A stretch of 64,000 bases of DNA from a halophilic archaeon SHRA6 (GTDB taxonomy: Archaea; Halobacteriota; Halobacteria; Halobacteriales; Haloferacaceae). The stretch lies in the NCBI GenBank assembly GCA_005239175.1, contig ML241294.1, positions 631,275 through 695,274 on the forward strand. Direction: 5' to 3'. This document shows, one piece after another, positions 1 through 64,000 of the stretch (positions are counted from its first letter, which is position 1; each line of letters starts with the position of its first letter). The position numbers and the translations under genes were made by a program. The notes below the pieces were generated by a model. It had not been told where the DNA came from and did no database searches. It was given only the letters and a program-made list of their open reading frames with translations.

Positions 1-1107
1 CGACTCGCCGGCCAGCGCGGTCGTTTCGATCTCGATATACCCCGAGGTGTTCTGGCTCCCAGCGTACACCTCGTCGCCCGGCGTTTTATCGACGGGTACG
101 CTCTCGCCGGTCACCGCTGACTCGTCGAGCGCACTGTGGCCCTCAATCACCTGGCCGTCGATCGGGACCGTCTCGCCGGGGCGGACGAGCACGGTCTCAC
201 CGACTTCGATCTCTTCGACCGGGACGGTGACCTCCTCGCCGTCACGTTCGACGGTTGCGGTGTCCGGCGAGAGTTCGATCAGTTCCTCGAGTGAGTTTCG
301 CGCACGGTCGATCGAGTACCGCTCTAACAGCTCCGCAACGCTGTACAGCGTCGCAAGCGTCGCGGCCTCAAACGGCAGCCCGACGGCAAACGCGCCGAGG
401 ATACCCGCGCTCATCAACAGGTCGATGTCGAGTTGGCGGGTCCGCGCGGAGTAGTAGCCGTTCCGAAGGATTGCTGTCCCGGCGACGAGCGCGCCGAGGG
501 TGTACGCGATCCAGTCGGGCGCGATCGTCCACAGCCACACCTCCGCGAAGACCACGTTGAGCGAAGGGACAATCCACTCGAAGAGTACCCCGGTTGCGAG
601 CATGACCGCACCGATCGCCGTCGTGTACGCCCGTCGGGTTCGGAAGATCGACTCGCTGTCGTCGGCCTCACCTTGTTCGACCGTGTAGCCAGCGCCCTCG
701 ATCGCTGCGATCAACCCACCAGTGGTCGTCTCGGTGCTGTCATACTCGACAACGACGACGCCGCTCGTGGGGCGGGTGTCGATCGACCGAACCCCCGATT
801 TGGTAGAGAGCGCCGACTCGACCTTGCCGGCACAGGACGCACAGTCCATCTCCGGCACAGAGAACCGCTCAGTCTGAGTCGATTCGACGGCGTAGCCGGT
901 GTCTTCGACCAGCGCCTCAATTGTGGATTCGTCAATCAACTCGGGATCGTACTCCACGACGAGCGTCCCTGCGGTGACCTGCGGTCGGATCGACAACACG
1001 CCCGGGGTCTCTGCGAGTCCACGCTCGATTTTCGCCGCACAGGAGCGACAGTCCATGTCGGGAACTGACAGCCGGAGGGTGTGCGAGCGATCGGCTGCGG
1101 TCGTCAT
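1..1107 (-). CDS. Heavy-metal P1B-type ATPase, N-terminal part (cut by window edge)
   Basis: The first 369 residues of a P1B-type metal efflux or transport ATPase; the phosphorylation and nucleotide-binding domains lie beyond position 1. Two heavy-metal-associated domains come first, each with a metal-binding pair: MDCRSC (Cys20, Cys23) and MDCASC (Cys89, Cys92). Transmembrane helices follow around residues 135-230. The actuator loop TGES is at residues 333-336. The MDC form of the metal site is more often seen in Zn/Cd/Pb exporters, whereas Cu exporters usually have MTC, so the metal is left open. The ATG at 1107 is followed directly by the first metal-binding domain. The upstream stretch is AT-rich (attatattaatt, about 1127-1140) and divergent from the next gene, consistent with a promoter. 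Confidence 0.9.
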   Translation of the reverse strand, partial: MTTAADRSHTLRLSVPDMDCRSCAAKIERGLAETPGVLSIRPQVTAGTLVVEYDPELIDESTIEALVEDTGYAVESTQTERFSVPEMDCASCAGKVESALSTKSGVRSIDTRPTSGVVVVEYDSTETTTGGLIAAIEGAGYTVEQGEADDSESIFRTRRAYTTAIGAVMLATGVLFEWIVPSLNVVFAEVWLWTIAPDWIAYTLGALVAGTAILRNGYYSARTRQLDIDLLMSAGILGAFAVGLPFEAATLATLYSVAELLERYSIDRARNSLEELIELSPDTATVERDGEEVTVPVEEIEVGETVLVRPGETVPIDGQVIEGHSALDESAVTGESVPVDKTPGDEVYAGSQNTSGYIEIETTALAGES

Positions 1108-1229
1108 TGTGTCGAGATACGTGCCGCAATTATATTAATTCGGCTACGAAAATACGCCCAATTTTAATAATAATTCATAATCTGTTCGGGTCGACAGGCC
1201 TTATCACCGTTGGGCACGATCGGTTCGAT

Positions 1230-1589
1230 ATGACGGACTGGTATGCGGTCGGCGTCGGCTTTCTCGTGACGCTCATCGCTGGCGTGTTGGCGACGGGTGC
1301 ACCGATCGTCGGGCACATCGGCGCGGGGATCGTCGGTGGGCTTGCGGCGGGCTACGTTGCCGGCGGCGGGCTCGCAAGCGGAGCCTGGCACGGCCTCTTG
1401 GCCGGCTCGATCGCTGGCATCGCGCTGACGGTGCTGTTTGCGATCTTCGCGGGCGTGCTGGGACTTGTCGGCGGGCCACTTGGGAGCGTCCTCGGCTTTG
1501 GCGGTGTGCTCGTTGCCGGCGTGCTCGTCACGTTCATTTTCGCACTCGACAGCGCGCTAGCGGGGGCGATCGGCGGCGTCTTCGGGTGA
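1230..1589 (+). CDS. DUF5518-like small membrane protein
   Basis: A 119-residue, Gly/Ala/Val-rich protein that is nearly all hydrophobic, with about four transmembrane helices separated by short glycine turns. It resembles the DUF5518 membrane proteins common in haloarchaea; no function is known for them. The ATG at 1230 is chosen because the protein then begins MTDWYAV and runs straight into the first helix; upstream in-frame codons look non-coding. It stands alone, divergent from the metal ATPase. Confidence 0.75.
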   Translation: MTDWYAVGVGFLVTLIAGVLATGAPIVGHIGAGIVGGLAAGYVAGGGLASGAWHGLLAGSIAGIALTVLFAIFAGVLGLVGGPLGSVLGFGGVLVAGVLVTFIFALDSALAGAIGGVFG

Positions 1590-1620
1590 GCAGATATTCT
1601 CGATCGTCGATTCGGGTTCT

Positions 1621-2151
1621 TCAGCGATCGAGATATGCTGCCTGCACCTCGACGACCTCAGTCGAGTCTGCACACGCCGCGTAGCGGCGCAATGGTTCCT
1701 CGTTCAGCTCAAGAAACGTCTCGCCCCACGTGAACTTCGCGAGAATTCGCTCAGCGTGGTCGCGATCGCCCAGAATAATAAGCGCCGCTGCCAGCGCCTC
1801 GACAGTTGTGAGCTGCATCGGTCGTCCGAAGTTTACTGGATTCGCCGCCACGAGGTACGGCAGCGCGCGATGCTCGCCGGCGAGGCTAAAGCGCGCTTCG
1901 CCGGCAGACTCCCACGAGCAATCTAACGCGACGAGTCTCCCGCCCGGTCGATCGTCGCGTTCTGTAGCGTCCGCGCCGATCGCCGACAGATCCGCTCGCG
2001 AGAGCGCCTGCTCGGCATGGGGGTTGAGCACGATCCCGTACGGCGTTGCCCGGTTGCTGCGGTGCAACGTCGCCAGATCGAACCGCGCGAGCTTTCGCGC
2101 GGTACACTTGTCGGGATCGTCGTCGCCCTCGTAGCGGATGTGCAACTCCAC
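1621..2151 (-). CDS. tsr3: 16S rRNA aminocarboxypropyltransferase Tsr3
   Basis: Tsr3 transfers the aminocarboxypropyl group of S-adenosylmethionine to a hypermodified base in small-subunit rRNA during ribosome maturation. Family hallmarks are visible: [13 protein letters not shown] near the N-terminus, LVALDCSWE in the middle, and [20 protein letters not shown] with the following AAALIILG segment. The GTG at 2151 is proposed as start (176 aa) because known archaeal members begin a few residues before this point with a similar short beta strand; the upstream ATG at 2244 would add 31 residues that overlap the divergent gene and look non-homologous. The gene is monocistronic. Confidence 0.88.
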
Positions 2152-2242
2152 GATAGAGTTTTTCGGCGATCGACGGACAAAAACGACCCGCTTGGCGGCG
2201 GTTGCGGGAACGTTCTTGTGCCAATCAGCCCAACAGCAACGC

Positions 2243-2569
2243 ATGGATCGAACCGCAGTCGTCCACGAATACTACCGATGTCTCGACGAGGGCGACTACG
2301 AGACCCTCCGCTCGCATCTCAGCGACTCGTTCACACAGTACCGCCCGGACCGGACCTTCGAAAGCCCAGCGGCCTTTGTCGCGTTCATGCGAGACGATCG
2401 ACCGATGACCGACACCACCCATCAGCTTGCGGATGTGCTCGCAAACGACCTCGGGGTGGCGGCCCACGGCACGCTGATTGGCGCCGATGGGACCGACGTG
2501 TTCGCGTTCATCGACGTGTTTCGGTTCGACGATGCGGGGGCGATCGACGCGATCGAGACGTACAGCTGA
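2243..2569 (+). CDS. SnoaL/NTF2-like fold protein
   Basis: A 108-residue single-domain protein. Its start ([20 protein letters not shown]) and the alternating helix-strand pattern fit the SnoaL-like/NTF2-like fold, seen in small isomerases, cyclases and ligand-binding proteins. No catalytic residues can be assigned. The ATG at 2243 leaves about 90 bp to the divergent tsr3 start. The function is unknown; the fold assignment rests on pattern similarity only. Confidence 0.65.
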
Positions 2570-2651
2570 TCGGCGTTGCGCTCACACAGCCGGGTCCGTA
2601 GACGAAATCAGACCTTGGAGCTAAGTGGCGGCCGGCCGAACGCGCAAATAG

Positions 2652-3644
2652 ATGCCCTCCTCGTCTGAGACACCTCCTGCGGCCAGAATACAGTGTCACG
2701 AGTGCGATACGAGCCTCCCGCCGGACGCACAGTTTTGTCCGAACTGCGGCGCACAATCGCTCGGTGTGGCCGAGTGTTCCGCCTGTAGTGAGACGCTCGA
2801 TCGCGGCGATCGGTTTTGCTCGGCCTGTGGTACCCCCAGACCCGAAATTGATGCGGATGCCGCGGAGCCACACAAACAACCCCAACGCGCCACGAACGGC
2901 CAGGACTACGACGACTTCCGCGAACACGTCGAACAGCACGTTGAGGCAGGCTGGGAGATCGAACACGACTACGGCGATCGCGTCACGGTCGTCGACCGCG
3001 ACATCGGCTCGATCGGTGTCCACCTGCTGTTGTTGCTCTTTACTGGCGGTCTCGGGAACCTCGCATACGGCTGGTACAGCTACGTCAAGCGGGCTGAGCG
3101 CCGTCACCTCTCCGTCGATGACGCGAATCGATCGCCGCCGAAGCGCCGGGCTGACAATACGGACGGCCCGGTTGAGACCGCTTCGTCGTACGCGCTGTCG
3201 GTACTATTGGTGTTTCTTGCGGTCGTGTTCGGTGCGATCGCGGTCAGCGACGGCACTCTCCTGTTCGGGACCGCCGGCGCGTTGATCGGCATACTCGGGC
3301 TGGCGGTCGCGCCGCCGATCGAGCGCCAACTCAAGTGTAAACTTGGGCGTCGACACGCGATCACCGCGTTTGGCCGTACCCGGACTGTCGATCATCGAGT
3401 GGTAAAGCCGATCGACCACGTGGACGAGCCATGTGTCGTTTGTGGCGAGCAATTCGACGGCGGGATGGTCCGTCGCCGGCGCGATGAGACGGTGATCGCT
3501 GGGCTGCCGGTGTTCACCCACGAACTGGAGCACAACCACTACTGTGCGGAGTGTGCGCGATCGGAGTTCGAGGAGACGAGCGCTGACCCACCGGCCGAAC
3601 GGGGAGTCGAGACTGCGAGTACGCTGTCAGATCTCGAATCGTAG
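2652..3644 (+). CDS. Zinc-ribbon membrane protein with C-terminal cysteine cluster
   Basis: A 330-residue protein. Residues about 14-35 and 43-62 form a double zinc ribbon (CHECDTSLPPDAQFCPNCG and CSACSETLDRGDRFCSACG). A soluble region about 80-120 is followed by a hydrophobic hairpin near 115-140 and two more transmembrane helices around 178-220. The C-terminal part carries a further cysteine/histidine cluster (CVVCGEQFDGG, then HNHYCAECARSEF), probably a third metal site. The arrangement suggests a membrane-anchored scaffold or regulator; no enzymatic motif is seen. It is monocistronic and convergent with serS. Confidence 0.75.
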   Translation: MPSSSETPPAARIQCHECDTSLPPDAQFCPNCGAQSLGVAECSACSETLDRGDRFCSACGTPRPEIDADAAEPHKQPQRATNGQDYDDFREHVEQHVEAGWEIEHDYGDRVTVVDRDIGSIGVHLLLLLFTGGLGNLAYGWYSYVKRAERRHLSVDDANRSPPKRRADNTDGPVETASSYALSVLLVFLAVVFGAIAVSDGTLLFGTAGALIGILGLAVAPPIERQLKCKLGRRHAITAFGRTRTVDHRVVKPIDHVDEPCVVCGEQFDGGMVRRRRDETVIAGLPVFTHELEHNHYCAECARSEFEETSADPPAERGVETASTLSDLES

Positions 3645-3695
3645 CGGGTCACTGATAAATTGTCACCGGTTGTACGTACCGAGCCGAGCGCCGGC

Positions 3696-5075
3696 TCAGG
3701 CCTTATCGCCCGACCCAACAGCCCGCTCGCCGACTGGTTCGTGGCCCTCGATGACCGTCTGGCCGCCCATGTACGGCTGCAGCGCCTCGGGCACGTCGAC
3801 GGTTCCGTCCTCGTTTTGGTAGTATTCGAGGATCGCCACGACCACCCGCGGGATCGCCACCCCGGAGCCGTTCAGCGTGTGCAGATACTCCGCGGACTCG
3901 TGGCGCTCGGGACGGTACTGAATCCCCGCCCGTCGGGCCTGGAAGTCCTCGAAGTTCGACACCGACGACACCTCGAGCCACCGGCCGCCTTCGTCGGGAC
4001 CCTCGTCCATGTCGTCGGCGGGAGCCCACACCTCGATGTCGTACTTTTTCGACTGGGTGAAGCCCAGATCGCCCGTGCACATCTCGAGAATCCGATACGG
4101 CAGTTCGAGTCGTCTGAGAACTTCCTCGGCCTCATCGACGAGTCCCTCGAAGCGATCGTAGCTGTCCTCTGGGCGGACGAAGTTGACCATCTCGACCTTG
4201 TTGAACTGGTGGACCCGGACGATCCCGCGGGTCTCAGTGCCGTGTTCGCCGGCCTCCTGTCTGAAGTTCGGCGAGTACGCCTGGTACTTCAGCGGCAGGT
4301 CGTCGTCGAGCAGAATCTCGTCGCGGTGGAGGTTCGTCACCGGCACCTCGGCGGTCGGCAACAGCCACAGGTCGTCGTCATCGTAGGGTTCCTCGTTCGA
4401 GCCCTCTATCCGGTAGGCGTCCTCAGTGAATTTCGGGAACTGGCCGGTACCGCGCATCGAGGCGCTGTTGACCGGCAGCGGTGGGAACACGTCGACGTAC
4501 CCTTGCTCGCGGTGGACGTCGAGCATGAACTGCACTAGCGCGTGTTCGAGCCGCGCGCCGTCACCCTTCGCGAAATAAAAGCCGCCACCGGAGACCTTTG
4601 CACCGCGCTCGAAGTCGAGGATGTCGAGCTCCTCGCCGAGATCGTAGTGCGGGACGACCTCTTCGGGAAACTCACGAAGATTGTCGAAGCCTTCACGTCG
4701 TCGTTCGACGTTTTCGGACTCATCGGCACCGATCGGCACCGACTCGTGAGGAATCCCTGGCAGCGTCAACAGCGCCGCTTCGAGTTCGGCTTCGAGTTCG
4801 TCCGCGCGGGCTTCGACGTCCTGGAGTTCGGCTTTGAGCTCACTCGATCGCTCGATTGCCTCCTGGGCGGCGTCCTCGTCGCCTTCCTGTTTGAGCTGGC
4901 CGATCGAGCGGCTCACCTCGTTTCGCTCGTGTCTGAGGTCGTCGCCGCGGCTCTTGAGCGATCGCCACTCCTCGTCGATCTCGAGGATCCGATCGAGATC
5001 CACGTCGACCCCCTTGTTGTCGAGGGCCGCCCGGACCGTCTCGGGGTTCTCGCGAACGAACTGTCTGGACAGCAT
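3696..5075 (-). CDS. serS: Seryl-tRNA synthetase
   Basis: Charges tRNA-Ser with serine in the cytoplasm. At 459 residues it has normal length for the bacterial/haloarchaeal-type enzyme. Residues about 1-115 form the antiparallel coiled-coil arm that contacts the long variable arm of tRNA-Ser. The class II core follows, with motif 2 ([18 protein letters not shown]), motif 3-associated segments ([20 protein letters not shown]) and NGSGVAIPR near the end. The ATG at 5075 begins [12 protein letters not shown], the standard N-terminus. It stands alone, convergent with the zinc-ribbon gene. Confidence 0.97.
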
Positions 5076-5129
5076 TTGTCGTCCGTTCTTCGGGGCGACT
5101 CAAAACGGTATCGGGTCCGAAGGCGATCG

Positions 5130-5513
5130 TTATGCAATCCGCGCGTCGACGAGTCCGTGGATGAGAAGGTACGTCCCGAAGGCGGCCATGAGCAGCCCGC
5201 CAAATTGCGTTCCGGCGGTCCCAAGGGCACCGACAGCGTCAGTTCCGTACAAAAGCGGCGCACCCATGAACCAGATGCCGAAGACGGCCGACAGCGACGC
5301 AGCAGGTATTCCGACGGCGTGGTGAGCTCGAAGCAGCTGTATCGTCCGGATCGTGAACACGAATCCAAGCAGCCCACTCGCGACGATGCTTCCGAGGAAG
5401 GCCTGTGAGGACGCTCCCGCCACAGGGGCGAGGACTGCAATCACGTTTCCGAGGACGATGCCACCAGCGCTAGCCGTCAAAAACCCAGCCGACGGCTCCG
5501 AAAGCATACCCAT
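5130..5513 (-). CDS. Small four-helix membrane protein
   Basis: A 127-residue hydrophobic protein with about four transmembrane segments: ASAGGIVLGNVIAVLAPVAG, IVASGLLGFVFTI, VGIPAASLSAVFGIWFMGAP and FGGLLMAAFGTYLLIHGL. No family is recognised. The start is set at the ATG at 5513 (MGMLSEP) because longer readings enter a polar, arginine-rich segment unlike a haloarchaeal protein; the ATG two codons later is an alternative. It sits between serS and a cytoplasmic protein gene, same strand, with an 82-bp gap to the latter. Confidence 0.6.
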   Translation of the reverse strand: MGMLSEPSAGFLTASAGGIVLGNVIAVLAPVAGASSQAFLGSIVASGLLGFVFTIRTIQLLRAHHAVGIPAASLSAVFGIWFMGAPLLYGTDAVGALGTAGTQFGGLLMAAFGTYLLIHGLVDARIA

Positions 5514-5595
5514 ACGCAAGGAAGGAATTGGATGCTGAAAAAACCCGACAAGCGTGAGTGAGCTCCTGAGAGAATCAGCGGTGGCAGTCACCAAG

Positions 5596-6075
5596 CTACT
5601 GGTCCGGCAGTAGCGGCCCGATCTCGTGATGCGTGAATACGACGCGCCGATCGCCCGAGAGCGGCCGGATCGCCGTCGACATGTGACCCGCATCACGGGC
5701 AGCGTCGATCATCGTTTCGGCCTCGTGGATTCCGTAGTACGCTGGCAGACAGACCGCGCGTTTGTCCTCGCTCGCTTTCAGGACAAGCACTAACAGCATC
5801 ACGCCGTCTCGAACCGCGCCGTAGGCCTCGTAACTATCCACAGCTTCGTCGTCAATCGACGCCTCCAACGTACGGAACTCGTCGCCGGGGACGAGTACGG
5901 AGAGGCCGACAAATCCGCGCTCGCCGCCGCCGTTCGCCGGCAGGGCGGTCACGTCGCCGACTGTCAACGACTGGACGTCCCAGCCGTCAGCCTCCAGTTC
6001 GGCGGCCGTTGCGTCCCGATCGCTGATGAGTTCGTCCCACACCGCCGAGGCAACCCGCGCAGGCCGATCAGTCAT
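5596..6075 (-). CDS. Conserved haloarchaeal cytoplasmic protein
   Basis: A 159-residue acidic soluble protein beginning MTDRPARVASAVWDELISDR. Alternating helix and strand segments, including VRDGVMLLVLVLKASEDKRAVCLPA, suggest one alpha/beta domain. No catalytic motif is recognised and no function is proposed. The frame stays open far upstream, but codons before 6075 overlap the divergent gene at 6217 and lack haloarchaeal protein character, so the ATG at 6075 is used. Confidence 0.65.
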   Translation of the reverse strand: MTDRPARVASAVWDELISDRDATAAELEADGWDVQSLTVGDVTALPANGGGERGFVGLSVLVPGDEFRTLEASIDDEAVDSYEAYGAVRDGVMLLVLVLKASEDKRAVCLPAYYGIHEAETMIDAARDAGHMSTAIRPLSGDRRVVFTHHEIGPLLPDQ

Positions 6076-6216
6076 GCGAGAGGGTGGTCGGTCGATCGGG
6101 CTAAAGCTTCGGGTTCCGATCGGAATCTGAAGCGCTATTCCGATCGGACCGTCACACAGTCCGCCTCGTGGTTCGATCGGCGAACGTTGATTTGTCCCGC
6201 CTTCGTACACCCGATA

Positions 6217-6732
6217 ATGCCATCCGGATTGAGCCGATATCAGCTGGTGCTTGCGTTCGGTGTCGGCTTCGGCCTGCTGGCCGTCGCCGCCGGTGTCGGC
6301 GGATTGTACGTCGTTTTGACTACTGATGCCACAAGCCCGATCGGCGAGGACCCGCTCTCTGAGTTCCGCTGTGAACTCGACGGCGACCCAGAACCCACAC
6401 ACGGTGGCGAGTACACGATCGATCAGACAATCCAGAATGGAACCGGTATCGACGGCGTTAGCAGCAACCAGTCCGGCGACAACGCCACCGTCGAGATCGA
6501 AGTCGACGGGACAATTCTGAACGCATCCGCGAGTCGTCCGGGAGACGATTCGCCGCCGACGGTCTCGATCGATCGCGAAAACGCCACCGTCACCGTTACT
6601 GCCGCCGACAGCGCGCCGTTTCGGCTCTGGATCGACGTGACCCGAGATGGTGCGGTACTCCGGCACGAACACGATCTCTGCGCTGGCGGGGATGAGTCGG
6701 CGTCGCTATCGGCGGACGTTGTGTCCGGGTAG
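6217..6732 (+). CDS. Membrane-anchored secreted protein
   Basis: A 171-residue protein with one N-terminal hydrophobic helix (about residues 9-31) followed by a polar acidic ectodomain of beta-strand character. Several Asn-x-Ser/Thr sequons (NGT, NAT, NAS) could be N-glycosylated outside the cell. Two cysteines, in FRCELDG and in the C-terminal DLCAGG, may form a disulfide. No family is recognised. The last 27 bp overlap the convergent pyrC gene. Confidence 0.65.
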   Translation: MPSGLSRYQLVLAFGVGFGLLAVAAGVGGLYVVLTTDATSPIGEDPLSEFRCELDGDPEPTHGGEYTIDQTIQNGTGIDGVSSNQSGDNATVEIEVDGTILNASASRPGDDSPPTVSIDRENATVTVTAADSAPFRLWIDVTRDGAVLRHEHDLCAGGDESASLSADVVSG

Positions 6733-8040
6733 TTCGCCGAACCGCTCTGTCGTCCGATCGGCGGCGTCGACCGGTGCGGAGTCGGGTGCTTGCTCGTAGA
6801 CGACCGCCCCACGGACGATCGTCAGCTCTGGGAATATCCCCTCGAATCCCTCGTACGGCGTCCACCCACACTTCGAGTGCAGTTCGTCCCCGCGGATCGA
6901 ACGTGGACGGTCTGGATCGTACAGCGCCACATCCGCATCGCGGCCGGGTTCGATCCGGCCCTTCTGGGAGAGATTGAAAATCCGCGCCGGATTCGTCGCA
7001 ACCAGATCACGGACCCGTTCGTAGTCCCAGTGGCCTTCTGTGGCGGCCGTCAAAAGCAGCGGAACCATCGTCTCGACGCCGGGGACGCCGCTTGGTGCGT
7101 CCCAGAGCCCTTGTTGCTTTTCGGCCGTGGTGTGCGGCGCGTGATCGGTGGCGATGATATCAACGGTACCGTCTGCGACCCGATCGAACACCGCTTGCCG
7201 GCGTTCTTCGCTGCGCAGCGGCGGGTTCATCCGCCCGAAGGTCCCGAGTTCGTCGAGATCATCTCTGGAGAGAAACAGGTGGTGCGGGCAGACCTCACAG
7301 GTCGCCCCGCCGGCGGTCGCGGCGTCGATCCCCTCGGGCGTCGAGGTGTGGGCGATATGGATCGACGCCGCCGAGTCGCGGCCCACGTCCACGGCACGTT
7401 CGATCGCCGCCACTTCCGCCGCCGCAGTTCGGTAGGCGCTCCACAGGTCGGCGTTCGCATCCTTTCCCGTTCCACCGGCGTCGCGATCGCGCTGTGACTC
7501 GTCGAACCGCGTCGCGTCCTCTGCGTGAACCGTGACGGGCACCCCGTGTTCGCCAGCACGTTCGACCGCGTCCGCGAATAGGTCAAGGTCGATCCCCATC
7601 TCGCCCGTTGAATCCGCGAGAAACACCTCCCCGAGCGCGCAGATCGGTCGATTGAACAGCGACTCGGGATCCCACTCGGGGGTCACCCCGCCGTTGAGGC
7701 CGTAGTCCACAAGCGACGCTTCTGCTGCGGTCGCCTTGCGATCGAACGACGCGCCGTCGATCGTCGGCGGCGCTGTGTTGGGCTGATCAATCACGGTCGT
7801 TACCCCGCCGGCTGCAGCGCTTTGTGAGCCCGTCTCGAACGTTTCCTTGTGAGTGAACCCCGGCTGTCGGAAGTGGACGTGTGCGTCGATCGCGCCGGGC
7901 AACAACAGCTTCCCGTCGGCGTCGATCAGCCGTTCGTGGTCGAACAAATCGAGAGACGGCTCGACGGCGGCGATCGTCTCCCCGTCGATACGTACGTCGA
8001 CCGTCCGGCCGTCCGCCAACGTCGCGTCGGTGATAAGCAT
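6706..8040 (-). CDS. pyrC: Dihydroorotase
   Basis: Catalyses the reversible cyclisation of N-carbamoyl-aspartate to dihydroorotate in pyrimidine synthesis. The 444-residue length fits class I amidohydrolases. The metal-binding HxH lies in GAIDAHVHFRQPGFTHKE, later ligands in VTVHAED and IHIAHTSTPEG, and the catalytic Asp in IIATDHAPHT. MLITDATLADGRTVDVRI is the standard N-terminal beta strand. The gene's 3' end overlaps the secreted-protein gene by 27 bp. The related allantoinase is less likely given the overall fit to archaeal PyrC. Confidence 0.93.
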   Translation of the reverse strand: MLITDATLADGRTVDVRIDGETIAAVEPSLDLFDHERLIDADGKLLLPGAIDAHVHFRQPGFTHKETFETGSQSAAAGGVTTVIDQPNTAPPTIDGASFDRKATAAEASLVDYGLNGGVTPEWDPESLFNRPICALGEVFLADSTGEMGIDLDLFADAVERAGEHGVPVTVHAEDATRFDESQRDRDAGGTGKDANADLWSAYRTAAAEVAAIERAVDVGRDSAASIHIAHTSTPEGIDAATAGGATCEVCPHHLFLSRDDLDELGTFGRMNPPLRSEERRQAVFDRVADGTVDIIATDHAPHTTAEKQQGLWDAPSGVPGVETMVPLLLTAATEGHWDYERVRDLVATNPARIFNLSQKGRIEPGRDADVALYDPDRPRSIRGDELHSKCGWTPYEGFEGIFPELTIVRGAVVYEQAPDSAPVDAADRTTERFGELPGHNVRR

Positions 8041-8121
8041 ACGCGATACTCCGCGAGTGACCGTCCTAAAGCCGGCGGCTTCGAGGCGGCTTCGAGGCGG
8101 CTTCGAGGCGGCGGCGATCGC

Positions 8122-8856
8122 TCACGTCTCAGGGACGACAGATGCGATATCGACGAGCTCTGGGTCGGCGCCTGCGAGTTCCTGTTCGATCGCCCGGATA
8201 ACCGTCTCTGGGGCATCCGTGCCGCCTGCGGCTTCAACCGAGCCGACCGACGCCGGTGCAAACGGTACTGAGAGTGCCCCGTAGACAGGGGAGAGCACGT
8301 CGGCGATCGACTCTTGATCCGCCGCTGAAACGGTTACACAGCCGGAGACGAGCGCCGCACCGGCCGTGACCCGCTGGGCGATCCCGGCGATCTTCCCGAC
8401 CGAACCCGTCCCCTGTATGGAGTGTGCACCGGGACAGTACGATCGATCCGGCTCACCCGGACGGACCGACGCGCCCGTCCGTTCGAGCGCGGCGATGATC
8501 GTCTCTACGGCCGCGTCGTATCTGTCGTCCATTCCACGTCTGATGTCCTCGATCGGCTGGACGTGCGCGAACGCGACGACGCTGCCCGTGTAGGCGACTG
8601 CCCGACCGCCCACAGACCGCTCAATCGGCAGATATCCATGCGATTTGGCGATCGTCCGGGCTTCCTCGTATCCGTCACGTTGGGCGTCTCGGCGGCCGAA
8701 CGCGAGCTGGCGGGCCGGTGTCCATACACGAACGATCGACTCATCGGTCTCTGCGCTGCGATCGAGTAGCGCGGCCGTCGCTCGACGATCCACATCGATC
8801 GATTCCAGTCGCCCGCGACAGCAGATCACGGCTGCTCTTTTGGTCGCCGATCGCAT
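8122..8856 (-). CDS. Lipoate-protein ligase family protein
   Basis: A 244-residue protein of the biotin/lipoate ligase (BPL/LplA/LipB) fold. Supporting segments are VRVWTPARQLAFGRRD near residue 45, RSVGGRAVAYTGSVVAFAHV (the RxxGG-type substrate loop with Gly-Arg) and YCPGAHSIQGTGSVGKIAGI. Members attach lipoate or octanoate to 2-oxoacid dehydrogenase or glycine-cleavage proteins; the exact substrate cannot be read from sequence. The chosen start at 8856 lies inside the first unit of a 34-bp tandem repeat that supplies an ATG in every unit, each in a different frame. Confidence 0.8.
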   Translation of the reverse strand: MRSATKRAAVICCRGRLESIDVDRRATAALLDRSAETDESIVRVWTPARQLAFGRRDAQRDGYEEARTIAKSHGYLPIERSVGGRAVAYTGSVVAFAHVQPIEDIRRGMDDRYDAAVETIIAALERTGASVRPGEPDRSYCPGAHSIQGTGSVGKIAGIAQRVTAGAALVSGCVTVSAADQESIADVLSPVYGALSVPFAPASVGSVEAAGGTDAPETVIRAIEQELAGADPELVDIASVVPET

Positions 8857-8945
8857 AGCTGTTTTCCGGCGCGGCTGCAGCAAATCGCATAGCTGTTTTC
8901 CGGCGTGGCTGCAGCAAATCGCATAGCTGTTTTCCGGCGTGGCCA
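8851..8945. repeat. 34-bp tandem repeat over the ligase start region
   Basis: Nearly perfect tandem copies begin at 8851, 8885 and 8919 (the last one partial). The unit runs tcgcatagctgttttccggc and continues gyggctgcagcaaa. On the minus strand each unit reads GGAAAACAGCTATGCGA, so each supplies an ATG about 34 bases apart and therefore in a new frame. Only the ATG at 8856 is in frame with the ligase gene. Copy-number change here would alter the 5' leader, not the protein. Confidence 0.92.
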
Positions 8946-9031
8946 CAGTGAGTCTGATTTGTCCCGCCAACCACACGCAGGCTCGGAAAAACCGCGCAGA
9001 TATTGAGGATGTAACTCATAACCCAATCCGA

Positions 9032-9931
9032 ATGGACCCCTCCGTCGTCGTCGATGAATCGGTGCTACGGTCGTACGATCGGTTCTCGCTTTTCAACTCG
9101 CCGTATCCGGCTCACGATCGCGGCTGCGGGATCGACCTCTATCCCGGATCGGACGTCGCGTTCTCACCGGTCGCCGGGACGGTCACTGAGACGCTGTCGG
9201 TCAGCTGTCCCGATCGCCCCTACGCCGTCGATCGCGACCATCTGATCGTCGTCGAGGTCGACCGCGGGGCGACGGCAACCGGCCTTCCCGAGGGATTCGT
9301 CGCGCGGATCCTCCACGTCGAGCCGTCCGTCGAAGCGGGTGACCGCGTCGAGATTGGTGACCGCCTCGGCACGCTCGTCCGATCGGGATTCTTCGGACAG
9401 TGGGTCGCAAATCACCTTCATCTCGACTTTCGCAGCGTGACCCAACATCCGCAGCGAGCGAGCGGCTCTGTGCCGATCGGTCTGCCAATCGATGTCGAGC
9501 CGATCGCGTGGGACGGCACCGGAACCGTCGTCGAAACCGGGGCAACACACGCACGACTGGACGCCCCATCGCACCCCAATCCCGGACAGTTCGCAGCGAT
9601 CGCCACAGAGGCGGGTGTGCCCATTGACGGCGGGCTCACACACTACGGCGGCGGTGGCGTCCTCTCGATCCCAACGGGCGCTGCGATCGATCGCCACCTT
9701 CGGCTGTTCGGCACCCCAATTGGGATTGCCTCGGGACGGACGGTTCGCTGGGACCCAGTCGACGTGTTCGCGAACGGCGAACGAATCACCGGCTTGTCGC
9801 TGTTTGCGGATCAAACCGGCGACTGGGGTGCGAAACTCGTGACGATCGACGCGGATCTCGCGGTTGGCGATCATGTTGCGGTGACGATCGAGCCGAGCGA
9901 GGACCCGATCCGCCTCGGTGGCCGCCGCTGA
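9032..9931 (+). CDS. M23-peptidase-like (duplicated hybrid motif) protein
   Basis: A 299-residue protein whose first 150 residues resemble the M23/duplicated-hybrid-motif barrel: a GIDLYPGSDVAFSPVAGTV segment (M23 proteins have HxGxD here) and NHLHLDFR (HxH element of M23). The first zinc-ligand histidine appears to be replaced, so peptidase activity is doubtful; haloarchaea lack murein, so a carbohydrate- or ligand-binding role is possible. The C-terminal half is beta-rich and unassigned. The ATG at 9032 is used because codons upstream run into the repeat region. Confidence 0.6.
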   Translation: MDPSVVVDESVLRSYDRFSLFNSPYPAHDRGCGIDLYPGSDVAFSPVAGTVTETLSVSCPDRPYAVDRDHLIVVEVDRGATATGLPEGFVARILHVEPSVEAGDRVEIGDRLGTLVRSGFFGQWVANHLHLDFRSVTQHPQRASGSVPIGLPIDVEPIAWDGTGTVVETGATHARLDAPSHPNPGQFAAIATEAGVPIDGGLTHYGGGGVLSIPTGAAIDRHLRLFGTPIGIASGRTVRWDPVDVFANGERITGLSLFADQTGDWGAKLVTIDADLAVGDHVAVTIEPSEDPIRLGGRR

Positions 9932-10003
9932 GCGCTCACACACCTCGTGTCGGTTGTCCACATGGGTCGCACAAGCGTTCTAACCCCCTGAGAACGGTGC
10001 TTC

Positions 10004-10017
10004 GGGGATATATCCCC
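10004..10017. promoter_or_regulatory. 14-bp perfect palindrome upstream of multicopper oxidase
   Basis: GGGGATATATCCCC, a perfect inverted repeat with an AT core, lies 18 bp before the ATG at 10036. Its core could serve as a TATA element or as an operator for a dimeric repressor; the sequence alone does not decide. Confidence 0.5.
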
Positions 10018-10035
10018 CCAGTGCCAGAGGAAGCT

Positions 10036-11235
10036 ATGGCAGATCGTTCCACAAGCGGACGGGCATCAAGACGACAATTCGTGAAGGCGACCGGCGTTGC
10101 CGGAATCCTTGGACTGGCGGGTTGTGTAGCACCAATACGCGAGCCGATCGCGACCAGCAACACAGACGGCAGCGAACAGACCTCGACCGACGGCGGCGAC
10201 GAGACTGAAGAGACCGAAGAGCCGAACGGGCCGGCGAACCCCGCCGAGACGGATTACCCGTACACTGGGCCGCCGACAATTGTCGATCTGAACGAACAGG
10301 GCGCAGAGACGACGATGCGGGTGATCCCGTCGCGACACACCCTCGTCAGCGAGGCCGCCGGTGGCCCGCTCGAACTCCCAGAAGTGTGGGCCTGGCAGGC
10401 CGACGACAACGATCCGAGCGTCCCGGGACCGATCCTTCGCGTCGAGGAGGGCACAGAGTTCGACGTCCACCTCGAAAACACTGAGGACGTCCGGCCACAC
10501 ACCTTCCACGTCCACGCGCTCAAGAAAGACTGGATGGACGACGGCGCGCCAGCGAGCACCGGCATTCAGGTTGGAGCAGGCGAGTCCCACACCTACGGGT
10601 TGACCGCAAACGTCCCCGGGACCCACCTGTATCACTGTCACTACCAGACGCAGAACCACCTCGATCTGGGGATGTACGGGATCGTCCGCGTCGACCCGGT
10701 CGACTACGAACCGCCGGATAAGGAGTTCTTCATGACGGTCAAAGAGTGGGATTCGCGGCTCTCCAACAAGTTCGCCGGTGGCAACACGGAGTATAGCCAC
10801 CGCGATCGCCGTCCCGACGTCTTCACGATCAACGGCCGGAGCGCGCCGTACACCTTCCACCCTGAGGAGGGATCACCGTTCGTCGTCAAGGAGGGCGATC
10901 GCGTCCGCATCCACGTGACGAACAACGGCTACGAATCGCACTCGATCCACCTGCACAACCACCGCTTCGAGGTCGTCGAAAAAGACGGCGGCGTCATTCC
11001 CCCGGCGGCACGCCACGAGGAGGACGTGACCTCGCTCGCACCCGCAGAGCGCAAGACGATCGAGTTCACCGCCGATGCCGACCCCGGCATCTACCTGGTC
11101 CACTGTCACAAGGTCCACCACGTGATGAACGGCGAGAACTACCCCGGCGGGATGTTGACTGCGATCGTCTACGAGAGCGCGATGGATACCCCGCAGTTCG
11201 CAGACGCGATGGACAAAGCCGGCTACGAAGGCTGA
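10036..11235 (+). CDS. Tat-exported multicopper oxidase / cupredoxin-domain lipoprotein
   Basis: A 399-residue copper enzyme. The N-terminus has a Tat signal (ASRRQFVKATGVAGILGLAG) ending in a lipobox Cys, so the protein is exported folded and probably lipid-anchored. Copper-binding clusters are present: HTFHVH (155-160), HLYHCHYQTQNH with a following GM (200-202 region), HSIHLHNH, and HCHKVHH (356-358) with a following GM. This is the pattern of multicopper oxidases and related multi-cupredoxin enzymes, with mononuclear and possible trinuclear sites. The substrate is unknown. The ATG at 10036 follows an agagga ribosome-binding-like motif. Confidence 0.85.
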   Translation: MADRSTSGRASRRQFVKATGVAGILGLAGCVAPIREPIATSNTDGSEQTSTDGGDETEETEEPNGPANPAETDYPYTGPPTIVDLNEQGAETTMRVIPSRHTLVSEAAGGPLELPEVWAWQADDNDPSVPGPILRVEEGTEFDVHLENTEDVRPHTFHVHALKKDWMDDGAPASTGIQVGAGESHTYGLTANVPGTHLYHCHYQTQNHLDLGMYGIVRVDPVDYEPPDKEFFMTVKEWDSRLSNKFAGGNTEYSHRDRRPDVFTINGRSAPYTFHPEEGSPFVVKEGDRVRIHVTNNGYESHSIHLHNHRFEVVEKDGGVIPPAARHEEDVTSLAPAERKTIEFTADADPGIYLVHCHKVHHVMNGENYPGGMLTAIVYESAMDTPQFADAMDKAGYEG

Positions 11236-11334
11236 GACGGCTATTACCGGCTAAGCCGGATTTTCATTAGGATTTTTTCCGAGTCACGCAAAATAGGTCG
11301 ATACATCTAATACACTAACGACACAAAAATACAT

Positions 11335-11694
11335 ATGCCCATCGACATCAAGACGTTCGAATCCGCCTCTGAAGATCGTCTCCAGAACGGCGGAGAGACG
11401 AATGCCGACCGTGTGATGCGGTTCCTCGCCACCCATTCCGACCAGGCGTTCACCCAGAGCGAGATTCGGGACGCAACCGATGTGAAAGCCGGTAGCATTA
11501 GCGTCGTCCTCTCACGTCTCGAAGACCGCGGACTCGTTCGCCACAAAGGCAACTACTGGGCGCTCGGTGAGGCCGACGAGGTGGCCTCCTACGCGAGTAT
11601 GGTCGAGAGCACACGCGCCGCAAACGATCGCTTCGGTGAGGAGGACATGGACGAGTGGTTGGAGTACGCCGTCGACGACGAGGAGACCAAATGA
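11335..11694 (+). CDS. Winged-helix antitoxin-like regulator
   Basis: A 119-residue protein with a winged-helix domain: QAFTQSEIRDATDVKAGSIS is the helix-turn-helix and VLSRLEDRGLVRHKGNYWAL the wing, followed by an acidic C-terminal tail. Its stop overlaps the next gene's start (ATGA), which encodes a MazF/PemK-like protein, so it is proposed as the antitoxin and autorepressor. The upstream region (acgacacaaaaatacat) is AT-rich and likely the promoter. Confidence 0.75.
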   Translation: MPIDIKTFESASEDRLQNGGETNADRVMRFLATHSDQAFTQSEIRDATDVKAGSISVVLSRLEDRGLVRHKGNYWALGEADEVASYASMVESTRAANDRFGEEDMDEWLEYAVDDEETK

Positions 11695-12026
11695 GCTACC
11701 AGCGAGGCGATGTCGTTTGGGGGCCCGATCCGTTCAAGTCAGGTGAAAATCCGCGGCCATGGCTAATTCTCAACAACGACAGCCATCCGTTTGGCAACGA
11801 AGAGTACATGACAGTTACACTGACGACAACGCCCCATGACGAGGGAATCCCGCTTACCGACACCGACTGGGTCGAAGGCGGAATGCCGCGGCAAAGCTAT
11901 GCCTCGCCGTGGGCGATAGCGTCGCCGAAGCATGCCGCGATTGTCCGGCGGCAGGGTCGCCTGAAAGAGTCGTTCGTCCGGACCGTTGTCGACGCTCTCG
12001 GGACCTATCTCGAACCATCGCGGTGA
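11691..12026 (+). CDS. MazF/PemK-like toxin
   Basis: A 111-residue single-domain protein beginning MSYQRGDVVWGPDPFKSGEN, then RPWLILNN, the characteristic start of the PemK/MazF SH3-like barrel (RGDVV...RPWLV). Such toxins are ribosome-dependent or independent mRNA endoribonucleases. The four-base ATGA overlap with the winged-helix gene implies translational coupling and a type II toxin-antitoxin pair. The proposed antitoxin is a winged helix rather than the usual AbrB or RHH type. Confidence 0.78.
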   Translation: MSYQRGDVVWGPDPFKSGENPRPWLILNNDSHPFGNEEYMTVTLTTTPHDEGIPLTDTDWVEGGMPRQSYASPWAIASPKHAAIVRRQGRLKESFVRTVVDALGTYLEPSR

Positions 12027-12106
12027 CCGATCGTGCGTCCATATGTGACGTTCACACACCGATCGAAACCGGCGCGCACAAGTTCGCCTATCACAACCGG
12101 GAGTAC

Positions 12107-12571
12107 ATGAGCGAGGAATCAGACAGTGGTGGATCGATCGACGAGGCGTTCGTCGAGGAGCTTTGTCACGCAATCGAAGAGCAACACGGCTACCTGTCGT
12201 GGCTCGATACGACGATCGAAGCGGTGGAGCCGGGGCGGATCGTCATGTCGATTCCGTTCGACGAGAAGCTAACCAACACGACAATGCCGACGACGGTCCA
12301 CGGTGGGGTTGCGGCGACGCTCATCGACACCGCTGGCGGCCTTGCGCTACGAACGACGTTCGATGAGCCCTCGATGGGTGGGGTTGCGACAGTGAACCTC
12401 AACGTGAACTACCTGCGTCGGGCTGACGGCGATCTGCGGGCGATCGGCGAAGTGGTCCGCTCGGGCAGTTCGATCGGCGTGTCAGAGATGCGCGTCGAAA
12501 GCCCGACCCCGGAGGGCGGCACCAAGACGGTCGTCGTCGGACAGGGCTCCTATCGGTTATTCAGAGAGTAA
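12107..12571 (+). CDS. PaaI-family hotdog-fold thioesterase
   Basis: A 154-residue hotdog-fold acyl-CoA thioesterase. The motif TTVHGGVAATLIDTAGGLAL carries the HGG and acidic catalytic elements of the PaaI/YbgC-type family, and VATVNLNVNYLRRADGD forms the central strand. It is expected to hydrolyse acyl- or aryl-CoA thioesters in the cytoplasm. The ATG at 12107 is chosen because the region upstream overlaps the toxin gene in another frame. Confidence 0.85.
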   Translation: MSEESDSGGSIDEAFVEELCHAIEEQHGYLSWLDTTIEAVEPGRIVMSIPFDEKLTNTTMPTTVHGGVAATLIDTAGGLALRTTFDEPSMGGVATVNLNVNYLRRADGDLRAIGEVVRSGSSIGVSEMRVESPTPEGGTKTVVVGQGSYRLFRE

Positions 12572-12668
12572 GACGCGTTCATTTCGGTGAAAAACAGGCT
12601 TGCACGGATCGTCGCGAGTCGAATCGCTTTCGACGTGCTTTTTATCGCCCGTCGAGTGAGAGTTCGTA

Positions 12669-13076
12669 ATGGCAGAATTCAAAGTCGTCGTCGCCGACCC
12701 CGAGACCGGCGAGACGTTCCAATTCGAAGTCGACGGACAGGACGCAAACCGATTCCTCGGCCGCGACCTCGGCGACGAGGTCGACGGCAACGCCGTCGGT
12801 CTCGACGGATTCACACTCGAATTGACGGGCGGCTCCGATGAAACCGGTCGTCCGCTGCGAGCGGACGTCCCCGGCTCGAGCCTGAAAGAACTCCTCCTCG
12901 AAGGCGGTGTCGGCTACAAGCCAACCCGCGACGGCGAGCGCAAGCGCGTCACCGTCCGCGGCCGAGAGATCAGCGACGCGGTCGCACAGATCAACGCCAC
13001 CGTCGTCGACGGCGACGGCTCAGTCGCTGACGCGCTCGGCGAGGGCGACGAGGACGAGGACGCAGACGACGAATAA
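12669..13076 (+). CDS. rps6e: Small ribosomal subunit protein eS6
   Basis: The archaeal/eukaryal-type S6e protein, 135 residues: [20 protein letters not shown] at the start and [20 protein letters not shown] with [18 protein letters not shown] later are diagnostic. The C-terminus is a very acidic tail, as expected for a haloarchaeon. It is transcribed alone from a GC-poor leader (cgtgctttttatcgcccg). Confidence 0.95.
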
Positions 13077-13116
13077 CGAAGCGAACGGCCCTCCGCACGG
13101 CTAGTACTCCAACTCC

Positions 13117-13551
13117 ATGGCAACCAGAGTGACGAGCGACGACCTCGAGACACACAGAGCAGAGATCGCCCGGCTTGGCAGCACCCGCACCCGCTGTCTT
13201 CGACTACCTGACGCGCTCGATGATGAACTCTCGGACGGCGATTTTATCCGGCTTGTGATCGATCGATCCGAGCGACATGCACGTGTTGAGACAGACGCGC
13301 GCGGGCGCTTGCTCCGCGGCGCGTTCGCGTTCAAACGGGAAGCAAGAGCCGGCCGTGGCGACGAGAACTACCTCGCCAAGTGGCTCGCTGCGCTCGATCG
13401 CGAAGTCGGCGATGGGGTCGATCTCGATGCGGTCATTCCCGGAGAGCTGTATGGCCTCCGGCGGCCGGGTGATAGAGCGGTGTACGACGCGGTGTCGGGC
13501 CCGACGGATTCGCTTTCGTCGATCGCAGAGCGTCTTGACGGCGACAGATAA
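13117..13551 (+). CDS. Conserved haloarchaeal protein
   Basis: A 144-residue charged soluble protein beginning MATRVTSDDLETHRAEIARL. It contains an N-terminal strand region (RTRCLRLPDALDDELSDGDF, then IRLVIDRSERHARVETD) followed by helices. I do not recognise the family and see no catalytic motif. It follows rps6e by 40 bp on the same strand and may be co-transcribed with it. Confidence 0.65.
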   Translation: MATRVTSDDLETHRAEIARLGSTRTRCLRLPDALDDELSDGDFIRLVIDRSERHARVETDARGRLLRGAFAFKREARAGRGDENYLAKWLAALDREVGDGVDLDAVIPGELYGLRRPGDRAVYDAVSGPTDSLSSIAERLDGDR

Positions 13552-13638
13552 TCGTCTCTTGATCGGGTTCTCTCCACTCGTCGATCCTCCCCAATCGAAA
13601 TTGCGAGCGCATTTACCCCTGGCAGAGCTATCGCGGGT

Positions 13639-14073
13639 ATGAGCGAGCTTTCGGCGTACCTGGCCGGCGATCGCCTCGACGACGTGGCGATTTTTGTCAG
13701 CAACGCGTTCATGAATCAAAACGCGGTGATCGCGAACCACGGCGAAGATGTCGATGGCGGCGTCGTGCTCGTCGTCGACGGCGAGGAGGGTCGCGCCGCG
13801 TTCTCACAGGGCACCGGGATCGATCCCATGGAATTCGCAGGCGCGGCAATGGGCACCGAGGGAGAGATCGCCCCCGATCTTGCCGGCGGCGTCTGTCCCG
13901 ACAGTGACGGCGAGGCCGACGAAGCCCACGAGATCGAATTCGTCTTTTCGTTCGCCGAAGCGCAGAACTCCGGCGTTGGCGGCATGTACGCCGATGGTGA
14001 CGTTATTCATGCGTACGCCCACTGTACGTGTGGCGTGAATTTCAGTCACAAGTGGGTTGCCGGCGATCGCTGA
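13639..14073 (+). CDS. DUF5807-like haloarchaeal protein
   Basis: A 144-residue acidic protein beginning MSELSAYLAGDRLDDVAIFV. It contains AAFSQGTGIDPMEFAGAAMG and ends with paired cysteines in AYAHCTCGVNFSHKWVAGDR, which could bind a metal. It resembles a haloarchaea-restricted family of unknown function (DUF5807-like). Its last 35 bp are duplicated about 90 bp downstream. Confidence 0.65.
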   Translation: MSELSAYLAGDRLDDVAIFVSNAFMNQNAVIANHGEDVDGGVVLVVDGEEGRAAFSQGTGIDPMEFAGAAMGTEGEIAPDLAGGVCPDSDGEADEAHEIEFVFSFAEAQNSGVGGMYADGDVIHAYAHCTCGVNFSHKWVAGDR

Positions 14074-14166
14074 CCGGCGATCGCTGAGGATATGTAACGC
14101 AACTGTGGATTGCCGGCGATCGCTGACGAGATTTCAGTCACAAATGGGTCGCGGGCGATCGCTAAC
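14040..14166. repeat. Imperfect duplication of the DUF5807-like gene 3' end
   Basis: The end of the preceding gene (14040-14074, tttcagtcacaagtgggttg and following ccggcgatcgctgac) recurs with a few changes at 14132-14166. The core ttgccggcgatcgctgac also recurs at 14110-14127, and ccggcgatcgctgag lies at 14074-14088. All copies contain GCGATCGC. This looks like local slippage or segmental duplication; the extra copies are not in a long reading frame. Confidence 0.85.
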
Positions 14167-14213
14167 GACGGGCGATCATCCCGAATACGTCCAATAGGAC
14201 GATCGTTTCTGCG

Positions 14214-15449
14214 CTACTCCTCAGCGACGCTTCCGTCCGCAACGCGATCAAACGCAGCCAGGATCACGCGCTTTGCAGCCGCGCCTTCGGTCGTCCAGTG
14301 GTGGGCGTAATCGAGCATGTCGTCGTAGATATCCGGCTTGCAGCCGGCGGCTTTCGGGTGGCCGCCGCCGTTGACCTGTCGGGCGACGAGGTGACTCTGT
14401 TCGAACCTGTCGCTGCCACGGATGCTCGCGCTGCCGGAGGGTTTGACGATCACCGCGGCATCCGTCCCTGCCTCTCGGAGCGCGTCAGCGACCTCGTTTT
14501 GGGAACACCGACCGTAGGTCACGCCAACGGTCCAGGGGCCGACATCGACGTGCTCGGCCCGATCGATCGCCGCCTCGATCAGCCGCTGTTTTTCCACGCG
14601 GCGATGTTCGACGTAGTCGACAACTGGTTCGGGTAACGACGCGCCGTATGCGCCAACGATCGCGGTGTACTCCTCAGCGCCCGACCAGTAGGCGTAGTCG
14701 GCAAGGTCCGCGCTCCGTTCATCCTCGTTGAGCCACAGGTCGTGATCTCGGGTCACGGCCGCAAGCTCCTCGAATCGATCCGGGAAGGCATAGTCGATCG
14801 ATCGCAGCGCGACATCTGTGCTACACTCTTCGTCAGACTCGCCGATCACGAGTTCGACGCCAGCGTCTCGGACCGCGGCTTCGACATCGTCGCTCCACTG
14901 GTGATGGTCGTACCATGCGATCCGATCGCAGCGTTCCGAAAGCACCGTCATTGGCTCGGCGATCCGATCGTACGAGTCCGGACAGAGGTCACAGACGAAC
15001 AGGTCGATCCCCGGTTCGCCGTAGGCGGCGACCCGTTCGAGTGCGGTATCGAGCGAATGCGGACTGGCGGCCAGCAGTGCAACGGGCGACTCGTTCTCAG
15101 TTGGTTTTGCGGTCTCCTCGTCGGCTGTGTCGCCGTCGTCTACGGACGCGGGCACGGACGCAGCTTCGTCGTCGGAATCGCCGTCTTCAGCCAGTCTGGC
15201 GTCGACTTTCTCGACGAACGGGCCAGGATCGAGTGCAGCGTCGTACGCCTCGCGAACGAGCGCGACACAGCCGAGTCCGTCAGCGTCCGAGTCGGTGACG
15301 ACGACGGTGGTGGCCCCTTCAATCGCTGCCTGCGCCTTAGCTTCCGCACGTTCCTCGTCGAGCGAGTCGGGATAGAAAAAACCCGCCCCAGGGATGAGCG
15401 ATCGTCGCCGCAATGAGAGCCGATTTGTGTCGAAAAACTCGTCGTCCAT
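14214..15449 (-). CDS. DHH-family phosphoesterase
   Basis: A 411-residue cytoplasmic phosphoesterase. The DHH domain shows VVVTDSDADGLG and WYDHHQW; the DHHA1 domain ends with ARQVNGGGHPKAAGC. An acidic low-complexity insertion near residues 88-115 separates N-terminal strands. Family members include RecJ-like exonucleases and nano-RNases that hydrolyse oligonucleotides or cyclic dinucleotides; the substrate cannot be fixed. The ATG at 15449 gives MDDEFFDTNRLSLRRRSLIP. Confidence 0.85.
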   Translation of the reverse strand: MDDEFFDTNRLSLRRRSLIPGAGFFYPDSLDEERAEAKAQAAIEGATTVVVTDSDADGLGCVALVREAYDAALDPGPFVEKVDARLAEDGDSDDEAASVPASVDDGDTADEETAKPTENESPVALLAASPHSLDTALERVAAYGEPGIDLFVCDLCPDSYDRIAEPMTVLSERCDRIAWYDHHQWSDDVEAAVRDAGVELVIGESDEECSTDVALRSIDYAFPDRFEELAAVTRDHDLWLNEDERSADLADYAYWSGAEEYTAIVGAYGASLPEPVVDYVEHRRVEKQRLIEAAIDRAEHVDVGPWTVGVTYGRCSQNEVADALREAGTDAAVIVKPSGSASIRGSDRFEQSHLVARQVNGGGHPKAAGCKPDIYDDMLDYAHHWTTEGAAAKRVILAAFDRVADGSVAEE

Positions 15450-15525
15450 ATCGGACGGAGGAAACAGAGCCCTAAAAGCCCGCGTGTTCCTGCGTGCTCG
15501 TCTGCTGGACTGGCTTCGTGGTGTG

Positions 15526-15960
15526 TTACCGTTCTGCCTCTGAGAGCTGCCTGACAGTCAATACCGGTACTGGGCAGGTGCGGACGACACGCTCGGCGAC
15601 GCTGCCGATCAAAAATCGGTTTTCGCCGTGGCGGCCGCGAGTGCCGGTCGCAACCACGTCGATGTCGTTTTCACGTGCGTAGGCAGTGATCTCCGCGGCT
15701 GGTCGTCCCTCCCGTACCGCAGTGGTCACTCGCTCGCCAGCCCGCTCGCTGACTGATTCGAGTGCCTCGGCGGCCTGTGTCGACAGCGCCTCGCGGAGGT
15801 CTTCTCTGACTGCGTCTGGGGAAGATTCGACCTCACCGGCGTCGACGATCGACAGGGCGTGGACCTCCGCGTCGAACCGCTCGGCGAGGTCGAGCGCCAC
15901 GTCGACCGCTCGGCTCACGCTGTCGGACCCATCTGTAGCGATCGCGATCCGTTCAAACAT
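15526..15960 (-). CDS. Universal stress protein (UspA family)
   Basis: A 144-residue UspA-fold protein beginning MFERIAIATDGSDSVSRAVD and containing the nucleotide-binding GTRGRHGENRFLIGSVAERV (G-2x-G-9x-G-S/T pattern) and VLTVRQ at the end. It probably binds ATP and acts in stress adaptation. An in-frame TTG two codons earlier is a less likely start. It is divergent from the next Usp gene across about 125 bp. Confidence 0.9.
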   Translation of the reverse strand: MFERIAIATDGSDSVSRAVDVALDLAERFDAEVHALSIVDAGEVESSPDAVREDLREALSTQAAEALESVSERAGERVTTAVREGRPAAEITAYARENDIDVVATGTRGRHGENRFLIGSVAERVVRTCPVPVLTVRQLSEAER

Positions 15961-16085
15961 GGCCAACGGTTCGATGCCAGCCAGTATAAAACCTCAACAC
16001 ATGACCGTGACAATTGTTCGCACAAATCAACAACACGGGCGAACGGAGGGGAGCGCTTTTGAGGGTTCCCGTTCGAGAGTCTCGC

Positions 16086-16535
16086 ATGGCCGATCTCGAT
16101 ATCGAACTCGTGTTGGTTCCGGTCGACGGAAGCGACGAGTCCCAGAGTGCCGTCGAGTACGCCGCGGCAATCGCCGACGCGTACGACGCGTCGGTTCACG
16201 CGGTGTACGTTCTCGGCGAAGAGATCGTCCGCGGGCTCGAAAACGGCGCGGTCGATGAGGCGACAATCGCCGACGATACGCGGTCGTTTACGACCGACAT
16301 TGGATCGATCGCCGCCACCGCTGGTGTCGAGTTGACGACGTCGATCGCGTACGGGTTCTCGACACGGATCAAGACGGTCCACCCGGGGAGCGTCGTCCTC
16401 GACACCGCCGATGACATCGACGCAGATTTCATCGTGGTCCCGCGAGAGCCACGGAACGACGACGCCAGCGACGTGTTGGAAAAAGCCGCCGAGTACGTCT
16501 TGTTGTACGCGAGCCAGCCAGTACTGTCGGTTTGA
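16086..16535 (+). CDS. Universal stress protein (UspA family), divergent member
   Basis: A 149-residue UspA-like protein: IELVLVPVDGSDESQSAVEY at the N-terminus and AEYVLLYASQPVLSV at the end. The glycine-rich ATP loop is replaced by VVPREPRNDDASDVLEKAAE, so nucleotide binding is uncertain. It is transcribed divergently from the upstream Usp gene. Confidence 0.82.
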   Translation: MADLDIELVLVPVDGSDESQSAVEYAAAIADAYDASVHAVYVLGEEIVRGLENGAVDEATIADDTRSFTTDIGSIAATAGVELTTSIAYGFSTRIKTVHPGSVVLDTADDIDADFIVVPREPRNDDASDVLEKAAEYVLLYASQPVLSV

Positions 16536-16565
16536 GCGATCGAAAAAGGCAGTTCTCCGTGGCGG

Positions 16566-17120
16566 TTACTCGCTGTCGTCGTCAGATTCGGGAGCCAGCC
16601 GGATCGCCATCTCCAGTTCGAAGCTTTCGGCGTTGCTTGTTTCGAAGCCGACCTTCTTGTACAGCCCAACCGCCGGTCGATTCCACCGTTCGACGGTAAG
16701 CCAGACCTTTTCGATGTCATTTTCGACGCCGTAACCCAACAACGCCTCGATCAGGTGTGTTCCGATCCCAGCCTCTTGATACGCCTGCAGCACGAATATT
16801 GCGAGCTCGTACGCGTCGCCGTCAGGGACGAGCGTCGCGTGGCCAGCGGCGGTATCGCCGTCCCACGCGATAATATTGAGACAGTCGTCCGCAAGGATCG
16901 TCTCAAGCCACCGTCGGATCTGTGACTCTTGTCCGGGCGGAATTCCCTGTGCGCGGTCGGCCGGGTCGAACGCAGTATACATGTCGACGAGCGACTCGCG
17001 GGCCGACTCCGAGCCGTCGTACGCTCGAATCGTGATCGTTCGACCCGATCGATCCTCGAACGAGACCGGTGGCGGTTCGAAATCAGCAGTCACTTCCGCA
17101 GGGTAGCGTCGATCGGTCAT
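16566..17120 (-). CDS. GNAT-family N-acetyltransferase
   Basis: A 184-residue acetyltransferase. The acetyl-CoA pyrophosphate loop is visible as VLQAYQEAGIGTHLIEALLG (Q/RxxGxG/A), followed by WLTVERWNRPAVGLYKKVGF, the usual C-terminal GNAT strand. The substrate is unknown. The start overlaps the stop of the upstream Usp gene (ATGA), so both are probably co-translated. Such Usp-GNAT neighbours are common in archaea. Confidence 0.88.
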   Translation of the reverse strand: MTDRRYPAEVTADFEPPPVSFEDRSGRTITIRAYDGSESARESLVDMYTAFDPADRAQGIPPGQESQIRRWLETILADDCLNIIAWDGDTAAGHATLVPDGDAYELAIFVLQAYQEAGIGTHLIEALLGYGVENDIEKVWLTVERWNRPAVGLYKKVGFETSNAESFELEMAIRLAPESDDDSE

Positions 17121-17485
17121 CGGACCAGTGTCACCGTCGTGTGCGAGTTCAGGAGCACGAACTCAGCGATCTGTCCCAGTTGAATCTTCCCCATCGGACT
17201 CCGCTGGCCGCCGCCGATCACAATCTTCTCATAGTCCTCTGACTCGGCGATATCCACGAGACTGCTGCCGGGATCGCCCTCGATGTGACGGATTGTGGCA
17301 TCGACCGCATGTTCAGAAAGGTATTCACGAACCTGTGATTCGATCTCGTCGGGCGTCCGATCCGCGTTCGGATTCTGGAGAATCCCGATAGTCAGGTCAT
17401 CACCCGCCGACTCAGCTCGATCGACTGTTTTTTTCAGCGCGCGAATGGAGTCCTCGCTCCCGCCAATCCCGAGAAGCACTTTCAT
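17117..17485 (-). CDS. Universal stress protein (UspA family), short
   Basis: A 122-residue UspA protein: MKVLLGIGGSEDSIRALKKT at the start, then IVIGGGQRSPMGKIQLGQIA and EFVLLNSHTTVTLVR, which keep the glycine-rich loop and final strand. The ATG at 17485 is preferred; the frame upstream overlaps the divergent gene at 17583. Its stop overlaps the GNAT gene start by four bases. Confidence 0.88.
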   Translation of the reverse strand: MKVLLGIGGSEDSIRALKKTVDRAESAGDDLTIGILQNPNADRTPDEIESQVREYLSEHAVDATIRHIEGDPGSSLVDIAESEDYEKIVIGGGQRSPMGKIQLGQIAEFVLLNSHTTVTLVR

Positions 17486-17582
17486 GTCCGAACCTGTTCT
17501 CGGATGAGCTAAAAAGGTTGCCTGTCGGTGGGAACAGCGATCCACGACAACGCTTTTGCGTCGGGCAATCCCAGTCCGGACC

Positions 17583-18266
17583 ATGAACGACGATCGCACG
17601 GCCGATCCGGCCGCGTCGCCGACCGCAGACTCCGACAATCGACCTGAAACGGACGGTGATACGACCGCGGCCGACCAGGGAGAGGAAGTCGACGGCGTCT
17701 CCCCCGACGAATCTACCGAGGGCGAACCAGCCGATGACGAGTCGATTCCTGCGGACGTCCGCAAGTACGAGCGATTCAAAAAGATGGACGGCGCGGCATA
17801 TGATCGTGTCAACGGATTCTTGCGCGATCGAACCTACATTACCGCCCGCGAATGGGCAATCGCACGGCTGTGTGCAGATTTCCGAACCGAAACCGGCGTC
17901 GAGATGACAAAGATCGGTGAGAATCTCCCCGAGTTAGTGCCGTTCATGACGGATACCTACACCCCGCAGGCGGTCAACCAGGCGCGATCGTCGTTTGAAG
18001 ACAAAGTGACAAAATCCGGCGCGACCTTCTTGTACGGGGCGATGAGCGGCTTTTTTACTGCTGAAGAGCTCGACGAGCTGATGTACGAGGTCACCGAAAT
18101 CGCGAAGTTCTTGCTCGAGGTCGAGGGTGTCGATCTCGCAGTCGCCGAAGAACTCGACGCGGAGGATCGGATCTCAGCGGTGATGCGGGAGGTACGAACC
18201 GAGAGCGCAAAGCTGCGCGCCGAGGAAGTCGAGTGTCCACACTGTGGACAAACCCACGATGTCTGA
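17583..18266 (+). CDS. DUF5806-like haloarchaeal protein
   Basis: A 227-residue protein with an acidic disordered N-terminal 60 residues, then a helical core (VRKYERFKKMDGAAYDRVNG; YITAREWAIARLCADFRTET; LPELVPFMTDTYTPQAVNQA) and a C-terminal cysteine pair in VECPHCGQTHDV that may bind zinc. It resembles a haloarchaeal family of unknown function. The core has some look of a DNA-binding protein, but this is not established. Confidence 0.65.
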   Translation: MNDDRTADPAASPTADSDNRPETDGDTTAADQGEEVDGVSPDESTEGEPADDESIPADVRKYERFKKMDGAAYDRVNGFLRDRTYITAREWAIARLCADFRTETGVEMTKIGENLPELVPFMTDTYTPQAVNQARSSFEDKVTKSGATFLYGAMSGFFTAEELDELMYEVTEIAKFLLEVEGVDLAVAEELDAEDRISAVMREVRTESAKLRAEEVECPHCGQTHDV

Positions 18267-18315
18267 GGCTGGGTCGCCGAAGCGCTTTTGAGCCAACATC
18301 GAAAAGCCGAGAACA

Positions 18316-20442
18316 ATGCCCTCCAGCATGGACGAAAAAACGATTCTCAGGGCCATCCTCGATCGGATTGACGAAGCCGTCCTGCTCACCTCGATCGAGG
18401 ATTTGCTCGATCCTGACTTTACCGCCGAGTTTGTCAGCTCTGGGTATGAAGCGATCTGGGGCGACTCACTAGCACAGATTGCGGAGACCAATCCCCACGG
18501 CTTCTTCGACACGCTGCACCCCGAGGACAGTGACGACTATCGGGCATTTCTCGAGTCGATTGCTGCGGATGCGGCGGCAGGCAACGTGGCCGAACGGTAC
18601 GCGACTGAGTATCGGATCGAACACACGAGCGGCGACACGCGGTGGGTGCACACTGACGTCTATCCACTGTGTTTACCTGATACGACGCCACGAGCCGTTA
18701 TCGTCAGCCGTGACGTGACTGTCGGGCATCGTCGCGAGCGGACATTAGATTCGTTTCATCTCGCAACAAAGGAGATCACCTCGGTCGACACACCTGAGAA
18801 GGCGTGTCAGTTAGCGATGAACGCAGCCGCAGCCGTGTTCGGAGTTGACTGTGCGGCTGTGTTCCGATACGACGACGGTCGCCTCGAACCGACGGCAGTG
18901 ACGCCGGATAGCGCACTTGCTCTGGAAGCACTACCGCGGCTCGACGCTGACTATTCGACGGCCTGGTCGGTGTTTGCAACCGAACAGCCGGTTCGACGCA
19001 CGGCTGCGGATATCGAGTGGCTCCCGATCGACGAGGAGACGTCCGTTTCAATGCTGCCACTTGGCGAACACGGAATCGTCATCTGGATTGACGAGCACGG
19101 GCCTGCGACGGAGGTTTCGGAGGCTGAACACGTCGTGGCGGCGACGCTCGAAGGCGCGTTGAATCACCACCGCGGCCGACGCGCCCTGCGTGACAGAGAG
19201 CGGCGACTCGAGGCACAGACCCGCCGGGCATCACGGTTGAGTCGGCTAACCGACCTCGCCTACGAGATCGAGACGGCGGTGACAAACGCTCGGACCCGCG
19301 AGGAAATGGAGCGGGCAGTCTGTGAACGACTCGCGGCGGCCGATCGGTTCGTCTCAGCGTGGATTGGGGCTGTCGAGGTTGGTGAGGACCGGCTGTCGCC
19401 GACAACTGTCGTCGGCACTGACCCGGCACAGATCGAACACCGGCTGAACGACACTGATCCCGCAGACCCGCATCCAGCGACTGACGCATGGCAGACAGAC
19501 CAAATTGAAACCGTTGGGGAGGTTGTCCACCGCAGCCGGCGATCGGCGTGGCGACAGGATGTGCTTGAATCTGGGGGGAGCTCGCTGTGTAGCGTCCCAC
19601 TGACCTACCAGGGCATTACCCACGGGGTGCTGACAGTCGTCTGTGACCGGCCAGATGGCTTTGACGATCCGACCGTCGACGTGTTGGCCCAACTTGGCAC
19701 CTCGATCGGTCACGCGATCACAGCGATCGACCGACGGCGCGCACTCGAAGCCGAAACGACGCTGGAGGTCGCGTTCAGTGGGCCGCGATCGGCGCTCCCG
19801 ATTTCGGCGTTTGCAACCGATCCCGAACAGACTGTTCGCTACGAGCGGGTGTTTCGATCGCCGGACGGCACAGCGAGCATCTACGTCTCCGTCCGCGGGG
19901 CGATCGAGTCGGTTTCGACCGCCGAACTCGAAGCTGCCGTCGACGGACGCGTCTCGATCGCGTCCCGGCGCGATCACGAGATGCTGCTCAAGCGCGACGG
20001 CGAGGAATGGTTTGGCTCTGTGATCACTGATGCTGGCGGTGTGATCCGTGAGGCCGTTGTCGCTGCGGATGGTGCCCGGCTTGTCATCGAGCTTCCCGAA
20101 AAGACGGAGGTGAGAGCGTTCGTCGATCGGCTTCACGAGCAATATCCCGCGCTTTCGTTAGAGGCGATTCGACGGCATCAGCGGACCGAACCGACGACAT
20201 CGGAGTTTCGCGATCGCCTCGAGTCGACGCTGTCGGATCGCCAACACGAAACCCTACAGGCGGCCCATCAGATGGGCTACTTCCGCTGGCCTCGCGAGCA
20301 CACGAGCGAGGAAGTGGCCGATCGGCTCGATATCACCCAGCCGACGGTGACGAAACACCTCCGACTCGCGGAAGGTAAGCTGTTTGACCTGTTGTTTGGG
20401 TCCGCGGACACGAGCGATCGCACGCGTCTTTCTGAACGCTGA
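18316..20442 (+). CDS. Bat-like PAS/GAF/HTH_10 sensor-regulator
   Basis: A 708-residue regulator of the bacterio-opsin activator type. Residues about 10-140 form a PAS domain (WVHTDVYPLCLPDTTPRAVI near its end). About 145-275 and 310-475 form two GAF-like sensory domains. About 485-635 form the Bat-specific domain. The C-terminal HTH_10 is LSDRQHETLQAAHQMGYFRW followed by SEEVADRLDITQPTVTKHLR. It probably links redox, light or small-molecule sensing to transcription; the target genes are unknown. The ATG at 18316 starts MPSSMDEKTILRAILD; a Met five codons later is possible. Confidence 0.88.
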   Translation: MPSSMDEKTILRAILDRIDEAVLLTSIEDLLDPDFTAEFVSSGYEAIWGDSLAQIAETNPHGFFDTLHPEDSDDYRAFLESIAADAAAGNVAERYATEYRIEHTSGDTRWVHTDVYPLCLPDTTPRAVIVSRDVTVGHRRERTLDSFHLATKEITSVDTPEKACQLAMNAAAAVFGVDCAAVFRYDDGRLEPTAVTPDSALALEALPRLDADYSTAWSVFATEQPVRRTAADIEWLPIDEETSVSMLPLGEHGIVIWIDEHGPATEVSEAEHVVAATLEGALNHHRGRRALRDRERRLEAQTRRASRLSRLTDLAYEIETAVTNARTREEMERAVCERLAAADRFVSAWIGAVEVGEDRLSPTTVVGTDPAQIEHRLNDTDPADPHPATDAWQTDQIETVGEVVHRSRRSAWRQDVLESGGSSLCSVPLTYQGITHGVLTVVCDRPDGFDDPTVDVLAQLGTSIGHAITAIDRRRALEAETTLEVAFSGPRSALPISAFATDPEQTVRYERVFRSPDGTASIYVSVRGAIESVSTAELEAAVDGRVSIASRRDHEMLLKRDGEEWFGSVITDAGGVIREAVVAADGARLVIELPEKTEVRAFVDRLHEQYPALSLEAIRRHQRTEPTTSEFRDRLESTLSDRQHETLQAAHQMGYFRWPREHTSEEVADRLDITQPTVTKHLRLAEGKLFDLLFGSADTSDRTRLSER

Positions 20443-20467
20443 TTTGGGATTGGGGATCTGTGGATGG

Positions 20468-20612
20468 AGTGGCGTCAGGGGGAGATACAGGACCGAAGTG
20501 GCGTCAGGGGGAGATGCAGGACCGAAGTGGCGTCAGCGGAGACTGCAGAACCGAAGTGGCGTCAGCGGAGACTGCAGAACCGAAGTGGCGTCAGCAGTGG
20601 CTGCAGGACGAA
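20468..20612. repeat. 29-bp tandem repeat, about five copies
   Basis: Units start at 20468, 20497, 20526, 20555 and 20584; the consensus agtggcgtcagcggagactg is followed by cagaaccga. The first two units differ slightly (ggggagatacagg). The period is not a multiple of three and the reading frames across it are not conserved, so it is treated as non-coding DNA between the Bat-like gene and the convergent winged-helix gene. Confidence 0.92.
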
Positions 20613-20645
20613 CGTGGCCTCTGGAAGGCCATTGTCTGCGCGCCG

Positions 20646-20984
20646 TTACCCGTCGGAATATGTCACCGAACCATCGAGCCCGTGTGAGTGGAGGGCCACG
20701 GTGAGTTCGTCAACGCAGCACTGGTAGATGTTGTGGTGATTACCCGTCGGATCGATCTCGGTTTCGACAGTGACGAGTCCGGCCTCCTCGAGGCGATTGA
20801 GTCGTCGATACACTGTCACGCGGGAAGCGGCACACCGATCGGTGATTTCGGGCGCTGATCGCGGCTTGTCAGCCAGACACCGCAGGACCATGCGAACGTA
20901 CTCGTCGGCCAGCAGCTCGATCGCGGTCTCAATCTCGACCGATCGGCGCTCAGGCTGCTCCTCGGGCCATGCTCTGGCACTCAT
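20646..20984 (-). CDS. ArsR-like winged-helix regulator
   Basis: A 112-residue winged-helix protein: EYVRMVLRCLADKPRSAPEI, then the recognition helix CAASRVTVYRRLNRLEEAGL and wing VTVETEIDPTGNHHNIYQCC. Such haloarchaeal proteins act as transcription regulators. The ATG at 20984 (MSARAWPEEQPE) is used; a longer reading adds 14 residues across an AT-rich likely promoter. It is convergent with the Bat-like gene. Confidence 0.82.
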   Translation of the reverse strand: MSARAWPEEQPERRSVEIETAIELLADEYVRMVLRCLADKPRSAPEITDRCAASRVTVYRRLNRLEEAGLVTVETEIDPTGNHHNIYQCCVDELTVALHSHGLDGSVTYSDG

Positions 20985-21145
20985 ATATGCAGATACTACC
21001 GCCCGGCATCCAAGGATAACGGCCATACTGAATCATGTGTGGCAGAATACCACAGCTATACATATTACCTGCTGCGTGGTCTGGTCCACGCAGTTGGGAC
21101 CACGACGAGATTGAAAATGGTCGTGTGCGGCCGTGTTCAGTCTTA

Positions 21146-21742
21146 TCAGCGGATTTCTCCGTCGAGCCCGAGGTGGATGAGTGTCCCGGCGAAGAACGCG
21201 GCGACGACCGCAATCGCCGCAGCCTGGTGTGCAACAGGAAGCTCGCGGGTCAGTACCCACACGGCGGCGGCCACGATCGCGATCAGCACCGCGTTAATGG
21301 GCACACTGTGGGTCCAGCCGCGGTGTCTGAATGTGACGAGTCCAATCAGTGGATCGACGAGTGACGCGGCAACAAATGTCCCGACAAGTACTACCGCCAC
21401 CGAGATGAGTTCTGGCGGTGCCGGAAGTTCTGGACCGGCCACCTGGATCGCGAGTGATTCAACCAACGGGACAAACGCAGTCCAGTACAGCGCGGCCGCG
21501 GAGGCGATCGCGACGATCGTGAGCCCCTGAAAGCCTCTGACTGCCTTCCGTCTGGGAATCGACTTGTGGTGATCGACATCCGGGTAGATCGAGCCGGCAA
21601 ACGTTGTGATGCCTGCCGCAAGCGCCGCGGCAATGGCGACGGTCAGTGCCTCAAAGGCGAAAAAGAGCCCAGCTGCGACGACGATCGCGACGACGGCACC
21701 GCCGATGCGGCCCCAGCGCGAGTGGGTCGGATAGTTCGGCAT
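21146..21742 (-). CDS. YdjM-like (DUF457) membrane metal-dependent hydrolase
   Basis: A 198-residue integral membrane protein with about six helices. The motifs SIYPDVDHHKSIPRRKAVRG and LVTFRHRGWTHSVPINAVL contain the Asp/His residues typical of the LexA-binding-inner-membrane/YdjM (DUF457) family of putative membrane hydrolases. The substrate is unknown. The ATG at 21742 starts MPNYPTHSRWG, as in homologous families that begin with a short cytoplasmic segment. Confidence 0.82.
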   Translation of the reverse strand: MPNYPTHSRWGRIGGAVVAIVVAAGLFFAFEALTVAIAAALAAGITTFAGSIYPDVDHHKSIPRRKAVRGFQGLTIVAIASAAALYWTAFVPLVESLAIQVAGPELPAPPELISVAVVLVGTFVAASLVDPLIGLVTFRHRGWTHSVPINAVLIAIVAAAVWVLTRELPVAHQAAAIAVVAAFFAGTLIHLGLDGEIR

Positions 21743-21776
21743 ATCTGACTGTTTTCCCCGAGCATAATAACGGTGT

Positions 21777-22883
21777 TCAGATACGCTCGGCGTCAAAGCC
21801 GTCTTCCCACCGGAAGGTTCCGTTTCGCTGAACGGGCTCGCCGTCGATCGACAGCGTCGACTCCTCGCTCATATCAGAGATCATGTCCACATGTACCGCC
21901 GATTCGTTGCCGGATTCGTCGGCCGGGAGACACGCATCGTACGCACGCCCGACCGCGAGGTGGACGGTATCGCCCATCTTCTCGTCGAAGAGGATGTTGT
22001 CGGTGAATCGATCGATTCCGCGGTTCATGCCGATTCCCAGTTCGCCAAGCCGGCGCGCGCCCGGGTCTGTGTCAAGAATGCCACCGAGCGTTTCTTCGCC
22101 CTGTCCAGCGCTGAAATCAACCACTTCGCCCGCCTCAAAGGCGAGCCAGACGTCCTTCAGACGCGTTCCGTCGATCGTCATCGGCACGTCGAAGAATACC
22201 TCCCCTTCGGTGTCGTAGGGGGCGGTGAACACCTCTCCCGACGGGAGGTTGTGTGAGTCGTACGCGACGGACGCACAGCTATTGACTGCGGTGCGTCCCT
22301 CGATCGACATGCGAACGTCTGTCCGATCGGACTCGATCCGAACTTCGCTGCCTGCATCGAGGAGGCTCTTGAGTTGGGCCATCTCCTCGGCGAGCGACTC
22401 CCAGTCGCGCAGAATTGCGTCGTAGACAAAGTCACAGTAGGCTTCGTAGGACATGCCAGCCTGCTGGGCGAGGCTCCGTGTCGGGTGGACTGTCGAGACC
22501 CAGTCGGTGTCCATGCGCGCTTCCCGGGCGGCCTGTCGCGATCGGCTGTACGCCTGTCTGGTCTCTCTGGGGATGTCCGAGCCTGCGGCCGTGTTTCGGC
22601 CGCCTCCAAGGCGAAGGTACACGTCTGTCTCCTCCAACAGCGCGAGTTCGTGACTGGGGTTTTCTTCGAAGTCGCCGTCGTGGGCAGTGAGATACGCCCG
22701 CGACACCTCGTCAGAATCGTAGACTGTCTGAAGGGTTGTGCCACGCCCTCCGAGCGCTTCGGCGACCGCGACGGCCAACTCGTGGGCATCCTCGGCGACG
22801 CTCATCACGACGTTGTCGCCTCGTTCGACGCGGGCACTCCAGTCAACGAGAACGCGTGCATGCTCGCGGATTCGATCGTCCAT
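21777..22883 (-). CDS. M29-family aminopeptidase
   Basis: A 368-residue metallo-aminopeptidase of the AmpS/aminopeptidase T family. Supporting segments are LVDWSARVERGDNVVMSVAE at the start, NLPSGEVFTAPYDTEGEVFF (metal-ligand Glu), GIGMNRGIDRFTDNILFDEK and TVHLAVGRAYDACLP near the catalytic His, and ESAVHVDMISDM with the final metal-binding His/Asp. It removes N-terminal residues from peptides in the cytoplasm. The start at 22883 (MDDRIREHARVL) matches the family; the frame stays open upstream but is not homologous. Confidence 0.9.
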   Translation of the reverse strand: MDDRIREHARVLVDWSARVERGDNVVMSVAEDAHELAVAVAEALGGRGTTLQTVYDSDEVSRAYLTAHDGDFEENPSHELALLEETDVYLRLGGGRNTAAGSDIPRETRQAYSRSRQAAREARMDTDWVSTVHPTRSLAQQAGMSYEAYCDFVYDAILRDWESLAEEMAQLKSLLDAGSEVRIESDRTDVRMSIEGRTAVNSCASVAYDSHNLPSGEVFTAPYDTEGEVFFDVPMTIDGTRLKDVWLAFEAGEVVDFSAGQGEETLGGILDTDPGARRLGELGIGMNRGIDRFTDNILFDEKMGDTVHLAVGRAYDACLPADESGNESAVHVDMISDMSEESTLSIDGEPVQRNGTFRWEDGFDAERI

Positions 22884-23012
22884 GCTGGTCGTTCGATTGG
22901 GGTGAATAAAGTCTCCGTGGCCGAGTGGGCGCCTCCTGTTGATTTCGATCGTTCGATCCGCAGGGCTCGACGAACCGCAACGGCTACGAGGGCGCCCGGT
23001 CGAACCTCGAAC

Positions 23013-23912
23013 ATGCAACTCGGCGTGATCGGACTCGGTCGGATGGGGCAGATTGTCGCGAATCGAAGCATGGACGCAGGTCACGACGTGGTCGCGTTCG
23101 ATCTCTCCGCGGACGCGGTTGCGGACGCGGCTGCTGCCGGCGCGGAACCGGCCGAGTCGATCGACGACCTCTGTGACCGACTCGGCAACGACAAACGAAT
23201 CTGGCTCATGGTTCCTGCTGGCGAGGCAGTGGATGCGACCCTAGACGACCTCGATCCACATCTCGACAGCGGCGACATCGTTGTCGACGGCGGGAACTCA
23301 CACTTTGAGCGATCGGTCGATCGTGCGGCGGCGTGCTCCGCGGCGTACCTCGACTGCGGAACGAGCGGTGGCCCCGCAAGCGCCGAGGAGGGCTTTTCGC
23401 TCATGATCGGCGGCCCCGAGTGGGCGTACGAGGAGTTTGTGCCCGTGTTCGACGCGGTGGCGACCGGACCGGACGGCCACGATCGCATGGGCCCACGCGG
23501 CGCGGGCCACTACGTGAAGATGGTCCACAACGGCGTCGAGTACGCGCTCATGCAGGCGTACGGCGAGGGGTTCGAACTGCTCGCAGACGGCCGCTACGAT
23601 CTCGACCTCGAATCGGTTGCCCGGACGTGGAACAACGGCGCCGTGATCCGATCGTGGCTGCTCGAACTCTGCGAGGAAGCCTTCGAGATGGAGGGAAACG
23701 ACCTCGGAACCGTGGCCGATCGGATCGAGGGCGGTTCAACCGGAACCTGGACCGTCCAGGAGGCACTCGCCCAGGAGGTGCCGGTGCCGCTGATATACCA
23801 GGCGCTTGCGGAGCGCTTGGACAGCCGCAACGATGGGCGATTCTCGCGTCGACTCGCGAACCGCCTTCGGTACGGATTCGGCCGCCACGAAGTCCCGCGT
23901 ACTGACGACTGA
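23013..23912 (+). CDS. gnd: 6-phosphogluconate dehydrogenase (decarboxylating), short form
   Basis: Oxidises 6-phosphogluconate to ribulose 5-phosphate and CO2 in the oxidative pentose phosphate pathway. It is a 299-residue short form (the common dimeric enzyme is about 470). The Rossmann motif MQLGVIGLGRMGQIVANR is at the N-terminus; DGGNSHFERSVDRA and DCGTSGGPASAEEGFSLMIG are the substrate-binding signatures, and GAGHYVKMVHNGVEYALMQA contains the catalytic Lys. Haloarchaeal homologues supply pentoses by this route. It is divergent from the aminopeptidase gene. Confidence 0.93.
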   Translation: MQLGVIGLGRMGQIVANRSMDAGHDVVAFDLSADAVADAAAAGAEPAESIDDLCDRLGNDKRIWLMVPAGEAVDATLDDLDPHLDSGDIVVDGGNSHFERSVDRAAACSAAYLDCGTSGGPASAEEGFSLMIGGPEWAYEEFVPVFDAVATGPDGHDRMGPRGAGHYVKMVHNGVEYALMQAYGEGFELLADGRYDLDLESVARTWNNGAVIRSWLLELCEEAFEMEGNDLGTVADRIEGGSTGTWTVQEALAQEVPVPLIYQALAERLDSRNDGRFSRRLANRLRYGFGRHEVPRTDD

Positions 23913-24044
23913 CTGTCCCTCAGAGGACAGATCGGCGATTGCGCGCTCAACTCCGAGTACTCGAATCTGTCGGGTGCCAACCGGCCGATAGCGGCCGTCC
24001 GTCCCAAACAAAACGCTGTTAAACCCCGCTTCCGTAGTCCGCGT

Positions 24045-24629
24045 ATGGTCGATTTAGTGGCGTTTGGGTTGGGGGCTACCATCGTGCTCTCGTTCGTCGC
24101 GATACACTTCGCGCGCGGAACCGAGTGGCAGGCCTCCGAAGACATCTCCCAGGAACTGCTCGATCGTCGCGCCTCGACGGTCCCGGAGACGGACTTCCCG
24201 GAGCCGATGAACCGTTCGATCGGTGGTGGTGGCGGTGCGGTCGCCGCAGTCGGCGGCGCCGAAGGCGAGGAAGCCGCTGAACTCGAAGGCGAAGATGACG
24301 ACGGCTTCGATCCCTCCGCGATCACCGACGACGAGGTCGAGTACTTCGAGGTCGAGTTCGAAAAGGAAGGCGAGACGATCGAACTGGCGAACAACAAGAC
24401 CGTCCTCGAACAGGGCGAAGACGCCGGGATGGACCTCCCGTACGCCTGCCGGCAGGGCCAGTGTGTCTCCTGTGCAGGCCACATCACGAGCGGCGGCAAC
24501 TCTGAGGACTACGTCCGCCACGACAACCAACAGATGCTCGACGACGGCGAACTCGACGAGGGCTACACGCTCACCTGTGTGGCCTACCCAATTTCTGACT
24601 TCACGATCGAGACCGGCGAAGCGCCGTAA
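24045..24629 (+). CDS. 2Fe-2S ferredoxin with N-terminal membrane helix
   Basis: A 194-residue plant-type ferredoxin. An N-terminal hydrophobic helix (residues 3-23) anchors or exports it. An acidic, glycine-rich linker follows, then the ferredoxin domain from about residue 100 with ligands in YACRQGQCVSCAGHITSG and a fourth Cys in YTLTCVAYP. The insertion NSEDYVRHDNQQMLDDGELD is typical of halophilic ferredoxins. It would carry electrons close to the membrane. This is the last core gene before the tRNA. Confidence 0.9.
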   Translation: MVDLVAFGLGATIVLSFVAIHFARGTEWQASEDISQELLDRRASTVPETDFPEPMNRSIGGGGGAVAAVGGAEGEEAAELEGEDDDGFDPSAITDDEVEYFEVEFEKEGETIELANNKTVLEQGEDAGMDLPYACRQGQCVSCAGHITSGGNSEDYVRHDNQQMLDDGELDEGYTLTCVAYPISDFTIETGEAP

Positions 24630-24732
24630 TGCGGCGTTTCTCTTGGTAGTGGCCTGATTTTGGTGTCTTCGTGTGTTGTTTGAGGGTGCGTTTCAGAACC
24701 CTTAACAGCGATCGATCGGTACACATCCGCAA

Positions 24733-24805
24733 GGGCGCGTAGCTCAGTGGACAGAGTCCTTGGTTCCGGACCAAGATGCCGCGGGTTCAAATCCCGTCGC
24801 GCCCG
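24733..24805 (+). tRNA. tRNA-Arg (anticodon CCG)
   Basis: A complete cloverleaf: acceptor GGGCGCG pairs with CGCGCCC (24798-24804) and G is the discriminator base; the D arm lies in gctcagtggacagagt; the anticodon stem is cttgg/ccaag with loop ttccgga, giving anticodon CCG; the T arm is gcggg-ttcaaat-cccgt. No CCA is encoded. No intron is seen. It lies at the boundary between GC-rich core DNA and the AT-richer island. Confidence 0.95.
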
Positions 24806-24975
24806 TCATTCTGCGTGACGGGTAACATTTGGCAGACGGCAGTACGACGCTTATAAAAGAACCCCTCTTCGGCCGTGTTGATTTCGTCACGCTCCGTGAT
24901 GGGGGTCGCCATTGTCATGCGATTCGCTTACATTTGAATGACAGCGCACGCACATAATACTAGGGTTCGACCGGT

Positions 24976-25200
24976 TCAAACACACCGGATCGATGGATTT
25001 GAGACTGCCATATCAAAAAATTCCACTAATATGATGGCCCTGTCTTGTAGCATTCGAGCCTCTGTCACATCAGAGTGGGTTTCATACAGCTACGCATACA
25101 GTCTGTCAGTCGTGATGAGATAACTGATTGTTTCATATAACTCTGCAACGGGGTGCTCTGTGGCCTTGTGTGTGGAGACGCCTCTGGTTGTCCTGTCGAA
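24976..25200 (-). pseudogene. Decayed gene remnant, family unknown
   Basis: Between the tRNA and the next gene there is no intact gene. On the minus strand one frame reads coherent protein-like segments (AELYETISYLITTDRLYA, an amber stop, then LYETHSDVTEARMLQDRAII and LVEFFDMAVSNP) ending at a stop at 24976. Another stop lies upstream. The clean amphipathic pattern either side of the stop suggests a recently inactivated gene. The rest of 24806-25335 shows AT-rich stretches and no other recognisable feature. Confidence 0.4.
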
Positions 25201-25335
25201 CTTCGTTCAGCCGAGTAGATCGTCGACCGATGCTCCAAGAGAGGCTCGCTACCGCTACACAATCGAGGTTTGAGGGTTGGCTATATAGCAATAGACAGTA
25301 TCTTTTATTTATATCTGTGATTATATTTGTCCGCT

Positions 25336-25530
25336 GTGTCACAGATTGAAAAGCAACTTGAAAAACTAGAGCAAGCCATACATCTAGATTTAGAGAAAAA
25401 GAAGCCTCCAAAGACAGCGTTTGATGTACTTGGACAACAGCAAGATGAGAGAGCTTGGCAAGCGTATCTAGGATACTTTCTCAGTCCCAACCAGCCCCAC
25501 GGTCTTCAGCATGAATTTCTCCATGAATTC
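25336..25530 (+). pseudogene. PD-(D/E)XK nuclease gene, 5' fragment (split by cassette)
   Basis: The first 65 codons of a PDDEXK_4-like nuclease, from a GTG at 25336 (VSQIEKQLEKLEQAIHLDLE; a TTG at 25327 is also possible). It includes QDERAWQAYLGYFLSPNQPH and GLQHEFLHEF, typical N-terminal features of the family. At 25531 the frame runs into a mobile cassette and soon stops. The rest of the gene continues in the same frame at 26864. A TATA-like tttatttatat lies about 30 bp upstream. Confidence 0.8.
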
Positions 25531-25800
25531 GGCTCTGTTGAAATCCTCAGCAGGTGATATGTTCTTGGATCCATGCTGAATACAGAGCGCGAATGTGGCA
25601 CGTGTTGGTGATGAGGCCCGCGGATAGTTCGATTCGTTCAGTAGGAACCCAACATAATGAGGCGATTAGAAATGGATTCGTAGGGCAAAAGAAACATCCT
25701 GCAAATCAGAAATTGGATCTATTGTTCGGCAATTGGCCACTTTGGCAGAGATCGCTATTGGTGCGATTTATAATCCTATGGTTGATACTGGCAAGTGTAA

Positions 25801-25808
25801 AAGGAGAT
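25801..25808 (+). promoter_or_regulatory. Strong Shine-Dalgarno before cassette gene
   Basis: AAGGAGAT lies 7 bp before the ATG at 25816. Few genes in this window have such a clear ribosome-binding site; it supports this start for the cassette cargo gene. Confidence 0.7.
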
Positions 25809-25815
25809 CGCCACG

Positions 25816-26661
25816 ATGCCATATAGTGAACATCCAGTGTTCCAGACCAGATCTAATAAAAAAATATGGCGGTATATATCCATACCACAGTTATTATCGA
25901 TAATTGAGAAGAACTCCCTCTGGTTCACAAGGTCTGATAGATTTGATGATCCGTACGAAGGAAGGCTACCAAAAAACCAAGAAATATTGGAAGACAGCAG
26001 TGGGATTAGACTTCCTGAGTGGGCTGAAATTAAACAACATATGGGCAGGAAAAACAGGGGGACAGCCAACTGGGAGCCAGTAAATGAGGTGTCAGAGATC
26101 GAAGCTTATCGACGGATTTCATTTGTTAATTCATGGCACCAACAAGAGGAAGAGTTGGATACATTATGGCGCGCAAATTTGAATACACCATTTGGTGCTG
26201 CTATAAAATCAAGCACGGAAAAATTGAAAAACAGTTTCTCACAATGCGACCAACATGATGTGTATATCGGGGAAGTGAATTATATTGACTTCGATGATGA
26301 CTCAATCCCCGAGAGAAACCGGTTATATCCGTTCATATACAAACGTATGGGTTTTAGTCAGGAAAATGAAATTAGAGCGGTTGTAACGAGTCTTCCTCAT
26401 AAGGACCATCCTGAATGGAAAGGAAGAGTTCCAGGCGAGAGAGTTTCTTTGGAGTGGAATAATCAGCCACCGGGAATGTATATCGACATAGATGTTAATA
26501 TGCTGGTTGAAGAAGTTAGGATCTCGCCTACAACTTCGGATTGGGTGAAAGATACTCTCTCAGACATCATATCAAAATATGGACTAGATATTCCGATTGA
26601 ATACTCATCACTTGCCGCTGGTCTCGGACAATATTCGATGGATAGAAATGATGTATATTAA
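25816..26661 (+). CDS. DUF2971-like protein, cassette cargo
   Basis: A 281-residue soluble protein. The N-terminus IWRYISIPQLLSIIEKNSLW followed by FTRSDRFDDPYEGRLPKN matches the DUF2971 pattern, a family common in defence islands and near toxins but without a settled function. Later SFVNSWHQQEEELDTLWRAN and RMGFSQENEIRAVV (a frequent DUF2971 element) fit. Codon use is AT-rich, unlike the flanking core genome. It is the only gene in the cassette and has its own Shine-Dalgarno. Confidence 0.75.
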   Translation: MPYSEHPVFQTRSNKKIWRYISIPQLLSIIEKNSLWFTRSDRFDDPYEGRLPKNQEILEDSSGIRLPEWAEIKQHMGRKNRGTANWEPVNEVSEIEAYRRISFVNSWHQQEEELDTLWRANLNTPFGAAIKSSTEKLKNSFSQCDQHDVYIGEVNYIDFDDDSIPERNRLYPFIYKRMGFSQENEIRAVVTSLPHKDHPEWKGRVPGERVSLEWNNQPPGMYIDIDVNMLVEEVRISPTTSDWVKDTLSDIISKYGLDIPIEYSSLAAGLGQYSMDRNDVY

Positions 26662-26863
26662 TTCTACATACGCGATGTAGATCTTTTGTGATGGCGAGAT
26701 AAACTGCGCCGTCGGTAGGTTAACCTACGTTACACCCCCACCTCGACCTAACGGATCACCTAGCAATACTACTCGAACGAAGGAAGTTCGTGCTGAATAC
26801 ACCCTCTGTATCTCGCACACCGATCCTATCAGTTCCTAAGGATTTCAACAGAGCCATGAATTC

Positions 26864-27955
26864 CTATTATGGCTTCAGCAAAGCAACGCGATCTCATTTG
26901 AGATCTCCGAGTTTGAACTTCGTACTGACGACTCACTTGAGGTAGAACTAGAACGATCAACGCGAAACGGGATTCTTGACATTATCGTCTATTCGGAGGA
27001 GAATTGGTTTCTCTGTGTGGAGTTGAAAGTGTACGCGTCTGAGATTTACGAAGATGGTACATGGCAGACAGAACGCTATGCAAATGAACCAACAGTCGCG
27101 CCACCATCCGTAGATACGTACGAAGAACGAGGCTATGTTTATATCAAGCCCGAAGACGAACCAGAGAGCAAATCGGATACCTTTAGCGATATTGCATGGG
27201 AAGAGATCGTACCAATACTTCGATCCTTCATGTCCAAGAATGCGGGCAGAATACCGAATCGGACCATCAACCAGTTAACGGATTTTGCGGATAATATTGA
27301 GAACGAATTAAATATGACACGGATTGACAAGATAACACGCGAACGGAAAAACTTGTACTTCAAATACCGCGACGCTATTCTAAAAGCAGAGGAAGCAATC
27401 GAACCCTTTGTCGAGGATGTGCTGCAGCAAGAGTGGGCGGAAGCTTTAGAAACAGATTATAAGCCCAATAGTACGTCGGACATTACATGGATAGTGAACG
27501 ACGTTGGGAAGAGCTGGGGCCAGATTTACCCAGAGGAGTGGGTGGATGCAGGAATGCACGACTTTGCCTTTGACCTTCACTTTGAACATAAGCCAGCAAA
27601 AAAATATTTCAAACAGGGTCGCCTGAAGTACCTTCTTGAATTGGAAGAACCGAACCGAGGAACGATTACACCAAACAAAGGGGACCGATACGATGTACTG
27701 CGTAACGATATCTTGTCGTTCCTTTCAGAATTGAAAGATGAATTAGAAAATTCCGCGGATTGCGAGACGCTGTCGATTAATCCAGGTCAGTCAAAGAAGA
27801 AGCTCTTGCGTACTGAGTACAAATTTAATCCTGGGCATGAAGACGAATATTATGAAACGCTGAAACAAGCAGTTGATGATTTGGCACCGATTGTGAGGCA
27901 GATTACCCAGCTACTCCAAACCAAAGACTATAGCAAATATGCCCGCAAAAACTGA
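26864..27955 (+). pseudogene. PD-(D/E)XK nuclease gene, 3' fragment
   Basis: When the cassette and one target copy are removed, this segment continues the reading frame from 25530 without a gap, giving a 428-residue protein. In that numbering the nuclease core is GILDIIVYSEENWFLCVELK with Asp104, Glu118 and Lys120, and WQTERY as the following QxxxY-like element. This is the PDDEXK_4-type fold seen in phage-defence nucleases. The fragment alone could be translated from an ATG at 27017, but that would remove most of the active site. Confidence 0.8.
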
Positions 27956-28200
27956 ACGAATTCACTAATAATGACATATTGATCGTGTTTGATAGCCTCT
28001 TGTGCGTATAATTTGTAGGTCGACTAAACGACTAGTTCCTTCGAGCCAATGTGGAATAAACAAGGCCGTCCTACTGAGTTCATCCTCTAAATTCTGCAGG
28101 GTTGGTGGAGCTGACTAAGTTGTTCGCAGTCGCTCATTACTCTAGCGGTGAGATGGACCAGTTACCGAACAACCACGCTAATTTTGAATTTACAGTGCTG
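27956..28200. other. Intergenic region, nothing recognised
   Basis: A convergent gap of AT-rich DNA between the split nuclease and the gene at 28201. No RNA gene, repeat or coding remnant was recognised. Confidence 0.5.
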
Positions 28201-29640
28201 TTATCGACGTAGCTCGTTCGGTATTTCAGACTCGCTAGGTTCTCCGCTTTCTTCATACATCCAAATCAAGTTGTGCACATCTAACATCGAAGCTGACTGA
28301 TCTGCCTTCAGCGTATCCAAAGCCAGCTGAATTTCATCTCTAAGCGTGCGAAGGGCGGGGATAATTACACCGTACTGTATCGGGCGAAACCCGCTTTTGT
28401 AGTCCTCAAGTGTGGTTTTTGCTTCCACAAAGGTCGCGGTCTTTGAGGGTGGTAACCCAATGTTTTTATCAGGTTCTGCGACCATCAACAGTGACGTAGC
28501 CATACGCTCAATGCTTCCCGGACTACGACCCTCGGTATCGGTGATATGAATTGTGTGTTCTCGGAAGGCTTGGAGTCGGGGGACTTCATGCTTTGAAATG
28601 TCAAAGAATTCAGAGAGGACAGCGCTCCCTTCGTCAGGGTTTTCGACAAAATAGTCCTCGATATCATTCCATACGTACTGGCCCCACCTGCCGCCCATGA
28701 GGTATTTGACAACTGAAGAGCTCAGATCAGTCGCATCTGTATCTGTGAGTTTCGAAAAAAGAGGTTGGACATCCTCAGGCTCCAATTCGGTAAGTGTGAA
28801 TTCCTCCCGTATCGTCTCATCTACGTATGTACAATACGTCTCCTTCCACGTTTCCCAAAAATTCTCCCCCCCATAGTACTTCCCGATTCCCTCTGCATCG
28901 TAGGCACCGTTCATTTTTCCGTAGGCATAGGCACTAACAAGCGGACCGATATCCACGAGTTGCACCGGATCTGTTCGTCCTTCGGTTATATCTGACCCAC
29001 CATACAGCAGGCGATAAAAGTCCCCATACTCAGTCTTAAGATTAGTAGCGATAGCATCCTGATCTAATTCTTTGATTGCATGGAAAAGCTGCTCAAGTTC
29101 AATGCGAATCGGGACCTCATGGGGGGTCCCGCCCGTTGGATGTGCTACTACATCCGTGTAATATTCTCTGAAACCCGCAAGCGATGATAAATGCCCGTCG
29201 AAGCCGCCGCCAATATCTATTCCAAACCATCGCAGGCCTTTTATTGCTTCTGTAGAGAGGATGCCCGGAGTTGAGGGCGTTGTTCGGGTATATAATTCCC
29301 AAAGTGCATGTTTCCAAATGAGAGTGTCTTCCCAATCGGGATTATACTCAGACTCATGACATAGCTCATCGAGAAACATTGCTACTTCGTCGATATCATC
29401 ATACGGAGCAAGGAAAACAGTGATGTGTGGATTGTCCGCCGCAACAAAGGAGTCCTTGCTCCAAACTACTTCAAGTGTATGCTCGGTGGGTCGATCAAGG
29501 AATGTATTCAATCGGTTTTCGAAGCGTTGCTGCCGATGAGATAGGAATGAAAATCCATCGCCCTCAGCTTCTTGGGCAATCATTTCCCCCCAGGCACGCA
29601 GTAAATGCTCCGCCCGAGGTCGTGTAATATTCAGAGACAT
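28201..29640 (-). CDS. Unknown protein, divergent from nuclease-helicase genes
   Basis: A 479-residue acidic soluble protein; no family is recognised. Near the centre is a tryptophan/tyrosine-rich stretch (KYYGGENFWETWKETYCTYV), and the C-terminal half contains TATFVEAKTTLEDYKSGFRP followed by helices. The ATG at 29640 abuts an inverted repeat and has a TATA-like element 21-28 bp upstream, as expected for a leaderless haloarchaeal message. Its divergent position next to the AddB-like gene and the shared promoter region suggest a functional link to that block. Confidence 0.75.
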   Translation of the reverse strand: MSLNITRPRAEHLLRAWGEMIAQEAEGDGFSFLSHRQQRFENRLNTFLDRPTEHTLEVVWSKDSFVAADNPHITVFLAPYDDIDEVAMFLDELCHESEYNPDWEDTLIWKHALWELYTRTTPSTPGILSTEAIKGLRWFGIDIGGGFDGHLSSLAGFREYYTDVVAHPTGGTPHEVPIRIELEQLFHAIKELDQDAIATNLKTEYGDFYRLLYGGSDITEGRTDPVQLVDIGPLVSAYAYGKMNGAYDAEGIGKYYGGENFWETWKETYCTYVDETIREEFTLTELEPEDVQPLFSKLTDTDATDLSSSVVKYLMGGRWGQYVWNDIEDYFVENPDEGSAVLSEFFDISKHEVPRLQAFREHTIHITDTEGRSPGSIERMATSLLMVAEPDKNIGLPPSKTATFVEAKTTLEDYKSGFRPIQYGVIIPALRTLRDEIQLALDTLKADQSASMLDVHNLIWMYEESGEPSESEIPNELRR

Positions 29641-29668
29641 GTCTTAATCAAGACACGGTCATTATATA
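29641..29668 (-). promoter_or_regulatory. Inverted repeat and TATA-like element before the 28.2-kb gene
   Basis: GTCTTAATCAAGAC (29641-29654) is an inverted repeat (GTCTT/AAGAC) directly touching the start codon at 29640. A TATA-like run (cattatatagc) lies just beyond, about 21-28 bp from the ATG. The repeat is placed where a bound regulator would block transcription initiation. The divergent nuclease gene starts about 140 bp away. Confidence 0.5.
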
Positions 29669-29791
29669 GCATTTCTCCCGAGTACAGATTGGCCCATAAT
29701 ATAATCAGTGATACAGCAACAGTATCTAACTAACTGTCGACCAATAAAATAGCAGCTGAGATCATGACAAACAAAACCAAGATTTAACGAG

Positions 29792-32398
29792 GTGGTTGCG
29801 CACTGTAGAGGCGTGCCTATTCAGCGCGCTAAACCGGTCGAACAACTCTATGAGGAAGCCTCAGAGTACGAGTTGATCCTCACCCCAGACGCACCATTGG
29901 CGAGCGCGATCAATCGTCGAGTGGATGTACCACAGTTCGGCACATTTGCGACAACTCCTCGTCGATTTGCGGCAGGCCGTCGAGAACAAGCAGAGGACCG
30001 AACCGCGTTTTTAGAAGTTGTGCAGCAAACTGACCACGATTGGAAGTCAGTGAGTTACGCCATCGGGAATATCCTACAGTGCTGGGAGCATCAAGGGACC
30101 ATTGAGTCAATTCTTGAGTATGATGCGTATGTTGATGAGGTAACCCGAGATGTCGTTGACATCATGGCAGATCTCCGATCGACATCACAATCACTCACTG
30201 AGTGTTCCATCGATACGGAGTCTGTCGCAGTTGTCGGCGGAGAGCAGTTGACGACATTAGAGCAGAGCGTCCTCCCTGACGAATACGATCAAATTGAGTT
30301 ATTCACCGCTGAGTCGTTCGCGTACCCCTCGTTCAATATTTTCGACTCATCAGCAGATATTGTGCGTGCGATTCTCGACACCGTCACGCCCGATACTGCA
30401 GAGAACGTTGCTATTGTATTGGATGCCAACAGCCGGTACTCCTCGCTTATCGAAGCTGGGTTGGAAGCCGCCGACATCCCGTATTATGGTGGACCAGGAT
30501 TCATTGACAACCCACACCATCGTGCGTTCCTTAATCTCTGCCGGACTGCGTTCCGCGGCTCGGAAACGACCGTCGGAGATGTGAAGCCAACGCTGACGCA
30601 GATGGGTGTGGATGTCCCGATCGATCACGACAACAAGCGACTGTTTGAGGTTGATCTCCCAGCGACGACGTGGGTGACTGAGTTTTGCACGTCACTGTCT
30701 GATGTGACATTTTCAGCGGCACTCACCGAATATGCATCTGAGACAGGGGAACCGTTAGACGCATTCCGAGAAGAGCTATCTCGGTTAGGGCTGTTACACA
30801 GTCGCGTTCGTCAACACAAAATCAATGAGCTCACGTATTATTTCCAAACCTACGAGGTCCCAGTGGATCGTGAGAATGAGGGTGTCCTCTTGGCTGATGC
30901 AAAATCGTCAGGGTATGTTGATCGGCCTGTTGTGTTCCATCTTGGGATTGATGAAGCGTGGACACACAGTGCGCCACAGCGACCATGGGTAGATACCGAC
31001 GCACAGTTTCAGCGATATCTCAACCAGTTTCAGCTGCTTCTGCAAAGCGGTGTTGAGCAATACTATCTCGTGCAGGACACACAAGGCGGACAGCCAGTCA
31101 CGCCGTGTCTGTATTTTAACGAGTTACTCGATACGGATTATGAGCGATTTAGTGACTTGAATGCCGTTAGACACCGGCGATCGTACGACACAGACACAAC
31201 CGGGTTTGCGAAAGAGCCGATCGATGTTGTTCCGGAGTCGGTAGAAGCAATCAGCCAATCAAGCCTCAACAAGTACGTCAACTGTCCCCGGGACTACTTT
31301 TTCAGTCGATTAGTCGATAATCCGGACCAGGATTACTTTGTAGAGGGCAACCTGTTTCACGACTTCGCAGAATTTTATGTAAATCACCCGGATGCCGTTG
31401 ATGCAGCTGTCCTGACCGAGATTATCGAGGTCATGCTCACGGAGGCACGGTCGCTCACGTCCGATACGGACGAGCCGCTACGCCGCCGTACGTACCGCAT
31501 TGGGCTTGAGACGATTATCGAATACTTGGATGCTCATGGTCCGGTAGCCGATGACTTTCTCACGCCGGCCACTGGGTGGGGTAACAATTACTTCGCAGAC
31601 TATTTCGATACGCCGGTAGACTCGCCGCTCACTGAGCGGTGGTTTGAGGATACAGCGCTCGGAATGAAAGGCAAGATCGACCTGATCAACAGCCCGAACC
31701 AGCTACTTGATTTCAAAAGCAGTCGCAAGAAGTCCAAACGCGATGTGATCAAACAATCGGCTATTGACCCGCCACACGACACACCAAACTATCAGGCGGC
31801 AATGTACCTCTGCCACTTCCGGACCGTTCAGCCTGACGAGCGTCTGCAGTTCACGTTCTTCCACTTTCTTGAAACGCTTGATGATGTCATCGCCGGCGAC
31901 GCCAACCTAGACGATACGCTCACAACAGTGGCGTACTATCCGTGGTCGTTCGACGAGCATATTCGTTCACGCACCGCCTACGAGACGCTGCTTGGCGGGT
32001 ACAACGACTGTGTTGAAACGTTCGAGGACCTAGGATTCGAGGCATACCACGATATCCTGAGTGAACTTTCATTCCCCGACAGCACAGTCAAATCCGAACT
32101 CCGCGAATCAGACTTTGCGGCAGCGTTTACGACTGCAGTAGAGAACCACACGTCTGCCAGTGTTAACGCTGAAAAAGGCTGTGACCAAGCGATTCGGGCG
32201 CTCAACGGCATTCGGAAGGATACGTTCTTCAAACCCGATTTAGACGCAATCGAAGCATTCGTCGCCGACAGGATTACAGAGCTCAATGAGTACCGTCGCG
32301 GTAACGGTCGATTCCCGGTCAACGGGCTGGGGGGCGAGCCAAATTACCGGCGAGTGGATAACCGTGATCTCATTCTTACGGAGGTGAGCAATGACTGA
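29792..32398 (+). CDS. AddB-like PD-(D/E)XK nuclease (inactive-helicase type)
   Basis: An 868-residue protein resembling AddB/AdnB partners of RecBCD-like complexes. The first 470 residues have a helicase-like organisation without a visible Walker A motif. The C-terminal nuclease domain begins SQSSLNKYVNCPRDYFFSRL (about 489-508), includes GNLFHDFAEFYV, and has its active-site strands in GKIDLINSPNQLLDFKSSRK (about 627-646; Asp and Lys). No iron-sulfur cysteine set is evident. A GTG at 29792 or at 29813 (VPIQRAKPVEQL) could start it. It overlaps the helicase gene by 8 bp, so the two proteins are probably made in step and form a complex for DNA-end processing. Confidence 0.82.
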   Translation: MVAHCRGVPIQRAKPVEQLYEEASEYELILTPDAPLASAINRRVDVPQFGTFATTPRRFAAGRREQAEDRTAFLEVVQQTDHDWKSVSYAIGNILQCWEHQGTIESILEYDAYVDEVTRDVVDIMADLRSTSQSLTECSIDTESVAVVGGEQLTTLEQSVLPDEYDQIELFTAESFAYPSFNIFDSSADIVRAILDTVTPDTAENVAIVLDANSRYSSLIEAGLEAADIPYYGGPGFIDNPHHRAFLNLCRTAFRGSETTVGDVKPTLTQMGVDVPIDHDNKRLFEVDLPATTWVTEFCTSLSDVTFSAALTEYASETGEPLDAFREELSRLGLLHSRVRQHKINELTYYFQTYEVPVDRENEGVLLADAKSSGYVDRPVVFHLGIDEAWTHSAPQRPWVDTDAQFQRYLNQFQLLLQSGVEQYYLVQDTQGGQPVTPCLYFNELLDTDYERFSDLNAVRHRRSYDTDTTGFAKEPIDVVPESVEAISQSSLNKYVNCPRDYFFSRLVDNPDQDYFVEGNLFHDFAEFYVNHPDAVDAAVLTEIIEVMLTEARSLTSDTDEPLRRRTYRIGLETIIEYLDAHGPVADDFLTPATGWGNNYFADYFDTPVDSPLTERWFEDTALGMKGKIDLINSPNQLLDFKSSRKKSKRDVIKQSAIDPPHDTPNYQAAMYLCHFRTVQPDERLQFTFFHFLETLDDVIAGDANLDDTLTTVAYYPWSFDEHIRSRTAYETLLGGYNDCVETFEDLGFEAYHDILSELSFPDSTVKSELRESDFAAAFTTAVENHTSASVNAEKGCDQAIRALNGIRKDTFFKPDLDAIEAFVADRITELNEYRRGNGRFPVNGLGGEPNYRRVDNRDLILTEVSND

Positions 32399-35267
32399 AC
32401 CGACACCGAATTCACAGCAGCGACAGCTGATCCACAGTACTGACGGCATATACGTTGTTGATGCGGGTGCGGGCACCGGGAAAACGTTCGCTGTCACTCG
32501 TCGCTACGCACGCATTGTTGAGCAACCAGGCGTGGAACCAGAAGACGTTCTGTTAGTGACGTTCACCCGGAGCGCTGCGACCGAAATGAAAGAACGCATT
32601 GTTGAGCACTCGACGTACTCCCTCCGCGAATTAACTGAAGGCTCGATACAAACGTTCCATTCTCATTGCTTCGATCTATTACGTGAACACGGGCATCACG
32701 CCCCGACACATCTCGGGCTTTCTGAACGCATTACCGACTCAACACGTGTCGTTGAGGACGATCTCGTCGAGAATGACCGCTTCGCGGAGTTCATTGATGG
32801 ATTCCGTGACGATCACCCTGAGTATACTGATTTCTTCCGTGTGTTGTCTTCTCCACGCAACCTGCTCAATATCGTCTCAGAACTTGCTGCAAAAGGAATC
32901 TTTCCCACAGCGACCGGATGGTATCGAAATGGCGAGGACGCGCTTGACGGTGATTTTGACGCGTTCAAGCGGCTCTTCGAGGACGGTAATCAGCCACGAA
33001 ACGGCGGGAGCAAGCAGTCAAAACTCCGGGGTAAACTCAGTCGATTCGGACGAAACAAGACGTATCTTCCTGATGCCCCAGCTAAATCTGAGATCAGAGG
33101 TAGCAGGACAAAACAGGTTCCCGACAGCGTCGCTAGGCGTGTTTTCGAAGAAGATCGAGAGGATCTCAAAGCGTTTATTCACGACATCTACTTCGAATAT
33201 CTTGACTTCGCACTCAGCCGGAACTACCTCACGTTCGGCTTCCTGCAGCTCTTCGCCTTTGTCCTCTTATGTGAAGACGACTCACTCAGAGACCGCGTTA
33301 GTTTCGAGTACGTGATGATCGATGAGTTCCAAGACACGAGTGAGATCCAATTCAAACTCGCGCTCTTGTTCGCCGAAACAGACAATATCTGCGTTGTCGG
33401 GGATTGGAAACAAAGTATCTACTCGTTTCAGTACGCTGCTGTCGAGAATATCCGTGAATTCGACGATCGAATCAAGCGGTTTACCGCTGAGCTCAACGCC
33501 GATCGGACTCGAATCTCCTTTGACATCGACGACAGTACCAGAATTCCTCTCACCGAAAACTACCGTTCGACACAAACGCTGCTTGACTTTTCCGAAGAAG
33601 CACTCATAACGCCGGGCAGCAAACACGATGATGTCGATCGATCGGTACTCGAAGAGATTGACTCGTTGTCCGCCAATGCTGCGTTTGACAATACGCATAT
33701 CGAGGGGATAGCCCATGCCGATCAACATGAGGCGGTCCTCTCTACCATCCAAGATATTGTTGGGGCCGAAGCATACGCTGTCGAAGGCGATGACGGCGAG
33801 CCACGGCCGCCAGAATATGGAGATATTGCAGTCCTGACCCGAACCCGCGACTTCGGCCGAGAACTGCTGTCGGTGGCAGAGACGTATAATTTCCCGATGG
33901 CGTACGATGGCGGGATTGAACTCTTCAGAACGAACCAGGCGAAGATTCTGCTCGCGTGGCTGCGGATTCTTACGGCTGATGCAGACCGTGGCTGGGCAGT
34001 CGTACTCGAACACGCAGGATACACACTTGATGAGGTTGATCACATCATCGACACTGGTGGGTATCCTGACAATATGATCGCGTTCAGGGACGACCTCCGT
34101 GAGCGAGAATCCGTTGGTGCTGTCGCCCGGGCGGTTTTCGATCGATACGGATACACCGGCGAATACGCGGATGTCATCCTCCACACGATACAGTCCGTCC
34201 ACAATGGGTCAACACAGACGCTCGGAGACTTGATTCGGTATATCGAACGCGGGATCGAACAGGGAAGTACGCACGACATATACACGAGTGCTGGTGTGAA
34301 TTCGGTCACAGTTCAGACGATTCACTCTGCAAAAGGGCTTGAATACCCGATCGTTGTGCTCGCTAACATGAATGCCGGGAAATTCCCTCCACGTGGAGGT
34401 CGATCGGGCGTGATTCAATTCACCGAACCGCTCGGCATTCGCCAGCGAAAAACGTACGCCTCGGTTGCAGATCATCCCCACGTCTACGACAACTGGCGGC
34501 ACGACATTAGCCGTCATTGTCTGTCTCGTGACTACGATGAGGAACGACGACTGCTCTACGTCGCTATCACTCGTGCTGAAAATCACGTTATTTTTGCGGG
34601 CGGCGAGGAGCCAAACACGTTCTATGAGGAACTGCCATTCACACCTCGTCCCACGGACACCACGATTGACGCCGCTGACCAGCCAACGACAACGCAGGCG
34701 CAACTCCCGTTCTCTATCGTGCCATCAGATGGTCCGATCGGCCATACGCCACACACGCTGATGGATAGTGATGTGTTTGCAACAGATGAGATCCACATGG
34801 AGTCAGTAGAGTTCCGGGGTCAAGACTTCGGATCACGGGTCCACGACTTCGCCGAGGCCTACGCACTCGGGGAGGATGTCTCTCCAACGACTAGCGATGC
34901 TGACGACGAACAACACGTCAAAGCGTTCATTGACTCCCTCTCCGGCGATCTACACGTCGAAGAACGAGCAGTGCTCCCGCTTGAGGTGAATGGCGAGCAA
35001 GTGACTGTCTCTGGGATCGTCGATCTTGTCCACGAGACACCAACTCGCATTGAAATCATTGACTACAAAACCGATCAGACACGACGCGCCGAAAAAGAAT
35101 ACTGCAAACAGCTCAGTGTGTACTACCACGTCCTCACGGACTGTTTCCCAGATAAGGAGGTAACGGCCAGCATCTTCTATACGGCGACCAATGAACGACA
35201 GCACATTGATCCACTCACACACGAGCAACTACGCGATCTAATCAGAGCAGTGGAAGCAGGAAAATAA
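32391..35267 (+). CDS. AddA-like UvrD-family helicase-nuclease
   Basis: A 958-residue SF1 helicase with a C-terminal nuclease. Walker A is GAGTGKT (26-32); motif Ia is LLVTFTRSAATEMKERI; Walker B is DEFQDT (311-316); motif III is VVGDWKQSIYSFQYA; motif V is TVQTIHSAKGLEYPIVVLAN; motif VI is EERRLLYVAITRAENHVIFA. The C-terminal RecB-like nuclease has an IIDYKTDQ strand near 888-895. This order equals AddA/RecB-type enzymes. With the overlapping AddB-like gene it would unwind and degrade DNA from ends, for recombination or for destruction of foreign DNA. Confidence 0.88.
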   Translation: MTEPTPNSQQRQLIHSTDGIYVVDAGAGTGKTFAVTRRYARIVEQPGVEPEDVLLVTFTRSAATEMKERIVEHSTYSLRELTEGSIQTFHSHCFDLLREHGHHAPTHLGLSERITDSTRVVEDDLVENDRFAEFIDGFRDDHPEYTDFFRVLSSPRNLLNIVSELAAKGIFPTATGWYRNGEDALDGDFDAFKRLFEDGNQPRNGGSKQSKLRGKLSRFGRNKTYLPDAPAKSEIRGSRTKQVPDSVARRVFEEDREDLKAFIHDIYFEYLDFALSRNYLTFGFLQLFAFVLLCEDDSLRDRVSFEYVMIDEFQDTSEIQFKLALLFAETDNICVVGDWKQSIYSFQYAAVENIREFDDRIKRFTAELNADRTRISFDIDDSTRIPLTENYRSTQTLLDFSEEALITPGSKHDDVDRSVLEEIDSLSANAAFDNTHIEGIAHADQHEAVLSTIQDIVGAEAYAVEGDDGEPRPPEYGDIAVLTRTRDFGRELLSVAETYNFPMAYDGGIELFRTNQAKILLAWLRILTADADRGWAVVLEHAGYTLDEVDHIIDTGGYPDNMIAFRDDLRERESVGAVARAVFDRYGYTGEYADVILHTIQSVHNGSTQTLGDLIRYIERGIEQGSTHDIYTSAGVNSVTVQTIHSAKGLEYPIVVLANMNAGKFPPRGGRSGVIQFTEPLGIRQRKTYASVADHPHVYDNWRHDISRHCLSRDYDEERRLLYVAITRAENHVIFAGGEEPNTFYEELPFTPRPTDTTIDAADQPTTTQAQLPFSIVPSDGPIGHTPHTLMDSDVFATDEIHMESVEFRGQDFGSRVHDFAEAYALGEDVSPTTSDADDEQHVKAFIDSLSGDLHVEERAVLPLEVNGEQVTVSGIVDLVHETPTRIEIIDYKTDQTRRAEKEYCKQLSVYYHVLTDCFPDKEVTASIFYTATNERQHIDPLTHEQLRDLIRAVEAGK

Positions 35268-35403
35268 TTGGAAGTCCGAGTCTATGAACCGCTTCTTCGT
35301 GTATTTGAGCGGTGGATTGCCATATTCTCACCCTACATACCCTCCTGGTTGATCATATTTCGGTTAAGAATAATATAGATTGGTTGATAATATATCATCA
35401 TCC

Positions 35404-36249
35404 ATGACTGATGCATGGTTTACTGAGCCAAACGAATTCGGTGAAGTGCTCCTCACTTGGCGGGGAGGAAGCTGGTACGTCAAAGCACCCGGCCTTGACT
35501 CAGATGTGAAGTGCCTACTACAGGGTGATGTCGATATTGACTCAGATGACAGTCCCGAATTGGTACGCGGAACTGCCGTGAAATACATGCGCGGGAGTGA
35601 GGAGATGCCCGACTTTCTGTATCTGAGGTCGGAAGAGATTACAACCAAGCCAGAAGATGACCCGGAAGCTACCGAAACTAAGCAGCAGGCATCTCAGAAC
35701 AAGTCACGGTCTTCAACTCAAAGACGTGACCTTGTCGATTTTATCGGGAGCGGTGATTACGTTACTGTTGAAGCGGTGGTTGATTCGGTATTCTGGGTTA
35801 AGAAACAGACCCGTGGCGTACCAGATATTAAAGGAAAACTCACCGACGATAGTGTCCGAGAAGGGGTTACCTTTGTTGTCAATGACGGTGTGAATCATCC
35901 ATATCTTGAGGAAGGAACACGCTTTGAATTCAGAGGCGTAAAAGACCATTATTACTCAGAGAACGCCGAGGTTCAGGTCATGATCACTGAACAAACGGAT
36001 TTTATTAAGAAGAGAGATACAGGTCACTCAGGATCTGCATCCGCAAATTCGTCTTCTCGTCATAACCGCTCTGCTTCAAAAAAGAATCTGCACAACATTG
36101 CTAAAGAGCAGATAGGCAATAAAGAATTCACCATGAGTCAGGAGGATCAAGAATCTGCTGTCGGGAAAGCAAAAAAGCGAGCGCGAAAACAACAACGAGA
36201 TCCTGCGATTGACCCAAAATTACAAGGCGGCAAGGAAGACGACAACTGA
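35404..36249 (+). CDS. OB-fold (ssDNA-binding-like) protein
   Basis: A 281-residue protein. An N-terminal module (WFTEPNEFGEVLLTWRGGSW) is followed by a low-complexity linker, a central beta-rich domain (DYVTVEAVVDSVFWVKKQTR, then FEFRGVKDHYYSENAEVQVM) with the strand pattern of an OB fold, and a basic, helical C-terminus. A nucleic-acid-binding role is likely; it could feed single strands to the adjacent nuclease-helicase. The ATG at 35404 has an AT-rich promoter (aataatatag) about 35 bp upstream. Confidence 0.65.
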   Translation: MTDAWFTEPNEFGEVLLTWRGGSWYVKAPGLDSDVKCLLQGDVDIDSDDSPELVRGTAVKYMRGSEEMPDFLYLRSEEITTKPEDDPEATETKQQASQNKSRSSTQRRDLVDFIGSGDYVTVEAVVDSVFWVKKQTRGVPDIKGKLTDDSVREGVTFVVNDGVNHPYLEEGTRFEFRGVKDHYYSENAEVQVMITEQTDFIKKRDTGHSGSASANSSSRHNRSASKKNLHNIAKEQIGNKEFTMSQEDQESAVGKAKKRARKQQRDPAIDPKLQGGKEDDN

Positions 36250-36463
36250 ATTTCTGAGTACCTCCACAAGTGTTGATTGATGAATAAGAGCCATACCCAG
36301 AGTTTACACTGGTACCGATATAATTAAATTCAATAGCTTGTTACTTTCTAAGTACTAGACATAAAAGGTCAAGTAGCAATTGAGACCAATTGCCCAGCCA
36401 CGTGTCAATAAATAACGAGTGAGATCTGATTGACAAGCTGTTTTAATGAAATAATTTCCGTTC

Positions 36464-39400
36464 ATGATTACTGATGCTCTCAAGTACCCTATCACGGGTG
36501 ACGACTCTCTGAAAACTCTGATAATCGGATCATTTCTGATAGTCGGATCGGTGCTTGTTCTTCCTCTGTTCGTCTTGTTGGGCTTTTTTATTAGAACCGT
36601 AGGGAATGCTATCGACGGCGATGCACCGCCACAGTTTGAGCAGTATGGTAGTTTGTTTGTTGAGGGGGTGAAGCTCACTGCAATCCTGCTCACGTATCTA
36701 AGTGTCTTCTTGGCATTGGTTGTAGGTCTTGTCTCGTTGACCGGACCGACTAGTAATGCGGTAGTTCTTTTTGTCTTATTCTTGTTTTTCGGTTTTATTT
36801 ACGTCGTGATATCGGTTGTATTTCAGTTCTGTCGGCGACGGCAGATGCGCGACGCGTTTGCTGTACCCGCGATCCTCAGAACCGCGTTCAGCCTCCGCTA
36901 TCTTTTCCTCGTCCTGCTTTGGATGTTCGCAATTCTAATCCTCTTGACGATCGGTCAGGAACTTTTGACCGTGACGACCGTCGGCATTCTCGCTATCCCT
37001 GCACCATTAATGTACGCGTTTGTCGTGTACGCGAAGTTGATCTCTAGCCTATCTGGCCCAATAGAAACGGGGTCTGACGACAATCTCGATAACCTATCGA
37101 ACACAACAGAATCGAGGTCTGACGACAATCTCGATAACCTATCGAACACAACAGAATCGAGGTCTGACGACAATCAAATTACAGCTGAGAAAATCAAAAA
37201 TTACCGGCAGGAAACACTCCCAGCTGTAGGTAGTTACCGAGAGGAGGTGACAGGAGCATGGGAATTAGTAACCAACGTGTATCAGGGAACGAGTAATCAG
37301 CTTATTCAAAAACATTCCGTGGAGCTAAGTGAAACACAGCAGACTCCTGTGGAAATACCACCATCCGAGGCCGGCTATGACCAGTACCCAGCAACAGCCA
37401 AACCAATTGATCACTACGATTCTTTAGAAGCATACATAGACGATGCCGATGAGGCCATATCACTAGAAAATGACGCCCTAAATCTAATTGACTGGCTTTT
37501 ATCTAACCCGGTAGATGAATTTCTCTATGAAGAAGAGAAACAAAGGCTACTGAAGGCACAGGAACTATTCACTCACTCAGTTGAACAGGGTGAGGAACAG
37601 ATAGAGAACATACGAAACCACCGTCGAGACTCTCTACAAACTCTCAGTGGCCGCGCTGAAGCATGCAAGCGGGAACTTGAACAATTAGAAACACGTGCCG
37701 AGCCGTACCTGAGTCTGAACAAGTATCTGCGTGATGATGACCTGCTTGACGACGCCGAATTATTAGACGCGAAGATTTCGAATATCTCCACAAACCTACC
37801 AGCGGCGGAAATGGTCTCTCACCCTGTACTTGATCGACCCGAAAAACTGGGAGAGCGCACCGCTCAACTCATAGAGAAGCTCAAACAGTCACGGGGTAAA
37901 TACCGGGAGAGACAATCAAAAAATCTCACTAAGCGTGTCAAAGTCTGTAAACGGGAACTTGAGCAGTTAGAAGCGCGTGCTACACCCTACCGAGATCTGA
38001 ACGAGCCTCTGAGTGACAATGATCTGCTTGATGCTGCCGAGTCATTGGACGCCAAGCTATCCGATATCACAGAATTACTCTTGTCGGCCGAAATAACCTC
38101 TCATCCCGAAGCTGATCAATTGCAAGAGCTGACTGACCGTACCGCTCAACTCACTGAGAGCCTCAAACAGTCTCAAGTCAAGTATGCTGAAAGACAACTG
38201 AAATCTCTCAGTGGGCGTCTCTGGGCCTATGAAATAGAAATTGGACAATTAGAAGCGCGTGCTAAGCCGTACCTGAATCTGAGCAAGTATCCGTATGACG
38301 ACGATCTGCTTGCCACTGCCGAGATACTAAACGTCGAACTCTCGAATATTTCTATGACGATCTCGTCAGCAGAAGTGACATCTTATCCCGAGGCTGATCG
38401 ATTGCAAGATCTGAAACAGCGTGTTTGCCAACTTATAGAGAGTGTCAAACGCTCACGAGTCGAATATGCAGAGAGGCAACTGAATTTCCTGCAGTCGTCT
38501 ACCCAGAACGCAATCAACGAGATTCAGAGACAACTACAGCCAGCAAAAAAGAGAGGAGATCCAATCAAATCTCCGGATGCACTAATAAATAACATCGAGG
38601 AAATTCGAAACGATCTCAGCGAATTCCATGATGAGTCGTTTTTTATTTATCTCAGCAGCGAGCAACTCGACGAATTATCAACTCATAAAAAGGAATTAGA
38701 TGAGTCCGAAGAGTTCATCAAGGAAAAGACACGGTTCGATAAGCAGTTTAGGCAGTGTTGGCAGGTCTTCAATAAGTTACGCTCTGACGCTCAACCATAT
38801 CTCGATTATGACAAGTATTTAACTCAACCCACACATGATGACCTTGTCAACCGTATCAGGAGTATCAAAACAAAGCTAAAGTTCCTCAGTAAAAAAATTC
38901 AGTTCCGTATTTTAGCTCATAGCGACTCTGAGCGTTTCAGACAACTTCTAGATGATCTAAACAGTCTTCGATCCCACCTACAGGATTACAACACTGACTT
39001 CGTACGACGACAACGTCAGGAGTGTAGGTCATTCTTTACTGATATCGGGCCATCAAATATTGATCTTACTGCAGAACAAGAGCAAGCAGTTATTCGAAAC
39101 GGAATTTATAATCAAGTCATCGCGGCAGCAGGTACAGGTAAAACACTCGCACTCACGACACGTGTAGCATACCTAATTAATAAACAGGATATCAAACCCG
39201 AGCGGATACTGGTAGTTACCTACCTGAACGAAGCAACGGATGAAATGGAAACCCGCCTCGAAGATCATTTTGATATTACTGATGTTAAGATTAAGACGAT
39301 CCACGCCTTCGGACGAGAAATTATTCAGGAAACAAGAGACGGCTACGTCGAAAGTATTGAGTCTCATCAGACGTTGAATCTTATTGATCGGGAGATCCGA

Positions 39401-41074
39401 GAAGCACGTATACACCAGGATAAGGAGTTCTTAGACCACTATTACGAATTCCTCGTTCATTTTGATGATGTGTATTATGAAGAGGAAGATTTTGACACAA
39501 AAAGAGAGTATGTGAAGACGCGTGCTGAACAGGATTATACAACACTTCGGGGAGAAGAAGTCAGGTCGAGAGCGGAAAAATTAATTGCGGACTTTCTGTT
39601 CACTCACCAAGTTGACTACCGGTACGAAGAGATGGCTACATGGGCAGAAACTGCACCAGACAAAGGCGAGTACGATCCGGATTTTTACCTCCCAGAATAC
39701 GACATATACATCGAACACTGGGGAATCGATGAGTCAGGATTGGTCGCTCCTTGGTTTTCATGGTCGTCGTCTGAATACCATGATAAAATGGATTGGGCCC
39801 GAGGCGAATTTGAGGAGAGTGACCACACACTGATAGAAACGTATGAGTTTGAACACGAAGCTGGTCGATTGAAGCAGTCCTTGCGTCACCGCCTCTCAAT
39901 AAATGATGTAGAGATGACTCGGATGGATTTCAATGAGCTGACCGAGGCGGTATTTGAATATGAGCGACAAGACAAAAAAATAAGAGAGGAATTCCGTGAG
40001 TTTATCACGAACGCCAAACGATTCAACGTCACGCCGAACGAAATAAAGGCAAATCTCTCACCCAAAAATCCTCGACAATACCACTTCGGGCACTGTGGTA
40101 TTCATATGCTCCGGCAATATCGCCGATTTTTGGCGCAAAATGGGCTGATCGATTTCATCGACATGGTCCAAGACGCTGTCAAGATAATCCAAGATCACCC
40201 AGAGGAGTATAAAGACAGGTACGATCACGTCTTAGTAGACGAATTTCAGGACATCGGGAAAGGCACACTAGAATTGATTCAGGAGTTGACAGGGCCGGAT
40301 ACAGCGAAGTTGTTTGCTGTTGGTGACGACTGGCAAAGCATTTTCTCGTTCCGAGGCGCGGTAATCAAGTATTTCACCGAGTTTGAAGAGTACTTTGGTA
40401 CACCAGTTCGGACCGATCTCACAGCAAATTTCCGATCGCCATCTCGCATTGTTACGGCCGGAAATCAACTGATTCAGAATAATGACGGCCAGCTGAAAAA
40501 GCAGGTCAGGTCAACAGTCAACAGACAAACGACGCCGCGAGTACACAGGCTACAGGGTTACACGAACTACAAATACCTCCGCAGTGTCCGAGATTACACC
40601 TTGGATCTCGTTCAACAGTATTTAGCTCAAGGTGCGTCCCCCTCTGAGATTATGATTCTCTGCCGGTACGATGACGCTGCCCAGTATTTGTATGAAATCA
40701 GGCAAGGTCTTGAATCAGAGGACATTCCATATGTCGGAAGGTCTGGCCAGTATCGGGGTCCAACTGGCCAGGCTGACCATGGGGCTGCGGTCTATTCGCT
40801 CTACAAAGCCAAGGGCAGGGAAGCAAAGCACGTGATTCTGGTACATGCAGCGGAAGGCCGATATGGATTCCCGCGTATGAACGGGGAATCTGAATTAATA
40901 GACCCTGTGCAACCAATCGATATCGGTGGATTAGAGGAAGAACGTCGGGCATTCTACGTAGCGATAACACGCTCAAAACAGACACTCGACATTCTCACCC
41001 GAAACAATCAGGAATCACGGTTCATAGACGAGATTGCAGACTATACTAAAACCGTCGACGCAGAGAAGATATAA
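36464..41074 (+). CDS. Membrane-anchored SF1 helicase: DUF4013, coiled-coil repeats, helicase-IV-like core
   Basis: A 1536-residue fusion. Residues 1-205 are a DUF4013-type membrane domain beginning MITDALKYPITGDDSLKTLI, with about five transmembrane helices. A linker with a 15-residue repeat follows. About 230-870 is predominantly coiled coil, including three 94-residue repeats (394-487, 488-581, 582-675) opening LSGRAEACKRELEQLETRA and equivalents. The SF1 helicase starts near 870: Walker A AAGTGKT (888-894), KTIHAFGREII, Walker B DEFQDIGK (1259-1266), VGDDWQSIFSFRGAVIKYF, and ERRAFYVAITRSKQTLDIL at the end. Between them (about 1051-1088) is an insertion EYDPDFYLPEYDIYIEHWG like that of helicase IV, suggestive of a PD-(D/E)XK-derived module. 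The helicase would work tethered to the membrane. Confidence 0.82.
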   Translation: MITDALKYPITGDDSLKTLIIGSFLIVGSVLVLPLFVLLGFFIRTVGNAIDGDAPPQFEQYGSLFVEGVKLTAILLTYLSVFLALVVGLVSLTGPTSNAVVLFVLFLFFGFIYVVISVVFQFCRRRQMRDAFAVPAILRTAFSLRYLFLVLLWMFAILILLTIGQELLTVTTVGILAIPAPLMYAFVVYAKLISSLSGPIETGSDDNLDNLSNTTESRSDDNLDNLSNTTESRSDDNQITAEKIKNYRQETLPAVGSYREEVTGAWELVTNVYQGTSNQLIQKHSVELSETQQTPVEIPPSEAGYDQYPATAKPIDHYDSLEAYIDDADEAISLENDALNLIDWLLSNPVDEFLYEEEKQRLLKAQELFTHSVEQGEEQIENIRNHRRDSLQTLSGRAEACKRELEQLETRAEPYLSLNKYLRDDDLLDDAELLDAKISNISTNLPAAEMVSHPVLDRPEKLGERTAQLIEKLKQSRGKYRERQSKNLTKRVKVCKRELEQLEARATPYRDLNEPLSDNDLLDAAESLDAKLSDITELLLSAEITSHPEADQLQELTDRTAQLTESLKQSQVKYAERQLKSLSGRLWAYEIEIGQLEARAKPYLNLSKYPYDDDLLATAEILNVELSNISMTISSAEVTSYPEADRLQDLKQRVCQLIESVKRSRVEYAERQLNFLQSSTQNAINEIQRQLQPAKKRGDPIKSPDALINNIEEIRNDLSEFHDESFFIYLSSEQLDELSTHKKELDESEEFIKEKTRFDKQFRQCWQVFNKLRSDAQPYLDYDKYLTQPTHDDLVNRIRSIKTKLKFLSKKIQFRILAHSDSERFRQLLDDLNSLRSHLQDYNTDFVRRQRQECRSFFTDIGPSNIDLTAEQEQAVIRNGIYNQVIAAAGTGKTLALTTRVAYLINKQDIKPERILVVTYLNEATDEMETRLEDHFDITDVKIKTIHAFGREIIQETRDGYVESIESHQTLNLIDREIREARIHQDKEFLDHYYEFLVHFDDVYYEEEDFDTKREYVKTRAEQDYTTLRGEEVRSRAEKLIADFLFTHQVDYRYEEMATWAETAPDKGEYDPDFYLPEYDIYIEHWGIDESGLVAPWFSWSSSEYHDKMDWARGEFEESDHTLIETYEFEHEAGRLKQSLRHRLSINDVEMTRMDFNELTEAVFEYERQDKKIREEFREFITNAKRFNVTPNEIKANLSPKNPRQYHFGHCGIHMLRQYRRFLAQNGLIDFIDMVQDAVKIIQDHPEEYKDRYDHVLVDEFQDIGKGTLELIQELTGPDTAKLFAVGDDWQSIFSFRGAVIKYFTEFEEYFGTPVRTDLTANFRSPSRIVTAGNQLIQNNDGQLKKQVRSTVNRQTTPRVHRLQGYTNYKYLRSVRDYTLDLVQQYLAQGASPSEIMILCRYDDAAQYLYEIRQGLESEDIPYVGRSGQYRGPTGQADHGAAVYSLYKAKGREAKHVILVHAAEGRYGFPRMNGESELIDPVQPIDIGGLEEERRAFYVAITRSKQTLDILTRNNQESRFIDEIADYTKTVDAEKI
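37073..37174. repeat. 45-bp tandem repeat inside the membrane helicase gene
   Basis: Two perfect 45-bp units (37073-37117, 37118-37162) and 12 bp of a third, encoding SDDNLDNLSNTTESR twice plus SDDN. The repeat is in frame and lies in the linker between membrane domain and coiled coil. The perfect identity shows it is recent; copy-number variation would lengthen or shorten the tether. Confidence 0.95.
37643..38488. repeat. Three 94-residue coiled-coil repeats
   Basis: Units of 282 bp start at 37643, 37925 and 38207. Each encodes a RELEQLEARAxPY-like helix, a DDDLLDxAExLDAKLS segment and a TSHPEADRLQxLxxRTAQL segment ending in KYAERQ. The units have diverged more than the 45-bp repeat. They form a rod-like spacer before the helicase. 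Confidence 0.85.
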
Positions 41075-41362
41075 CCACTTGATGAAGTTGGCGAGTCCAT
41101 ATCCGTTCAAGCAGAAGTAACCAAACTTCATAATCCAAGTCGCAAACAGCATCAGTTGGGATACATAACGGACCAATACGGTGGATCCGCGCGGTTTGTC
41201 TCTTGGGAATCTACCGACCCTCCAACGCTTGTTGAACATGAATGGTACCGCCTATCCGGTGTTCGCGTCGAAGAATACAACGAAAATAACGGGCTGGTGC
41301 TAACACCACAAAGTTCAGTGAAACACCTTCCAAACGGTCCAAGCGGTTCGTCTCTCAACTAA
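41075..41362 (+). pseudogene. Truncated OB-fold (RPA-like) gene fragment
   Basis: An open frame of 95 codons directly after the helicase stop, ending at 41362, with no ATG or GTG at its head (a TTG at 41156 is the only start-like codon). It reads LDEVGESISVQAEVTKLHNP, then GYITDQYGGSARFVSWESTD and VEHEWYRLSGVRVEEYNENN, the typical strands of an RPA-type OB fold. It looks like the internal part of an RPA-like protein left after deletion. Confidence 0.65.
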
Positions 41363-41498
41363 GACTGACTGAAGGCGATATGATTTACCAGAGTAAACGT
41401 GAGCTAAAATGCAGTCTCGACTGAGTCGCTCTCCGTAGCCGGTGAGGTTCAGTCAGTTTCACCCTTATATTTTTGAATGATCATATATATTACAAAAT

Positions 41499-43463
41499 AT
41501 GCAAACCGATCTTGATCCGCAGTGGACCACACCACCTGCAAGCGGTCGAATCATCAATCCTACTGGTGCGGTAACTGTCCGAGATCGGAGTTTTAATCGG
41601 CTTATTTACCCTGTCTTGAGTAACGCAATAACGCATCGACTCCGCTACGCATCATTTTGGTGCTGGGTCATTGCCAACACAGACGGCCTGTCTACGGCAG
41701 AACAGAGTAAATACGAGAAGATTCTGCTGTTTGCCAGTAAGTACCACCAGTGTGAGGAGCATGATGGACTTGGAGAGCGTGGTCTCGTTGGCGCGGGAAG
41801 AGCTGTGGAGGCACTCCCAGAAGAGCATCCACGATCTGATGCTGAAGACGTTACTGTTGAAGAATTCTACACCCCAAGCGTCGATCCGATACCGCTCTCG
41901 TCTGCGTATACCCAACTAACGAATACAAACGGCAGCGGCTTTGAGAACTATTATCGAAGTTGGCTCATACGTCTCTTTCTCATACAAGACAGTACGACCG
42001 TAACGTCAATTGGGGCCAGACTGGCAAATGCCTATGCGGAAGCTCATAGCGTCTCCTGGGACAGATTTGAACAGGCAGTGGAGAACAACGCAGCGCCACA
42101 AGACCTGATTCAGGACTTTGCCGGGAATGGGTGTATCTGTTCGCTATCGGACCCCGAACGAGAAATTTGTCATCGAGTCTGGCTTGGGTTGATTAATCGA
42201 GAATCCACGTATGATGATCTGGGCCTTTCTACGGCCCCACAAGAGCACCTAATGGTGACAACAGTTGAGCCGTTTTTAGCCCGGCGAAATGCCGGAGACG
42301 GATCAACACCACAGATCGGTGCGGAATTTTTGCAACGTGATGATACAGATTCCGATCCCGAAACGAGTCTAGAGCGGTACGTCGAATATGGACTTGATGT
42401 GCACATGCGTGCGTCACAATTGCTGTTTTTGCATAGTGCACACGTCGCACCTCTCGATACGCGAGTTGCCGATTCGTCGGACCATCCACTCACCGAGATT
42501 CAGACGCTTTGGCGATTCCATATCCAATCAGAGCAATTCGCGTGGACTGTAGAATCGCTGTTGGGGATGTTCCTTGATACCCTCCGAGCGTTCGAGCCGT
42601 GTCGCGTTGACGAAGTTCTAACCCAAATGACCGCGGACCCAGCGTTCACACAGGCAGTGGAAGACGCCCTTGGTGGTATCGAGACCGTCTGGGTAGATGG
42701 GTCTGCGAACACGTTTGATGAAGCCCAACTCGGTATCCTCTACGGGACGAACACGACCAGCGAAACAACAGTCGAATCTACCGACGAGACGCAGGACCCA
42801 CCCAGCTCATGGAGTGATCTCGTCACCGCAGTCACTGGCCGCGCCGAAACTGACGATCCGTTCGATCGAAACGCCTTATCAGAGTGGCAGTTGCAGCGCA
42901 AAATTGCGGCGGTACGATCGGATACTAGCCGCTCGCCAGTTGAGCGAACTGCAAGCGCCTGCGGGTATGCGGCAGTCTTGCTGGCTCGGTTCCAAAGCCG
43001 GTACGAGGAGTACTACACTCGGGATGCTCTGAGTGGGTACCGGCAGTGGTTCGCTGAAACCGTACAGTACTCACAGGTGCCACCGAATATTCAGATGCTC
43101 TGGTATCCGGACGAATACTTCTCTATCGACCAATCGGCCCCAATCAGCGCAGGGATGAGAATCTTGATCCAAGAGTGTATGCTCAGGCCCTACCTCGATC
43201 GGCTCTACGACCGAATGGAGTCCGGAAAGATACCGCAGCACTTCACCGTTGATGGGACTCGTAATCTCCGGTTCGAGCGATCGTACCCGTCTGCCGACCG
43301 GTCATTCTACCCGAACCCCGCCCTGTCGAGACTGAAATGGCAACGCAACTGGGACACACTATTTGAATTGGACTTCGTGTCCTCACATCGCCCCAGAGAC
43401 TTCCACGTAACCACAACTGGCGAACAGTTACTGTCACATGTCTTGGGAGGTGCCATGCCATGA
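41499..43463 (+). CDS. Unknown 654-aa protein coupled to PLD nuclease
   Basis: No family is assigned. The N-terminus contains TGAVTVRDRSFNRLIYPVLS and HRLRYASFWCWVIANTDGLS, a conserved-looking helical segment; the middle carries CICSLSDPEREICHRVW, and near the end are YRQWFAETVQYSQVPPNIQM and GMRILIQECMLRPYLDRLYD. The protein is soluble and acidic. Its stop overlaps the next gene's start (ATGA, 43460-43463), so it is translationally coupled to the phospholipase-D-like nuclease and probably forms a complex with it. An AT-rich promoter (atcatatatattacaaaat) precedes the ATG at 41499. Confidence 0.8.
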   Translation: MQTDLDPQWTTPPASGRIINPTGAVTVRDRSFNRLIYPVLSNAITHRLRYASFWCWVIANTDGLSTAEQSKYEKILLFASKYHQCEEHDGLGERGLVGAGRAVEALPEEHPRSDAEDVTVEEFYTPSVDPIPLSSAYTQLTNTNGSGFENYYRSWLIRLFLIQDSTTVTSIGARLANAYAEAHSVSWDRFEQAVENNAAPQDLIQDFAGNGCICSLSDPEREICHRVWLGLINRESTYDDLGLSTAPQEHLMVTTVEPFLARRNAGDGSTPQIGAEFLQRDDTDSDPETSLERYVEYGLDVHMRASQLLFLHSAHVAPLDTRVADSSDHPLTEIQTLWRFHIQSEQFAWTVESLLGMFLDTLRAFEPCRVDEVLTQMTADPAFTQAVEDALGGIETVWVDGSANTFDEAQLGILYGTNTTSETTVESTDETQDPPSSWSDLVTAVTGRAETDDPFDRNALSEWQLQRKIAAVRSDTSRSPVERTASACGYAAVLLARFQSRYEEYYTRDALSGYRQWFAETVQYSQVPPNIQMLWYPDEYFSIDQSAPISAGMRILIQECMLRPYLDRLYDRMESGKIPQHFTVDGTRNLRFERSYPSADRSFYPNPALSRLKWQRNWDTLFELDFVSSHRPRDFHVTTTGEQLLSHVLGGAMP

Positions 43464-45970
43464 AGCTGCTCCGTGAACTCGATGCAGAAGATCGCTCCGT
43501 GACGGGAACTATCGCTACCACATACACGTTCGGGGCGCGATTCTTCGAATCACAGCTGCTTGATGCGTTCGCCGATCGTCACAACAGTCGGAATACGATT
43601 GTTGTAATTGACGCAGATACTTACGAAGACACGCTGAATCCCGAAACCGACGCTACTGAATTCCATCAGACGGCATACCCAAAGGCAGCAGGCAGCCGAT
43701 ACTATCTCGCGCCGGCCGACAGTGGGAATGCCACGTTCCATCCAAAAGTCGTGTTCCAAGCCGGTGAAAAGCGCGCGAATGCGGTGATCGGCAGCGCAAA
43801 TCTAACGCAGCAGGGCTACACGAGCAATCGAGAGATTGTGACTTCGGTTGCTACCGAAGCTGAAACCACAGACACCGAAGCAGCAGCCCTCCTCAATGAC
43901 TGCCGATCGTATCTACAGCAGTTGGCCGATCATCCTGCCACAGCAACGTGGAGTAGAATCACAACAAACCGATACCAGCGCATTCTCGACGATAGTAGTT
44001 GGCTCGAAGACGCTACCCCTCCGACGCATCGTGAAACGCAGCTCTTGCATAATCTCGACAGGCCACTTCTCACGCAACTCAGAGACAGTATCGACGCACA
44101 CGGAGAACAGATACAGTCTGTCGATATTATCACGCCATTCTATGGAACCGGATTGGCAGTTCCGAGAACGTTCACTGACGACGGGATCGAGACGACACTC
44201 TATCTCCAAGATACGGACACACAAATCGAGCTTGATGAGCTGTCTACCTGGTTAGAAGAGCCAAATGCGCAGGCAGTACGCTTAGACGCCGATCGATACG
44301 TCCACGGCAAACTACTGCTGATCACAACAGATGCCGCAACGTACTGTTTCAGTGGAAGCGCCAACGGATCGTACTCTGCTCTCTTACAGACAGCCGGCTC
44401 ACCGCAGCGCTCTGGTGGAAATCACGAGGCCGGGGTCCTGAGTCGGACACCCTCTGACACACACTTTACGTACCTCCTCACCAGCGAGCACGTACAGGCA
44501 TCCGACCCGATTGATGCGGAAACGTTCACGCCCGGTGTGTTAACCGAATTTGAGGATCGAGCCGATACTGCTGACTCTCGTGATAAGCCGACTATCTGGC
44601 CGCCCATTGTCACCGTTCATCAGCGCGCCCACGGCGGTCCACGGGTGACTGTCAGCGTGAAGATCGACGCAAATGAGATTGATCTCCAACGCACATCGAT
44701 CACCCTCGAACTATCGCAGCTAAGCACCGAAGAGCACACAACGTTGTCTTTTCATCCAACCGATCGAATACGTCGAAAGCTGACGACTGAGACCGAGACT
44801 GAGACAGACGACGACCACGACTCGTACAACCGACACCGATACTCCAAGACGGTCCACAATCCGGCGGTTCAGACGTTGGTAAAGCGGGGTTGTCGTGCCC
44901 GAGTCTGTGTCGATACCACAGATGACGATCAGATACACTCAGGGTATCGGTGGGTCGAAACCACGCCACCAGATGACAGCGCGGCGGGTGGTGACGCCGG
45001 GTCTAGAGCTGGGACCGATACACTGCCACAGACCATGACCGACCTGTTCTTGCTCGATGATATCGATCAACGAGAGAACATCCTTGCGTCAATCAACGGC
45101 ATGATCGGCGATATGCGAAATGCCCCTGACGATGTGACTACTACGCAACCGGATCCACCGGGAAACCAAGCCCAAGATGGGATCCGTGTACGAGCATGGG
45201 ACTCTGCCTCGCGGAGTTCGAATCGCAGCAGTGCCATCTCGACATGCTATGATGAGTGGTTAGAAGATATGACTAAATTATCTAAGGTGCGAGCGAATCC
45301 CGATACCGCATTCGACGCCGTCGCCGCACGTGTCCGAGCGATCAATCAGTGCAACATCCAACTTATCGCACTCAGGAAGTCTGGGATCGGTGATAATCTC
45401 CCGTCCGACCTCCCTACAAAAACCACGAATCGATTGTATACCGCGACTGAGTATGGTGAGTTAGCGAGCAGGCTTCATTGGTTTCTCACAAATGGCACAA
45501 GTGTTGTTGAGGAAACGACTACCGAATCGAGCACGTCAACGGACACAGTCTACACTTGGTGTCAGGAAGATATCCTTCCACAGATTATCGTTGGCGCACT
45601 CATCGGTGAGTACCAACTTGCGTCCTCAACCGAGGAATACTCGCGGTATTTCAGCAGATCATTCGAACGCTTGGCACTCGACTGCTTCCCAACCACGTCA
45701 TCATTCGCACACTGGGCAACTACAGACACACTCGATATCACGCTCGGAGCGGTACGTGACACGATCTCGCCGATCGTTGACCAACTCGATCGATATGAGT
45801 ATGCCACATATCTCCCATTTGAGTTCCGCGACACGACCAAAGTAGATGATGCCACACTACGGTTCCTCGGCCGGACGCTCGCAGAGGCCAACGAGATAGC
45901 AACCTACGAAACGATCGGCGATCACCATTACAAATTGCTCCAATACGCAGGGGGTGCCACATCCCGCTAA
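43460..45970 (+). CDS. Phospholipase-D-like nuclease
   Basis: An 836-residue protein with two PLD half-sites in its first 310 residues: FHPKVVFQAGEKRANAVIGS followed by ANLTQQG (His94, Lys96) and YVHGKLLLITTDAATYCFSG followed by SANGSYSAL (His282, Lys284). The HxK...GSAN pattern is that of PLD-type nucleases such as those in restriction and DISARM-like systems. The C-terminal 500 residues are mostly helical and unassigned, with a low-complexity acidic stretch near 455. Coupled to the upstream 654-aa gene by a 4-bp overlap. Cleavage of nucleic acid is likely; lipid hydrolysis is less likely for a soluble acidic protein in this context. Confidence 0.85.
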   Translation: MKLLRELDAEDRSVTGTIATTYTFGARFFESQLLDAFADRHNSRNTIVVIDADTYEDTLNPETDATEFHQTAYPKAAGSRYYLAPADSGNATFHPKVVFQAGEKRANAVIGSANLTQQGYTSNREIVTSVATEAETTDTEAAALLNDCRSYLQQLADHPATATWSRITTNRYQRILDDSSWLEDATPPTHRETQLLHNLDRPLLTQLRDSIDAHGEQIQSVDIITPFYGTGLAVPRTFTDDGIETTLYLQDTDTQIELDELSTWLEEPNAQAVRLDADRYVHGKLLLITTDAATYCFSGSANGSYSALLQTAGSPQRSGGNHEAGVLSRTPSDTHFTYLLTSEHVQASDPIDAETFTPGVLTEFEDRADTADSRDKPTIWPPIVTVHQRAHGGPRVTVSVKIDANEIDLQRTSITLELSQLSTEEHTTLSFHPTDRIRRKLTTETETETDDDHDSYNRHRYSKTVHNPAVQTLVKRGCRARVCVDTTDDDQIHSGYRWVETTPPDDSAAGGDAGSRAGTDTLPQTMTDLFLLDDIDQRENILASINGMIGDMRNAPDDVTTTQPDPPGNQAQDGIRVRAWDSASRSSNRSSAISTCYDEWLEDMTKLSKVRANPDTAFDAVAARVRAINQCNIQLIALRKSGIGDNLPSDLPTKTTNRLYTATEYGELASRLHWFLTNGTSVVEETTTESSTSTDTVYTWCQEDILPQIIVGALIGEYQLASSTEEYSRYFSRSFERLALDCFPTTSSFAHWATTDTLDITLGAVRDTISPIVDQLDRYEYATYLPFEFRDTTKVDDATLRFLGRTLAEANEIATYETIGDHHYKLLQYAGGATSR

Positions 45971-46095
45971 TCAACAGAGCGAATTCCTGAGCTCCCGCTC
46001 ATTTCATTTGTATATGAAAAAATCAGCCGCGACCGTCTGTCTCCTGTACGATGAGCCGTTCAGATTCAATTTCGATTTTTAAACGGTAACAAGCA

Positions 46096-46128
46096 GAATT
46101 CCACGGGTCACCCGACCCGTGGTAATTC
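46096..46128. other. Long inverted repeat (hairpin)
   Basis: GAATT-CCACGGGT, a 6-base loop (cacccg), then ACCCGTGG-T-AATTC: a 13-bp stem with one bulged base. It lies 125 bp after the PLD gene and next to a tRNA-like remnant. It lacks the T-run of an intrinsic terminator, so an attachment, resolution or RNA-structure role should be considered. Confidence 0.7.
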
Positions 46129-46138
46129 ACGTATTTGA

Positions 46139-46200
46139 GTCCCGCCGACGGAATCGAACCGCCGGAGAGTACCAACGCGGGATGGACGTGCTTCGCGCGC
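46139..46200 (-). other. tRNA 3'-end-like remnant
   Basis: On the minus strand the sequence reads a T arm GGCGG-TTCGATT-CCGTC (46147-46163; one G-T pair) followed by a possible acceptor 3' strand GGCGGGA (46140-46146). No matching 5' half (TCCCGCC, D arm) is found upstream, where a coding gene lies. It therefore looks like the 3' portion of a tRNA gene left by integration or excision. The tRNA identity cannot be deduced. Confidence 0.5.
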
Positions 46201-46598
46201 TACTCGTTCTCGTCGATCACCTCCACTCTGACAGTTCTCGTCTCACCCTCGTTTCCGCTTTCGAGAGTGATTTGATCTGCGAGTTCGATCTCTCCATCCC
46301 AAAGGATTAGACGCTTACTATCACTCACGTCGAGATCTGTATTGTCGGTAGCGATGAATCGTCGCGGTGGGATCCGGTCGATTTCGCTACTCATCTCGGA
46401 CTGATTTAGATCAACGGTATCTGTGTGGCCGTCCTTGTAGATTTGAACGCGTTGCTGTGTGGCATCCGCGCGATTCAACTGATAAGCGCCGATGATTTCG
46501 TCGCGGTCAACTCTGATGGTATCTGGCATTGTCATATTGGTTCGGTTTGCGTAGTGTTTTGGATCGATTCTCTGGTCTCGTTTGTTTTGTTGTGTCAT
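46200..46598 (-). CDS. Unknown small acidic protein
   Basis: A 132-residue protein from an ATG at 46598; internal ATGs at 46535 and 46529 (MPDTIRVDRDEIIGAYQL) are plausible alternatives and leave the whole beta-rich core intact. The core has segments VQIYKDGHTDTVDL and TRTVRVEVIDENE. No family is recognised. Its stop codon touches the tRNA-like remnant. Confidence 0.55.
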   Translation of the reverse strand: MTQQNKRDQRIDPKHYANRTNMTMPDTIRVDRDEIIGAYQLNRADATQQRVQIYKDGHTDTVDLNQSEMSSEIDRIPPRRFIATDNTDLDVSDSKRLILWDGEIELADQITLESGNEGETRTVRVEVIDENE

Positions 46599-46852
46599 TG
46601 TTTTTTGATAGGACACAGTCGTCACTCTATACTAGCTGCCTCCGCTTGAGCCGTTGTCTTATCTTGGGATCCGGACCCGTCCCGGTCTTAGAGATGCAGG
46701 ATTAACATCCAAAATTGGTTGTGTGTCCGGTGGTAAGTTTACATTCATTAATAGTACGGCGTTATTTAAATATTTTTGGGCAATTCCGAACTAAATTTGG
46801 GATAAATTCGTTGTTCAAAGAACCCGTTTGCCGTTCTATGTACCGTTTCAGA
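46599..46852. other. Intergenic region with promoter-like AT tract
   Basis: About 250 bp without a gene. The AT tract ttatttaaatatttttggg (about 46763-46781) could be a TATA region reading toward the truncated gene copy at 46902. Nothing else was recognised. Confidence 0.4.
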
Positions 46853-47087
46853 AGTCACTCGTACGAGTGGCGTCCGCGTTCACAACCTACTCACGACTAC
46901 AATGGAAGAGTCAGCAGAGTTCATCGAGGAAATTCTTTTCAGAGTGCCACGCGCCAAGAGCGTGATGATGGAACAGCCAAGGTCTGGTGAACTTCTCGTT
47001 GGGCCATACCTTCGGCTTGTATAGGGCGGAGAGCTGGTGATTTACAGTCAACGCTCGCAAAAGCAAGGCGACTAACTCGAAATCGAG
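46853..47087. repeat. Direct repeat, left copy
   Basis: A 235-bp segment nearly identical to 50189-50424, with roughly one difference per ten bases. It includes the 14-bp palindrome CACTCGTACGAGTG (46856-46869). The two copies flank the TPR gene in direct orientation and represent one gene's 5' region. Confidence 0.92.
46902..47087 (+). pseudogene. Truncated copy of the gene at 50301
   Basis: Starts with ATG (MEESAEFIEEILFRVPRAKS) and matches the right-hand copy as far as LLVGPYLRLV, where it meets a TAG at 47022-47024. Homology continues to about 47087 with a second in-frame stop (taa in gcgactaactcg), then ends. It is a broken duplicate lacking the region equivalent to the rest of the protein. 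Confidence 0.85.
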
Positions 47088-47151
47088 GTATACAACTAAC
47101 TGCTCTTCGGTATAGTTTTGTACCTACTCATTTGTGGCCCGCTGTCTGGTG

Positions 47152-50106
47152 CTATGTATATTCTACCTCTTTTTCACTATAATCTGCAATTCCCTTTCGT
47201 ACTCGGTGTGATCGGCATCGAATAATATATTCTGACTCGATATTTGGTACAGAATCAGAAGATGCTACAATCTCTGGTGGGAAATAGTATATACAATCTG
47301 ACTTAAGGTCTTCACGCGTACGGATTTCAATTCGCTTTTTGATTCCGCGAGTAAACAAATGGATAGTATACGCCCCGTATTCGTTTCTTCCGATTACCTT
47401 GCCTAAAACAGGTATCTCCAATGCTGTTTCACGGTAGATGCTTTCTATATCTGATTTTATCTCCTCAAAATCTTCCTTTGATAAGCGATTAATATTATTA
47501 TGATGAAGATCATTTCGGACATCGACAAGGTCTCCGTCTTTTGAAGCCACAGTCAGGGCTTCATAGTTTACCTGAGACAGAAGTTCACGGACAGTTTCAA
47601 TCCAAGGTAGTTTATCGAATGCCGAGTTATTCAGGAACGTAGCCAATAGACCTAATGCTGGTCCTTCAGATGAATCACTAACTCTAGATTGCCAGTTTTC
47701 ACCGTATTGCAAGTAACCGTAGTATTCGGCGATGAACTGTAGATACTGTTCTAAACTAGCGGTTAACGTATCTCCTTGATCTTTGTAATTCTCCGCTTCA
47801 ATTTTGCTGGCTTCTGCTTTCTCAACCTCATAGTACTGGTCCAAGGTAAATATCGGTACCATCTCTTTCCACCGTTGATCGAGTTGGATATCCGACCATC
47901 CATGGCGTTCTACTACTTGATCCACTTGATCCGGTTTCAACACATCACTTAATGAGAGTTCGATCAACGAGCTTGAGATATCATCCATGCCGTCAAATTT
48001 CTGCAATCGCTGAGCCGCTAAAATATGGATAAATACAGGCCGGTAGTCGTGGCCATAACTAACGTGCAGGTCATTATCGGTTGCTAATGATATCCCATCT
48101 AATTTATCCAATACCTGGCCAATATCGGATTTCGATCCGTTCTCGAACGTCTCTAGTTCATCAAGTAGTAATTCTAAGTACTGAATCTCTTCTCCGACAA
48201 TACCCCAGCTTATTTCAATCTGTGAAAGATTCTGTCTTGCCTGTTCGAAATCCCACTCTAAGATAGTTTGCTTCGATCGGCAGATTGTGGCCCGAGCCTC
48301 GTGGAACTTGCTGAAGCTATTCTCTTCATCGATGTTATTTGCAATAGCTTCGTGATTATTGGCCGCATCTTCGAATTCTCCGTTCTGCTCTGATAGGGCT
48401 GCATCAATAGCACGGCGTCGATTATCAAGGAATTTTGCTTCGTGCTTGTGGCCAATAGCATAGTACTGCGATACTGCTTGGCCGAAGTGCCTAACCGCCT
48501 CTTGGTAATCTTGCAATTGCAAATGATGGTTCCCTTCTGCCTCTAAATACATCGCCCTCAATTGATTTTCTACATCCTCTTTTTCTGCTTCGTTTTCATT
48601 TGATTGATAGTAATCTAACTGCTGTACGATCGGAATCGCTTCTTCGCTCAGACGGTCAGCGGCTTCAGAAAGGCGGTTTCCTTCGTACAACTGTTTCGTA
48701 ACTGATTGATAGTAATTAACAAGCGAATTTGAGAGTCGAGTAAAATGTATATCACCATGACTGATGTGTTCGTCAAGTGATTCAGTGACTGCCAGTCCAA
48801 AATGGTCGGCAGCCTTCTGATATTGTTCAGTCCGGAGAAATCGGAGTCCGCGCAAGTAATTGTAGTAGTGTCGGGATGTTCGAGCAAAGTTGGGTTGATC
48901 TAATTCACGATGGATCGAGATCTGGGCCTTGTTGATAGCTTCTGTTGAAGCGAGTGAATAATCTCTCTCAGAAATTATCGAATCGAAGTATAACTGAGCA
49001 GCTTGGAAAAACTCGCTTCTACGCGAATCTAGTGCTGTCAGTAGTAGACTCTGACTTCGCTGTAATTTTTCCTCGTCACTAGCTTGTTCGGCCTCATCAA
49101 ACAGAGTTTCTATATCTTTTTCTATCGGAGGGGGACCTAAGGCTTCAAGAATGCGTTTCGCACGGATATAGTCCTGTTCAAGAATTGACTTTGCAAATAG
49201 GACATTTTTATCCTCCTCTGTCAATTCTTCTTTCAGATGAATGCTGACATCGAATGTCTGCTCCAATTTCCATAGCAAATCAATTGGGTCAGTACGTTGC
49301 GTATCGTTGTCAAGAAGCTTCTCAAATGCTGTCTTGACTAATTCTTCGGGTTGTAAAGATGGAACTCTAGAGAGAGTTTGGGTTGTATGAGTAAACTGAA
49401 CAATCTCATTCCACGTCCGAAAAGTAAAATCAGCCGAGTCGGTTTGGTTAATTAACTCCTCAGAAAAATGTCGTGTCAAATTTTCTTTGTCAGAATGATG
49501 CTCGTAAGTCTCAATTGATTGCTTGCACAAATCAATCAAGTAAAACACTTCCCAAGCGGGCAACCACCGCGTTACTTCGTTAATGAGTTTACCGATAGCT
49601 TCAGTATCTTGATTCGGGTTTAGTGTGGTACGAACTTCACTCAAAGTTTCATCAAACGTTGGTCCATAATCAGTTTCAACCGGGTCTTCGGCTTCCTGTG
49701 GCACCCGCCGACGGCTTGGTAGTAGATTTTGACTCCACTCAAAAATCCGATATGGCGGACCATACATCTCAAATGTTGCATCAGACAAATCATCATTAGA
49801 GTAGAATACGCTCACATAAAAATTCAAAGCAGTTCCTTCAGAAAAATATAGATCAAGTGGTATCGGAGAGTTTAGTTCTGAATCATTTTCTAATCGAATC
49901 TTCAACGGTGAAATAGCGAGTTTATCAATCGGTTTTATTTCTAACTCAATTGGGGTAAAATCCGGGTTTATATCCACCTCTATTTCCGCTGTCGCCGATC
50001 GTTTCCCTTTGGGCACTTTCTTAAACGTTGAAGCCTCAGCAGGGTTTATCCGTGTGGTAAATTGCAATTCATCCCGCTTGATTTCAATCTGATTTTCAAA
50101 TTCCAT
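47152..50106 (-). CDS. Large TPR-like helical-repeat protein with HEPN-like motif
   Basis: A 984-residue protein. The first 130 residues are beta-rich and acidic. The middle (about 330-720) has TPR-like helix pairs, for example FLRTEQYQKAADHFGLAVTE and LQLQDYQEAVRHFGQAVSQY. Near the C-terminus DVRNDLHHNNINRLSKEDFE gives an R-x4-H motif (Arg864, His869) in a helical setting, as in HEPN ribonucleases. TPR plus HEPN is a frequent design of abortive-infection proteins. The ATG at 50106 (MEFENQIEIKRDEL) is preferred over an upstream reading. Its codon use is AT-rich. It lies in reverse orientation between the two direct repeats. Confidence 0.72.
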   Translation of the reverse strand: MEFENQIEIKRDELQFTTRINPAEASTFKKVPKGKRSATAEIEVDINPDFTPIELEIKPIDKLAISPLKIRLENDSELNSPIPLDLYFSEGTALNFYVSVFYSNDDLSDATFEMYGPPYRIFEWSQNLLPSRRRVPQEAEDPVETDYGPTFDETLSEVRTTLNPNQDTEAIGKLINEVTRWLPAWEVFYLIDLCKQSIETYEHHSDKENLTRHFSEELINQTDSADFTFRTWNEIVQFTHTTQTLSRVPSLQPEELVKTAFEKLLDNDTQRTDPIDLLWKLEQTFDVSIHLKEELTEEDKNVLFAKSILEQDYIRAKRILEALGPPPIEKDIETLFDEAEQASDEEKLQRSQSLLLTALDSRRSEFFQAAQLYFDSIISERDYSLASTEAINKAQISIHRELDQPNFARTSRHYYNYLRGLRFLRTEQYQKAADHFGLAVTESLDEHISHGDIHFTRLSNSLVNYYQSVTKQLYEGNRLSEAADRLSEEAIPIVQQLDYYQSNENEAEKEDVENQLRAMYLEAEGNHHLQLQDYQEAVRHFGQAVSQYYAIGHKHEAKFLDNRRRAIDAALSEQNGEFEDAANNHEAIANNIDEENSFSKFHEARATICRSKQTILEWDFEQARQNLSQIEISWGIVGEEIQYLELLLDELETFENGSKSDIGQVLDKLDGISLATDNDLHVSYGHDYRPVFIHILAAQRLQKFDGMDDISSSLIELSLSDVLKPDQVDQVVERHGWSDIQLDQRWKEMVPIFTLDQYYEVEKAEASKIEAENYKDQGDTLTASLEQYLQFIAEYYGYLQYGENWQSRVSDSSEGPALGLLATFLNNSAFDKLPWIETVRELLSQVNYEALTVASKDGDLVDVRNDLHHNNINRLSKEDFEEIKSDIESIYRETALEIPVLGKVIGRNEYGAYTIHLFTRGIKKRIEIRTREDLKSDCIYYFPPEIVASSDSVPNIESEYIIRCRSHRVRKGIADYSEKEVEYT

Positions 50107-50188
50107 AGCTCCAAGTATTCTGTGTTTATATACTGTGCTTGTTATTGACCCACACGCTAAATAGCCTTTTGGGATCAAATTCGACGGG

Positions 50189-50424
50189 AGTCACTCGTAC
50201 GAGTGGCGACCACGTTCACAACCTACTCACGACTACAAAGGAAGAGTCAGCAGAGGTCATCGAGGAAACTCTTTTCAGAGAGCCACGCGCCAAGAGCGTA
50301 ATGACGGAACAGCCAGAATCTGGTGAACTTCTTGTTGGGTCGTACCTTCGGCTTGTAGAGGGGTGCGAGCTCGTGATGTACAATCAACGCTCGCAAAAGC
50401 AAGGCGACCAACTCGAAATCGATG
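50189..50424. repeat. Direct repeat, right copy
   Basis: Partner of 46853-47087, with the same 14-bp palindrome CACTCGTACGAGTG at 50192-50205. In this copy the ATG used by the left copy is AAG, but the reading frame beyond stays open. Confidence 0.92.
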
Positions 50425-50882
50425 TGATAGGGGTAGACAGCACCGAACAAGGCGAACGAGTCGTCTACACTTGTGAGGTTGTAACTCATATCGACGGCCT
50501 TCACTACTCGGGGACACCCGGAACGGACCGATGGGAAGAGTACGGGAACGCTGACTACCAGTACACGCTTGAACGGTTATGGGAGAAGTTCACTGCTGAT
50601 AGAGAGTACGTCACTGAACTCTTCGACGCCGACGACTATTCTTTCGTCTACCAGTTTTGGTCGCCTGTGGTGCGTGGGAACCGTGATGAAAAGTACCTAC
50701 TGACAGGTCTCTACGACATGGCCAACGAGTTTGAAGACGAAACTGGTGATGAACTCGAACTGAGAATCAACGAGGAATACACCAAACGTATAGAAGCACT
50801 ACGCGAGAAGGCAGGGCGGACCGAGAAGGGCTACGGCGAACTCGGATTCCGGATCCTACAGATACTTGAGCATATGCGATGA
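50301..50882 (+). CDS. Possible PD-(D/E)XK-fold protein, full-length copy
   Basis: A 193-residue protein from the ATG at 50301 (MTEQPESGELLVGSYLRLVE). The strand pair GDQLEIDVIGVD and RVVYTCEVVTHIDGLHYSG resembles a restriction-endonuclease-like core (acidic residue, then E-V-V in place of ExK), so activity is uncertain. The open frame extends further upstream, and the homologous left copy has an ATG there that is AAG here, so the original protein was about 20 residues longer. A helical C-terminus ends in ELGFRILQILEHMR. Confidence 0.6.
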   Translation: MTEQPESGELLVGSYLRLVEGCELVMYNQRSQKQGDQLEIDVIGVDSTEQGERVVYTCEVVTHIDGLHYSGTPGTDRWEEYGNADYQYTLERLWEKFTADREYVTELFDADDYSFVYQFWSPVVRGNRDEKYLLTGLYDMANEFEDETGDELELRINEEYTKRIEALREKAGRTEKGYGELGFRILQILEHMR

Positions 50883-51186
50883 GCGAGTGTGTTTGACCTC
50901 AGAATAGACGGCTTTCGTTGAACTCTTAATCCCCCCAGAAACGCCATACGCGGGAGTCCAATCTGTACAATCTATTCCGTAACAGGGAGAACAACTGAAA
51001 CGGCCTCGATCCGTACAATGTAATAACACGCCTGACAGAGAAGAGCGCGTTTGTGAGTTGGTTCAAATCCTACCTCATTCGGGTATCAAAAGTATACTAT
51101 TCTGGGACAGAGCCATCCACCCTTGGCGTCTGAATAGGTGCCACCATCCGCGGCTGAGTACTTGCAGACGTTCACGAATACCAACA
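50883..51186. other. Intergenic region with element-end-like sequences
   Basis: No gene is seen. GGCTTTCGTTGAAC (50915-50928) loosely resembles the cassette termini, and ctgggacagagcc (about 51102-51114) resembles the reverse complement of an insertion-sequence end; neither forms a convincing pair. A T-arm-like gttggttcaaatcctac (about 51056-51072) has one mismatch and no acceptor stem. Confidence 0.35.
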
Positions 51187-51315
51187 ATGAATGATGAATT
51201 CATCACACGAGCAATAGAGAATGATCGATATCTGAAAGCATTACAGCTGATCAACCGGTTCGAAATGGAGATTGAAGGCGAACTCAAACGAGTAGCTGAC
51301 GAATTCATTAAATAA
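51187..51315 (+). CDS. Small helical protein or N-terminal fragment
   Basis: A 42-residue reading frame (MNDEFITRAIENDRYLKALQ and on to ELKRVADEFIK), entirely helical and charged. It may be a genuine small protein or the remnant of a longer gene. The regular amphipathic pattern makes chance less likely, but no homologous family is recognised. Confidence 0.4.
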   Translation: MNDEFITRAIENDRYLKALQLINRFEMEIEGELKRVADEFIK

Positions 51316-51364
51316 CGGTACACGTTGGCGAACGCTTTTGCGACACTAGGCGGTAGTAAGGAGC

Positions 51365-51658
51365 ATGGCCGAACGGGAGACTCGCCGTATCGCTCACGAC
51401 CTCATGAGTGAACCCCACATCGCGGGACACCGTGTCAGCGTGCGTCAAGTGTACGCACTCGTCGAAGAGCGTGATATCGATCCTGAAACCGTCGCGGATC
51501 GCTACGACTTAGATGTGGCAGATGTCTATCACGCCCTCGCGTACTACCACGACCATCCTCGTGAGATGAGTGGCATTGAAACCGAACGAGAAGACGCGAT
51601 GGAAACGTTTCGGGAATCAATCGACCGACCTGATGGCGTCGAACCGGACACCGCCTGA
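51365..51658 (+). CDS. DUF433 antitoxin-like protein
   Basis: A 97-residue protein with the DUF433 helix-turn-helix pattern: HIAGHRVSVRQVYALVEERD, then IDPETVADRYDLDVADVYHA and LAYYHDHPREM. DUF433 proteins are antitoxins of VapBC-like pairs whose toxin has the Mut7-C/DUF5615 fold. One base separates it from that toxin gene. It remains intact although the toxin is broken. Confidence 0.85.
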   Translation: MAERETRRIAHDLMSEPHIAGHRVSVRQVYALVEERDIDPETVADRYDLDVADVYHALAYYHDHPREMSGIETEREDAMETFRESIDRPDGVEPDTA

Positions 51659-51659
51659 C

Positions 51660-52004
51660 ATGGCGGCGTGGCAGTTCCTTCTCGACGAAAATATTGACCC
51701 GAAAGTAGCGACGTATCTCGAAAAGGAGAAACTGAGTGCTGAGCACGTTCGGGATACGCTCTGACAGGGGGCGGACGACCAAGACGATGTCCTCCCATAC
51801 GCCCGCGAGCATGACCGTATCATTGTCACGAGTGATGTGAAAGATTTCGGCACGCTCCCGAGCGGTACTCACGCTGGTATCGTCTTGCTCTACGACGATA
51901 CGATGCCCGCCTACCGGGTCGCCTCCGCTTTAATACAGATGGTTGATACCTATCCGAGTCAGGACGAATTCACGGGCCGTGAAGAACTCGACGCGTGGGC
52001 CTGA
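51660..52004 (+). pseudogene. DUF5615 (Mut7-C/VapC-like) toxin with nonsense mutation
   Basis: The frame starts MAAWQFLLDENIDPKVATYL and reads EHVRDTL, then TGA at 51762-51764, then QGADDQDDVLPYAREHDRII and VTSDVKDFGTLPSGTHAGIV to a stop at 52004. The family reads DTLGQGADD here, so a single change of a glycine codon (GGA) to TGA is the likely lesion. The acidic residues of the PIN-like site (DEN near the start, TSD later) are otherwise conserved. The pair is therefore antitoxin-only unless the stop is read through. Confidence 0.85.
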
Positions 52005-52010
52005 CTCGAA

Positions 52011-52256
52011 TTGCGTGGGGTGAGCAGTCAATCGGCGATTGATTTTCTGAGTTGCCGCAAGTGTGGATGTACACGAACTCCCGTGATAACCACCCCGATT
52101 GTTCGACCATCGAACGAAAGCAATAGCTTCCATAATTCGTGGGTGGGCAGTCGGTCAAGCGTCCGCGAATGGTTGAAACAATTTGTACAATACTATAACT
52201 TTCAGCGACCGCATCAGGCTCTCAATGGACGAACACCAGTCGAGGCGGTTATCTAG
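52011..52256 (+). pseudogene. Transposase C-terminal remnant
   Basis: The end of a DDE-type transposase: REWLKQFVQYYNFQRPHQAL followed by NGRTPVEAVI and a stop, the classic C-terminus of integrase-core (rve) transposases. The part before it is degenerate and probably frame-shifted (two stops in the neighbouring frame). No intact terminal repeats are evident around it. Confidence 0.72.
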
Positions 52257-52386
52257 ACAGTGCCACCTGACTGATTCTGTGCGTTGCTTGCGTTATTGTT
52301 CTGTTGATACCTCTGAAATGGACCATCTATTTATTCAGCCAACCAGGGAGGGCCTCAATAGATCAATCTAACTAATAATCGATCAC

Positions 52387-52800
52387 CTAATCGTAGTAGC
52401 TCACCCGCTCAACCACATCCGCAAAGGCGACATTCTCACGCACGTCAGTAATCTCAATGGTGACTTGCTCTCCGTGTTCAGTGTCTGGGACAATAATGAC
52501 AAACCCACGTTCGACGCGGGTAATCCCATCGCCTTGTTCACCAATATCCTCAATTTCGACAGTGCGTTCGTCGCCTACCTCAACTGGTGGCTTTGGCGAT
52601 CCTTGGTCACGTTGAGGGTTTCCTTCGCGCTGCTCAGAACCCTCATCTGACGGTGACGGAAAGAGTGCAACACGGTACGTCTCGTCGGATTGCAAGTTAC
52701 CATGTCTAATTTCTTGTATTGGTACTTCAATCACGTAGGAGTCGGCCCGTTTTCGAATAGTAGTGGAAAACAGACAGTGAAGTTGATCAGGGATGTGCAT
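52387..52800 (-). CDS. TRAM-domain protein
   Basis: A 137-residue protein. The C-terminal half is a TRAM domain (VEVGDERTVEIEDIGEQGDG, ITRVERGFVIIVPDTEHGEQ, then VTIEITDVRENVAFADVVER), an RNA-binding beta barrel common in archaeal translation and RNA-chaperone proteins. The N-terminal part IPDQLHCLFSTTIRKRADSY is a family extension seen in haloarchaea. The ATG at 52800 is used; a second ATG at 52827 adds nine residues. Confidence 0.85.
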   Translation of the reverse strand: MHIPDQLHCLFSTTIRKRADSYVIEVPIQEIRHGNLQSDETYRVALFPSPSDEGSEQREGNPQRDQGSPKPPVEVGDERTVEIEDIGEQGDGITRVERGFVIIVPDTEHGEQVTIEITDVRENVAFADVVERVSYYD

Positions 52801-52960
52801 ATGGTAGTTTAAAATTCTCTTGGACAAGATATTATTGATATGTTGTAAGTTACGACAAAATCGAAATGTGATATACTACTATTCGATAAGTCGAATATTC
52901 GTTCCTAGATTCGTCAAGAGCAAGTATTCTCCCATCGAACCGCCCAATTTTCTTAACCTT

Positions 52961-52970
52961 TTTATATAAT
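52961..52970 (+). promoter_or_regulatory. TATA element
   Basis: Tttatataat, about 55 bp before the ATG at 53026, in a region otherwise free of genes. It is the best archaeal TATA candidate for the following gene; a second AT-rich run (aatatatac) is close to the ATG. Confidence 0.45.
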
Positions 52971-53025
52971 TTGTGCACAGATGCCCAGAGGGTTTATACG
53001 TATCTATGAATAACGAATATATACG

Positions 53026-53520
53026 ATGCAACAAAACAGAACCAATGCGATGGAAGAACCTCGCACAGAACTGATTGAAACTATTGTTCTTAGCGTCGAT
53101 GATCTTATAGAGGCACTGCATTTCAAAAACCAGCCTGAAGCCCTTAAAGATCAAACCACTGTTTCGATTAAAATCACCCCGCTTACAACAGTCGCAGAGG
53201 CGTCGGTGGACTACCAGCAAAAAGGAAACTTCTATCCGCCGAAAATGTCAATCCCACCAATTCATCTTGATCCTGCACGGTTCACTGAGGGGCAAGAGAT
53301 GGAATACCCGCTAAGGAATTCGGAGCGAGATAGAGCGAAAAAAGATTTAGATAATCCGTCAGATGAGGAGATTGAAGAGTATATTCAAACAGCATTCGAC
53401 GTATGGGAGGACGATGTTCGGAGGCGATTGGCTGACAAACTACAAGAACCAAGACATGATTCTAAACATGATTGTAAATATTTAGCAGATACGGTCTTGA
53501 TTGAGTGGAAAGACACCTGA
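53026..53520 (+). CDS. Unknown protein
   Basis: A 164-residue charged protein of AT-rich codon use. Segments TELIETIVLSVDDLIEALHF and DNPSDEEIEEYIQTAFDVWE are helical; the middle PKMSIPPIHLDPARFTEGQE is proline-rich. No family is recognised. A downstream ATG at 53050 would give a slightly shorter form. Confidence 0.5.
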   Translation: MQQNRTNAMEEPRTELIETIVLSVDDLIEALHFKNQPEALKDQTTVSIKITPLTTVAEASVDYQQKGNFYPPKMSIPPIHLDPARFTEGQEMEYPLRNSERDRAKKDLDNPSDEEIEEYIQTAFDVWEDDVRRRLADKLQEPRHDSKHDCKYLADTVLIEWKDT

Positions 53521-54029
53521 ATATAGAAAAAGATGTTTTATTATACATAGTGAGACAGTAGTATCTTTCCGAATTTGATAGGATAGGTAGTATAATAAAA
53601 GAAAACGAGTTTAGCCGACAGAATTATTTATTAAATCAGTACGTCATCAACCCACTAAACCTGCCTGCTAATCATTCTATTTTCAGAAGTGGTTCACATC
53701 TCTCCTGTATACTAATCCACCCAAATCTTATTTTGTCGTCGTTTTTTCGGTAGATCATACTATGTCAATTAATTTATATAAAATAAAACTGGGATGAGTG
53801 GTCACCTTCTTCATATATTGTACCACATTCGTGCGTTCTATCTTGCACGGTACTCGTTGACAATATAAAATCACGGCAGTTATTTCATCACATCCGGTCA
53901 GGGCCTATTGATCCAATATCGATCGTGTTTCATCCCAGCTCTCACGGTTTGTGCAATGTCTGTCAAAGAGTTCGTCAATATTGTCTCCTTGATGTTCAAT
54001 TAAAACGCAGAGGATGCCTGCTCACGGGG
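53521..54029. other. AT-rich intergenic region with possible gene remnant
   Basis: About 500 bp without an intact gene. Toward its end, on the minus strand just beyond the Mrr gene stop, a frame reads GILCVLIEHQGDNIDELFDR and HCTNRESWDETRSILDQ to a stop near 53910; it has no start codon and looks like a truncated C-terminus. The remainder is AT-rich with no recognised structure. Confidence 0.4.
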
Positions 54030-55370
54030 TCATTCCTCATCTGATGCACCCACTTTGGTGATGAGATTCCCAAACTGCTGTAGCAAGACTTTCGCATTCT
54101 CTATGGTCGTTGTTGGCTGGTAGTGACCGTCTTTGTATGCTGCCAGTTGGATACTCGGGTGGGCCAAGAGATTGAGCGATTGCTCTATGACATGCTGCTC
54201 TGGGACGCGCTCCGATTCATACATTCCTTTCAGTATCAATCGGAGTCGGTCAGCCGTTCCTTCTTCCGGATCTGCCCGCTGCAGCGCTTCCATTACGGCT
54301 AACAGATCCTCAGTGCCACTCAGCCGCGTCCCCAACTCATCATCAATCTGATCGAGCCGGTCATCTTGGAATGCCCCCGGTTCGATGAGATAGTGTGCGA
54401 ACTTCTCCGGCGGGATCCCATACATCTCACGTCGTTCCAAGAGTCCTTGTAGATGATCGGTCGCAAGCAAGACGATGCCTTGTCGATTGGCATCTTCAAT
54501 CGCAGCCGGCGTAAACCCAGGCGCAACAACGATCGCATGATCTGCGGAGTGTCGCTCTTTGTGCCCCTGAATCCGGGTGGCATCCGGCGATGCTAACGTC
54601 CCGCTGGTTCGTGCCTTCACCTCAACAACCGCGTGAATCGGGGCTGTAATCTCGACATCTGTATCATCTCCACCTTCAATCCACCGTGCTTCAAATCCCA
54701 GTCGAGAGAACGCCTTTGCGACGAGTTCCTCCAACACCTCATATTGGGTTCCATCCTGACTCGCCGTCACAATCTGCTCGCCCAAATCCGGTGTACCCTC
54801 TTCAGATTCTACCTCTGATGATTCCTCGTCGAATTCGTGAACGCGGACACCACTCCCAGTTAATTCGTTGATGGCTGTTTCAATAGATTCATATCGATCT
54901 TCGATTTTCCGAACTCGTGCATCCGAGACGCGGCTAAATCCTTGTGGAATATAGTTCTCCTTGTACCCTGTGAGCTGATTGAATGACTCAACATCTACAT
55001 CGATCTCTTCGAGACCGGTCAAGAAAATGAGATACTCCCACGGGCTCTCAGGATTCCAATTCCCCTCAGTACGCCAGAGGTGCTCCGCCAACTCACGATT
55101 ATCGTGCGTCCGCACAACCGTCGCCTGCGCGATGTACCTCCCATCGCGGTAAATTAACGCGATGTCTCCTCCCTCAACGAATTGCCACTTCGAATCAACT
55201 GATGTCCCCCATAGATGTACATTTCCTGTCTCTGAATCAGTCAGGGCATCAATCTCATCGTCAGACAGATATCTCTCAAATTCTGCCGGGTCATGCCCAT
55301 CTTTCACCGACTGCAGGTAGTCCTGATATGCTTCCTCACGCCCAGCGGTGATAATCGCAATGCCCGTCAT
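54030..55370 (-). CDS. EVE-like / Mrr modification-dependent restriction protein
   Basis: A 446-residue protein. Residues about 53-120 (VHLWGTSVDSKWQFVEGGDI, then ALIYRDGRYIAQATVVRTHD) fit an EVE/PUA-type domain, which recognises modified bases. Residues about 205-290 are an Mrr-like PD-(D/E)XK nuclease: YEVLEELVAKAFSRLGFEAR, DDTDVEITAPIHAVVEVKAR with Asp238, Glu250, Lys252, and HAIVVAPGFTPAAIEDANRQ. The C-terminal 130 residues are helical. Joining a modified-base reader to an Mrr nuclease points to type IV-like restriction of modified phage DNA. The ATG at 55370 starts MTGIAIITAGREEAYQDYL. Confidence 0.8.
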   Translation of the reverse strand: MTGIAIITAGREEAYQDYLQSVKDGHDPAEFERYLSDDEIDALTDSETGNVHLWGTSVDSKWQFVEGGDIALIYRDGRYIAQATVVRTHDNRELAEHLWRTEGNWNPESPWEYLIFLTGLEEIDVDVESFNQLTGYKENYIPQGFSRVSDARVRKIEDRYESIETAINELTGSGVRVHEFDEESSEVESEEGTPDLGEQIVTASQDGTQYEVLEELVAKAFSRLGFEARWIEGGDDTDVEITAPIHAVVEVKARTSGTLASPDATRIQGHKERHSADHAIVVAPGFTPAAIEDANRQGIVLLATDHLQGLLERREMYGIPPEKFAHYLIEPGAFQDDRLDQIDDELGTRLSGTEDLLAVMEALQRADPEEGTADRLRLILKGMYESERVPEQHVIEQSLNLLAHPSIQLAAYKDGHYQPTTTIENAKVLLQQFGNLITKVGASDEE

Positions 55371-55641
55371 TCGTGGCTGAGTAGAGTACTATCGGGTCAT
55401 CAGAAAAATCATCGGTGTTGGGACAGGGTCTACGCTGGTATTGTGTGGTTTAGATTTCGGTACGGATATGGTCGAGGTCCAATTGCACTTCGCCTTAGAT
55501 CACACCTGATTCCTCATCCATTCACCTTTTAACAATCCGGAAATCATCCTCCCAGATCCGAAATCCCAGTGAAATTTCTCTTAGAAGTTCAACTCTGACC
55601 CTTACCTTTTTAAGTAGCTAGGTAATTAGAAACCATGCAAA

Positions 55642-56016
55642 ATGACCGCAACAGATATTGAAGCCGAAGAAAACAAGCGAATTGAAGTCTCCCGTGTGGA
55701 ACTTCTCAAAGCTGCTCAACAAGAAGCGCTAAATGATTATTCGAATCCACTCGTCCGTGTCCACCCGGATGGATCAACCGAAATTACTGGCGAGAACGAC
55801 ACCCAGATTAAAGGATGTTACCGAATCCCAGTGACAAGATTCGTCGCCGATCACCACACCGGAATAGACGAGATCCGCGAATTGCACAGAGACGACCCGG
55901 ACACTTTCGAGGAAGAGGCGCGAGAGATCTGGGCGGACGCGATTGAGCTGCGGGATGTAATTCCGAACTTATATCCCGAAGAAGAATCGGTGACGGTTGA
56001 ATACATCGACGAGTAA
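55642..56016 (+). CDS. Unknown small acidic protein
   Basis: A 124-residue protein (MTATDIEAEENKRIEVSRVE) with the segment RIPVTRFVADHHTGIDEIRE and an acidic helical C-terminus. No family is assigned. A TATA-like ttttaagtag lies about 25 bp upstream of the ATG, a leaderless arrangement. Confidence 0.5.
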   Translation: MTATDIEAEENKRIEVSRVELLKAAQQEALNDYSNPLVRVHPDGSTEITGENDTQIKGCYRIPVTRFVADHHTGIDEIRELHRDDPDTFEEEAREIWADAIELRDVIPNLYPEEESVTVEYIDE

Positions 56017-56216
56017 TTCCGGAAAGACCTTCACGGGATTATTCAATCAATCGCGCACCCAACTAAGGTATGAGGCTTAGCTAAAGACGAATGTTATTGT
56101 ATCCAATATATCCTGATTTGGCGATTTGCGCTAACTACCTTTTATCCTCCCCGCCTTGCGGGATGAATTGACGGAGTACCGCCGTTCCTGTTGCTTCACG
56201 CGACCTTAGCGTGCTA

Positions 56217-56741
56217 TCAGTCCTGTCCCAGCCCTTCCGCGCGTGATTGATCAGGTTGTAGTGGCTCAAGGCCATCCTTCCCCGCGTGAATTTTCCCGTG
56301 GCATTGCCGGCACACAAGTATGGTCCGTTCAGGCTCGTAACTAAGATGATGTTGCTCTGCACGTAAATTAAGCAGCCTTGGTGTTGGTATCGTCATTGAC
56401 TGACGTTCTTGTTCACGTGCGCCTGATAGCGGTGGGACAAGTGGGCCTTCACAACCCGGTGAGAAGCAGGAGCGGTAAAAGACTGTTCGGATGCGAGCAG
56501 TGTTCAATCCCTCTGTGATTACGCCGCGGATCTGTATTATCCGCAAAGAAAACTTGTCGCATCGAGGGCATTTGTTGTCGTAAACTACGGCCTCTAAATC
56601 ATACTCCAAGCCGTAACTGCTAAAACATGTTCTGTTGCACAAACAGCATTGGTCCGGGTTTGCGCCGGCGAGCGTAGTCCGTATTCGTTCGGCGTCATTG
56701 ATTATTACGTTAATAATTGGCTCTTCGAGATGCTCAATCAT
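56217..56741 (-). CDS. Zinc-finger HNH-type protein
   Basis: A 174-residue protein. Two CxxC pairs (CCLCNRTCFSSY and NKCPRCDKFS) form a zinc-binding domain; the C-terminal EQHHLSYEPERTILVCRQCH and GKIHAG match an HNH-like motif (HH...CxxCH...H). Its ATG (56741) overlaps the stop of the upstream gene by 8 bp, so the two zinc proteins are translationally coupled. It probably binds or nicks DNA; no substrate can be given. Confidence 0.65.
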   Translation of the reverse strand: MIEHLEEPIINVIINDAERIRTTLAGANPDQCCLCNRTCFSSYGLEYDLEAVVYDNKCPRCDKFSLRIIQIRGVITEGLNTARIRTVFYRSCFSPGCEGPLVPPLSGAREQERQSMTIPTPRLLNLRAEQHHLSYEPERTILVCRQCHGKIHAGKDGLEPLQPDQSRAEGLGQD

Positions 56742-57096
56742 CTTTTGAAAAAGATGATAAGGTGTGGTTCCTCTCATCCGTTTCTTCACTATACCAATTT
56801 TCGATTTTTTGAGCAGCGTGTATCTTATGCTTGTAATACCGACGATCGCCACTCGGGTGATAAGCTGCTATCTCATATTCTTCGTTTTTTCGTATGTACC
56901 ACTTATTTCGATGTGTTGATAGAACACGCTCAATGTATTTCTTTCTCTCGTCACTTCTGCATGAATTACAAAATTTTTCTTGCGCAAACCGACTCCCCAG
57001 CGGCGCACTCCCCATGAAAACGGATCCACATTTCTCACATATTGATTCTATTTGCGTGTAAGTTGGTGTATCCATATATTTAGACAAGATTCCCAT
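56734..57096 (-). CDS. Zinc-finger protein coupled to the HNH gene
   Basis: A 120-residue protein with an N-terminal zinc finger (CEKCGSVFMGSAPLGSRFAQ, then EKFCNSCRSDERKKYIER) and a basic helical C-terminus. The ATG at 57096 or 57075 (MDTPTYTQIESICEKC) could start it; the TATA-like atatatttag lies just inside the longer version, which favours the shorter start only if the message is leaderless elsewhere. Co-transcribed with the HNH-type gene. Confidence 0.6.
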   Translation of the reverse strand: MGILSKYMDTPTYTQIESICEKCGSVFMGSAPLGSRFAQEKFCNSCRSDERKKYIERVLSTHRNKWYIRKNEEYEIAAYHPSGDRRYYKHKIHAAQKIENWYSEETDERNHTLSSFSKDD

Positions 57097-57134
57097 GATT
57101 ATAAGTGTATTCTTTCTGAAAGGTTGTTAACAGG

Positions 57135-57296
57135 AAAATCAGCGGAGGTGAGTTCGCCGGTCACTTCGACGGTGACCTCGTGGTTGTGGACATGCGGCCG
57201 TGAGCATTTCCCGCCGTGATGGTGGATTCGAGGGTCCGAGCTAATGTGGATGGGGTTGTCGGCTCCGATTTGGAGTGTTCGTTGGCCTGCTTCGGC
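57135..57296 (-). pseudogene. queD: queD (6-carboxytetrahydropterin synthase) fragment
   Basis: The minus-strand frame reads AEAGQRTLQIGADNPIHISS, then DPRIHHHGGKCSRPHVHNHE and VTVEVTGELTSADF, the N-terminal half of QueD including the zinc-binding His cluster and nucleophile Cys of H-x-GKC. Two residues of the usual RPHGHNYEVTV motif are altered (HVHNHE), and the frame runs into unrelated sequence after ADF, so no functional enzyme is made. QueD makes a precursor of archaeosine and related 7-deazaguanines. Confidence 0.72.
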
Positions 57297-57312
57297 CAAG
57301 TCTCTCACTCGA

Positions 57313-58149
57313 TTATCTTTCCTTCGGAGAACAGTCACCTCGTACGATTGAGATACTTCGACGTAAGCGATTGGCAAAATTCACAGACTCATGCGTAAAT
57401 TGGGCATCGTAATCATAGGTATCTACAGCAAAATGTTCTAACCCCTGTTCGCCAGGAATTAATCCACCTACAGCTCGTTCAAGGCTTATTTTTGATGGAA
57501 GACCAGATTGTGCAATAGCACTCTGCTCTAATTGCGATAGGTTTGTTAGCCTATCAACATCAATCTTCTCTCGATCGTATCGCAGGTGGATGAAAGAAAG
57601 ATCAGACACGTCAAACCCACCTCGGTCAAGCATTCGGCACGTCAGCCACGGGCCAATAAGTTGATTAGCGAACGGTTGTGGCCGGTTCAGGTACTTGTCT
57701 TGGGTACCACGTAGACGGACGACGCTTGTTGGACGGAAATCTTCAAACGTCACAAGATGCGGGCACCCATAGATGTAGACACCTTTTCGATACATCACGG
57801 GATGCAGACCGCGATAGGCACCACTTCCTCCCTCGACTAATTCATTCCACACCTCTTCCATACCGTCAAAACTACGCTCTTTTTGGAGTCTATCTACGGA
57901 CTGTCTATTGGTTGCAGCAACCTCCCCTACCCGTCTCTGTTTTGTGCCGTTAGAGCGACGCTCATCCTCGGCCTTTCGTTCGTTAAATTCGTGTCCCCCA
58001 ACCGTCTCATCAGCAATGATTACGGGTGTCGTTGTCCCTGAGTAAACCTCTTTGCCCCGTGTATCAACTTCGTGTCGAGAATTGTTCCACAACTCTATTT
58101 GCTCCTTAGCGGCCACAGCGAATGCCGTCTGGGGACTACTCTTAGACAT
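57313..58149 (-). CDS. Unknown protein next to the queD fragment
   Basis: A 278-residue soluble protein beginning MSKSSPQTAFAVAAKEQIEL. It has a charged linker (HEFNERKAEDERRSNGTKQR) and a C-terminal beta/alpha region (YIYGCPHLVTFEDFRPTSVV; QPFANQLIGPWLTCRMLDRG; LSFIHLRYDREKIDVDRLTN). No family is recognised. The ATG at 58149 is used; an in-frame ATG 24 bp upstream is possible. Confidence 0.55.
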   Translation of the reverse strand: MSKSSPQTAFAVAAKEQIELWNNSRHEVDTRGKEVYSGTTTPVIIADETVGGHEFNERKAEDERRSNGTKQRRVGEVAATNRQSVDRLQKERSFDGMEEVWNELVEGGSGAYRGLHPVMYRKGVYIYGCPHLVTFEDFRPTSVVRLRGTQDKYLNRPQPFANQLIGPWLTCRMLDRGGFDVSDLSFIHLRYDREKIDVDRLTNLSQLEQSAIAQSGLPSKISLERAVGGLIPGEQGLEHFAVDTYDYDAQFTHESVNFANRLRRSISIVRGDCSPKER

Positions 58150-58577
58150 ACTATCATGTAGCACATCATACAAAGAAACTATGTCGAATAGTCACACATC
58201 TCCGCTGTCTATCGATTATTATCACTAAACTGTTAATAACTTAAATACAAATTTCCAAATTCGATCGGTGACTTCAGCTAACAAATTGTACTGCGGTCCA
58301 ATTTTAATGATAGATACTATACATCCCACTTACTAACCATGCGTTCTAGTTTAATTGTCTAGTCAATACTGGTGCTGGGTTCGACTCTCGTCCCGCGGTT
58401 TTGTCCGGTAATGGTCTGTGTGAGATTGATCAGAGGAGAGTTACAGTAATCTTTCTGTAATTTACCAAAATTGACCGTACTAAAACGAATGCCCATGAAT
58501 ATCGCATATTACGGCTGATGCCGCATTAGAACGAATTCTGCCGATAGAATAATATTCTGTATACTGTAGATGGAACT
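58150..58577. other. Intergenic region, nothing recognised
   Basis: About 430 bp of AT-rich DNA between divergent genes, long enough to hold promoters for both. A T-loop-like ggttcgactc (about 58378-58387) lacks a pairing stem and is not considered a tRNA. No reading frame with protein character was seen. Confidence 0.45.
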
Positions 58578-59651
58578 GTGCCAGATGAACGCCTACTCAA
58601 AGGAACCGAAAGGGGCCTCTTATTACGGCCTTTTCAGCGCATGGGTTTGGTGCGCGGCTGGTTATGCAAAAATCCGTTGTCATACTACCTAAGAGAGGAT
58701 GAGGAGCCGATTTATCTGTACGATACGACAAATCCGATTATAGTGAGTCGTGACAGTTCACGGCAGGAACTGTTCCCTGATGGTCGATATCGGTCTATGA
58801 TTGCATATACAGACGAACGATTGCTTGCTGTAGTCGGACAGAAACCAAATAATCAGATCGTTTCGGCGTCTTGGAATCATATTGATTCATTTTCAATTGA
58901 ACCTGAATCACTAAAAACGGATTTCGACAACTCAAGCGAACCTAGAGAACCCGCATCCAAGGTTAGTTTTGAATTCAATACCTCCGAGCGGACAATTCGG
59001 TTTGATTCTATTACCGAATATAATGTTACAGAGATATTGGATGATGTATCTTCATTCCTATCCAAACAGACTAATATTGAAGATTGGGGTAACAAAGAGG
59101 AGTGGAAAGTGGCGAGTGCCAGCTATCAGAATGCGAAAAAAGAGTACAAAAGAAAGCAAGAAAGAGAACGGCGAGAGCGAGAACGGAAACAGAAACAATA
59201 CCAGAGGCTTGCAGCACAAGCTAGGGGAAATTCGGTAACTGCAGACATAGTTGAGAAAGTTATAACTGAGCTACAAGAAAGTGAAGTGCCGGAATTTTAT
59301 GCACAAGGTGAACAGCACTACCATGAGATAAAACATCGTGAATCTATAGGTCCACAGGAGGTGAGCAACCTCTACTGGGTTCTGTTCACTAATGAACGGG
59401 TGATAATTCAATCGTCTACAGACACGTGGAGAATCCCGTATACTGAATTTCAACGAATTGAAGCTGCAGAATACGAGGATACAACAGAAGTAACTCGTTC
59501 AGAGCAAGGAGAAAATCGTACTATTGAGGAAGCAATCACGAAGAGACGTATTGAAATAGAGACATCAGTCGGTATACATCTTGTAGACATCGAGGATATA
59601 TCCCAACGAGAATTAACTGAACTACTGAAATATGTCCGTCAGCATATGTAG
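58578..59651 (+). CDS. Bacterial-PH-like and coiled-coil protein
   Basis: A 357-residue protein with a PH-like region on each side of a coiled coil. The first (about 40-165) contains YRSMIAYTDERLLAVVGQKP and the pattern WNHIDSFSIEPES; a highly charged coiled coil follows (about 175-220, KKEYKRKQERERRERERKQK); the second (about 245-355) contains YWVLFTNERVIIQSSTDTWR and IPYTEFQRIEAAEYEDTTEV. bPH domains bind membranes or proteins; haloarchaeal members are known as helix-linked domains of unknown role. A GTG at 58578 starts it. Confidence 0.65.
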   Translation: MPDERLLKGTERGLLLRPFQRMGLVRGWLCKNPLSYYLREDEEPIYLYDTTNPIIVSRDSSRQELFPDGRYRSMIAYTDERLLAVVGQKPNNQIVSASWNHIDSFSIEPESLKTDFDNSSEPREPASKVSFEFNTSERTIRFDSITEYNVTEILDDVSSFLSKQTNIEDWGNKEEWKVASASYQNAKKEYKRKQERERRERERKQKQYQRLAAQARGNSVTADIVEKVITELQESEVPEFYAQGEQHYHEIKHRESIGPQEVSNLYWVLFTNERVIIQSSTDTWRIPYTEFQRIEAAEYEDTTEVTRSEQGENRTIEEAITKRRIEIETSVGIHLVDIEDISQRELTELLKYVRQHM

Positions 59652-59746
59652 AAAAATTGATGTCGTCCCACAATCCCCTGAGAATTTCAACAAAGCCCTC
59701 CGGGTATGCTCGCAACTGTTTTGAAAATAGCACGATATTTCGTTCT

Positions 59747-60241
59747 ATGGCCCATCCACAACCAGCATTCGACTTCCTGACCTCACTTCCTGTAGATGCT
59801 CGTCTTGATGAGTCAGTTTTTATCGACTGGTTTGCGATAGAAGGGATTGATGCTGAGAAAGGAGATAATATCGAAGACCACCCTGAAGTGTGGAATCATT
59901 TGGAACTGCCAACAGCTTTAGCCGAGCTTTCAGCTGATGATTACGCGAGTGTACAACCTTTCTCTGGCAGGATCAATCTAAATGCGTTTGCGATCGGTCT
60001 CGGACTAGACCACGTAAGTTATCAACCGGAAGTGTTCGCTGGGGTTGTATATGAGCCTACAAAATATGATGCAACAATCTTTGTTTTTTATGATGGAATT
60101 CTCATCAGCGTAGGTGAGGAAGATAGTGAATCTCTCGGAGCGCTCAAACACACAAAATCTAAAATAGAATCTCTTGGACTTGATGTTGATGGAATGTTTG
60201 AGAAGGATATTCAGACAGGTCAAGTTTCAGATTTCATTTAG
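59747..60241 (+). CDS. TBP C-terminal-repeat-like protein
   Basis: A 164-residue protein. Residues about 74-150 match the second repeat of archaeal TATA-binding protein: RINLNAFAIGLGLDHVSYQP, EVFAGVVYEPTKYDATIFVF, YDGILISVGEEDSESLGALK, then SKIESLGL. The first repeat is missing; residues 1-73 are unlike TBP. The TBP phenylalanines and the turn SSGK are partly altered (FYDG), so TATA binding may be lost. It could bind a transcription factor in competition with TBP, or act as a dimer. The ATG at 59747 is used; a TTG further upstream is unlikely. Confidence 0.75.
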   Translation: MAHPQPAFDFLTSLPVDARLDESVFIDWFAIEGIDAEKGDNIEDHPEVWNHLELPTALAELSADDYASVQPFSGRINLNAFAIGLGLDHVSYQPEVFAGVVYEPTKYDATIFVFYDGILISVGEEDSESLGALKHTKSKIESLGLDVDGMFEKDIQTGQVSDFI

Positions 60242-60257
60242 ATATATACCATTGGAA

Positions 60258-60983
60258 TTATTTCGTCTCAATCCATTCTCCCCAAAATTCCTCATGAGGG
60301 TCATAAATTGTTGACCCAGCGTAATTCCCTCCGTGCGCTTCTAAATGACAGTCGAAGCACAGCGTAGCCAAATTTGTCTCTGTTGACTCACCCGGAATTA
60401 TATGATGCACTTGGAGATCGACATTCTCAAACGAGCTACACCGAACACATCGATAGTTATCCCGAGACAGTATCTGTTCTCGAATTGCCGCTGAAACCGG
60501 CTCTGAGCGCCCCCACTCTGTATGGCCAGTCAATACCTGATACACGTATCGTCGATTGGCATCAACAGCCTCAACGATATGACTGACTGGTGCATGATAT
60601 CGCCGTCGGAGCTCTTCGATTTGCCAGCTTTTCGGGATCTTATACTCTTCGTCAAATACTGCAAGACGCTGCTCAAGATACGATCGTAACACCTCTGGGG
60701 GTGCAACACCAGGATGTTCAAGATCGTATCGACGGATCCAATTCGTTATCGTCTGCTCAGTTACGCAACACCACTCAGCGATGACGGAAACAGGAATATA
60801 GTTCGAGAGTTGCTCAGCTAACCACTCCTCATCCGTATATGGCGTAATTGAGTGCTTCTTGATCCACCGTTCGATCGTTTGTGTCGTCACACCACATCGA
60901 ATTGCAATTTGCTCCGGAGATTTACCGGCCCGAACTTCTCCCTCTAACCACTCTTTGTCTCTGTACCGTCTGGCGTCAACCAT
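60258..60983 (-). CDS. HTH-repeat protein with C-terminal HNH nuclease
   Basis: A 241-residue protein. The first 90 residues contain two homeodomain-like or resolvase-like HTH units (GKSPEQIAIRCGVTTQTIER and NYIPVSVIAEWCCVTEQTIT), the middle a helical linker with YHAPVSHIVEAVDANRRYVY (a third HTH), and the C-terminus an HNH domain (YRCVRCSSFENVDLQVHHII followed by LATLCFDCHLEAHG). A sequence-specific nicking or cleaving nuclease is plausible, as in homing endonucleases or phage-defence HNH enzymes. It is convergent with the TBP-like gene. Confidence 0.82.
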   Translation of the reverse strand: MVDARRYRDKEWLEGEVRAGKSPEQIAIRCGVTTQTIERWIKKHSITPYTDEEWLAEQLSNYIPVSVIAEWCCVTEQTITNWIRRYDLEHPGVAPPEVLRSYLEQRLAVFDEEYKIPKSWQIEELRRRYHAPVSHIVEAVDANRRYVYQVLTGHTEWGRSEPVSAAIREQILSRDNYRCVRCSSFENVDLQVHHIIPGESTETNLATLCFDCHLEAHGGNYAGSTIYDPHEEFWGEWIETK

Positions 60984-61150
60984 CCTGCTCCGACTATCGT
61001 TGCGTCCTGCCAGTTAATAATGGACCTGGCTGTCGTGGTTGTCGCCATCCGAACCGTTCGAAGTTCCCTGTTGTGTCTCTGTTGAGAATGCGCCCTGCAT
61101 CCGAGCTCTCGTATGCGTACGGAGAGATGCGTGGATAGATTATCGCAACT

Positions 61151-62192
61151 GGCTCTGTTGAATCTTTCAGATAGTGATACGTTTGTGCAGTCGCGCTGAA
61201 TACAAGGCGTATCTTGCACATCAGTCCGCCTCAAATTGTAGATCGTAGAGTCACTTACTACAAATAAAACACGAACCAGCAGGGGTGACACTCAAACTGT
61301 TCCAAGGATTAATTACTACAGATTCTCACAACCGACTATGGATATGGATGACGACGAAATTAGGGACCGTCTCTCTGATCTTGAAGAACAGATGGAGTCT
61401 CATCCATATGATGAGCTGAGCCACAAACTCGAAGAGATACGTATCGTAATAGATACACTTGAGCAAAACTACACTCTTCTCTCTGATTTTGTAGATGAGT
61501 GGTTGAAAAATAAGGAAATAGCCTTGAAGATTCCTCTCAGTCAAAAAATGGAGATACGGCGCGAACTCTACCGAAGGCTGCATAATTATCTTGCATCGTA
61601 CCACACCCAGTACGAATTCACTAAACATCTTCGAGATAAGACGTTGGGCGTAGATAATGACAACTACAATCAATTAATTAAGAAGCACAACATTAGACCA
61701 GTCTCTGATTTCGTGAAAGCATGTCGAAATTACATTCAAAAAACAGTGTTATTGAATATCACCACGTCGTATGAGTGGAACCGAGAAACTGGTGATTCTC
61801 CGGTAATAACCTACCTGTCTACGGATGAACTCTTAGATCTCGATGATAGTTACCGAAATAATCTCGCGGAAGAATACATCAAAGATTCAGGTGACAAAAT
61901 AATCCTACTTGACGTCATTGAGTCTCATCATCCAAATTTGACAGCTTTTCATGAGGACTTTCGAGATCTACTTCACAACCAGTATGAACTTGAGAAAGAA
62001 GAATATATGAGTATGCAGTCTGAACATAACAAACTGATATCAGAGTTGTTTGAGAGACAGATTTTATAAGCACACACAGGGAGCACATAATCTAGCAGAG
62101 AGTGGCTAGAAGAAATGGGATTTTCGTGCTTCATTCTCTATATTCAGCACGATTGCTAAAACCTAACACCTGTAGATGATATCAACAGGGCC
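61151..62192 (+). mobile_element. Second mobile cassette with the same ends (1042 bp)
   Basis: Left end GGCTCTGTTGAATCTTTCAG, right end (reverse complement from 62192) GGCCCTGTTGATATCATCTA. Both have GCTGAATAYA starting exactly 44 bases in, as does the left end of the first cassette. No target duplication is visible (tcgcaact against gaattata), so this copy has either rearranged or is old. It carries one non-transposase gene and no transposase. Confidence 0.7.
61338..62069 (+). CDS. Unknown coiled-coil protein, cassette cargo
   Basis: A 243-residue, AT-rich, mostly helical protein (MDMDDDEIRDRLSDLEEQME at the start, then YDELSHKLEEIRIVIDTLEQ). The C-terminus is a further coiled coil. No family is recognised. 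It is the only gene inside the second cassette; the first cassette carries an unrelated gene, so these ends appear to move different cargoes. Confidence 0.65.
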   Translation: MDMDDDEIRDRLSDLEEQMESHPYDELSHKLEEIRIVIDTLEQNYTLLSDFVDEWLKNKEIALKIPLSQKMEIRRELYRRLHNYLASYHTQYEFTKHLRDKTLGVDNDNYNQLIKKHNIRPVSDFVKACRNYIQKTVLLNITTSYEWNRETGDSPVITYLSTDELLDLDDSYRNNLAEEYIKDSGDKIILLDVIESHHPNLTAFHEDFRDLLHNQYELEKEEYMSMQSEHNKLISELFERQIL

Positions 62193-62267
62193 GAATTATA
62201 TATTTAGTTAACCATGTCCGTATAGAGAGGGCAATCTATTATCCGTGTTCGGTGGGTAATATTTGAT

Positions 62268-62672
62268 ATGGTCACACATAAGGAAAATGAAAATATTCGC
62301 ACGTATAACCACCCAATAGCTGACCAGCACATCGATGCATCACCCCAGGACGGAGTAACGGTTGAAGACGTGCACGCGTTCCTTGAGGAAGTCGCCGAAG
62401 TCATCTCAGAGGAGTATATTAGGGATACCGCAGGCGCGATGCCTTACGAGGCACTCGCAGAGAACGAAGACTGCGTAGGAACGTACAACGCTACGTGGGA
62501 GGTGATTTTCGAGGAAATCGGGCTCACCCTCGACTCAGCCGAATACGATGAACCGTTCGTTGATTACGCGCAATACGCAGTAACTACATCGCACCAGCGT
62601 CATGCGGTCGCTGAACTGGGAATGGATCACAACCAACCAACCTACATGCTCGTCGCTTCCAAGGACGAGTAA
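62268..62672 (+). CDS. Unknown small protein
   Basis: A 134-residue acidic protein (MVTHKENENIRTYNHPIADQ) with the segment VEDVHAFLEEVAEVISEEYI and a C-terminal region YAVTTSHQRHAVAELGMDHN. No family is assigned. It starts 75 bp after the second cassette's right end and could have its own promoter in the intervening AT-rich DNA. Confidence 0.5.
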   Translation: MVTHKENENIRTYNHPIADQHIDASPQDGVTVEDVHAFLEEVAEVISEEYIRDTAGAMPYEALAENEDCVGTYNATWEVIFEEIGLTLDSAEYDEPFVDYAQYAVTTSHQRHAVAELGMDHNQPTYMLVASKDE

Positions 62673-63015
62673 GATGAGGACGATCCGGGCGCGAGGTGTA
62701 CTAGTTCGACTGTCAAACGAATCGACCTTTCTGGCGTGAGGAAGCTGAATTCAGCCAATTCAAATCAAGATGTTCTGACAAGTAATTCAAAGTAACCCTG
62801 TTGGAATCCTATACTTCAATGACGTTCTCGTCTGAAACAGTTGCTTACTGAAAACTGCGTATTGATCCTGAAGCGTACTACCATCTCAAAGAGATAGAGT
62901 CCGTCTCTTAGGATGACCAGTGGATGTATATCAACTTAGAGGCGTTGTCCCAAGTGAATCGGTTTCCATAATTATCGTATCATAATCCTACTGTTACTCA
63001 ATCATTGCCTCTAGA
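62673..63015 (+). pseudogene. Gene remnant with stops
   Basis: Between about 62845 and 62975 a plus-strand frame reads LRIDPEAYYHLKEIESVS, stop, DDQWMYINLEALSQVNRF. Another stop lies upstream (VAY, stop). The flow across the stop suggests a decayed gene. ccctgttggaatcct (about 62798-62812) resembles a cassette end. The rest of 62673-63015 shows nothing recognised. Confidence 0.35.
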
Positions 63016-64000
63016 TTACATCCACCCAAGCGTCGCGTTATGCTGCGCAACATATTGCCGTTTCAAGTTCCCCTCTTGCAGCGGGATTCGCTCTCCGGCT
63101 CGGTCAATAATTGTTCGATTGAGCAGCTCACTTTGGGTTTCGAAGTCAGGATTCACGTGAAGTCGGTACTCCTGATCAATCGTGAACAGCCCTCGATCGA
63201 AGGCTGCGTGATGCGTCTTACTGAGTGCCCACACGTTTGCGAGTTCTGCCCTGTGTTCGGGGTAGTCACTCCACGATAGAACATGCGCTACGTCCAACAG
63301 CCAGGGGTGATCTACGCCAGAAACTGGGCAGGTTCGGTCATAACGGGATAGCACTGTCGCCCGAAACTCCGGATCGACCGACCGAGCTTGGATTGTCGCT
63401 TCATACGTCCCAGCACGCCCCACAGTATCACTCACCGACGGGACCCAGTCAGAGTCTGCCCACTCTTCGACGGCCGTTGCAACAAACTGGTGGCCGTCAT
63501 CTGTCAACATGTACTCGGTGCCGCGTTTCTCAACGAGCCCCATGCTCCGCAGCCAGTTCACTCGCTGAATCGCCATGCCTGTCTCTCCACGACTCCATCC
63601 TAACTCTGGGTGTGTATCGAGTTGCTGTTTACTCACCTCTGCGAGTGTCATTGGCCCAGCAACTAGCGCATACAACAAGCTCCGAAGCCCAACGTTCCGA
63701 TCGCACATGATTCGAAGGAGGGTCGCTACGTCACCCTGTTCAACGTATTCCTGGCCAGCACTCCCAAGTTCCCAATGATCGTTTGCCTGACGGAGAAATC
63801 CAACCTGTTGTAAATATCTCACCCGCCGCATTATCGAATCCCGACTTGAGACGTTCGCAAACGACCCTCTGTGCCACCCTACGAGTTCATCCGATGTTGG
63901 GTGATGCGCTGCAACAAACTCAAGAATCGCATCCAACGTCTCAACGTAGTGTGTCCCACCACCAAACATCGGGACGATACTCCGCAGCCGATCCGGAGAC
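63016..64000 (-). CDS. Winged-helix plus HNH_2 endonuclease (5' end may lie outside the window)
   Basis: At least 317 residues. Two winged-helix units (about 10-75 and 85-170; SRDSIMRRVRYLQQVGFLRQ and RGETGMAIQRVNWLRSMGLV) precede an HNH_2 domain: CPVSGVDHPWLLDVAHVLSW followed by ELANVWALSKTHHAAFDRGL and FTIDQEYRLHV. HNH_2 enzymes are restriction or phage-defence nucleases. A Met lies at 63969, but the frame stays open to the window edge with plausible residues (RLRSIVPMFGGGTHY), so the true start may be further on. Confidence 0.82.
   Translation of the reverse strand, partial: SPDRLRSIVPMFGGGTHYVETLDAILEFVAAHHPTSDELVGWHRGSFANVSSRDSIMRRVRYLQQVGFLRQANDHWELGSAGQEYVEQGDVATLLRIMCDRNVGLRSLLYALVAGPMTLAEVSKQQLDTHPELGWSRGETGMAIQRVNWLRSMGLVEKRGTEYMLTDDGHQFVATAVEEWADSDWVPSVSDTVGRAGTYEATIQARSVDPEFRATVLSRYDRTCPVSGVDHPWLLDVAHVLSWSDYPEHRAELANVWALSKTHHAAFDRGLFTIDQEYRLHVNPDFETQSELLNRTIIDRAGERIPLQEGNLKRQYVAQHNATLGWM

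Follow-up and report, generated by a model that had tools for sequence, protein, structure and literature searches.

A single open frame in the window analyzed here (the whole stretch of haloarchaeal DNA, 64,000 nucleotides) encodes P0001, in which a DUF4013 membrane module is joined through a linker and a long helical rod to a UvrD-like superfamily 1 (SF1) helicase with a nuclease-like insertion. This combination of parts is unique so far, and the same motor is membrane anchored several times across archaea and bacteria. The best explanation appears to be an island-borne, membrane-tethered helicase for defense against foreign DNA, to which we assign a probability of about 0.5. The features of the gene are as follows.

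36464..41074, + strand: single open frame of 1536 aa (P0001), in the order DUF4013, linker, helical rod, UvrD-like helicase with nuclease-like insertion
36464..37078, + strand: DUF4013 membrane module, residues 1-205 (Pfam PF13197, hydropathy, 44-49% identity to standalone DUF4013)
37059..37175, + strand: 45-bp tandem repeat, 2.6 copies; the acidic linker that it encodes lies precisely where DUF4013 meets the rod
37196..39028, + strand: helical rod, residues ~245-855 (~610 residues), from the sequence and from L031/L068 homology starting at ~255
37547..38491, + strand: three 94-residue tandem repeats in the rod, residues ~362-676 (self-comparison)
39059..41071, + strand: UvrD-like SF1 helicase, residues 866-1536 (Pfam, model; motifs GTGKT, DEFQD and VAITRSK intact)
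39518..39928, + strand: insertion, residues 1019-1155, endonuclease-I/Vsr-like PD-(D/E)XK, with E1038, D1073 and E1084 conserved
41072..41074, + strand: TAA stop codon, aligned with GAA (Glu) in relatives L031, L068 and L032
41075..41359, + strand: in-frame remainder of 95 codons, a C-terminal RPA-like OB domain separated from the main frame by the stop

Fusion frame, membrane module and rod

The P0001 frame runs from the ATG at 36464 to the TAA at 41072-41074 through 1536 uninterrupted codons. Pfam matches to UvrD-helicase (E 2.2e-48) and UvrD_C (E 4.6e-13), together spanning residues ~867 to 1510, lie in the same frame as the DUF4013 part and the rod, as expected from the original prediction of a one-gene fusion. 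A frame error joining two separate genes had been considered and was refuted. The alignment with standalone DUF4013 proteins reached residue ~204, and homology of the rod to the nearest helicase relatives (L031 and L068) set in at residue ~255 with the frame unchanged. Differences per codon position in the DUF4013 part (0.42/0.23/0.64) showed a coding-type constraint, and the helicase part retained a coding-type codon-position bias. Given the same-frame homology of the rod and the constraint on both parts, the DUF4013/rod junction is no frame artifact, and the fusion is almost certainly real, with the domain architecture described here. The position of the 45-bp repeat between DUF4013 and the rod indicates that the joint is an in-frame linker enlarged by duplication.

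The DUF4013 assignment held in a profile search, in which PF13197 matched residues 29-163 (E 1.5e-12; 48.1 bits for a gathering cut-off of 26.9). The Kyte-Doolittle profile displayed six peaks in residues 25-188, corresponding to five or six hydrophobic segments; segments were called by hydropathy alone in both P0001 and its relatives. Residues 1-205 are strongly hydrophobic, and a membrane location of P0001 is probable. The Arg-rich loop at 123-145 suggests that the C terminus of the module faces the cytoplasm.

DUF4013 had been described as usually standalone, and it was so in every case checked. The standalone proteins (~200 residues) share the domain with P0001 at 44-49% identity, but in the genomes searched they stop at the domain end without a fusion partner, whereas P0001 continues. 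No second DUF4013-helicase fusion was found in 391 genomes of the class and 170 of the family, two sets that overlap. Longer DUF4013 frames in G258, G141 and G288 were rejected as fusions, being spurious upstream extensions in high-GC DNA. IMG/VR yielded no viral DUF4013 relative, and a literature search on DUF4013 found nothing relevant; the repeatedly anchored helicase family would offer a first functional lead for this domain.

The rod is charged and helical in character over residues ~245-855. Self-comparison revealed a 94-residue period with a score of 484, compared with a maximum of 52 in 100 shuffles, and a degenerate unit related to the 94-residue repeats precedes the helicase, with its motif at ~779. 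The ~640-residue coiled coil proposed originally thus stood as a helical rod of similar extent but not as one uniform coiled coil, as it is a repeat-built spacer, partly made of the three tandem repeats, whose length varies among relatives.

Helicase core, nuclease-like insertion and OB tail

A structure model of residues 856-1536 (pLDDT 86.8) gave UvrD, PcrA and Rep as best Foldseek matches. Together with the two Pfam domains and the intact motifs, this fold supports the presence of a full SF1 helicase, as had been claimed. DNA helicase IV (HelD; NCBIfam PRK11054) was the best named family for P0001 and the relatives tested. However, P0001 scored 240.8 bits, below the cut-off of 543, whereas the Escherichia coli protein (L140) scored 1246, so that membership in helicase IV did not hold for the helicase part. 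In the tree, E. coli helicase IV groups within the family, but it has ~690 aa and lacks the membrane segment, the rod and the nuclease-like insertion, all three of which P0001 has. This protein (L140:9524-11596) is an insertion-less long branch inside an insertion-bearing family, which suggests that it lost the insertion, with the caution that long branches call for.

GajB of the Gabija defense system is also a UvrD-type helicase, but it has neither rod nor insertion, and its likeness to P0001 is that of the general UvrD core. No GajA (OLD nuclease) adjoining the helicase was detected among nine PADLOC-scanned genes of 28201-50178, and we rejected a Gabija identity for P0001, as the PADLOC GajB matches reflect generic UvrD similarity. 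To our knowledge, helicases of this superfamily are regarded as soluble, and our literature search for membrane-anchored UvrD or helicase IV proteins found none.

About 135 residues long, the insertion separates the Walker A region from DExQ; E. coli helicase IV has 52 residues at this place. What had been taken for a helicase-IV-like insertion is thus lacking from helicase IV and is nuclease-like; both this character and the cut-off OB domain had been overlooked in the earlier reading. Modeled alone, the insertion reached a pLDDT of 92.9. Foldseek matched the model to Vsr (1vsr), AbaSI, PvuRts1I and McrBC with weak E-values, the top rank being held by mitoribosomal proteins (best E 6e-3). A profile of 20 insertion sequences searched against the PDB returned T7-type endonuclease I (E 3e-4), and Pfam Phage_endo_I matched 10 of the 20 members (best E 1.9e-4). 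The pattern S..E, DF, Y.E was invariant in 20 aligned relatives, as were the metal-binding acid columns E1038, D1073 and E1084. The catalytic Lys of PD-(D/E)XK is absent, EHW or EHF replacing ExK, so that the position is mostly Trp or Phe, and Trp in P0001. The insertion therefore has the fold and the three acids in common with T7-type endonuclease I and Vsr, which are endonucleases of branched DNA and mismatches, but these enzymes have the catalytic Lys, whereas the insertion has Trp or Phe and lies inside a helicase. It probably recognizes branched or frayed DNA; that it cleaves DNA is possible but doubtful.

The haloarchaeal relatives terminate in an OB domain, recognized in L034 as replication-factor-A-like; the domain matches a solved 109-residue protein, 2kbn (E 3e-17). 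In P0001, the OB tail behind the TAA carries no further lesion and retains a third-position bias (0.34/0.30/0.70 and 0.30/0.25/0.72), which suggests that the stop codon either arose recently by mutation or comes from an error in the assembly. Loss of the OB domain to a nonsense codon may reduce the activity of this copy.

Membrane anchors in the helicase family

Sixty-one relatives carry the insertion motif. A membrane segment precedes Walker A in 10 of the 59 strict-motif relatives with a complete N terminus and in 7 relatives outside the strict motif, the anchored proteins coming from Bacteroidota, Clostridia, Acholeplasmataceae, Fibrobacterota, Methanolobus, Thermoplasmatota and Halobacteria. 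None of the eight helicase-IV-type proteins without the insertion has such a segment. We built a tree of 79 helicases by a short search, with SH-aLRT as the only branch support. The membrane label changed 7 times on this tree, 6 of the changes being forced by well-supported branches, compared with a mean of 16.5 for shuffled labels; membrane segments were gained or lost at least 6 to 7 times in the family. As this occurred repeatedly in distant lineages, tethering looks functional and not like a one-off accident. The proposal that a rod tethers the helicase to the membrane gains support from these recurrent anchors as well as from the strong hydrophobicity of DUF4013. The segments of the relatives often lie in the first 25 residues and are followed by basic residues, an arrangement that would put the helicase on the cytoplasmic side. 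No membrane segment is present in L031, L068 or L032, the three closest relatives.

Unnamed UvrD proteins of Natribaculum luteum, Halalkaliarchaeum sp. AArc-CO and Halorhabdus tiamatea have the same helicase, insertion and rod. The haloarchaeal insertion-rod-OB relatives are up to 66% identical to P0001 in the helicase, their N termini consist of a short amphipathic stretch, one to four membrane segments or a kinase, and, unlike P0001, they have the OB domain attached. Any match was present in 29 of 391 genomes of the class, with a helicase match in about 20 of those, and several relatives are located on megaplasmids. A viral origin was rejected, since the helicase relatives in IMG/VR share only some 30% identity in the helicase region.

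Island context and proposed function

The P0001 gene lies in a variable part of the genome with many defense-type genes. Behind a tRNA-Arg gene (24733-24805), the GC content falls from 63% to 42-54% and remains low until about 120 kb in extended coordinates, making an island of roughly 95 kb. An attachment repeat of the tRNA-Arg was sought and dismissed, the longest match of 14 bp being at chance level. The AddAB-like block is shared with the sister species G199 at 97%, but the window segment 35.3-45.5 kb is missing there, with ~2.3 kb of other DNA in place of the ~10-kb block that holds the P0001 gene. The neighbors of the gene are the following.

29792-32398, + strand: AddB-like gene, PD-(D/E)XK, upstream
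32391-35267, + strand: AddA-like helicase-nuclease, upstream
41499..45970, + strand: two overlapping genes downstream, of 654 aa (no family) and 836 aa (PLD domain), in the same variable block

Of the 391 haloarchaeal genomes searched, 156 have AddB-like genes, and the AddAB-like order beside the helicase is kept in L034 only. The linkage is therefore probably incidental, and the AddAB-like pair is probably not an obligate partner. The two overlapping downstream genes are possibly a two-gene defense system; the 836-aa protein (43460-45970, +) has an N-terminal PLD domain with weak similarity to ZacB, DrmC and PbeA. The same island also holds genes for an Mrr-type nuclease (54030-55370, -), an HNH protein with an HTH (60258-60983, -) and a bacterial PH-domain protein (58578-59651, +).

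Among the relatives, BrxC and PglZ (BREX) adjoin the closest one (L031), and the defense neighbors of others are DrmD-like (DISARM) at L034, PbeA-like at L041, NERD-UvrD at L043 and ietA at L046. As these neighbors vary by locus, no conserved operon binds the gene to one system; lacking a constant partner, it resembles a self-contained module carried by defense islands, in line with its context.

We propose the following model for defense against foreign DNA. The DUF4013 module would anchor the protein in the cytoplasmic membrane. Its UvrD-type motor, presumably a 3'-5' translocase, would work inside the cell, spaced from the membrane by the flexible linker and the rod. Branched or frayed DNA would probably be recognized, and might be cut, by the endonuclease-I/Vsr-like domain. 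Membrane attachment would bring the motor close to DNA that enters the cell or is bound to the membrane. The site of action suggested originally, DNA at entry, would fit this model. A defense role has about an even chance of being correct, as the case is weakened by the fusion being a singleton, by the lack of anchors in its closest relatives, by the severed OB domain and by the nonconserved Lys.

It is unlikely, but conceivable, that P0001 is instead a membrane-attached repair or recombination helicase that, like helicase IV, remodels recombination or replication intermediates of the cell's own chromosome, while its insertion would bind forks or Holliday junctions but not cleave them. The PRK11054 score (240.8 bits, helicase IV being the best named family), the resemblance of the insertion to a junction-resolving endonuclease I devoid of its Lys, and an RPA-like OB domain belonging to the family would all agree with such a role. 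However, a patchy presence (29/391 genomes with any match), a variable low-GC block beside nucleases and relatives with defense neighbors are unlike a housekeeping repair gene. It is rather improbable that the gene is decaying, i.e., that a horizontally acquired helicase with a lost N terminus captured DUF4013 by chance and that the later nonsense codon reflects an unneeded product. The singleton fusion, the closest relatives without a membrane part and a TAA replacing a conserved GAA before an otherwise intact OB domain fit this scenario, but the other 1536 codons are open, no helicase motif or insertion acid has been lost, the DUF4013 and helicase parts keep their coding-type codon-position bias, and the undamaged OB tail argues for a recent stop or an assembly error. 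A motor for DNA transfer (uptake or conjugation), whose helicase would pass DNA across the membrane or draw it away from there, is very improbable: an anchor plus a helicase on a spacer and the megaplasmid location of several relatives would suit it, but no conjugation, transfer or pilus gene was recognized near the P0001 gene, anchors of relatives differ or are absent, and there is no sign of a pore.

For the defense reading, Zorya (ZorAB with ZorCD or ZorE) offers a comparison of workings only, as it combines a membrane part that has an elongated cytoplasmic tail with a DNA-acting effector (PMC11890865). Zorya, however, consists of separate proteins with a MotAB-like ion motor, whereas P0001 is a single protein without such a motor, and ZorD belongs to another helicase type and carries an Mrr-like nuclease, P0001 being of UvrD type. 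No match to the MotAB-like motor genes zorA and zorB was obtained among the window genes scanned. A broader idea, which we consider tentative and somewhat unlikely, is that archaea and bacteria share an undescribed, widespread family of membrane-tethered UvrD-type helicase-nucleases, with a rod and an endonuclease-I-like insertion, which guards the inner membrane face against incoming DNA. Its anchors would be exchanged freely (single segment, hairpins or DUF4013), haloarchaeal members would have an OB tail, and in some lineages there would be coupling to protein kinases. With its recurrent gain or loss of anchors, a motor that houses a nuclease-like domain and a spacer made of repeats, the helicase family would open membrane DNA surveillance to experiments in haloarchaea or bacteria that are easy to handle.

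Several loci of the relatives have features of their own. A gene that by eye encodes a putative ADP-ribosylglycohydrolase lies a few kilobases from the helicase at L036:13100-14008, L037:13147-14055, L041:12831-13757, L042:14277-15185 and L045:4736-5674; PADLOC gave no match for the L036 copy. Kinase fusions are N-terminal in L046:8382-13139 (Pfam E 1.2e-26) and C-terminal in L067:10136-14104 (Pfam E 1.5e-30), and these two loci share a neighboring gene family, whose L046 member was tested and matched ietA in PADLOC. In L048:7292-10675, L051:7578-10724 and L052:7607-11002, an N-terminal membrane hairpin is followed by paired cysteines resembling a zinc ribbon.

Follow-up and report, generated by a model that had tools for sequence, protein, structure and literature searches.

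A single-lobe TATA-binding protein variant in a haloarchaeal island and its relatives in defence operons

The TATA-binding protein (TBP) normally marks gene starts. A low-GC, defence-rich island in a salt-loving archaeon carries a gene for the second half of TBP alone, here called half-TBP. The gene was found in a stretch of 64,000 nucleotides (the window). A tRNA-Arg(ccg) gene at window positions 24733-24805 forms the sharp left edge of the island. Directly past it, GC content falls from ~0.62 to 0.42-0.54 and, except for a ~4-kb stretch at 0.6, stays low to C2:724000, the end of the sequence read. This GC profile bears out the original prediction that the gene resides in an island. A flanking repeat of the tRNA-Arg end was sought in C2:690000-709999, and no copy of at least 12 bases was found. 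The island encodes UvrD/AddA-like helicase-nucleases, PLD proteins, an Mrr nuclease, and HNH proteins. The window also encodes a 1008-aa protein (47152-50178, minus strand) with weak HEAT-like/RPN7-like Pfam matches and none in PADLOC. The upstream neighbour of half-TBP encodes a PH-domain protein, and no recognised defence operon surrounds the window copy.

A divergent two-repeat TBP lies just past the window end (L010:5461-6018, minus strand; C2:695460-696017), with half-TBP on one side of it and genes for a PLD-Snf2 helicase and a type IIG enzyme on the other. Its first repeat scores 40 bits and its second 86. Another divergent two-repeat TBP adjoins hsdM in genome G066 (L015:1255-1803), and the viruses HRTV-9 and HJTV-2 (L178; L177) carry two more: that of HRTV-9 adjoins a type IIG enzyme and that of HJTV-2 is close to an N4-cytosine methyltransferase. 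In other words, a link between TBPs and modification genes recurs. The host genome (G000) encodes six two-repeat TFBs and two canonical TBPs. Two of its short open frames (C1:550704-550904 and C1:174091-174321; 128 and 104 aa) contain a single TFB repeat and are possibly half-TFBs.

Table 1. Features of the half-TBP gene (window positions)
Feature	Position	Strand	Basis
Half-TBP gene (family A), 164 aa	59747..60241	+	Translation; Pfam TBP; full-length relatives; codon-position pattern
Candidate TATA-like promoter element TTTGAAAATA	59720..59729	+	~20-27 bp before ATG; sequence reading only
N-terminal domain, residues 1-64, HPQPAFD...DHPEVWNH	59747..59938	+	No known family; conserved in three family-A members
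Single TBP repeat, residues 65-145	59939..60181	+	Pfam, NCBIfam, AlphaFold2 model, structure matches
Stirrup YQPEVFAGVVY, residues 92-102, with intercalating Phe F97	60020..60052	+	TFB-contact position of TBP C-lobe; alignment
C-terminal tail strand, residues 155-164 (IQTGQVSDFI region)	60209..60238	+	Tail conserved in families A and B

The true start of the gene is, by comparison with its relatives, the ATG at 59747 and not an upstream TTG at 59657, because both full-length relatives begin with M[GE]HPQPAFD. The transcript may be leaderless. Half-TBP is judged to be a real gene because it has full-length relatives (49-52% identity) and because third codon positions are far more diverged: codon positions 1, 2 and 3 of the window gene and its relative in Halorientalis persicus are 68, 73 and 32% identical. 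Half-TBPs are under purifying selection, and dN/dS is ~0.2 among the copies linked to HerA operons. That the gene is a decaying TBP fragment without function is highly improbable. It does descend from the TBP family, and frame-broken TBPs occur: single-repeat ORFs in genome G499 look like frame-broken ordinary TBPs and were rejected as half-TBPs. The conservation pattern, however, speaks strongly against decay, since strong third-position divergence and the low dN/dS are joined by relatives from three families that are intact and full-length and share a conserved N-terminal domain and tail.

The original prediction described a close match to the second TBP repeat, and Pfam, NCBIfam and profile comparison agree on this, at scores well beyond chance. 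The Pfam TBP family (PF00352) matches residues 73-129 at 29.2 bits (E 8.6e-7), above its gathering cut-off of 22.9 bits. The NCBIfam TBP match (E 9.5e-13) covers model positions 110-184 of 186, which is the second repeat. The best NCBIfam TBP models align within positions 106-186, again the second repeat only, and fall short of their curated cut-offs (best 48 bits vs 288 required). TBPs in the PDB match at E ~5e-6, with residues 90-156 aligned to TBP 36-103. A profile of the C-terminal halves of family A, the half-TBPs with an N-terminal domain (n=3), aligns with haloarchaeal TBP repeat 2 at 99% probability (E 3.9e-19) and more weakly with repeat 1 (94%, E 1.5e-7).

The first repeat had been described as replaced by 73 unrelated residues. 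These residues are indeed unrelated, but the unrelated part measures ~64 residues instead, because the first strand of the repeat begins at about residue 66. Pfam has no match to residues 1-72 at E<=10, and comparison of the N-terminal part with the TBP repeats gave hhalign probabilities of 0.06% and 3% and negative HMM scores. Furthermore, YxPExFPG motifs are spaced 93 residues apart in 56 of 57 two-repeat TBPs and 91 residues precede Y92 in half-TBP, too few for a complete first repeat. A hidden, diverged first repeat in residues 1-73 was ruled out by profile comparison, motif spacing and the predicted structure, in which the N-terminus is modelled at low confidence. The protein lacks the two-repeat saddle of TBP and contains exactly one TBP domain in a stand-alone chain, as do single-TBP-domain archaeal proteins. 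It is a TBP variant with one lobe, and that lobe is related to the second repeat, the one that binds TFB.

An AlphaFold2 model built from a 26-sequence alignment has a mean pLDDT of 81; a model from two sequences alone (pLDDT 43) was set aside. The TBP lobe is predicted confidently (S1 66-75, H1 78-85, further strands to 123, H2 126-142), unlike the N-terminal domain, which is modelled as short helices up to residue 59 with pLDDT mostly 48-69. The motif NLNAFAIGLGL occupies residues 77-87, ahead of the stirrup. The top structural matches by both Foldseek and VIA-align are TBPs (Z up to 12.8 over ~93 residues, rmsd ~2), and the VIA-align rows span residues 59-162 of the model only. Residues 65-160 align with residues 13-105 of Pyrococcus woesei TBP from the TBP-TFB-DNA complex. 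This span takes in one lobe and, judging by its length, also S1', the first strand of the next lobe, which puts the tail probably at S1'. The model contains an extra strand at 156-159. Thus, the C-terminal tail strand probably stands in place of S1' of the missing lobe and, to judge from the alignment ranges, probably caps the edge where two lobes join.

Nine half-TBPs were compared with the columns conserved in TBP repeat 2 (yeast numbering), which include the positions that contact DNA in TBP structures. All nine retain the helix-1 core NLNA..IGLGL, the stirrup Y, P, E and F, and Y195. The S1 Asn, Lys211 (the Lys of SGK), Thr215 and Gly216 are each kept in 0/9, and Arg196 (the Arg after YR) in 1/9. 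The window protein has D, A, E, a gap and S at the repeat-2 Asn, Val, Arg, Lys and Thr contacts. The expectation that key DNA-contact residues differ therefore held across the group, with the S1 Asn, Arg, Lys and Thr largely gone. The intercalating phenylalanines are kept: F190 of the stirrup in 9/9 and F207 at L5.1 in 8/9. Two further positions of the C-lobe, C.L3.2 and C.L3.4, contact TFB/TFIIB and are not conserved in the lobes of bacteria, which have no TFB (PMC7221094). C.L3.4 is E in every half-TBP and C.L3.2 is acidic in eight; the window protein has Q at C.L3.2 and E at C.L3.4. In net charge, half-TBPs and TBP repeat 2 could not be told apart.

Full TBP is a pseudo-dimer. One possibility, an improbable one, is that two copies of half-TBP pair via S1 and that the rebuilt saddle binds its own promoter element and activates island genes. 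The pseudo-dimeric build of TBP and the retention of fold and phenylalanines would suit such a mini-TBP. However, the dimer edge looks capped because the tail strand appears at the S1' position in the model, and key S1/S5 contacts to DNA are lost.

Half-TBPs fall into two families, both rare: 316 genomes of two taxonomic families, searched with both profiles, contain two family-A and six family-B genes. Family A comprises the window protein and full-length relatives from two other haloarchaeal families, one in a genome of the same genus group as Halobacterium hubeiense (G080; 49% identity to the window protein) and one in Halorientalis persicus (G515; 52%). HPQPAFD is invariant and DHPE.W nearly so in the N-terminal domain of the three members. 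Family B (G520, G445, G292, G521, G523, G438) is a short form of 132-138 aa without the N-terminal domain and with ~35 residues ahead of the repeat. The C-terminal tail is conserved across both families. One tree grouped them (94/87); with fewer rows, an AU test left a single origin neither shown nor rejected. A tree test of kinship with the TBP paralogue TbpC likewise decided neither way (AU p 0.21). A second scan of genome contigs found Halorientalis persicus alone, and viral contigs, phages and plasmids yielded no close relative covering the whole protein, the matches examined being two-repeat TBPs. Matches to the N-terminal domain in G193 (E 4e-4) and G166 (E 4e-3) fall among metabolic genes and were put down to chance. 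In genome G016, one protein (L026:1159-1869, minus strand) consists of a single TBP repeat followed by a double zinc ribbon. The family-A islands of the host and Halorientalis persicus share a three-gene RAMP-like cluster (L010:16103-19292 and L126:3-2511; 43-55% identity, one member weakly Cmr3-like), which is not adjacent to half-TBP.

The short-form half-TBPs are linked to defence operons. In G520, the gene starts 102 bp after sngC in the order sngA, sngB, sngC, half-TBP, HNH protein, calcineurin-like phosphoesterase (Mre11-like) and a Rad50-like gene; PADLOC identifies sngA, sngB and sngC at E 3.8e-83, 6e-172 and 3.8e-266. In G445, half-TBP and sngA-sngB-sngC share a strand, and half-TBP lies upstream, with 166 bp between it and sngA. 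The three sng genes form Shango, which experiments in Pseudomonas have shown to be an antiphage system (PMC10250203). SngB is present in 4 of 316 genomes, and two of these four Shango loci carry a half-TBP; the other two do not. With random placement, at least two such coincidences among six genes have P ~1e-8, a value that ignores the clustering of genes in defence islands. The genome of the window has no SngB match at E<=1e-80, and its half-TBP is not next to a Shango locus. The remaining four short forms (G292, G521, G523, G438) come last in a rad50-nurA-X-herA operon, with 50 bp between herA and half-TBP in G292, and an Mre11-like gene lies upstream where the sequence reaches. These four count as about one event because the copies are 92-93% identical where compared. 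In family A, the Halorientalis persicus gene lies upstream of a 2.8-kaa DUF4011 helicase (PADLOC PDC-S37). In the literature searched, which included few subscription papers, half-TBPs are not described from Shango or HerA loci. The protein had been called new. That does not stand as worded, as relatives exist and there are earlier reports of single-TBP-domain archaeal proteins; the form with the N-terminal domain appears new, as does the defence linkage.

A role in maintaining a plasmid or other element, as a partition or autoregulation partner, is distinctly improbable. It would fit G080, where parA is followed on a 121-kb contig by a 130-aa ORF and then, as third gene, half-TBP (4-bp overlap, then 24-bp gap). 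However, no parA was seen beside the window or Halorientalis persicus copies.

What could a lone second lobe do? The presence of relatives in antiviral defence operons points to the recruitment of one half of a basic transcription factor to control or assist such loci. Our preferred reading, held tentatively, is that half-TBP is not a TATA binder but a TFB-directed decoy or adaptor that would modulate defence or mobile loci; its TFB binding and regulatory effect are what we infer. Half-TBP would not bind a TATA box in the manner of TBP and would retain the stirrup that TFB grips. It would then act on a TFB, one of the six two-repeat TFBs of the host, and transcription of the defence or mobile locus carrying it would be damped or redirected. 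This reading draws on the single second-type repeat, the kept TFB-contact E, the lost DNA contacts, the conserved N-terminal domain and tail, selection, defence context, and the host complement of six TFBs and two TBPs. The residue pattern is also consistent with the earlier suggestion of a transcription modulator or anti-TBP factor. Against the decoy or adaptor reading stand the Q at C.L3.2 in the window protein, the position of the window copy outside a recognised defence operon and of the G080 copy after parA, and the retention of both intercalating phenylalanines, which hints at some nucleic-acid contact.

That contact is central to a serious rival, in itself rather unlikely: half-TBP may be a nucleic-acid-binding accessory subunit of defence machinery, whose lobe uses its phenylalanines to dock on duplex DNA or DNA/RNA hybrids, as the lobe of RNase HIII does, and aids substrate recognition by a helicase or nuclease effector. 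The near-universal phenylalanines, the short forms in Shango and HerA-NurA operons, and the fusion to a double zinc ribbon in G016 favour this. Likewise, a single lobe of RNase HIII binds DNA/RNA duplex (PMC7221094), the RnlA/RNase LS antiphage toxins contain TBP-like domains (PMC3710099), and TBPs occur in TOTE/TALON conflict systems (PMC12458937). However, the other DNA-contact residues are lost, and half-TBP appears dispensable for the core Shango system because only two of four loci carry one.

More broadly, it is possible, if doubtful, that the TFB-binding half of TBP has been repurposed in haloarchaea and serves Shango, Mre11-Rad50-NurA-HerA and other antiviral systems as a small, mobile accessory that holds TFB or marks foreign DNA. 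If true, this would link the basal transcription machinery to antiviral defence in archaea. TBP is thought to have originated by duplication of a single lobe, and we know of no established role for stand-alone TBP lobes in archaea. With its natural, conserved lone lobe, the TFB stirrup in place and most DNA contacts gone, half-TBP offers a direct test of what one lobe can do, and its family can serve as a marker in the hunt for further defence loci.

Half-TBP shares with archaeal TBP (PF00352) the sequence and fold of the second repeat, the phenylalanines and the stirrup. It differs in having one lobe instead of two, in lacking the S1 Asn, Arg, Lys and Thr contacts, and in its extra N-terminal domain and C-terminal strand. 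Single-TBP-domain ('monopartite') archaeal proteins were reportedly described by Brindefalk et al. 2013; by that account, they resemble half-TBP in having one stand-alone TBP domain, and we know of no defence linkage for them. The haloarchaeal TbpC group is a TBP paralogue with two lobes, one without DNA-binding residues (PMC4230888). TbpC and half-TBP are alike as TBP variants in which one lobe has lost these residues, but TbpC keeps two lobes, with the phenylalanines of its N-lobe lost, whereas the N-lobe of half-TBP is wholly absent. The lobes of RNase HIII and RnlA are also single and carry an aromatic residue at L5.1; unlike half-TBP, they are bacterial, lie within nucleases and lack the TFB glutamates (PMC7221094). 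TOTE/TALON systems resemble half-TBP in employing TBP proteins in defence loci, and their TBP partners are TPR-CSD/OB proteins (PMC12458937).
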